Source: a virus. From it: DNA of 28,412 nt. Both the position numbers and the translations under genes were made by a program. The notes under the pieces are model-generated. The model was not told the DNA's origin. It did not search any database and worked only from the letters and a program-made list of their open reading frames with translations. The DNA lies in IMG/VR virus record IMGVR_UViG_3300042465_003715, positions 1 to 28,412 of that record; one strand, given 5' to 3'. How positions within the stretch are numbered: position 1 is the stretch's first letter; each line of letters opens with the position of its first letter. Shown here one piece after another: positions 1 through 28,412 of the stretch.

Positions 1-255
1 GTAATAGAAATTGCCAGAGAACGATGAATCTCCTGTAAAATTCAGGATGGGATCATTATAAATTAGCGCCCGCGAAAATTCTACAACACCCTCAATAGGT
101 CCGTTCATTACAAAACCAAAAGATGGATCACCCAAAACAGGAGAACTCTCTAATGGATTAGTGTATCCCAAAGACACATTAGAAACGCCCGATAACTTTT
201 GTCCATTAACGAAGAAAAGTTGGTCGGCATTTAAGATTTGATTGGCCGCACTCAT
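1..255 (-). CDS. Tail protein, N-terminal part only (runs off left edge)
   Basis: An open frame begins with ATG at 255-253 and stays open for 85 codons to the window edge, so only the N-terminus is seen. The start overlaps the stop of the tape measure gene as ATGA, which suggests translational coupling. The visible protein starts MSAANQILNADQLFFVNGQK and is rich in beta-type residues, Gly, Asn and Pro. Segments such as GVSNVSLGYTNPLES and FGFVMNGPIEGVVEFSR have the feel of a tail-tube or tube-like beta-barrel protein. That reading is inference from composition and from its place directly after the tape measure gene, where distal tail or baseplate proteins usually lie. No catalytic motif is visible in this part. 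Confidence 0.7.
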   Translation of the reverse strand, partial: MSAANQILNADQLFFVNGQKLSGVSNVSLGYTNPLESSPVLGDPSFGFVMNGPIEGVVEFSRALIYNDPILNFTGDSSFSGNFYY

Positions 256-3200
256 TTTCTAAGAACGCCGCCTAAGCGTTTTTCCTCTTGAAGAATCTGA
301 ACCACGGCGTCTTTGATTCGGCGGTTCATGTTTTTCTGGTCTTCGTTCTGTTGGCCCGTTTCGGAGGCGGAGGTTTTCCCCTCTTTGTCCATGGAAACAT
401 TGACGGTGACATTGTTGCCGCCTGACATTTTTTCAACTAATTCATCAAGTTTAGCAATGAGTTTTTCGTTAAGTTCCTCGGATTTTTCTTCCGACAAGCC
501 CATGGATTGTCCAGAGTTGGCAGCGCTAAGATTGGCAAGGCCGAGATTCTTCGCGGCCTTACGGTTCATCACAAATTCGCCACCAGAAAGCATTGCGGGA
601 ACGTTATCTCCATAACCGCTGCCCCCAACAGGACCGCCAGAGGCACGAAGGGAGGGAATGATGCCATTGTAGGTGCCAACCTGATTTGGGCGGTAAAGTT
701 CACTTAGTCCAACGGCACCACTGCTCGATAAGGCGCGAGTCACGCCAGCACTAACGTTGGATGCCGAAGATGTTGAGCTAACAATACTTCTGTTAGATAG
801 CGCCGAAGTCATTCCAACATATGAATTGCTCGCATCATACGTTGGTAAATTCTTTTGTCCGTAAAGTGAGCCAGTTCCGCCCGTTCCAGAGCCTCCAAAT
901 GCTCCTCCCACGCCAGCGCCTACAGCCGCAACGGCCAATGACACAAGTAATTGTTTTTGTTTCTCTTTTTCGGCTTTTTTAAGGGCGTCGATTTGATCTT
1001 TATATTGCTTGCGAAGTTCCTGATCTTGGAAAACAAGTGATAGAGCCTGATCTTTTGCTTCTTTGGTTGCCGATTGAAGGGGATTGCCGCTTTGACGGGC
1101 GAAATTGGTTAAACGGAGGCTTTCTGGTTCGAGTTCAACAGAAGCCGCACCGCCGCCAAGATTCAGAATTTTATCTGTTGCTCCAGAAGTAAAACTTTGG
1201 CCCGCAAATTTTTTGAGATTAGCCGCCCCAACAATCGCCTTGCCAGAAATACTAGGATCAACAAGTCCGCCTCTAGCCATTTTCTGAAGACGACCTTGAT
1301 TCAAGGCTTCAAATAACTGAGGGCCATATTTCTTGACGCTCTGCTTGTTAATCATGAACTCCCCGCCCATGCCGAGAATAGGAACGTCATCTTTATTGCC
1401 AGAGCCGCCAGAGATTGGCCCGCCAGCGGCTCTTTTTTGTGCCCCGCCAAACAAACCACTAACAAGACTAGAAACAATGTTCCCGCCACCTCCAGAACCT
1501 CCGCCACTTCCAAACAGGGCATTGGTTGCGATATTAGCAAGATTATCAAGGGCCGCATCACGGAGTTTGTTAGCGAAACTAAGAGCTACATCAAGAAGGG
1601 CGTTCTTCAAGTCGCCAGTTCCATTAGCCGCCGCTTTAAGGGCTTCCGACAACGAATCTCTAAAACCGAAAGTCGCCGTTCTTCCAAATTCAGAGCCGAA
1701 TTGATCAATCTCGTCCTTGATTTCAGCCGTGGCGCTGTTGACCCCAGAACGTAAAGAACGCTGCTCTTTCAATCTTTTATTTTGCAACTCAATCAAACGA
1801 GCAATCGCCTCGTCTGGGGCTAAACCAGATTTTTTGGCCGCGAAAATATCCTCAAGTAATTGTTTCTCTTGTGTTAATTGAAGTTTTTGAACCTTGGAGG
1901 TCGCGGAGGCAATTTCAAATTCCTTTTGGCGAAGGGCTGTTCTTTCGGCGAGGAATTGTTCGGCATCCAAACCAGTCTTGCCAGAGGAGCCAAGATCACT
2001 GAATGCTTGCTGAGATGACAAGGAAGAACCCAATGAAGAAAAGTCTGTTGCTCTTAAAGTTGAAAGAATGTTGGATGATTCAATTTCGCCGAGATTTTGA
2101 CTAAATTGATAAGCGGCATTAGCCAAGAGAGTCATGGCAGAAGCGGAAGCTCCGATTTGACCTTCTTGAATTTTTAAAGCGTTGATTTGATCGTTAATTG
2201 ATTGCGTGGCCCTGTCATATTCTTCCGACACCAAACGGAGGCGTTCGGCGCGAACAGACTCATCAACGTTTAACTCCTTGAGTAACTCAATTTCTTTTTG
2301 GTTTTTAGAAACAGCAGCGCGCTCTTTTTCAATAGCCAAAGATTGAATCTGGAGAGCTATTTCAGCGCGTCTGGAAGATTCTTGTTCGCGAGTTGTAAGG
2401 TTTGGGTTGCTAGCTTGGGCGCTCAATACGCCAATACGACCTTCAATGCCAGACTTCGAAGTGTCAAGAGATGATAAGCGCGAAGAAAATGCAAGCTCAA
2501 TTAGCGACTGCTGTTTTCTAATCTGGTCGGTGATTCGAGTCTCGTTCTTGAGTTGGTCGCTCTGAATTATTAATTGTTTGCGCCGCTCTTCGTTAGAGCC
2601 TTTTAATCCATCTAATTGTCCAAGGATTTCTTTCTTGATATTTTCAGTAACAATGTCGCCGCCAAGAACATCAAGAATTTTAACAACCTCATCTTTAGTT
2701 TCTTGAACACCAAGACCCAAGCGGGTGATGCCTTCGATGCTAGCTTTTAAGTTGGTCTTTTCAAGGTCGCCAAAACCTTCGGCGTTTGTGAGTTTATCAA
2801 TCCCTTTTGATGCAATATCAAAAATATCGCCGCGCAAAGCTCTCTCCAATTTCAATCCGTCAAGAACAGTCTGAAGATTGGTCCGCTCAATATCAGAAAT
2901 TTGGGCCGTCTTGATTTTCGTCTCAAGAACTCTTTCGGATTCAGTAGAGAAGTCGAGTTGAAGTTTCTTAAGTTCAAGAGCGGCGGAAACTTGCGCTCTG
3001 ACAGTATTTACATCAGTAAATAATTGTGGGTTGCGAGCCGCTTGCTCTTGACGGGAGGCCAAAGTGGGTTTCGCGAAGCTAACTAAACGATTAGTTGTGG
3101 CTTCTTTACCCCCAGTTGCGAGATTAAATGAATCTGGACCAATTACAGCAGCGAAAGCGGCGGAGACAATCTTTTCGCGAAGTTGTTCGACTCCATCCTT

Positions 3201-6200
3201 AGCAGATGTTTCGATTTTTTTATCTTTTGCGAAAAGCTTTAACTCTTCGACAGAAAGGCTCCCTATTCTCCCAAAAACATCCGCTAAGACAGCGCGAACG
3301 TCATTAGGAAGATCAGATACAAATTCATCTTTGAATCCCGTGCTAATTTGGGCAACATTTCCAACTGATCCAACGCTATAATCAAATGTTTCCTTCCTTC
3401 TTCCTGTTTTTTGACGGTCAAGAATACTGGAGATTTGTTTATTGAACAATTCGGCTTGAACTTCTTTTGGCTCCCTGCCATCTGTTTTTATGCCCGCGAG
3501 TTTTGCTTGAACGTTGGCGCGATTTTGTTGATTGGTGGAAGATAATTCTCTAAAAATGTCCTCGCGAGATTTTCCAACGAATTGTCCATTTTCAAACAGA
3601 GATTCGCTAAAGGTCTTGAGAGACTCTTTGGCCTTTTCGCCTTCTGCCGATAAACCAGTAACGAATTGCTTGATAGAGGCCCAAGCGTCAACTCCAAAAT
3701 AACTAAGAACAGAGTTCGCGACAAATAATCCAGCCGCAAGTTGCCCTAATACTGGAACAATCCCAAGTAATCTAGTTCCAAAAGCAGCAACTCCCTGAAT
3801 TAATCCTTGCGCTCTAAATCCTCTAGAAGCGCCTCTACTTTGCCCAAGGAAATCCATTTCCGATCCAGACAAAGGACCAGAACGGCGACCAAGTTTACGA
3901 CCCTTCTTAAAATCAGGACCAAGAATTGCGTCGAGTAAGCTTCCAGTGCCTCCTTTTTTGCCGCCAAGTTCGTTTATTTTCTTAAAGGCGATTACCCCAA
4001 TGATAGCATCTCTTACTGTGTCTGTAAGTTTGCCTGCTTGAATACCTAACGCTTCGAATGTATTCTTAACGACAGACGCTCCAAGAAAAATAGTCCCAGC
4101 TTGAGTCCCAAAATCAATAGCGACTTCAGAGAATGTTTTTTTGGCGCGAACAATTTCTGGAGTTAAGTCGGCGAGACTACGAGAAACGTCATCAACCGTT
4201 TGACGGCTATTTTTTTCGCCAAATCTGTCTGTTAACTTTAATTTATCCCCAGGACCAGCGCCACCAGATAGCCTTGCCTTGATTTCTTTTTTAAGGTCTT
4301 CAATTCTTAGCTTTTCAAGGCGATTGCGAATTTCATATTCGCCGCCCTTGGCTATTTTTGCCGCTTGAGCTTGTTCCGTAGCTAATCGTTGAGCGACACC
4401 AAAAGAAGCATTCGACCCGCCAGAAGTCCTGTTTCTGACGGCAAAATCCCCAATAACACTCGATAAACCACGAGGACGATTTTCAATAGCGGCGAGCCTT
4501 CTTTCTAAACCGATCTGAGTCGCCCTCGTTAAAGGGTCACTAGCTTTGGCTCGTCCTCTAATAGGTTGATATGAGCCGAGCGGGTTAGGTAGCGTCTCTC
4601 CATCGTCTGGAAGACGCACGATACTTCTTGAAAGGGCGAGCGGATTACCACCTCCAACGCTCGTAACCGACTTTGAAAAGTTTGTATTGCTATAACCTAT
4701 CTTATTTAGTTCAGCCGCTCTTGAAAGAGGATCGTTTAGATTGGCCGCGTTTGTTTTAATCGCACTTATTCTTGCAGATTCAGCCGCTTGTAATTTTTGT
4801 TTTTGAGCGTTCTCCTGAATTGCCAACTGATAAGCATCTTTAACAGTAATGTCGTACGCTTTTAAATCCTTGGAGAATTTAAGCGCAGTCGTCCCAATTT
4901 CTCTTAATGATTTACCAGTCAAATCAAAACCAGCATCCTTGATAGCTTTGTTTATAGCATTAGTTAATTTAATTCCAGCTACGTTCTGTTGACCTAGGGT
5001 TCTAGCAGTTTCTTCAACTACCTTTTCTAATTTATTAACAGAAAGAAATTTGCCAGATTTACCAGCAACAGTTGAATTAGCAAGAGAGAATGACGGGGAA
5101 CTTCCTTCTGCCGCCCTCTTTCCATACCCCATCCTATCAAGCATATCTTGATTAAGAACTGCCGCGCTATTTCCCATAGGCAAAATACCTTCAGAAGTAT
5201 TCGCCACCATTGGACCCTTTTTACCGCCACCAAATGGAAAATCATTAATTAAAACAACGCCAGAATTTTTCTTTGCGCCGCCTGTGCCTTTTTTAATATC
5301 AGCGTATTCTGCCTGAATTAGGTCAGGGACATAACCGCTGGCACTTCTTTTGCCTTTCGGAGTTGGCAATCCAGTAGAACCAACAACAAAATTAGAAGCA
5401 AGAGCCTGAGACAAAACCTTAGACGTTGCCACTCTACGAGCATCTTGATCGGCAATATCCTTATAGAGTTTAGCTAAAATCTGAGCTTGCGCCACTTGAC
5501 TTGTCCCAGCGCCGAGAATTGCTGCCTCAATGTCGCTTCTAGCACGAAGTGTGTTAAGAATCGTTAATTGAATCGACTCTTGATTTTTCGTCGCCGAATT
5601 AATTCCAAGAATGTTAGAGAAACTGTCTTTCGCAAAGATGGCGAATTTCTTTAAAATCGACCCAATAGAAAGAGTCCCAGCAACACCAGCGGCCAAAATA
5701 GCATCGCCAATGACACTAGCGAAAGCCTTAGTAATAGATGGGCCGTCAGCACTGAGTCCGTTAATAAGAGTAGTGCCGAAGCTACTAAGCGGGTCAACAA
5801 CTCCTTTTAATGCTGGAGCAATCGCGATATTTCCAAATAAAGAGCCAAGCTGAGTTCCCGTTGCAAGCAAAGCTTTGATTTGAGCATCAAGAGACTCGTT
5901 TAGTTTGTTGTTGGCGGTAGCAGCTTCAATAGTTGCATTCGCCGATGTAGCTAAAACATCATCATATCTCCTAGATGCCCCCCTAACTTCTTCTAAAGCA
6001 TTACTTAGAGCGGAAAACTGATTGATTTGCAATGTGCCTGCTAATTGACTACGAGCCTCTCTTTTTTTGGCTTCGCTCATGCCATCTAAGCTATTAGCAA
6101 AATTATCAACAATTTTAATTGCTGGCAATAATTTTTTATTAGCGTCCTCAACCTCAACACCCAAATCTTTGAGTTGCCTTATACTTTCTGGACGCTGAAC

Positions 6201-6998
6201 TCGCTCAAAGATTGTCTTTAATGAGTTACCAATAACAGAACCACCACGAGCCGTTGCTTCTTGAAGAACCGTAACCGTTGCTGTCAGTTCGTCAAAAGAC
6301 ACGCCAGCTTCTTGAGCGAAGGAGCCAGACCTTTTAATAGCTTCAATCAAATCTCCACTAGAAACAGCATACTTATTATCGACGGCAATTAATTTGTTGA
6401 GAACATCTGTCGTGGAAAGACCCTCTCTTTTAAAGGAGTTTACTGCCGCCGTTAAACCCTCAACAGAAGATGTAGCATCTAACCCAGAAAGACGAGTAAG
6501 AGTGAGCGCATCTTTAACGCGAACCAGCGTTTCAGCGGCACCCAAACCTTGACGGGCAAATTCAAGCGCCGCTTTAGAAGTTTCATCAAAAGATTGACCT
6601 GTTTGACGAGCAACATCAAAAATGCCGCGCCCAAATTTTTCTAATTGTCCCGCTGTAGCAGCAAATTGATCGCCGACAACAGAAATTTTCTTAAACGCTG
6701 CCTCAACTTCAACCGTTGACTTAACAAGATTAACGAAGCCTCTCTGAATGGCTGAAATAACAGCAACAGACGCACCGAACGCAAGAACACGAGCGTTTGC
6801 GGCCTCTAAACTTTTTGTAAATTCATCGGCGCTACCAGAAAGTTTACCCAGTCCTTTGTTTAAACCGTCTAAGCCTTTAGTGTCAGTAGCAAGAGAAACC
6901 TTGATTGGACGACGAGCAACCACGTTTTGCATTCGCCGCATGGCGTCTTCGATGCCGACGATTGTTGGTTCAACTGAAAATTTTGGATTGTTCGCCAT
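252..6998 (-). CDS. Tape measure protein
   Basis: This 2,248-residue protein is the longest gene in the window and has the usual tape measure architecture. Residues about 80-330 resemble the TP901-type phage tail tape measure core (EVEAAFKKISVVGDQF, then Gly/Ala-rich helices). Long helical and coiled-coil stretches follow, with hydrophobic segments near residues 430-455, 1070-1100 and 2015-2035. Near residue 556 there is a GYVPDLIQAE motif in a Gly/Lys-rich linker. Two copies of a Gly-rich motif ending GGEF(M/V)(I/M)N lie near residues 1856-1888 and 2121-2153. Tape measure proteins fill the tail lumen and set tail length; at roughly 1.5 angstrom per residue this one would suit a tail of about 340 nm (inference). 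It follows three probable tail-assembly genes, and its stop overlaps the next start. The ATG is preceded by AAGGA-type ribosome-binding sequence inside a short hairpin. Confidence 0.95.
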   Translation of the reverse strand: MANNPKFSVEPTIVGIEDAMRRMQNVVARRPIKVSLATDTKGLDGLNKGLGKLSGSADEFTKSLEAANARVLAFGASVAVISAIQRGFVNLVKSTVEVEAAFKKISVVGDQFAATAGQLEKFGRGIFDVARQTGQSFDETSKAALEFARQGLGAAETLVRVKDALTLTRLSGLDATSSVEGLTAAVNSFKREGLSTTDVLNKLIAVDNKYAVSSGDLIEAIKRSGSFAQEAGVSFDELTATVTVLQEATARGGSVIGNSLKTIFERVQRPESIRQLKDLGVEVEDANKKLLPAIKIVDNFANSLDGMSEAKKREARSQLAGTLQINQFSALSNALEEVRGASRRYDDVLATSANATIEAATANNKLNESLDAQIKALLATGTQLGSLFGNIAIAPALKGVVDPLSSFGTTLINGLSADGPSITKAFASVIGDAILAAGVAGTLSIGSILKKFAIFAKDSFSNILGINSATKNQESIQLTILNTLRARSDIEAAILGAGTSQVAQAQILAKLYKDIADQDARRVATSKVLSQALASNFVVGSTGLPTPKGKRSASGYVPDLIQAEYADIKKGTGGAKKNSGVVLINDFPFGGGKKGPMVANTSEGILPMGNSAAVLNQDMLDRMGYGKRAAEGSSPSFSLANSTVAGKSGKFLSVNKLEKVVEETARTLGQQNVAGIKLTNAINKAIKDAGFDLTGKSLREIGTTALKFSKDLKAYDITVKDAYQLAIQENAQKQKLQAAESARISAIKTNAANLNDPLSRAAELNKIGYSNTNFSKSVTSVGGGNPLALSRSIVRLPDDGETLPNPLGSYQPIRGRAKASDPLTRATQIGLERRLAAIENRPRGLSSVIGDFAVRNRTSGGSNASFGVAQRLATEQAQAAKIAKGGEYEIRNRLEKLRIEDLKKEIKARLSGGAGPGDKLKLTDRFGEKNSRQTVDDVSRSLADLTPEIVRAKKTFSEVAIDFGTQAGTIFLGASVVKNTFEALGIQAGKLTDTVRDAIIGVIAFKKINELGGKKGGTGSLLDAILGPDFKKGRKLGRRSGPLSGSEMDFLGQSRGASRGFRAQGLIQGVAAFGTRLLGIVPVLGQLAAGLFVANSVLSYFGVDAWASIKQFVTGLSAEGEKAKESLKTFSESLFENGQFVGKSREDIFRELSSTNQQNRANVQAKLAGIKTDGREPKEVQAELFNKQISSILDRQKTGRRKETFDYSVGSVGNVAQISTGFKDEFVSDLPNDVRAVLADVFGRIGSLSVEELKLFAKDKKIETSAKDGVEQLREKIVSAAFAAVIGPDSFNLATGGKEATTNRLVSFAKPTLASRQEQAARNPQLFTDVNTVRAQVSAALELKKLQLDFSTESERVLETKIKTAQISDIERTNLQTVLDGLKLERALRGDIFDIASKGIDKLTNAEGFGDLEKTNLKASIEGITRLGLGVQETKDEVVKILDVLGGDIVTENIKKEILGQLDGLKGSNEERRKQLIIQSDQLKNETRITDQIRKQQSLIELAFSSRLSSLDTSKSGIEGRIGVLSAQASNPNLTTREQESSRRAEIALQIQSLAIEKERAAVSKNQKEIELLKELNVDESVRAERLRLVSEEYDRATQSINDQINALKIQEGQIGASASAMTLLANAAYQFSQNLGEIESSNILSTLRATDFSSLGSSLSSQQAFSDLGSSGKTGLDAEQFLAERTALRQKEFEIASATSKVQKLQLTQEKQLLEDIFAAKKSGLAPDEAIARLIELQNKRLKEQRSLRSGVNSATAEIKDEIDQFGSEFGRTATFGFRDSLSEALKAAANGTGDLKNALLDVALSFANKLRDAALDNLANIATNALFGSGGGSGGGGNIVSSLVSGLFGGAQKRAAGGPISGGSGNKDDVPILGMGGEFMINKQSVKKYGPQLFEALNQGRLQKMARGGLVDPSISGKAIVGAANLKKFAGQSFTSGATDKILNLGGGAASVELEPESLRLTNFARQSGNPLQSATKEAKDQALSLVFQDQELRKQYKDQIDALKKAEKEKQKQLLVSLAVAAVGAGVGGAFGGSGTGGTGSLYGQKNLPTYDASNSYVGMTSALSNRSIVSSTSSASNVSAGVTRALSSSGAVGLSELYRPNQVGTYNGIIPSLRASGGPVGGSGYGDNVPAMLSGGEFVMNRKAAKNLGLANLSAANSGQSMGLSEEKSEELNEKLIAKLDELVEKMSGGNNVTVNVSMDKEGKTSASETGQQNEDQKNMNRRIKDAVVQILQEEKRLGGVLRK

Positions 6999-7019
6999 TC
7001 CTTAGTCCTTGTTCTAAGG
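6996..7019 (-). promoter_or_regulatory. Ribosome-binding site of the tape measure gene inside a hairpin
   Basis: Read on the minus strand, the leader is CCTTAG AACAAGGA CTAAGG followed by AATG. The arms CCTTAG and CTAAGG pair perfectly over six bases. One AAGGA lies in the eight-base loop, and a second TAAGGA is formed by the 3' arm and the next base, touching the start codon. Folding would therefore limit access to the start. This is read directly from the sequence; a regulatory role is inference. Confidence 0.5.
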
Positions 7020-7026
7020 ATTTACA

Positions 7027-8016
7027 CTAACCCATATTAATTCCGAGCTTCTTTAAAAGCGTTTCTTGGCTCATAAAATTTCCATTGCGCCGCAATTCTT
7101 CCGCCAAATCCCCCACTTCGACTCCATCGCCAGCCATGTATTCAGCGTCTTCCCGAGTCCCCATAACGAAAGATGTAGAACCTTCCTTGGCGGAATTCTT
7201 GGATTGAGCTTTATCCTTGTTTCTAGAAGAGTCGGCAAAATCAAGTAACGCTTTAGGGTCTTGCCTAATGTGGTCAGGAATTTTCTCTACATTTTGGAAA
7301 ATATTGAGGAACATTCGCCCATACACGAGAACTTTCTGCTGAAAAACACTAGATTTAATCAACGGCACGCCATAAAAGTCCCACGGCTTCTCGCAGAACG
7401 GTAAATACATATTAAAAAAGTCACACAGCACCGCTTTCTGAACATTTTCGTCCGAAAATCTAACCATCATCTTTTGGTAGCCGTCATAAATGCCATTAAG
7501 ATCATCTGATTCAATCGCCCCAAATTCTTCGTCGGAAAATTTCAAACAAGAAAGATTTTCGTCAGAATAAATTAAGTGGCGCAAAAATTCTTCATTAGCT
7601 TTTCGGGCGGCGAAATCTTCTGCGGTTTGGCCAATTAGTAGGCGTTTTTTTTGCCGTAGCTCATTTAGTTTGGCCGTTTCTTCGTCAATTATTTTTTGCG
7701 CCTCTTTTTGTTGAGATGGAAGGGCATATTTTTTTTTGCTCTGGAGTAGGTTTTTAACGTAATTTTCAATCTCCGCAATCTTTAATTCGTCGTCGTCAGT
7801 CCATTCTTTGTCGCGCTTTAACTGCTCAAGGCGGTCTTTTTCGGAATGAATACCGCGTGCAATTTTTTCAGCGGTAATTTTCTCAACAAGTTTGGACAGT
7901 CTGTTCTGGTCATGGATATTAATATGCCGAAGAAAAACCGAGTCGCCTTTGTAGGTCAACTCGGTGTATCCTTGGAAAATCTCCGAGATTAGGGAGATGT
8001 AATCATTATCCTGCAT
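7027..8016 (-). CDS. Probable tail assembly chaperone or tail accessory protein
   Basis: This protein has 329 residues if it starts at ATG 8016-8014. That start is preceded by GAGG four bases upstream and overlaps the end of the upstream gene by 11 bases. A TTG start at 8025 is possible but less likely. The protein is highly charged and mostly helical. Residues about 45-125 are rich in Lys and Glu and probably form coiled coil, and the C-terminus is a charged linker ending LLKKLGINMG. I recognise no enzymatic motif. The role is inferred from position: many phages place a pair of overlapping tail assembly chaperone genes directly before the tape measure gene. I saw no slippery heptamer at the overlap, so the usual programmed frameshift is not supported and coupled re-initiation is likelier. 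Confidence 0.6.
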   Translation of the reverse strand: MQDNDYISLISEIFQGYTELTYKGDSVFLRHINIHDQNRLSKLVEKITAEKIARGIHSEKDRLEQLKRDKEWTDDDELKIAEIENYVKNLLQSKKKYALPSQQKEAQKIIDEETAKLNELRQKKRLLIGQTAEDFAARKANEEFLRHLIYSDENLSCLKFSDEEFGAIESDDLNGIYDGYQKMMVRFSDENVQKAVLCDFFNMYLPFCEKPWDFYGVPLIKSSVFQQKVLVYGRMFLNIFQNVEKIPDHIRQDPKALLDFADSSRNKDKAQSKNSAKEGSTSFVMGTREDAEYMAGDGVEVGDLAEELRRNGNFMSQETLLKKLGINMG

Positions 8017-8755
8017 CGCCCTCAATACTCTTAATCATCTCTGCCAACTCTTCTGGAGTTGCGTTACGATTATACTGCCACACTGCATAAATCAGCCAAA
8101 GTTTTTGCCGCACTTGGGAATAAACTTCATCAGGATTCTCTTCTTTCTGGTAATAAGATTCGCGCTTTTCTTCTAGGTCGTTACCAGCATACAAGGGAAC
8201 AGTTTTTTCGCCGTCTTGAATATAGGAGAGGTTGAGGGCATACCAGAGCAACCGCTGGGAATCGGCCTTTGTTTCGGCGGTAAGTTCAAAGAGATTCTGG
8301 TAGCGATTCTCAATTCTGAGAATAGTTTGCGTCAACTCAATAACTCGCGCCGAAAGTTCGTCAATTTTTTTCGTCTTCTTTTTGCCGCTATCGGCGAAAG
8401 CACTAAGTTTCGTGTATTCATCCTTGGCTTCAGAGAGTTCCTTGAGGAGTTTGCCGTATTCCTTCGTGTCAGCGTCACTCATTAATCCGCCATTGTCACT
8501 ATACTTGTTTGCGAGCATGGCCTTTGTCATAAGACCCTTTTTAATGAACTTGGAAAATTGAACCGCGTATTCTTCCTCCGCTTCGTCTTCTTGGCGGCGA
8601 GTTGGGCGCTTGATCGTGACGGTGATTGGTTCGTCAACAGTCTTTTTTACTGTTTTGGTGATTTCAGCCCCAGAGTCGTCCGTGGTGGTTTCTTTTTCGG
8701 ACTTTTCAATCTTGTGGGTGACTGTGAAGGTATAAAGGGTTTTTTCGTCAGACAT
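8006..8755 (-). CDS. Probable tail assembly chaperone
   Basis: A 249-residue protein starting MSDEKTLYTFTVTHKIEKSE. The first 60 residues look like beta strands with alternating hydrophobic and charged residues and end EPITVTIKRPTRRQEDEAEE. The rest is helical, including a Lys-rich coiled-coil segment around residues 100-150 and an aromatic stretch (RLLWYALNLSYIQ, LWLIYAVWQYNRN). A beta-rich N-terminus, a helical charged middle and a place two genes before the tape measure fit a tail chaperone or tape-measure-binding protein, but no diagnostic motif was found. It has no clear Shine-Dalgarno sequence and overlaps the next gene. Confidence 0.55.
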   Translation of the reverse strand: MSDEKTLYTFTVTHKIEKSEKETTTDDSGAEITKTVKKTVDEPITVTIKRPTRRQEDEAEEEYAVQFSKFIKKGLMTKAMLANKYSDNGGLMSDADTKEYGKLLKELSEAKDEYTKLSAFADSGKKKTKKIDELSARVIELTQTILRIENRYQNLFELTAETKADSQRLLWYALNLSYIQDGEKTVPLYAGNDLEEKRESYYQKEENPDEVYSQVRQKLWLIYAVWQYNRNATPEELAEMIKSIEGDAG

Positions 8756-8777
8756 GGTTGTTAATAGTAGCTAAAAT

Positions 8778-9068
8778 TTATTGTTTAAACACAAAAGTCA
8801 CATCATATCTCTCTGTTTCTGAATCCATCGCCCGCGAAACATCGTTTCCCACATCCAAGATTCTTTTACGGATTCTCATAAAACGATCATTCGTCAACGG
8901 GTTCGCGGCGTAAAGCATAGGTAAATGTTCGGGCGACAGTTGATCTTGCAAGAGTCTATATCGCTCATCAAAATCCTCCTTAATGTCCTCAATTTCTGAG
9001 AGCAGCGTTTTAAATAGCGACTTGATGTGACTCTTTTGCCGCTCCAACAGTTCTTCCTTGGCGTTCAT
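8778..9068 (-). CDS. Small helical protein, first gene of the tail-assembly unit
   Basis: A 96-residue protein starting MNAKEELLERQKSHIKSLFK. The first 45 residues are strongly amphipathic and likely coiled coil, followed by a short basic segment (RFMRIRKRILDVGNDVSRAM). The start has one of the few clear Shine-Dalgarno sequences in the window (AAGGA about five bases before ATG). It is the first leftward gene after the 550-base non-coding gap, so transcription of the tail unit probably starts just upstream of it. The function is not recognised; a role in tail assembly is inferred only from its neighbours. Confidence 0.65.
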   Translation of the reverse strand: MNAKEELLERQKSHIKSLFKTLLSEIEDIKEDFDERYRLLQDQLSPEHLPMLYAANPLTNDRFMRIRKRILDVGNDVSRAMDSETERYDVTFVFKQ

Positions 9069-9091
9069 TTTTCCTTGTTCCTTATTTTTCT

Positions 9092-9118
9092 TTACACAAA
9101 AGGATGATCCATGTGTAA
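9092..9118. promoter_or_regulatory. Nested inverted repeat upstream of the leftward tail unit (possible operator)
   Basis: Outer arms TTACACA (9092-9098) and TGTGTAA (9112-9118) pair over seven bases and enclose GGATGATCC (9102-9110), itself a palindrome with a single central base. The element is 24 bases upstream of the start at 9068. There is no T-run, so a terminator is unlikely. A binding site for a dimeric regulator or a leader hairpin are both possible. The symmetry is seen; the function is inferred. Confidence 0.4.
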
Positions 9119-9143
9119 TATACTATGACATATCCAAAGGCCA

Positions 9144-9163
9144 GTCGTAGGCTTTTTTACGAC
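9144..9163. other. Short perfect hairpin in the non-coding gap
   Basis: GTCGTA (9144-9149) and TACGAC (9158-9163) form a six-base stem around an eight-base loop. Neither side is followed by a T-run, so it is not a convincing terminator. It may be a 5' domain of the structured RNA described at 9202-9525. The rest of 9119-9201 shows no gene. Confidence 0.35.
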
Positions 9164-9201
9164 CAGTTGAAAAGGACGAACGCAACCGCAACGCTGTTTT
9201 A

Positions 9202-9525
9202 GGGCAGTTTCAGTAGTTGCCGACATTTAATATGATGGGCTAATCAGAATTAAGTGTTTGCCGTGGGGAGAACCCAGTTAAGATTCCAATGTATCGCATG
9301 GAGGAGAAATCCGAGGGGCGAGAAACCAACTTGAGGCGCAATGACTATTCGATTCGTCAGCTTACCCAGCGGTTTCAATAGCGTCCAAGTGTTCTATGAG
9401 TTAACCTAGCATAGAATTAAGGCGAAGGATACAAATTGGCGAAAGCCAAACTATACCGACAAAGCGTTCCAAACCTTCAATGGCTGAAACAGTATCTTCT
9501 CTCAAGAGCAGACAAAAAACTGCCC
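9202..9525 (+). ncRNA. Candidate structured RNA of unknown family
   Basis: There is no credible reading frame between 9069 and 9620, yet this stretch has dense, nested complementarity. GGGCAGTTT (9202-9210) pairs with AAACTGCCC (9517-9525). GTTTCAG (9207-9213) also pairs with CTGAAAC (9484-9490), so a composite closing stem is possible. Inside lie ACATTTAAT (9223-9231) with ATTAAGTGT (9249-9257, one G-U), TGGG/CCCA (9264-9276), TCCAATG/CATGGA with one bulge (9285-9302), GGA-GAAA-TCC (9303-9312), GAAACC/GGTTTC (9322-9327 with 9371-9376), TTCTATG/CATAGAA (9392-9416) and TTGGC-GAAA-GCCAA (9436-9449). Two stems carry GAAA tetraloops only when read on the + strand, which sets the likely orientation. 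Large ornate RNAs of unknown role are known from phages (for example GOLLD and ROOL), but I cannot match this one to them, nor to tmRNA, RNase P RNA or a group I intron. The ends are approximate. Confidence 0.5.
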
Positions 9526-9537
9526 GACTCCCCCGAA

Positions 9538-9577
9538 GGGTAAGAGGGTAAGAGGGTAAGAGGGTAAGAGGTTAAGA
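9538..9577 (+). repeat. Five-unit 8-base G-rich tandem repeat with G-quadruplex motif
   Basis: Four copies of GGGTAAGA are followed by one GGTTAAGA. The GGG tracts at 9538-9540, 9546-9548, 9554-9556 and 9562-9564 are separated by identical five-base loops (TAAGA), which fits the classical four-tract G-quadruplex rule on the + strand. The repeat begins 12 bases after the candidate RNA and ends 43 bases before the RNase HI start. The motif is directly visible; formation of a quadruplex is inferred. Confidence 0.85.
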
Positions 9578-9620
9578 GAGAGAATAAGATTAGTAGTCTT
9601 AATTTAAGTTATTATAGGGG

Positions 9621-10025
9621 ATGGTTTACATTAATACAGACGGATCATGTGATTGTTCCTCAAAAGAAGGTGGGTGGTCTTACATAGCAGAGGGGAAATC
9701 TTACTCTGGTAGGGAATGGGACACCACATGTAATCGTATGGAACTTATGGCGGCGATTAAAGCCTTGGAACATTTCGGAGAACCACAAGAGATAATCATT
9801 CTTTCCGACTCACAATATGTTGTTCAGGGGATAAGTCGTCACATTAAAGGATGGTTAAAAAATGGCTGGAAGAACTACAAAAACCAACCAGTGAAGAATA
9901 AAGACCTTTGGTTAAATTTATTGGCCGCGAAAAATAATCATAATCAGGTTGTTTTTAAATGGGTGCCGCGCCAAAATAATTCAAAAGCAGATGAGGCCGC
10001 AAGAAAAGCTAGGGGTGTAAATTAA
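9621..10025 (+). CDS. rnhA: Ribonuclease HI
   Basis: A 134-residue protein with the RNase H fold signature. It should cleave the RNA strand of RNA-DNA hybrids, for example replication primers or R-loops. The carboxylates that bind two metal ions are visible: Asp7 in NTDGS, Glu41 in NRMELMAA, Asp63 in LSDSQYV and Asp124 in SKADEAARKA. The loop before the last Asp reads KWVPRQNNSKAD, so the His usually found there (KGHAG-type in bacterial enzymes) is missing. The length is slightly below typical bacterial RNase HI. The ATG follows GGGG directly and a TATTAT box lies at 9610-9615, so the leader may be very short; no good -35 was found. It heads the rightward unit, directly after the G-rich repeat. 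Confidence 0.93.
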   Translation: MVYINTDGSCDCSSKEGGWSYIAEGKSYSGREWDTTCNRMELMAAIKALEHFGEPQEIIILSDSQYVVQGISRHIKGWLKNGWKNYKNQPVKNKDLWLNLLAAKNNHNQVVFKWVPRQNNSKADEAARKARGVN

Positions 10026-10029
10026 CAAT

Positions 10030-10500
10030 ATGGCTACAAGCTACCTAACTGACTCGCAACGCCGAAATATCGCAAATGTATTCGATAATATCGCGAAAAC
10101 TTTCGAAAGATCGGTATGGGCATTCAAAGATGGCGAAAGAATTTCTTTGGCCACAAACAGCCAATATAATTCCTACTACAGAACCCAAAGTTCCAACACT
10201 GAATTCTCAGAAGCGTCTCTCGAACTGCAAGCCCGCATTCGCTATATCAAGTCTGACGAAGAAGTTTTTAAATTTAGCGACGGAACTGCTGGAGGCGTTC
10301 AGAATAAAATTGTTTTGCCCGCTGGTTCGGTAAAAATCAAGGTTGACCGTGCTGGTTACGAGTTTATCAAAGACGCAAAACGTTTAGAAGTTGACGGTTC
10401 GAGATTCGCCGTGGTATCTAATGCCCGACAAATTGCTATGTTTGGCCCCGACTATTCTCCCTATTATGAGTATCTTCTCACGCCAACCGATGAACAGTAA
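10030..10500 (+). CDS. Probable head-closure or head-tail connector protein
   Basis: A 156-residue protein. The N-terminal 30 residues are helical and the rest is beta-rich, with a segment around residues 95-145 (GSVKIKVDRAGYEFIKDAKR, then VDGSRFAVVSNARQIAMFGP) resembling small beta-barrel stopper or connector proteins. The stop overlaps the next start by one base (TAATG). The following protein looks like a neck protein, so a pair of head-tail joining genes is plausible. No Shine-Dalgarno sequence is present; the ATG follows AATTAACAAT. The assignment rests on pattern and context and not on a diagnostic motif. Confidence 0.55.
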   Translation: MATSYLTDSQRRNIANVFDNIAKTFERSVWAFKDGERISLATNSQYNSYYRTQSSNTEFSEASLELQARIRYIKSDEEVFKFSDGTAGGVQNKIVLPAGSVKIKVDRAGYEFIKDAKRLEVDGSRFAVVSNARQIAMFGPDYSPYYEYLLTPTDEQ

Positions 10501-11138
10501 TGGCTAAATTCTCCCTCGGGAACATAAGGGACCAACTAAAAAAGCAACTTAAAAACAATAAAGTTGTCCAAACCCTCGTAACCTATTTAAATCCGCCCAC
10601 TAAAAAAGAGTTTGCGCGGCTAAAAGCGGAAATGATTAGCGAGTTTCGCCAGTTGAAAGTGGTCGAAGCTATTGAATATGGGCCAGGATTTGGCGATAAT
10701 GACTTTGCGGATTTACTGGGAAGAGGCGGGAAGGGCGATTTATTCTCTTTCCTTGGTTTTAAGAGGCGGCAAAAACCCATAAATGCCATAATCGCCGTTC
10801 TGCGAAAAATGACCTTGCGGCGAACTATTTTTTTAACATGGCAGGTTGACAACTTTCCTTTCGTGGAGAAGATTGAGGAGGCGACAAAGGATCAACTTCC
10901 TTGGGCGAATGGATATTCTTGGGTCACTGGACTGGAGGATGGAATTCCAGGATTGGGTCAATATATCAACGCTCCTTTTGCCAAAATGGGCGTGACGCAA
11001 TCATTATCACACTTTGGTTTACAAAAAGAAAGCGGCCCCAGATTAAATACCAAACCTGTAAAATGGATTACGCCCTTTATTAATGATTGGTTTAAAAGAT
11101 TCGAGGACATGGGATTTAAAATTGTGAAAGAGGTGTGA
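10500..11138 (+). CDS. Probable neck protein (HK97 gp10-like)
   Basis: A 212-residue protein translated from an ATG that shares one base with the preceding stop. Residues about 110-140 read TWQVDNFPFVEKIEEATKDQ, then a Gly/Trp-containing turn. This resembles the conserved 'N-x-x-x-Y/F-x-x-x-x-E' strand-turn of HK97 gp10-type neck or tail-completion proteins. The first 60 residues are basic and helical, and a Gly-rich loop (GRGGKGDLFSFLGFKRRQK) lies near residues 72-92. These proteins join the head to the tail tube. Its partner upstream and the tail tube gene downstream support the role, but the similarity is judged by eye only. Confidence 0.5.
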   Translation: MAKFSLGNIRDQLKKQLKNNKVVQTLVTYLNPPTKKEFARLKAEMISEFRQLKVVEAIEYGPGFGDNDFADLLGRGGKGDLFSFLGFKRRQKPINAIIAVLRKMTLRRTIFLTWQVDNFPFVEKIEEATKDQLPWANGYSWVTGLEDGIPGLGQYINAPFAKMGVTQSLSHFGLQKESGPRLNTKPVKWITPFINDWFKRFEDMGFKIVKEV

Positions 11139-11148
11139 TAGATTTTTC

Positions 11149-11177
11149 TTGACGCGGAGTACATCACGATGTATAAT
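11149..11177 (+). promoter_or_regulatory. Sigma70-type promoter
   Basis: TTGACG (11149-11154), a 17-base spacer and TATAAT (11172-11177) form a near-consensus promoter. The expected transcription start falls around 11183-11185 and the next ATG is at 11187, so the mRNA would be leaderless or nearly so. Confidence 0.85.
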
Positions 11178-11186
11178 TAAAATTCT

Positions 11187-11444
11187 ATGAACACAGAAAC
11201 TAAAACCCTTATTTTCAACAGGTGGAAAACTTTTTTATTAACCGTGGCCTATTACTCTATATTCTTATTATTTTTATGCGGTCCAATCTTTTTTGGAGAC
11301 TTCTTCCTTGATCCTCTTGATGGCCGACCAAGAGTAGTTCCAACTTTATTGTGTCTTGCATGTTTTGCCGCTTGGGTATTTCTTGGCGACATTATAAATC
11401 TTTTTAGATGGTTATCTGGCAGGGAACCGTATAATTTAAACTGA
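11187..11444 (+). CDS. Small membrane protein with two transmembrane segments
   Basis: An 85-residue protein starting MNTETKTLIFNRWKTF. Two hydrophobic segments are clear, about residues 15-38 (LLTVAYYSIFLLFLCGPIFF) and 50-70 (VVPTLLCLACFAAWVFLGDI), joined by a short polar loop. The N-terminus and C-terminus are both charged, suggesting an inner membrane hairpin. It has its own strong promoter immediately upstream and no Shine-Dalgarno sequence. Small two-segment phage membrane proteins include holins, antiholins and superinfection-exclusion factors; no endolysin is adjacent, so none of these can be chosen. Confidence 0.7.
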   Translation: MNTETKTLIFNRWKTFLLTVAYYSIFLLFLCGPIFFGDFFLDPLDGRPRVVPTLLCLACFAAWVFLGDIINLFRWLSGREPYNLN

Positions 11445-11507
11445 TGGGATTTGCGGTGGTCAAAAATGTTTGATAGACTTTTAAGGTCCAAACGTAATAC
11501 TTAATGT

Positions 11508-11924
11508 ATGAAACGACAAATTAAATTTCGAGTCTGGGATAATCACGGAAAAATTTTTCGCCGCGCCAATATCGAAGGGTCAAAAAACAGTGCATGGGGA
11601 ATTACAATTAATCGCGGAATCTTCTCTCTTGAATCTACGGAAGGACTCACTTATCAACAATTCACTGGTTTATTTGACTCTCAAGGAAAAGAAATTTACG
11701 AAGGTGACATTTACAACCTAGAAACCCACTGCGTTAACCCATACTATTGTGTGTTCTTTGACGGTTGCTACTGGAACAAAAGATGCGGCCAAACCCAAGA
11801 AGACTTTCTTAAAACGCACGTTAACGTCCACCCAACAATGACTCACGATTTAAGATCAAGCCATAAAGCGGCGAAAATAATTGGCAACATTTTTGAGAAC
11901 CCAGAATTACTTTCTACTGTGTAA
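11508..11924 (+). CDS. YopX-family protein, copy 1
   Basis: A 138-residue protein with the YopX family pattern: an N-terminal KRQIKFRVWD, a central QQFTGLFDSQGKEIYEGDIY and a C-terminal KIIGNIFENPELL. The family is common in phages and prophages and has no firmly established function. Two more copies lie at 13342-13746 and 13751-14152; this one is separated from them by a virion-type gene and two small genes. Its middle (ETHCVNPYYCVFFDGCYWNK) differs from the other copies and is Cys-rich. No Shine-Dalgarno sequence is visible; a weak TTGATA...TAATAC pair upstream has a 19-base spacer and is not counted as a promoter. Confidence 0.85.
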   Translation: MKRQIKFRVWDNHGKIFRRANIEGSKNSAWGITINRGIFSLESTEGLTYQQFTGLFDSQGKEIYEGDIYNLETHCVNPYYCVFFDGCYWNKRCGQTQEDFLKTHVNVHPTMTHDLRSSHKAAKIIGNIFENPELLSTV

Positions 11925-11932
11925 ATTAATAC

Positions 11933-12784
11933 ATGGTTCCCCAATTTTCCCACGAAGTTCAGTCGTCATTTATTTTATGGTTTGATCACCATCTTCTTGA
12001 TAAGGGCCAAGCCTACACAAATAAAACAGGGAAACTTTTTTACGCCGCCGACTCTTCCGTCCCAACGTATAGGAGCTTTTCTTCACCTTATAAACAGTGG
12101 GTGGCCGATTCTTCTGTGAGTGGGGCCGTTGTTCCTTCGGGCGTGTGGGTGGGAGCAAATTTTTCTGGCCGCGCAAATAATGTTCTGCTGGACTACGATA
12201 ATGGGCGCATTCTCGCTAGCGGTTTATCAACTTCCGCCCAACCAACGGGAGCTTTCGCGCACAAAGAATTCAACGTTTACTCTACCAGCGACTCAGTAGA
12301 GGATTTAATTATTGAGAAAAAATACCTACCGTCCCCCAAAGTAGGAACAAATATCGCCGTGTCTGGGATTCCCCCGTATCAACCAGTTGTGCCTGCAATT
12401 TTTATTTCGGCGGCAAATGTGGAGAATTCGCCCTTTGCTTTTGGAGGCATGGACACAACAGAGGTAAAGTTAACCGCCACAGTCTTTTGCGAGAATAGTT
12501 ATCAAATCGACGGCATCTTTGGACTATTCGCCGACGCAAAAAATAAAACTATTGCCCATATTCCTTTCGAGGAAGCGCCGTTTAATGAGTTTGGGGACTT
12601 GAAAACGGGGTATTATAATTACAATAGCCTCTCTAACCAGTGGCTAGCCAGCGGCTTGCCCTTGTATATCGAAAGCGTTAAGACGGCCAAAATAACCGAC
12701 CAACTCCGAAAAAGCGTGCAAAACGAAATGTTTATCGGCATCATGGACTTCAAGGTAAGTCAACAAAGGTATCCGCGAGCCTAA
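11933..12784 (+). CDS. Probable virion protein of the neck/tail region
   Basis: A 283-residue protein starting MVPQFSHEVQSSFILWFDHH. It is rich in Ser, Gly, Asn, Pro and aromatic residues, with many likely beta strands and no predicted membrane segment, as is common for structural proteins. Segments such as FSSPYKQWVADSSVSGAVVP and DYDNGRILASGL look like ordered beta domains. It sits eight bases after YopX copy 1 and starts in the same context as the tail tube gene (TTAATACATGG). Given the neck genes upstream and the tail tube downstream, a tail-completion or connector role is likely. A specific family was not recognised. Confidence 0.55.
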   Translation: MVPQFSHEVQSSFILWFDHHLLDKGQAYTNKTGKLFYAADSSVPTYRSFSSPYKQWVADSSVSGAVVPSGVWVGANFSGRANNVLLDYDNGRILASGLSTSAQPTGAFAHKEFNVYSTSDSVEDLIIEKKYLPSPKVGTNIAVSGIPPYQPVVPAIFISAANVENSPFAFGGMDTTEVKLTATVFCENSYQIDGIFGLFADAKNKTIAHIPFEEAPFNEFGDLKTGYYNYNSLSNQWLASGLPLYIESVKTAKITDQLRKSVQNEMFIGIMDFKVSQQRYPRA

Positions 12785-12833
12785 TTCGCAGCGCCGAATG
12801 GCTCAAGAAATTTATTTTGGCCACAAAAAATAA

Positions 12834-12862
12834 TTGACAGGTTTGAGGGTTTGTGATAGTAG
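12834..12862 (+). promoter_or_regulatory. Sigma70-type promoter
   Basis: A perfect TTGACA (12834-12839) is followed after 17 bases by TAGTAG (12857-12862), with a further TATAGT just downstream. Transcription would start close to 12869, against an ATG at 12872, again giving almost no leader. The weaker -10 makes this less certain than the promoter at 11149. Confidence 0.6.
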
Positions 12863-12871
12863 TATAGTCAC

Positions 12872-13186
12872 ATGAGAAAACAACTATATACACTTGCCCT
12901 TCATTGTCTCGTCTCCCAAGGCGGAGACGGATGCGTTTCAATCAAACTCCCATACTCTTCAATTGAGTCGTGCGAAAAGATGGCCAAAGAAATCCTCGCC
13001 CTCGCGCAAGAACAGTATCCCAGAATCAAAGATTGGGATGTTTTTCATTATAATCAAGATGGCAAGGAATTTTGGGGCGTTCATTACGAACAGGCTGACA
13101 TTGCTATCTCAAGTCAAGAATTTATTTATGAAAAGATTAGCAGCGTAAATATCGAAATCAAGGAGTGTTACTTGGACATGAAATAA
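12872..13186 (+). CDS. Small protein of unknown function
   Basis: A 104-residue protein starting MRKQLYTLALHCLVSQGGDG. A mixed alpha/beta pattern is suggested: a hydrophobic first strand, a helix around residues 30-48 (SIESCEKMAKEILALAQEQY), then aromatic-rich strands (DWDVFHYNQDGKEFWGVHY). It is soluble and has four scattered Cys. It follows its own promoter and is followed one base later by another small gene, so the two are probably co-transcribed with the YopX pair. The family is not recognised. Confidence 0.65.
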   Translation: MRKQLYTLALHCLVSQGGDGCVSIKLPYSSIESCEKMAKEILALAQEQYPRIKDWDVFHYNQDGKEFWGVHYEQADIAISSQEFIYEKISSVNIEIKECYLDMK

Positions 13187-13187
13187 C

Positions 13188-13340
13188 ATGAAAGACACCC
13201 AAATTATCTACCAAGAAGAAGACCTTGACCTCGTAATGAGTTATTTTGTCAAGGATTATAACACTAAATTCATTGATTTTGAATGGTTTTTAGACGCGGC
13301 CAAAAATAAAGTGGTATTTAAACTTGTCGTTGAAAAATAA
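13188..13340 (+). CDS. Very small acidic protein of unknown function
   Basis: A 50-residue reading frame starting MKDTQIIYQEEDLDLVMSYF, one base after the preceding stop and one base before the next start. This tight packing is the main support for it being real. It is acidic, soluble and likely helix-strand in form, with a hydrophobic last third (NKVVFKLVVEK). No motif is recognised. Confidence 0.55.
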   Translation: MKDTQIIYQEEDLDLVMSYFVKDYNTKFIDFEWFLDAAKNKVVFKLVVEK

Positions 13341-13341
13341 T

Positions 13342-13746
13342 ATGAGCCGCCAAATTAAATTCCGCGTTTGGAATACTTATCAGAAAAAATTCTACGCCCA
13401 AAGTAAAGTGGCCTTTACTGGAGATGGCACGCCATTATTTTTTGATTGGCATGAGGATAGTGAAATGTCATGGCAGCATGACTGTTATAATTCTCCTGAT
13501 AATGGCCTGAGAGTAACTCAACAATCTACTGGAGTTTTCGACCAAAACGATAAAGAAATCTATGAAGGCGATATAGTTAGATGGGATGGTCCGCACGAAT
13601 CCGAGTGGCTAGGTGACGTTAAGTATGACGCTCCTAGCTTTATGGTTTGTTGGAAGAAATCTCCCTATCAAACGCTGCCATCAGTGTTGGACAAGCATGT
13701 GGTTGTAGTGGGGAATGTGTTTGAGAATCAGGAATTGTTGAAATAA
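13342..13746 (+). CDS. YopX-family protein, copy 2
   Basis: A 134-residue protein with SRQIKFRVWN at the start, QQSTGVFDQNDKEIYEGDIV in the middle and VVVGNVFENQELL at the end, the same three blocks as copy 1. The ATG at 13342 is chosen over an upstream frame start because it aligns with the start of the other copies and follows the preceding stop by one base. The central block is shifted from QFTG to QSTG. The gene lies four bases before copy 3. Confidence 0.85.
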   Translation: MSRQIKFRVWNTYQKKFYAQSKVAFTGDGTPLFFDWHEDSEMSWQHDCYNSPDNGLRVTQQSTGVFDQNDKEIYEGDIVRWDGPHESEWLGDVKYDAPSFMVCWKKSPYQTLPSVLDKHVVVVGNVFENQELLK

Positions 13747-13750
13747 TTTT

Positions 13751-14152
13751 ATGCAGCGCAAATTTAAATTCCGAGTTTGGGATATTCAACATAAGAAATT
13801 TATTCGGCCCGACTATTTTTCTATAGGTTTAGACGGAACACTGATTCAGCGCGTCATTTGTTATGGCGACGACCCTGGAAATACTTGGGACGATTCGTGG
13901 AATGAGGAATTGGATGATGATAAGTATGAGGTTCAGCAATTCACTGGTTTATCCGACAAGAATGGGCGGGAAATTTATGAGGGCGATATTATCTCTGGTT
14001 CATTCTACGATGAAGAGTATCGTCACGCAAAAACTTTAAATGCGGCAGTAGCATTCAATAATGGAGCATTTAATATCTCGTCAACTAATTGGCACAAGCC
14101 TTTGTTAAAGGTAATTGGGAATATTTTTGAGGATTCGGCGCTTTTGGGTTAA
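13751..14152 (+). CDS. YopX-family protein, copy 3
   Basis: A 133-residue protein with QRKFKFRVWD, VQQFTGLSDKNGREIYEGDI and LKVIGNIFEDSALL. It is adjacent to copy 2, suggesting tandem duplication, but its inner sequence is clearly different, so the duplication is old or the copies were gained separately. It ends 73 bases before the tail tube gene; that gap contains an imperfect hairpin (about 14168-14191) and a five-base stem just before the next ATG, with no convincing promoter. Confidence 0.85.
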   Translation: MQRKFKFRVWDIQHKKFIRPDYFSIGLDGTLIQRVICYGDDPGNTWDDSWNEELDDDKYEVQQFTGLSDKNGREIYEGDIISGSFYDEEYRHAKTLNAAVAFNNGAFNISSTNWHKPLLKVIGNIFEDSALLG

Positions 14153-14225
14153 TTTTCTTGTTTTTCCTCAGAAGGCATTCGCCGCTTGAGAAAGAAGTGT
14201 AAAGAAGAGAAACCCCTCTTAATAC

Positions 14226-15380
14226 ATGGCCAGGAACAGAACCAATTACCCTTCGCTCGGATTATTCTCCTCAAAAAACCTGACTGGACTCTCTTCTGGT
14301 CAGCACGCTCAATTTGGACGATTCCAATCTTTTGACACTAATACCGAGATTTCTCGTACCAGTTTAAATCAGATGGGACAACAGGCCGCGATTCAGAAAA
14401 TCGTTACCGAGGAACCCACTGTTGGAGGTAATTTTTCATATTATCTTACAAACGGCTATCAAGAACGCGCCCTTGGATTTTATGTCCAAGACGCATCTAG
14501 TTTTACTGGTCAAGCGAATTTTGTTTCGGGCCAAATTGTAACAACTTCTGGAAATTGTTTGCACGTTCCAGTTTCTCCAGAGGGCGTGGATTTAAATCTT
14601 ATGGCGGGGGGTTCCGCCGCTTATAGCGGTCTTCCTGTTTATTCATTTGGAAATGTTTATGTAACTTCGTACGAGTTGTCTATTGGAGTTGGTGACATCC
14701 CCACTGTTAGCGTTGGTTTTGAAGCTGCGAATGCGATTACTTCCACCTACACAGTTAATGGCGCTATTACTGGGTGTGTTTCTCCTGCCGTTAATCCGTC
14801 AAATGGTCAGATGCTTAATACAGGTTTTGCGGTGAAATTCCCAGCCCCAACGCCTTATACGGGCGTTGGCATTCCAATGGCCCTCAGACCCGCTGACGCG
14901 ACACTTTCATTTGGCTCGCTGACTGGCACCGCATCTGGTGTAGCATCCCCATTTGTGAATCTTGACGTTGCTGGATCGGACGGCATCCGAATCCAAAGTG
15001 CAACTCTTTCCGTCCCTCTTTCTCGCGATCCTATTCGTCAGATTGGTTCTCGATTCGCTTATGCTCGTCCGACTACCCTTCCAATTACGGCAACACTTTC
15101 TGTGAATGCCCTTGTGAACGAAGTTGTTTCGAGAAATCTTAGCGCAATGCTTGACGATGAATCGACACATGATATTACTTTGACTATTAGAAATACAAAT
15201 GGAACTCCAAACATTTCCTATACGCTTAAAGGAGCGCAGTTTGACTCTAGTTCAAGCTCGCTATCTATTGGAGACAATCAAAGCTGCGACTTAGTGTTTT
15301 CCGCTGACGTTGGCGGCGTAGGCGACCAATCGCGAGGCGTTTTCATGTCGGGTCAAAACATCGTCAATCCTTTCGACTAA
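14226..15380 (+). CDS. Probable major tail tube protein
   Basis: A 384-residue protein, rich in Ser, Thr, Gly, Ala and Asn and low in charged residues, almost entirely beta by appearance. Early segments (GRFQSFDTNTEISRTSLNQM, GNFSYYLTNGYQERALGFYV) and the end (GAQFDSSSSSLSIGDNQSCD) resemble phage tail tube proteins, where strands alternate with Ser/Gly turns. It is the last rightward gene before a hairpin terminator. A tail tube gene is expected between the connectors and the tape measure, and no other gene here fits as well. No tail sheath gene is visible, so a non-contractile tail is possible but not shown. No Shine-Dalgarno sequence precedes the ATG. Confidence 0.6.
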   Translation: MARNRTNYPSLGLFSSKNLTGLSSGQHAQFGRFQSFDTNTEISRTSLNQMGQQAAIQKIVTEEPTVGGNFSYYLTNGYQERALGFYVQDASSFTGQANFVSGQIVTTSGNCLHVPVSPEGVDLNLMAGGSAAYSGLPVYSFGNVYVTSYELSIGVGDIPTVSVGFEAANAITSTYTVNGAITGCVSPAVNPSNGQMLNTGFAVKFPAPTPYTGVGIPMALRPADATLSFGSLTGTASGVASPFVNLDVAGSDGIRIQSATLSVPLSRDPIRQIGSRFAYARPTTLPITATLSVNALVNEVVSRNLSAMLDDESTHDITLTIRNTNGTPNISYTLKGAQFDSSSSSLSIGDNQSCDLVFSADVGGVGDQSRGVFMSGQNIVNPFD

Positions 15381-15404
15381 GAAGCTTAGACTGAGGTTTT
15401 AATG

Positions 15405-15436
15405 AAATACACGTCTTTAATCGGACGTGTATTTTG
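15405..15436 (+). terminator. Terminator at the convergence of the tail tube and HNH genes
   Basis: AAATACACGTC (15405-15415) and GACGTGTATTT (15424-15434) form an 11-base stem with an eight-base loop. On the + strand the stem runs into TTTTGTTG, so it should end transcription of the tail tube unit. The stop codon of the leftward HNH gene (15417-15419) lies in the loop, so the same hairpin lies at the end of both genes, though its T-run on the minus strand is weak. Confidence 0.75.
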
Positions 15437-16238
15437 TTGTGGGGAATATGAATGATTTTTCATACTTCTTGTAGTTTGGGGAGACGTACTCTATAAACTT
15501 CCCGCTTTCAACAAAATGATGATAAACTCTGCTGATAAGATTAACCCAATCGTAGTAGCTTAATTTAAGTTTAGACCTGTTGCACTTTTCGCAACATGTG
15601 ACTACGTTGGATTTCAAATACCCTTGTTTTGGATCAACTCTGTCCAGTCCGTGTTTTAAATATTTAATTCCAGCCTTCTTGTCCTGTAAAACCTTTTCTG
15701 GTTTTTTGCCGCAATAAAAACAATCTTGTACAGAAAGATGTTTATAAGTTTCTAGGTCTATATTTGGAGTGGAACCGTATTCTTCTGAAAGCCTTAGCGC
15801 CCTCAACATTTCCCTTTTCCAAAGTTGCTCGTCCCTATCTGGGTTTCTCCTTTTACATCCACAAGACGCGGTTTTAAGATTTACGACTTCTCCAGCGGAG
15901 ATTTCTTTTTCAATTCCGCAATCGCATTTAAATAGCCAGACAATACTCTTTCTATATCTTTTCTCCGTTGGTTTTAGGGCCGTAAGCATTCCAAATTTCT
16001 GTCCAGTTATATCTTGAGCCCTATTCCCAGTATGTTGCTTGCAGCCACAAGAATTACTGCCCGCAGCGTTTCTAAGATTACAAGAAATAACGACATGATC
16101 CTTTGTGCCACAATCACAATCGCACTTATAATATAACTTGTTTTTGCCGCGACTATTTTTCGCGTAGAATCCAGTATGAGGAGTGAGCATTCCGAACTTA
16201 CGTCCGACTTTTGTTTGAGGTGGTTTTGTAGCTGCCAT
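15417..16238 (-). CDS. HNH homing endonuclease with two N-terminal zinc-binding repeats
   Basis: A 273-residue protein with three parts. Residues about 10-66 and 77-128 are two copies of a GxKFGMLT...CDCG...SCGC repeat; Cys39/41/43 with Cys64/66 and Cys105/107 with Cys126/128 can bind metal. Residues about 165-235 are an HNH nuclease: CFYCGKKP, HGLDRVDPKQGYLKSN, then CCEKCNRSK, with the Cys pairs holding zinc. Proteins of this build are usual among phage homing endonucleases, which cut a cognate site so that their gene is copied in. It sits between a terminator and the tail tube terminator with no virion role evident, consistent with a mobile insertion between the head and tail genes. Confidence 0.88.
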   Translation of the reverse strand: MAATKPPQTKVGRKFGMLTPHTGFYAKNSRGKNKLYYKCDCDCGTKDHVVISCNLRNAAGSNSCGCKQHTGNRAQDITGQKFGMLTALKPTEKRYRKSIVWLFKCDCGIEKEISAGEVVNLKTASCGCKRRNPDRDEQLWKREMLRALRLSEEYGSTPNIDLETYKHLSVQDCFYCGKKPEKVLQDKKAGIKYLKHGLDRVDPKQGYLKSNVVTCCEKCNRSKLKLSYYDWVNLISRVYHHFVESGKFIEYVSPNYKKYEKSFIFPTTKYTSD

Positions 16239-16370
16239 ATATTGTCTTACGACGTAACCAATAACTTTCTTTCGCCCCGCCCAAATTTCTTAGAGAGTCT
16301 GAGACACTTCTCAGGTGTAAATACCATTACAAGGGTGCATGACTTTCTTTGAACTGTCGCGCCATAAAAG

Positions 16371-16405
16371 AAAAAAATAGGCCCGCCTCTTAAATGAGGC
16401 GGGCC
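16371..16405 (-). terminator. Rho-independent terminator after the head-completion gene
   Basis: GGCCCGCCTC (16380-16389) and GAGGCGGGCC (16396-16405) form a perfect ten-base GC-rich stem with loop TTAAAT. On the minus strand it is followed by TATTTTTTT. It lies 16 bases after the stop of the gene at 16421-16903 and separates the capsid unit from the HNH gene. Confidence 0.92.
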
Positions 16406-16420
16406 GCTAGTTGTCGGGTA

Positions 16421-16903
16421 TTACAACGAATAATAACTGCCCAACGCATAACCCGTAATCTCCATGTCTAAACCATTAATGCTCTTGGGAGCGCTTAAAA
16501 AGAGACAATATTTATCCGCCGCTTTTTCAATCGCCGCCGTAGTGTCTGCCGACAAACCCCTAAATGTTTTGGCGATTTCATTTCTGTTGGAGAATTGGAT
16601 TTTGTTGTCGCCGTCTGATACAGATAAGATGTTTTCCCCGTTGGCGCTGGAAATAACGCCAAGAGCAGCTCGTCTAGCCTGTCTATCATAATACGCGCCC
16701 ATATACATTGATTGAAAAATCGCGGACGCTTCTACGTCAATCTCAGGATCAGCCCCCGAAAAACTCGTGTTCAGCAAGTTGTTTAAGTTACCCACATTGG
16801 CCGCATACCAGCCACTAATTTGAGAGAACGTTGTAATCCCTGTGTTGGATTCAAACTCATTGGCGAAGGTGTCTCTGGCGAGTCCTGAGAAGGTGTTGGG
16901 CAT
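16421..16903 (-). CDS. Probable head-completion or connector protein
   Basis: A 160-residue protein starting MPNTFSGLARDTFANEFESN. The helical middle (SAIFQSMYMGAYYDRQARRA) and overall size resemble small adaptor proteins that bind the portal or the neck after packaging. It is the last gene of the leftward capsid unit, with a strong terminator behind it. In the ancestral order it would follow the major capsid gene and its small partner, with the LAGLIDADG gene inserted in between. The role is inferred from position and composition. Confidence 0.55.
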   Translation of the reverse strand: MPNTFSGLARDTFANEFESNTGITTFSQISGWYAANVGNLNNLLNTSFSGADPEIDVEASAIFQSMYMGAYYDRQARRAALGVISSANGENILSVSDGDNKIQFSNRNEIAKTFRGLSADTTAAIEKAADKYCLFLSAPKSINGLDMEITGYALGSYYSL

Positions 16904-16918
16904 GTACTATTTTACACG

Positions 16919-17932
16919 TCATGGTGTATATGCGTAGCCGAGAGATTCGTAATAATCTTGTGGCGATAAAATGTTTGGGCCGTAGCGAGGATTCTTTTCG
17001 ATAAAATCGTAAACTAATTTATGCTTGCGCCACAAAGAAGGAGATGGGAGACTGTATAGTGCTTTTGCAAATTCAACAGCACCAAGTCCGCCCTTGGTTA
17101 CTCGATATAACCCTGTTTGATCGCGGCCAACTTTAACTGGTCCGTGTGTTTGAGAAAAATCATTAATTCTTGAACATATAGCCTCAACAATATCTGGAAC
17201 CGCACCAACCGCTGTATAATCCAAGTATCTATTTTGTCTGACTCCCCAATACCCATCCCCGTCAGAAAAGCCTTTGAAATAATGGTCCATCAAGTGAGAA
17301 GGAATATTTGGCAACTTTAATTTGTGGGTTTTAGCGGGAACAATGTTATAAATATCAGCCAAAGGCTCAATCCAATCCTTACAAACAATTCTTAGTTCGG
17401 CCATTTTACTTCCGTGAGGAGCGGTGGAGTATCTTATGGGATGATTCGCTCCTAGAAAATGGGAGAGCATTCTTAAATATCCATCATCTATTCTGCATAT
17501 ACTAATAGCTAATAGTGGAGATGTGCCAGTGACAGACACACATCCATCGGCAGCTATAAACCCAGCAATGGCGCAATTAATTGGATTCGGCTCGTTCCAA
17601 AACTCTTTATTGTAAGAATAGATGGCGCGGTCAAACTGACTTTTAAACCCAAGTTGCGAAGCTTTAATTCTAATAGCCAAAGGGGTTCTGCCGATTATCT
17701 TTTCTATCGCCGAATGTGAAAGTCCTTCTTTAAGGAGAAGCTCCAAATGTTCAATTTCATCTTCGCCCCAATCTGGATTTTTCTTTTTACTGGGAAAAAA
17801 TTTATGAAAGTGACGACTAGTAATGGAGACGCTTAGATTGAGTTCCTTACAAATATCGGCTATTCGTAAACCCTCTTCTCCCAAGGATTTAATTTTTAAT
17901 ATCTGGTCTTGACTGATTGATAATGCTGGCAT
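16919..17932 (-). CDS. LAGLIDADG homing endonuclease with two helix-turn-helix domains
   Basis: A 337-residue protein from ATG 17932-17930 (a TTG one codon earlier is less likely). Two LAGLIDADG-type motifs are visible, CAIAGFIAADG at about residues 120-130 and HYFKGFSDGDG at about 217-227; their acidic residues bind the catalytic metal, so a single chain with both half-sites is expected. In front are two helical DNA-binding segments, about residues 8-46 (ISQDQILKIKSLGEEGLRIA) and 56-96 (WGEDEIEHLELLLKEGLSHS), the second like a Myb/SANT or recombinase-type helix-turn-helix. The gene is free-standing, squeezed between two capsid-unit genes with gaps of 15 and 34 bases. Both motifs retain their acidic residues, so it may be active. 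Confidence 0.9.
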   Translation of the reverse strand: MPALSISQDQILKIKSLGEEGLRIADICKELNLSVSITSRHFHKFFPSKKKNPDWGEDEIEHLELLLKEGLSHSAIEKIIGRTPLAIRIKASQLGFKSQFDRAIYSYNKEFWNEPNPINCAIAGFIAADGCVSVTGTSPLLAISICRIDDGYLRMLSHFLGANHPIRYSTAPHGSKMAELRIVCKDWIEPLADIYNIVPAKTHKLKLPNIPSHLMDHYFKGFSDGDGYWGVRQNRYLDYTAVGAVPDIVEAICSRINDFSQTHGPVKVGRDQTGLYRVTKGGLGAVEFAKALYSLPSPSLWRKHKLVYDFIEKNPRYGPNILSPQDYYESLGYAYTP

Positions 17933-17966
17933 CAATCAAATAAACGTAAGTCTTGCCCCTAATCTA

Positions 17967-18341
17967 TCAGTGAGTCTTCATTCCTAATGATTTCATCAAC
18001 GAAAGATGATCTGGATTATTTTTGTCGAATTTGGGTGCTGGGGGGCGCTTAGGAATATTCAAGGAATGTTGGTGAGTTCCCGCATTGCGCTCAAAAGAGC
18101 GAACGAGCGCCGCTTTAATTTCTGGAGCGTTTAAATACTTATTCACACCAACCTTCTCGGCCATATTTTGAAGATCAACAATCCCCATTGAGGCAAGATT
18201 TTCTTTAAAAACATGGATGCTAGTTGTACCAAATACATTAGTTTTTTTAATGGCAAAAATAGCCTCTAAAGAGCGAAGATCATTTAAGTCTTCAAGCTTA
18301 CCATTGGAGGACTCCATATTATCAAGGGGATCGGTGTTCAT
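17967..18341 (-). CDS. Small protein with SAP/Rho-N-like segment, next to the capsid gene
   Basis: A 124-residue protein from ATG 18341-18339; an upstream in-frame start at 18377 would overlap the terminator loop region and is less likely. Residues about 50-85 (SMGIVDLQNMAEKVGVNKYL, then APEIKAALVRSF) match the helix-extension-helix rhythm of SAP or Rho N-terminal domains, which bind nucleic acid. The C-terminus is Pro/Lys-rich and disordered (NIPKRPPAPKFDKNNPD). Similar proteins sit near capsid genes in other phages and may be virion proteins or head-tail adaptors. The fold call is by eye only. Confidence 0.5.
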   Translation of the reverse strand: MNTDPLDNMESSNGKLEDLNDLRSLEAIFAIKKTNVFGTTSIHVFKENLASMGIVDLQNMAEKVGVNKYLNAPEIKAALVRSFERNAGTHQHSLNIPKRPPAPKFDKNNPDHLSLMKSLGMKTH

Positions 18342-18377
18342 ACAATTAATAATAGACAAATCTCGACAAATAAACAC

Positions 18378-18408
18378 AAAAAAGTCCGAGGCGATTAAAC
18401 CTCGGACT
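18378..18408 (-). terminator. Rho-independent terminator after the major capsid gene
   Basis: AGTCCGAGG (18383-18391) and CCTCGGACT (18400-18408) form a perfect nine-base stem with loop CGATTAAA. On the minus strand a TTTTTT run follows. It starts 16 bases after the capsid gene stop and would cap abundant capsid mRNA while letting some read through to the next genes. Confidence 0.92.
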
Positions 18409-18424
18409 AATTCGTTGAGACAAA

Positions 18425-19573
18425 TTATACGATAAGACCTGTTAAAACGCGCTGATCTAAGATCAATCGACCTTCGCTAAGTCCACCAAAGTAACCAATC
18501 TTTTTCGTGCGGCTAGAGGCGGTTTCGAATTGGTTATCCACTTCGAAAACGAACTCCGAACCAACTTCTGCGTCCACTTCCGCAAGGCGGATAAGGGAGT
18601 TAGAAGCGCGAGAGCGGTCAATACCAAGGATAAGCTCAGTAGTATCACCAGCAAAGACAGCAGAGCCAGTAGAACCGTCAGCCTGCGAGTAATTGGTGGA
18701 ACCAGCGGCAACATCGAATACAGTGTTGAAACGTTGGTTAAGACCAAACTCGTTGAACTCATGAATCGCCTGACCGTAGAAGGTTGTCACGTCAGCAGCG
18801 CCCCAGAGAGCCTCACGCACCTTGTCAGGAGCGGCAAGACCATCTTTAAGAGCGGAACCCTGTGGGGCAGTCTTGGTGTTGATTGGCTGATAGGCCATTT
18901 CGCGCAAGAGAGCCATCTTCTCAGGGGAGAGGAAGAGGTCGGTAGTGCGACCGCGAGCGCCAACAGGAGTGCCTCCCATGTAGGACGTATAAATACGCTT
19001 GCTAAGAGTGATCAGAGCATTGAAGTCGTCAGGCAGGAGACGACCAGCAACAGCAGAACGGAACACATGCTGCTTACCATTAGTAGAGGCAGAAGCGAGA
19101 GCTGACATAATGGGACCAACACTCTTGTTTTCAATCTGGAACAAGATGGACTGGAGAGCCTTACTCATCGTGCGGCCAACAATATCGAGGTTAGGCGATT
19201 TTGCAAGCATACGGCGATCAAAAGAGAGCGCGGTATTCAACTCGTAAGTGCGAACGAACATTTCCGACACGACAGGAACCACTTCATTAGTTCCAAGACC
19301 ACCAGCGGCAGTTTGAGAAAAAATCGTGATATATTCTTCATCGGAAATGTCGTAGAACAAATCGGTGCGAAGACTTGGAGCTTCATTGCTGTCATAAGAG
19401 ACAGACGTATAAAGGTTGCCAAGAATAGGAGCCTGTTCAGCAGCAGCGCTGAGAACTGGACCCATGTAGGCGGCGAAGATTTGCTGTGCTTCGGCAGCAA
19501 CCGTTTTGTCGCGGCTGGCCATAGCTTTCAAAAGCTCAATCTGCTCGTTGTTTTTTTCGAAGGTAATTTTCAT
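18425..19573 (-). CDS. Major capsid protein
   Basis: A 382-residue protein with the character of an HK97-fold capsid protein of the longer, T4/SPO1-like sort. The N-terminal 60 residues form a charged, Ala-rich helix (KAMASRDKTVAAEAQQIFAA) of the type often removed or rearranged during maturation. A long spine helix is likely around residues 110-160 (YELNTALSFDRRMLAKSPNL onward), and a Gly/Arg-rich loop follows (GGTPVGARGRTTDLFLSPEK). It lies between a decoration-like gene and a strong terminator and after a protease/scaffold gene, the standard order of a head module. There is no Shine-Dalgarno sequence; CTCACTAA directly precedes the ATG. Confidence 0.88.
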   Translation of the reverse strand: MKITFEKNNEQIELLKAMASRDKTVAAEAQQIFAAYMGPVLSAAAEQAPILGNLYTSVSYDSNEAPSLRTDLFYDISDEEYITIFSQTAAGGLGTNEVVPVVSEMFVRTYELNTALSFDRRMLAKSPNLDIVGRTMSKALQSILFQIENKSVGPIMSALASASTNGKQHVFRSAVAGRLLPDDFNALITLSKRIYTSYMGGTPVGARGRTTDLFLSPEKMALLREMAYQPINTKTAPQGSALKDGLAAPDKVREALWGAADVTTFYGQAIHEFNEFGLNQRFNTVFDVAAGSTNYSQADGSTGSAVFAGDTTELILGIDRSRASNSLIRLAEVDAEVGSEFVFEVDNQFETASSRTKKIGYFGGLSEGRLILDQRVLTGLIV

Positions 19574-19608
19574 TTAGTGAGTAGAGGTAGTATTGTTGAG
19601 CTTATGAA

Positions 19609-20226
19609 TTAGCCGATCTTGATCTGGTAGAAGCTACCACTATAGAGGTCGGGGTTAGTAGCGCCATTGGAGCCACGGGAACCAGAACCGAGAACCTGAC
19701 CGCAGCGAGCCGCATCAGTTGCCGTACAACCAGTGAGCTTACCGCTCGTGGTAGAGAGTTTCACGCCAGCACCAAGAGTAAGAGTACCGTCGATTGCAGT
19801 CTGGAAGAAGGTGAAAACGCCCTTTGTCGCAACAGGAACCGCATCGCCACGCATTGTGATTTGCATGGTTTCAGCCTTGTCCTGCTTGTTATAAATGAAC
19901 TTCTGACCATTCTCATCATAGTCAGCGGTCTGACGAAGAGTAATACCAAGAGGAATATCGCCAGAAGCCGCTGGGCGAACTTTAAGGCTAACCTTTGGAT
20001 AGTTGTTATAACCCATGAACGGATAATCCTTTTTACCAAGGAAAGTATCGGCAGTATAGGTGACAGCATCCAAGTCAAGGTTGCCAGAGCCGACAGTCAC
20101 AAAGACGCCAGCATCGCCGAAACCTGTTCCAGTGGACGAGTTATTAATGTACAAATCGTCAAGAGCGTAGTGATTAAGTACGTCCCAAGGATTCGTGATG
20201 TTGTAGGGTAGGATACGGCGTGCCAT
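19609..20226 (-). CDS. Probable head decoration/stabilisation protein
   Basis: A 205-residue, beta-rich, Gly/Thr/Ala-rich protein starting MARRILPYNITNPWDVLNHY. It contains likely strands (VTYTADTFLGKKDYPFMGYN, GVFTFFQTAIDGTLTLGAGV) and a flexible Ser/Gly-rich C-terminus. Two Cys near the end (GCTATDAARCGQ) could pair. Its position between protease/scaffold and capsid genes is the normal place for a decoration protein, as with lambda gpD. The ATG lacks a Shine-Dalgarno sequence. No sequence motif proves the role. Confidence 0.65.
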   Translation of the reverse strand: MARRILPYNITNPWDVLNHYALDDLYINNSSTGTGFGDAGVFVTVGSGNLDLDAVTYTADTFLGKKDYPFMGYNNYPKVSLKVRPAASGDIPLGITLRQTADYDENGQKFIYNKQDKAETMQITMRGDAVPVATKGVFTFFQTAIDGTLTLGAGVKLSTTSGKLTGCTATDAARCGQVLGSGSRGSNGATNPDLYSGSFYQIKIG

Positions 20227-20249
20227 ATGTGTTTTTTAGTGAGAGTGGG

Positions 20250-21782
20250 TTACTGGGAGATTTTGACTTTGAGTGCGGAGCCGAAACGTTCTGCGAGGGT
20301 TTTTTCGGCACCAGTGTTTTCGTTATTATTGCTTACACTTTTTTCTTCAGATGCTTTGGCCTTATCAAGAGCATCATCAACAGCCTTACCTTCTTCGCCA
20401 GCCTTCACTGTTGAAGCGGTGGAGAGTTCAGCGAGTTTCTTAGTAACTTCGGCGTTAATCTTTTCGTCCAGTTCTTTCTGGTAGGTGGCTTTGGCGGTCT
20501 TGTTTTTGTGTTTCCACAACTTGCTCATCTCACCCTTGAAAGCGGCGAACACTTCATCGGTTTCATCTTCGTCCTTGACTTCAAGAGTCTTGAGTTTGGA
20601 AGCGACGACGGCGCAATCTTCTTCATCCATTTCGTATTCGTCTTGCATAGCGGCCATGCGCTCATTATAACGAATCATAGTTTTGGCGGCGCGGCTCTGT
20701 TCCTCCATTTCATACATCTTGCGTTCGGCCTTCATCATCTTGTCGCTCATCTTTTCGACTTGAGCGTAGAGTTCGGTAAGTTTGGCTTCGGAAGCTTCGC
20801 GATCAGTGCGGGCTTTATCGCGCTCGGTGATAAACTCCTTGTTTGCCTCCTTGATGGCGGATTCGATGGTTTTGCGGACGGAAGCAACGGCTTCCTCGCT
20901 TTTGTTTTCGGCCACAAGCTGTTTAACGCTCGCCGCCATTTCTTGGATAGTTTCTTCGATGTCCATGTTATGATTCGGGGTCTTGTCAATTATTACACAT
21001 TTTTTTTCCTTGGGCGCAAATAGGGAGATTGTGGCGGTGGATTTTTGGTTGCCATTATCTGCAATAAGGCCAGAAACCGAGGCCGCTGGCCTTGATGTAA
21101 TGGCATGTCCGACTGTTAAAACATTCGCGCCGACTATTTTTCTATATATCTTCTCGCCTTGAGGAGTTTCGCCGCTTCCGCCATACTTCTTTAAGTATTT
21201 TCTAAGTTCTGCAATCTTCTTTGGGTCGGAGACTATTTCAGCCTCATTTAGGTTCTTGCTTCCAATGGCAATGTGATAATCACTAAACGCCACTTCAAAA
21301 CTAGACGAAACTTTCTTGTAAAATTTATTCTTGGGATCAGTGGACGACATGATCAATTCTCCCAACGCAGGATAAATCTTGCGATAAACTACTGCCCCGA
21401 AAGATACATTGAATGGCTCAACCATTTCGCGCACCTCATCTTCCGTAAGGATTTTATTATCGCCGAAAGAAGAATATCCAGCAGTAATCAAGTGCCCGAC
21501 AATTTTTTCGCTCTTGTGTTCAAGGTTGAGGCTCTTATGAAAAGCTGTGTTTGCGAGGATAATTGATTCCGCCGTTCCTACACAATCATCATTCTTGTTA
21601 CAAAGATTTGCGACTGACCCATTAAAGGCGATACTAATAAGGTCGGGGTTCTTCTGTAAATCTACCTCTGCGGGGATTAAACCGCGCAACCCCTCAAGGG
21701 AAGCACGAGAAATTTCAGAATCTTTCCATGAAGACGCGGAAATAATTTCTGACTCAAAAGTTGTCCGAAAGAGGGGGACCAT
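20250..21782 (-). CDS. Prohead protease fused to scaffold protein
   Basis: A 510-residue protein from ATG 21782-21780; a TTG start at 21836 would add 18 residues and exactly abut the divergent HNH start. The first ~250 residues resemble an S78-type prohead protease: a candidate catalytic His lies in LNLEHKSEKIVGHLITAGYS and a candidate Ser in KVSSSFEVAFSDY. Residues about 270-490 are highly charged coiled coil (ERDKARTDREASEAKLTELY onward), typical of scaffolds that fill the prohead and are then degraded. An internal in-frame ATG at 20966-20964, exactly at the domain border, could give the scaffold alone, as in lambda gpC/Nu3. It sits between portal and capsid genes, as expected. Confidence 0.8.
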   Translation of the reverse strand: MVPLFRTTFESEIISASSWKDSEISRASLEGLRGLIPAEVDLQKNPDLISIAFNGSVANLCNKNDDCVGTAESIILANTAFHKSLNLEHKSEKIVGHLITAGYSSFGDNKILTEDEVREMVEPFNVSFGAVVYRKIYPALGELIMSSTDPKNKFYKKVSSSFEVAFSDYHIAIGSKNLNEAEIVSDPKKIAELRKYLKKYGGSGETPQGEKIYRKIVGANVLTVGHAITSRPAASVSGLIADNGNQKSTATISLFAPKEKKCVIIDKTPNHNMDIEETIQEMAASVKQLVAENKSEEAVASVRKTIESAIKEANKEFITERDKARTDREASEAKLTELYAQVEKMSDKMMKAERKMYEMEEQSRAAKTMIRYNERMAAMQDEYEMDEEDCAVVASKLKTLEVKDEDETDEVFAAFKGEMSKLWKHKNKTAKATYQKELDEKINAEVTKKLAELSTASTVKAGEEGKAVDDALDKAKASEEKSVSNNNENTGAEKTLAERFGSALKVKISQ

Positions 21783-21835
21783 CCAATAATTTACACCATT
21801 GAAAGATTTGGCCCTTGGATTACGTTTACTCGGCA

Positions 21836-22471
21836 ATGAAAAAACACGGAAGATTTAAACACGGCCTCATGGACTCAACATCTTATGCCATTTGGAAAAG
21901 CATGAGGACGAGGTGTTGTAATAAGAATTGCGCGGCTTATAAACATTATGGCGGAAGGGGCATTAAAATTTGTCAGAGGTGGATGGACAGTTTTGAAAAT
22001 TTTCTCAACGATATGGGGGAAAGGCCGTCAATGGAGCATACTCTTGACCGAATAGATAATAACGGCGATTACTGCGTGGAGAACTGTCGGTGGGCAACGC
22101 AACTGGAGCAAAAGAATAATACAAGAAAGAATGCGTTTCTATCTTTTAACGGGAAAACTCAAACCATCGCTTATTGGGCCAGAGAACTTAACTTAAGTCC
22201 AGCCACTATTTCAGGTCGCTATCAAAGGGGATTGAGCGATATAGACTGTCTTTCCACTCCAGAATCGCATGGGTTTGTAAATGAAGACATAGTGCGAGAA
22301 ATCTTTCTTTTAAGGAGTCAGGGGAAAACAATGAAGGAAATTGGAGAACCTTTAAACCTGAAAGCTTCCACCGTTTGTAATATTTTAAATAGAAAGGCGT
22401 GGACAAAAGTTCAAATAGCAGACTCTATCCTTTTAAAAATAAAAGAACTGTTTTCGCGCAATTCTTCTTGA
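21836..22471 (+). CDS. HNH homing endonuclease with C-terminal helix-turn-helix
   Basis: A 211-residue protein from ATG 21836. Residues about 15-60 carry the phage HNH companion motif (YKHYGGRGIKICQRWMDSFE), and residues about 67-97 the core HTLDRIDNNGDYCVENCRWA followed by EQKNNTR. Behind this are two short DNA-binding segments: ISFNGK-like NUMOD-type sequence (SFNGKTQTIAYWARELNLSP) and a helix-turn-helix (LRSQGKTMKEIGEPLNLKAS). It probably cuts a site near the portal-protease border and spreads by repair. It is divergent from the protease gene, overlapping the possible upstream start, and on the opposite strand from the head genes. Confidence 0.88.
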   Translation: MKKHGRFKHGLMDSTSYAIWKSMRTRCCNKNCAAYKHYGGRGIKICQRWMDSFENFLNDMGERPSMEHTLDRIDNNGDYCVENCRWATQLEQKNNTRKNAFLSFNGKTQTIAYWARELNLSPATISGRYQRGLSDIDCLSTPESHGFVNEDIVREIFLLRSQGKTMKEIGEPLNLKASTVCNILNRKAWTKVQIADSILLKIKELFSRNSS

Positions 22472-22495
22472 CTCTCCCGTTTAACCGCCTAAATT
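22468..22495 (+). promoter_or_regulatory. Sigma70-type promoter of the small-gene cluster
   Basis: TTGACT (22468-22473), a 16-base spacer and TAAATT (22490-22495). The -35 box overlaps the stop of the HNH gene. Transcription would begin at or next to the ATG at 22502, giving a leaderless message. Confidence 0.6.
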
Positions 22496-22501
22496 ACCAA
22501 C

Positions 22502-22735
22502 ATGACCAATACTCCTATAACAGACAATCTCATTTTAAGCGATTGGAAAAAAGCTTGGAGAAATCAGGCCACAGTTCTTTCCGCTTACGAAGATGAAATT
22601 AATAAGCTCCAATCTGCCCTCCAAGAAATCGCTGGAGGAGTAAAAATTAATAAAAAACCAAGCGGCGCGGCGCAAATAAATCTTTCTGTTCTTGACATGC
22701 AAGAGATAGCGAATAAAGCTTTAAACAACACATGA
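22502..22735 (+). CDS. Small helical protein of unknown function
   Basis: A 77-residue protein starting MTNTPITDNLILSDWKKAWR, with a likely coiled coil in residues 20-45 (QATVLSAYEDEINKLQSALQ). It is first of a chain of eight tiny rightward genes linked by overlaps or gaps of one to three bases, behind its own promoter. No family recognised; small host-interaction proteins are often encoded this way in phages. Confidence 0.65.
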   Translation: MTNTPITDNLILSDWKKAWRNQATVLSAYEDEINKLQSALQEIAGGVKINKKPSGAAQINLSVLDMQEIANKALNNT

Positions 22736-22914
22736 CCAACCCAGCCAAAACCCTCCACGACCTATCTCTCTACTTCGAAGGAATGTCCGACGCCCTTAAA
22801 AACGAAAAAATGAAGGACGCATCTAAGTGGCTAGAAAAAGCTTCACGGAATATCTGCGGGCAGGGATATTTCGGTTGTTTCGGCGGAGAAAAATGTAGCA
22901 GCGACCATAAATGA
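22732..22914 (+). CDS. Small Cys-containing protein of unknown function
   Basis: A 60-residue protein starting MTNPAKTLHDLSLYFEGMSD; the start overlaps the preceding stop as ATGA. Residues 1-38 are a helical pair. The C-terminus has three Cys and a His (CGQGYFGCFGGEKCSSDHK), which could bind a metal ion. It begins with MTN like its upstream neighbour. Confidence 0.65.
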   Translation: MTNPAKTLHDLSLYFEGMSDALKNEKMKDASKWLEKASRNICGQGYFGCFGGEKCSSDHK

Positions 22915-23105
22915 AACGCCGCCATATCTTAACCGACAGGAGATTCCTCCAAATCTTAGAGATTCTTCTTGCGGCGAACAAAAATTCAAGCGCCATATAC
23001 CTTTTGCGATTAGTAATTGGCTTCAAAATGACAACAGCTAAAAAGTTTTTAACTAAAATCGACAAATTCGTTTGCAAATCAACCAATCCTTTACAAGTTT
23101 TTTAA
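22911..23105 (+). CDS. Small basic protein of unknown function
   Basis: A 64-residue, strongly basic helical protein starting MKRRHILTDRRFLQILEILL; the start overlaps the preceding stop as ATGA. The charge (many Lys/Arg) suggests nucleic-acid or membrane-surface contact, but nothing specific is recognised. Confidence 0.6.
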   Translation: MKRRHILTDRRFLQILEILLAANKNSSAIYLLRLVIGFKMTTAKKFLTKIDKFVCKSTNPLQVF

Positions 23106-23106
23106 C

Positions 23107-23277
23107 ATGACCCTAAAAGATTACGAACAACTAGGCTGGAAATATGAATATTGCGCCGCAATGCCAGCGTATCTCCTTATAAACCCAAGCGGCAGATTAG
23201 TTTGGATAGACCATTCATTCACCGCTCCAGAAAGCTATGTGATTAAGGTAATAGAAATGTTTGAAGGTAAGAACTAA
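23107..23277 (+). CDS. Very small protein of unknown function
   Basis: A 56-residue frame starting MTLKDYEQLGWKYEYCAAMP, one base after the preceding stop and one base before the next ATG. Strands and aromatic residues (YLLINPSGRLVWIDHSF) suggest a small folded domain. Support comes from the tight packing and codon character matching its neighbours. Confidence 0.6.
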   Translation: MTLKDYEQLGWKYEYCAAMPAYLLINPSGRLVWIDHSFTAPESYVIKVIEMFEGKN

Positions 23278-23278
23278 C

Positions 23279-23476
23279 ATGAACGAACTAATCTCCATCC
23301 TAGAAACCGCCAAACAAAAACACGGCGGCGAAACCCCTTTAACAATCGGCCACCTTCTTAATATCTGCAAAATGGCCAAAGACCTAAAAGCCCACGAACA
23401 AGAAATCGCGGCCATAAAAGAGGAAAAACAACATAACCGAATCATGAGCGAAATCTCATGGGGAGGACAAGACTAA
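23279..23476 (+). CDS. Small helical protein of unknown function
   Basis: A 65-residue protein from ATG 23279, starting MNELISILETAKQKHGGETP. Helix, Gly turn, then a long charged helix (MAKDLKAHEQEIAAIKEEKQ). An upstream in-frame start at 23261 would overlap the preceding gene and is not preferred. No family recognised. Confidence 0.65.
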   Translation: MNELISILETAKQKHGGETPLTIGHLLNICKMAKDLKAHEQEIAAIKEEKQHNRIMSEISWGGQD

Positions 23477-23477
23477 T

Positions 23478-23720
23478 ATGAAATACTGGCAAATCCCACC
23501 CGAAGACTCTTATCAATATCGCTTCTCAGCTAGGAGCCTTGACATTGAAAACGCTTACGAAGCCGAAGTTAGGTTCGACGGATGTATTGACATTGTTAAA
23601 CTTTATCGCAACAATGACGATGACACAATCCATATCTGCGACCTAGATGATTTTATCGCCCGCCTAGAAGAGATTAGAGAACTAGCAAAACAAAAATTCG
23701 GAAACAGTTGGCCAATTTAA
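23478..23720 (+). CDS. Small acidic protein of unknown function
   Basis: An 80-residue protein starting MKYWQIPPEDSYQYRFSARS, one base after the preceding stop. Beta strands in the first half with an acidic patch (NNDDDTIHICDLDD) and a C-terminal helix (IARLEEIRELAKQKFG). Acidic small proteins sometimes mimic DNA, but there is no direct evidence here. Confidence 0.65.
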   Translation: MKYWQIPPEDSYQYRFSARSLDIENAYEAEVRFDGCIDIVKLYRNNDDDTIHICDLDDFIARLEEIRELAKQKFGNSWPI

Positions 23721-23721
23721 T

Positions 23722-23910
23722 ATGAAATATTCAATCAGGGAATCAAATGGCTCATACCCAAGCGAGCTTTTGCGCCATGGAGAATACATGGATGTGGCCA
23801 ATAATGCAGAGTTGGAATTTTGGGCGCGAATTCAAGAGTTAGAAGAACAGAAAAAGCAATTAGAACAGCGACTCGCCGAATGGATGAGAATTGCTCTCCA
23901 AAATCAATAA
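23722..23910 (+). CDS. Small protein with C-terminal coiled coil
   Basis: A 62-residue protein starting MKYSIRESNGSYPSELLRHG. Residues 30-58 form a clear coiled coil (ARIQELEEQKKQLEQRLAEW). It shares the opening MKY with its upstream neighbour and is one base from it. Function unknown. Confidence 0.65.
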   Translation: MKYSIRESNGSYPSELLRHGEYMDVANNAELEFWARIQELEEQKKQLEQRLAEWMRIALQNQ

Positions 23911-23913
23911 ATA

Positions 23914-24108
23914 ATGAGCCTATCCACCCTCCTAGAATCCAAGAACAAAGAACTCCTAGCCTCCCTATTTGAGTGGCAAGAAAAAGTTCGCCAGTATAGT
24001 GTCGTTATTGACGCCAAGAATGAAAGGATCAAAAAATTGGAAGATTCTCTTAGCTCCATAACCAAAGACCGAGATTCGTGGAGGGGGCGCGCCCATGAAA
24101 AAGCTTAA
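23914..24108 (+). CDS. Small coiled-coil protein, apparently shortened by an in-frame stop
   Basis: A 64-residue protein starting MSLSTLLESKNKELLASLFE, nearly all helical, with the coiled-coil core RIKKLEDSLSSITKDRDSW. It ends at TAA (24106-24108), but the same frame stays open and coding-like for another 42 codons, with a segment of similar form (LQELEDSVYSLTMENDELKK). The gene may have been one protein of about 107 residues. Confidence 0.6.
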   Translation: MSLSTLLESKNKELLASLFEWQEKVRQYSVVIDAKNERIKKLEDSLSSITKDRDSWRGRAHEKA

Positions 24109-24237
24109 GAAGAAAGAAAATCGGATTATTACAGAATAATTCACGCCAGACTTCAAGAATTGGAGGATTCGGTATATTCCTTAACAATGGAGAATGACGA
24201 ACTTAAAAAGCAACCCAACCCTTGGGAAAATAATTAA
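24109..24237 (+). pseudogene. Possible C-terminal remnant of the preceding coiled-coil gene
   Basis: Directly after the TAA at 24106-24108 the same frame continues for 42 codons to TAA at 24235-24237. The sequence (YYRIIHARLQELEDSVYSLT) keeps the heptad pattern and echoes the upstream segment. It has only one late internal ATG (24187), giving 16 residues. It overlaps the end of the convergent portal gene by two to three bases. An ochre mutation is the simplest reading; readthrough is possible, and chance cannot be excluded. Confidence 0.4.
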
Positions 24238-26204
24238 TTCGCCGCCCAAATATATAATGCCGCCGCATAATCATCCAGCCCAGACTCCGCCGCAAGAATC
24301 TGAATCTCCTCAGACGGGACCAAATCAATAATTTTGTTGGGCGTTTCAACGCATTCTAGCGCCCGATTATTCCAAGAACTAGGCTCTGACGACGCCACAA
24401 CCTTCTCAGTTAATTCGCGGGCGAGAGTTTTTTGTTCGGCGGTTAATTCGGCCCCAGTCTTGGCTTTTACCATACCCAAGATAGAAGATTCAAGATTGTT
24501 CGCGGCCAAAGTAATTTCTTTGATTGCCTCAAGAGAAACCGACGCCTTGGAACCATTTGGCCTCCCAGCGGGGGTCATTGTTTTGGCTTTTTTTGTAGAA
24601 GATGGGCCAGCGGCAACGGGCTTGTTAGGATCAAGAGCGGGTGGAGGTGCCTGCGTGATAGGGACTGGAGAAAGGGGCATCCACTTGTTGTCTTTACGGT
24701 CCTTAATGTACTGCTCTTGCTCTAATCCAATCTCCTCGTCATCTGGGAATTCGCCGCGTTTGAACACGCGCATGAGTTCTTGGGGCGTCAGAATGCCTAA
24801 TTCGGCTAGTCTGTTAGCCACTCGCATGAGTTCGGTGTTATCCTGTAAGGAAATATCTGTAAATGTGGCCACGGGAGTCTGTCGGAAACCCATAATCTTA
24901 GACACGCGCTTAATTTCAGACTGCAAGAACTCCAAGAAAGAATTTCGCGCCTCACGGAGCTTGTCTAGAAACACATTAATCTTGGCCTGAGTATTTCCGT
25001 ATTTTTCTTCGCCCACAATGATGTTTTGCAAGCCTTCCCGAATATCTTGGTTAAGAATCGTGTATTTTTCGGGGCCGAGAACTTTTTTTAGGTCGGGCAA
25101 AATAAAATCCGCCGTTGTAGTATAATCGGCAACGAGGGTTCGGCCCGTTGTGCCGTTCATAAATAGCTTTCTCAGAGCTTCAATGTTGTTTTGATTAATG
25201 CCTCCGCCGTATTGGTCTTTCTTTTCCCCTGTTTTAATCAAGAGAATGACGTTTTCCACCGTCCGCATAATTGCTTGATCGGCGCGTTTCATTTCCAGCT
25301 TGGCATTAATGTCTTCCAATACTGGCCATCCAAAAGGAATTGCGAAAGGCTCATAGTCTTGCTTCTTGGCAAAAGACATGTGAATCTTCTGGGGGTCCAA
25401 CTTGATTCGAATGCCGTCAGAAAAATATGCGCCCTTTTTAATTAAATCCTTGGCGTCTTGAGGGAGGCCGTTCAGTAATTCCTTGTCGTCGTCCGTGATA
25501 GGGTTTTTTAGGCGCTTCAATTCGGACTTTGAAAGTACTTTTTCGTAACATTCCCCAGTAAAGGCGGCGGTATTATTCGCCACCATATCATATGGGTTAA
25601 GCAAGATATACTTTAGTGGAATCTCGTCATTAGAAAGGCCGTCTTCTGCCGCATAAACCGTGGATAGCTTAAGAAAGTCTTCGACGGAGAATTTACCATC
25701 CACGCGATACAAAAAGATATTACTAGAGCGAAAATACTCTAGAAAGTAATTCTTCTTGAGGTTCCAAAGGTTAATTTTGCGGAACCAGCGGGCGAAAAAG
25801 TCCCTAGAAGCCTTGCTGCCGTATTTTAAATAGACTTCTGTGTTCGAGAACTCGCTCATCAAGTCCACAGCGTTCTTGTAGGTGGCTACGTTGGCATACG
25901 CCTTCTGAGTAAGTTCCACGGCGTCTCTCATATTGACACAGCCATTAGCATAAGAATACGGCATGGTCATCTGCCGAATCTGAGAGAATTTGTCTATCGT
26001 AGGAGTAATAGCGGCGCGATTAATTCGCCCACCAGAAGTTTCTGACGTTGATCTTGTGGAGGCGCGGGCCATTTCAGAGCCGAAAGCTACGAATGGATCG
26101 CCAAAAGATTCGGGTTCGAAAGTCGCCGTAGAAATTTCTTGAGTTTGTGGTTTCGAAAACCTTGTTTCCCAGTATTCGCTTTTCTTCTGATAACTTCGTG
26201 CCAT
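24234..26204 (-). CDS. Portal protein
   Basis: A 656-residue protein starting MARSYQKKSEYWETRFSKPQ, of typical size for portals of larger phages. Portals form the dodecameric ring through which DNA enters and leaves the head. It has the alternation of helices and strands expected of a portal body (AVDLMSEFSNTEVYLKYGSK, NPYDMVANNTAAFTG), a helical stem/crown region (RMANRLAELG-type segment LMRVANRLAELGILTPQELM) and a Pro/Ala/Lys-rich linker near residue 530-555 before a final helical domain. Its place directly after the large terminase and before the protease is the standard order. Its stop overlaps the end of the convergent small-gene cluster, with no terminator visible between them. Confidence 0.85.
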   Translation of the reverse strand: MARSYQKKSEYWETRFSKPQTQEISTATFEPESFGDPFVAFGSEMARASTRSTSETSGGRINRAAITPTIDKFSQIRQMTMPYSYANGCVNMRDAVELTQKAYANVATYKNAVDLMSEFSNTEVYLKYGSKASRDFFARWFRKINLWNLKKNYFLEYFRSSNIFLYRVDGKFSVEDFLKLSTVYAAEDGLSNDEIPLKYILLNPYDMVANNTAAFTGECYEKVLSKSELKRLKNPITDDDKELLNGLPQDAKDLIKKGAYFSDGIRIKLDPQKIHMSFAKKQDYEPFAIPFGWPVLEDINAKLEMKRADQAIMRTVENVILLIKTGEKKDQYGGGINQNNIEALRKLFMNGTTGRTLVADYTTTADFILPDLKKVLGPEKYTILNQDIREGLQNIIVGEEKYGNTQAKINVFLDKLREARNSFLEFLQSEIKRVSKIMGFRQTPVATFTDISLQDNTELMRVANRLAELGILTPQELMRVFKRGEFPDDEEIGLEQEQYIKDRKDNKWMPLSPVPITQAPPPALDPNKPVAAGPSSTKKAKTMTPAGRPNGSKASVSLEAIKEITLAANNLESSILGMVKAKTGAELTAEQKTLARELTEKVVASSEPSSWNNRALECVETPNKIIDLVPSEEIQILAAESGLDDYAAALYIWAAN

Positions 26205-26243
26205 ATAGGGATATTACACAAGTCAAGAAAAAGTAACTTATTG

Positions 26244-26369
26244 TCAACTTTCAAACCAACAATATATTGCCCCGCCAATAATAATCGCCCAAAGAAGTAA
26301 CGACGTAGGACTTCTCTTGAGGTAATTCCATTCTTCTTTTAAGTGATCGAGGTATGATTCGCCGTTCAT
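26244..26369 (-). CDS. 41-residue single-pass membrane peptide
   Basis: A short frame from ATG 26369-26367, beginning one base after the terminase stop (TGATATG), so it is probably translated by re-initiation. It has a charged N-terminus (MNGESYLDHLKEEWNYLKRS) and one hydrophobic segment of about 17 residues (LLLWAIIIGGAIYCWF). The basic residues before the segment and the short tail fit an anchored small phage membrane protein. The function is unknown. A longer version starting inside the terminase gene is possible but less likely. Confidence 0.5.
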   Translation of the reverse strand: MNGESYLDHLKEEWNYLKRSPTSLLLWAIIIGGAIYCWFES

Positions 26370-26370
26370 A

Positions 26371-28412
26371 TCAACAAATAAACGGCTCAAATGTTCCGTA
26401 ATCGTCTTCCTCTGGCATTTTAAGCATATCAAAATAAACCTTCTTTCCCCAGTTACCCAACACTAACGCAGAATATAAGTCCTTGCGGGCGCGATTATTT
26501 CCTCTTTGACTTTTCAGGTTCTTCGGAAGGTCGAAACTTTGATGCCCACTAGGGGTCGAAGACACTTCAATCATAGCACACTGAGTTTTCGTCAGGGTAA
26601 TGAGGTCTTTAAGGTTCTCAACAAAGTCAACCTCAGTAGCCACAAAACCTTTCTCTTCTTTCATGAATTTTAGGTCTTTAAGAAGAGAAGCTCTACTAGT
26701 TTGTCTTTTAAAATCATCGTCCATCGCCATACCCGCGAACATTAAGTCTTTTTTGTCAAACGATCTTTGGAGTAATTCATTCCCAGAACGGATCCACACG
26801 TTGGAGGGTTTGCGTAAAATGCAAATGCGTTTGTCGGTTAGATTATAAGAGTTTCTTACCTCTTGAATATTTTTGTTGTATTCTTCAGGGTTCTCGATTT
26901 CAACGTCAATAGTTTTGATTTCTATTTTTGCGTCCTTAAAAAGCTGACTTTCGTTGCATGAGGCAATAAATTGTGCGCCACCCATAAAGTCAACCGTCAT
27001 GAATTTTATGTTGAAGTTCTTTAGCAGATACAGAAAATACGCAATATGGTCTTTGGGCGCTCCGCCCGCGATAGCATAAGGGTGAACGACAGTTCCGCTT
27101 TCATTTCCTTCGTCTAGCTTAATAACCTGCATGGCGAAATAATCGGAAGACTCACTCTCGGACCAGGAAGGGTCCAGACTTAAGATGTATGAACTATTAA
27201 CATCTCCAAACGACTCCACGCATTCTCCCACGCCATCTCCGAAAGTGCAAGCCATCATCTTCGAAATCTTGTAAAACCCAGAGCTATCAGAAACAAAAAT
27301 ACTACGAAATTCTCTATCCATTTGAGCCTCAGACATTTCCTCCTTAGCCTTCTCCAATAGCGCGGGATCATACAATGCTTTCGGAACAGCGTCATAGGCC
27401 ATGTGGAAAATACTATAATGGGCATCCTTGTTTTTGCCGCTCAAAATAAATTCCTCATACTGTTTGTACATCGTGTACAAATGTTCAAAGGAATATGAGG
27501 CGGAAGATAAACCAATGATTTTATTGCTCGGCCATTTTTTCCTATCTTCCTCCTTCATCTTCCCCTGCTCGATCAGAATAGTTTCGGCCTTAGCGACCTT
27601 TTCTCTTTCCGTGGGGTTAGTGACGACAGCAAGGAACGGAATAATGATTTCATTGATGATCTTCGCTGGCATCAAAAGAAGTTCGTCCATGACCATCACT
27701 TGAAAGCGAAATCCTCGAAGTTTTTCGCCTTGACCCAATGGAAGTGCTGTGATTTTACTTTGACCAATCTCAATATTCCATTCGTCATTCTGGAAGGAGG
27801 TTTTCGTGATGCATTTGTGTAGCAACTTAGCCTCTGGCGTCCCAGAAATATCCATGATTTTTTTCATGATACCCTTGGATTGCCTAAAGCTAGCCGAGAT
27901 AACCCCAATATGAACACCTTGATTTAAAGCAGCGTAAAGAGCTAAGAAGATACCGCATGAGAAAGTATTGTGACTAATGATACCATCTGAAACATAACAC
28001 TCCTCTTTGTCAACCTGAATATCCACCGTAACGTTTTCAGACACATCTTTCGAAATTACGCGAGAATAAAATAAACCATCCCTCGTTAATTCTAAAAGCT
28101 TTAAACGATCACTTTCATCTAAAAAACCGCTATCAACGCATCTTTGAATCCATTTGCGAGAAGTTTTTTCTCTAAATGTTAGCTTTACATATTTTCTTTT
28201 CCCAGCAGTCCAGCAAAAAGATTTTTTACCATATTTTTTTTCTAAATACGGCCCAATAAAAGGAATGTAGTTGGAGAACTCGCCACTGGTATAAAGATAA
28301 GAGTCTAATTCATTTAAACTATTCTGCTTCCTAGTAAGACCAAAGCCAATTTTCTCCCTAAAACGAGAAACAGAATCGTATCCGCTAATGTCGATAGCAA
28401 AAGCTGGGCGGC
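26371..28412 (-). CDS. terL: Terminase large subunit, interrupted by an intein (5' end outside window)
   Basis: The frame is open from the right edge to TGA at 26373-26371. After an intein C-terminus (to 27967), the terminase begins TFSCGIFLALYAAL, the sequence expected right after the Walker A lysine. Walker B is QVMVMDELLL (around 27685), with Glu next to Asp as the likely catalytic base. The C-terminal RNase H-like nuclease shows Asp in YILSLDPSWSE (about 27165-27185), Asp in FMTVDFMGG (about 26985-27000) and Asp in ARKDLYSALVLG (about 26455-26490). The enzyme powers DNA packaging and cuts concatemers. The ATPase N-terminus, the Walker A itself and the start of the intein lie outside the window. 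A GTG at 28044 could be mistaken for a start, but the frame continues upstream. Portal and protease genes follow. Confidence 0.93.
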   Translation of the reverse strand, partial: RPAFAIDISGYDSVSRFREKIGFGLTRKQNSLNELDSYLYTSGEFSNYIPFIGPYLEKKYGKKSFCWTAGKRKYVKLTFREKTSRKWIQRCVDSGFLDESDRLKLLELTRDGLFYSRVISKDVSENVTVDIQVDKEECYVSDGIISHNTFSCGIFLALYAALNQGVHIGVISASFRQSKGIMKKIMDISGTPEAKLLHKCITKTSFQNDEWNIEIGQSKITALPLGQGEKLRGFRFQVMVMDELLLMPAKIINEIIIPFLAVVTNPTEREKVAKAETILIEQGKMKEEDRKKWPSNKIIGLSSASYSFEHLYTMYKQYEEFILSGKNKDAHYSIFHMAYDAVPKALYDPALLEKAKEEMSEAQMDREFRSIFVSDSSGFYKISKMMACTFGDGVGECVESFGDVNSSYILSLDPSWSESESSDYFAMQVIKLDEGNESGTVVHPYAIAGGAPKDHIAYFLYLLKNFNIKFMTVDFMGGAQFIASCNESQLFKDAKIEIKTIDVEIENPEEYNKNIQEVRNSYNLTDKRICILRKPSNVWIRSGNELLQRSFDKKDLMFAGMAMDDDFKRQTSRASLLKDLKFMKEEKGFVATEVDFVENLKDLITLTKTQCAMIEVSSTPSGHQSFDLPKNLKSQRGNNRARKDLYSALVLGNWGKKVYFDMLKMPEEDDYGTFEPFIC
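27967..28412 (-). other. C-terminal part of an intein within the terminase
   Basis: Translation upstream of 28044 is open to the edge and ends with the splice junction DGIISHN followed by Thr: the penultimate His, the terminal Asn (27969-27967) and a +1 Thr extein residue (27966-27964) are all present. The preceding LFYSRVISKDVSENVTVDIQ matches the usual beta strands of the C-terminal splicing block. Further in, IDISGYDSVSRFREKIGF resembles the end of a LAGLIDADG-type homing endonuclease domain, so the intein is probably large and may carry an endonuclease. About 148 residues are visible. The N-terminal splice site is outside the window. Confidence 0.9.

Follow-up and report, generated by a model that had tools for sequence, protein, structure and literature searches.

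An intein predicted to interrupt the Walker A motif of the large terminase in an uncultured phage

The large terminase (TerL) gene of an uncultured phage carries an intein whose C-terminal splice junction lies where the Walker A lysine meets the following threonine. The DNA analysed, a stretch of 28,412 nucleotides (the window), makes up the whole contig of IMG/VR record IMGVR_UViG_3300042465_003715, a search of the record's own genome having returned the window alone. We consider it highly probable that the element is an intein with predicted splicing and homing, placed between the Walker A Lys and Thr of TerL and allelic to complete inteins found at the same position (site 2) in related phages.

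The gene occupies the minus strand as a 679-aa frame from 28410 to 26371, which reads without stop or frameshift. Its first 148 residues are the C-terminal part of an intein; they end in VTVDIQVDKEECYVSDGIISHN, with GIISHN as the last block, and Thr and FSCGIFLALYAALNQGVHIG come next, opening the terminase portion. Positions 28410 to 28099 represent the C-terminal end of a homing-endonuclease region that runs off the contig, 28098 to 27967 the C-terminal splicing region with blocks F and G, and 27966 to 26371 the C-extein, from the Thr codon (27964-27966) through the stop; the Asn/Thr splice junction thus falls at 27966/27967. The 531-aa C-extein matches phrog_2 (terminase large subunit, E = 7.5e-16) and displays a Walker B-like VMVMDELLL motif and a C-terminal nuclease part. 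Its intein-free sister, L003, matches Terminase_6N above the cut-off. Because the contig stops inside the intein, at 28412, the Walker A motif and the N-termini of both intein and TerL lie outside the window; an exact search found no contig overlapping beyond that point.

Several lines of evidence identify the 148 residues as intein. TIGR01443 (intein_Cterm, NCBIfam) matches residues 130-149 with 16.3 bits, the curated cut-off being 15.6 bits. The same 148 residues match the intein portion of GyrA_w_intein (E = 4e-5) and whole TerL inteins with E values down to 1e-34 and 45% identity; these last matches are far beyond chance. Block F is intact, and class 1 block G is complete, with the penultimate His, the terminal Asn and a +1 Thr. 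On the C side, the open frame of the window and the intein-free alleles L002 and L003 show a class 1 in-frame insertion. Cys1 of block A, which almost every complete site-2 relative has, would lie beyond the contig end. A PDB search with the 148 residues as a single sequence gave no real match; one with a profile of the complete relatives retrieved the VMA, PI-SceI and gp41-1 inteins. The AlphaFold model of the truncated precursor, with a pLDDT of 59, is unreliable. Rfam models, those for self-splicing introns among them, gave no match at threshold within the window. The initial annotation had read an intein and a large terminase in one uninterrupted frame, and TIGR01443, phrog_2 and the whole-intein homologues all agree with this.

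The insertion point can be placed by comparison with uninterrupted genes. Relatives were gathered by profile searches, and an HMM of the mature TerL, together with splice-junction patterns, served to map the sites. The closest IMG/VR terminase to that of the window is L003, along with its copy L002; it is 72% identical over the C-extein and has no intein. Where L003 reads SRGGSK-SFSTAVFLALYA, the window reads HN-TFSCGIFLALYA, and the uninterrupted site sequence of L003/L002 is ...YFMAILSRGGSK-SFSTAVFLALYACLNQGVHIGVIS. In the alignment, the window Thr pairs with the Ser next to the Walker A lysine of L003; since L003 is uninterrupted there, the insert is placed after the Lys of Walker A and before the Ser/Thr. 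The C side of the site aligns residue by residue with the intein-free L003 and the whole L004; the Lys lies beyond the contig end. The originally proposed position, between Lys and Thr of Walker A, is therefore supported by the intein-free L002 and L003 as well as by relatives with a whole intein there (L004, L146-L148, L172 and others). The expectation of an upstream Walker A ending in GK held in part: a Walker A followed by Cys is found in relatives, but the residues preceding the insert are SK rather than GK in nearly all the close ones. The window and L003 also share their downstream gene order: terL is followed by a probable portal gene, a gene of protease/scaffold-like character, one of 205 aa and a probable major capsid gene of 382 aa. 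Except for terL, these names come from gene order and reading, not from profile matches. Directly before its intein-free terL, L003 has a free-standing GIY-YIG endonuclease gene (PF01541; L003:3933-4754).

Whole class 1 inteins occupy exactly the window's site in about twenty related contigs besides L146, L147 and L004, and nearly all contain LAGLIDADG domains. In L004/L005 the intein is complete at 437 aa (GRSFGK-C...VNHN-S), with a LAGLIDADG domain and a C-terminal part 38% identical to the window's. Inteins that begin with Cys after SK/GK and end in HN-S/T are found in L129, L131, L132, L133, L135/L136, L146, L147, L148/L149/L150, L151, L154, L155, L157/L160, L158/L159, L161, L163, L166/L167, L172, L176 and L179. 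The best BLAST hits of the window intein are all at site 2 (L146, 45%, E = 1e-34; L172, 66% over the last 44 aa), and in the intein tree it falls inside a clade of 12 site-2 inteins (support 100/100), sister to the mini-intein of L172 (95/87); we therefore regard it as an allele of these inteins. The site-2 inteins of L193, L195 and L201 seem to begin not with Cys but with Thr (GK-TLSYHN, GK-TIVYNS) or Ser (SK-SVSYSN). Thr as first intein residue would be unusual and might denote another splicing class.

The inner sequence had also suggested a homing endonuclease domain, and homology supports this. Pfam Intein_splicing and LAGLIDADG_3 both score above cut-off in the nearest complete relatives, and LAGLIDADG motifs are present in the complete inteins of L146, L148 and L004; the window displays only the end of the region. 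Because its first ~104 visible intein residues correspond in the alignment to the C-terminal end of the endonuclease region in these full-length relatives, a region lacking in the 224-aa mini-intein of L172, a homing endonuclease is most likely present in the window copy. That this endonuclease is functional is less certain, since the nearest intein in the tree, that of L172, is a mini-intein. A confident AlphaFold model of the L146 intein, built on the family alignment (pLDDT 91.6), has the TliVMA intein, PI-PfuI and PI-SceI as best PDB matches.

For the window gene, then, we infer an N-terminal intein half, splicing and endonuclease activity. The precursor would be translated as a single chain, from which the intein would excise itself by means of its N-terminal Cys (beyond the contig), the terminal Asn and the +1 Thr. 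Joining of Lys to Thr would restore the P-loop and with it the packaging ATPase; from known P-loop biochemistry it is a sound inference that the motor would be inactive before splicing. In mixed infections, the endonuclease would cut the intein-free terL of related phages, allowing the intein to be copied in. One could instead envision a split intein, the terminase being made as two chains joined by trans-splicing, with the C-terminal intein fragment starting near a GTG at 28044. Such a start codon is present, and the contig does not include the N-terminal half; however, over 148 residues, through the endonuclease region and up to the contig end, the reading frame is uninterrupted and shows homology to contiguous inteins, and the complete relatives are all contiguous, making this arrangement very improbable.

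In the terminase tree the intein-bearing window is sister to the intein-free L002. On a quick tree of the TerL family, intein presence changes at least 11 times at site 2 and 16 times at the neighbouring site. Among closely related pairs, clean insertions separate L148 from L169 (1332 bp, 92% DNA identity), L028 from L025 (1218 bp) and L079 from L086 (99.6% identity over the shared part). The sample of intein-bearing terL genes is biased because two of the scans sought inteins; in terminase-only scans, 76 of 81 loci were intein-free, three had an intein at the upstream site and two were undecidable. Site-2 inteins are under purifying selection, with dN/dS of 0.04-0.11 in four pairs; a fifth pair, nearly identical, was uninformative. 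This constraint bears on the idea that the window holds a decayed, non-splicing remnant and a dead terminase. Splicing is only predicted and the N-terminal half lies outside the contig, yet the frame and block F are intact, and so are the penultimate His, the Asn and the Thr at the splice junction; the C-extein is intact as well and lies in a late-gene region without other damage. Together with the strong selection on the allelic inteins, these features leave such decay little likelihood. Least credible of all is a chimera in which assembly fused an unrelated intein to the window terminase. The contig end does fall within the element, but intein and terminase meet in frame, more than 10 independent contigs with homologous inteins have their junction at that residue too, and the nearest kin of the window intein are all site-2 TerL inteins.

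Among the relatives, the TerL family harbours four intein sites around the ATPase core: site 1 (W-SRGxSK), the window's site 2 (SK-S/T), site 3 (FRQ-SKMIF) and site 4, before Walker B (GDG-TKIRG). Intein lineages are mainly site-specific, those at site 1 forming a single clade (98/100). Sites 1 and 2 are both filled in L148/L149/L150/L173 (four samples; the L148 terL frame starts from 1598), L151/L152, L129 and L161, leaving SRGxSK as a six-residue piece of Walker A between two inteins that are 27-31% identical. Such double-intein terL genes were seen in at least four diverged lineages; a narrow pattern search for tandem P-loop inteins returned the four contigs of the L148 group only. Sites 2 and 3 are occupied in L157/L160, and sites 2 and 4 in L179/L180. 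The terL of L176 (frame from 1184) has three inteins, of 414, 144 and 400 aa, at sites 1, 2 and 3, separated by extein pieces of six and about thirty residues of the ATPase core. It is tempting to speculate that the window terminase, like those of L148, L151, L129 and L161, has a second intein six residues upstream, with SRGxSK as a micro-extein between two related but diverged inteins. We regard this as possible, though on balance unlikely; if true, two splicing events would be needed for one ATP-binding loop. The literature searched, itself only part of published work, contained no description of a pair of inteins flanking just the Walker A motif.

The position of the window intein has precedents. 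In mycobacteriophages, TerL1-a inteins separate the invariant Lys of Walker A from the Ser/Thr after it (Kelley et al. 2016, PMC5050341); this "classic" P-loop position is the insertion site seen here. TerL1-b and -c occupy neighbouring sites and have active endonucleases, and sites one residue apart occur in mycobacteriophages (PMC5050341). Since TerL1-a is already described at this site, the window intein is not a new kind; it adds a new case to the Lys/Thr P-loop inteins of TerL. The two differ in that TerL1-a resides in another TerL family with a GK P-loop, whereas the window family has SRGxSK, comes from uncultured phages and has predicted splicing. The terminase of a cultured phage, Psychrobacillus phage Perkons (MT325768, ORF209), likewise has an intein at the window's site (PRGFGK-C...ISHN-T), but its TerL is distant from the window's and its intein is 24% identical to that of L004. 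Inteins inserted right after the Walker A lysine are also known from haloarchaeal MCM-a and archaeal VMA-b (PMC10643990), where the hosts are a cellular helicase and ATP synthase rather than a phage packaging motor. Two inteins in one terL gene, as in the window's relatives, are reported for cyanophage Mic1, where the ATPase and nuclease domains have one each (PMC7156551), and for a crAss-like Delta phage (PMC7886860); the available parts of these two reports do not describe flanking of Walker A.

The window's phage group is uncultured and has no close cultured relative. Its closely related terL genes with 0, 1, 2 or 3 inteins within about 36 residues form a natural series. The series could be used to test competition between neighbouring homing elements, to ask how a six-residue extein between two related inteins is spliced correctly without skipping, and to learn whether splicing times the start of packaging.

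Elsewhere in the window, further homing-endonuclease-like genes lie among the structural genes, at 16919-17935 (-), 15417-16238 (-) and 21815-22471 (+). One of the three is of the LAGLIDADG type (phrog_4645, E = 1.9e-22); the other two are HNH-like by reading only, a Pfam HNH match being absent. Three YopX-domain paralogues (PF09643) at 11508-11924, 13324-13746 and 13751-14152 (+) have a 58-nt repeat in common, and the phage also encodes an RNase H at 9621-10025 (+; PF00075, E = 5.9e-31).
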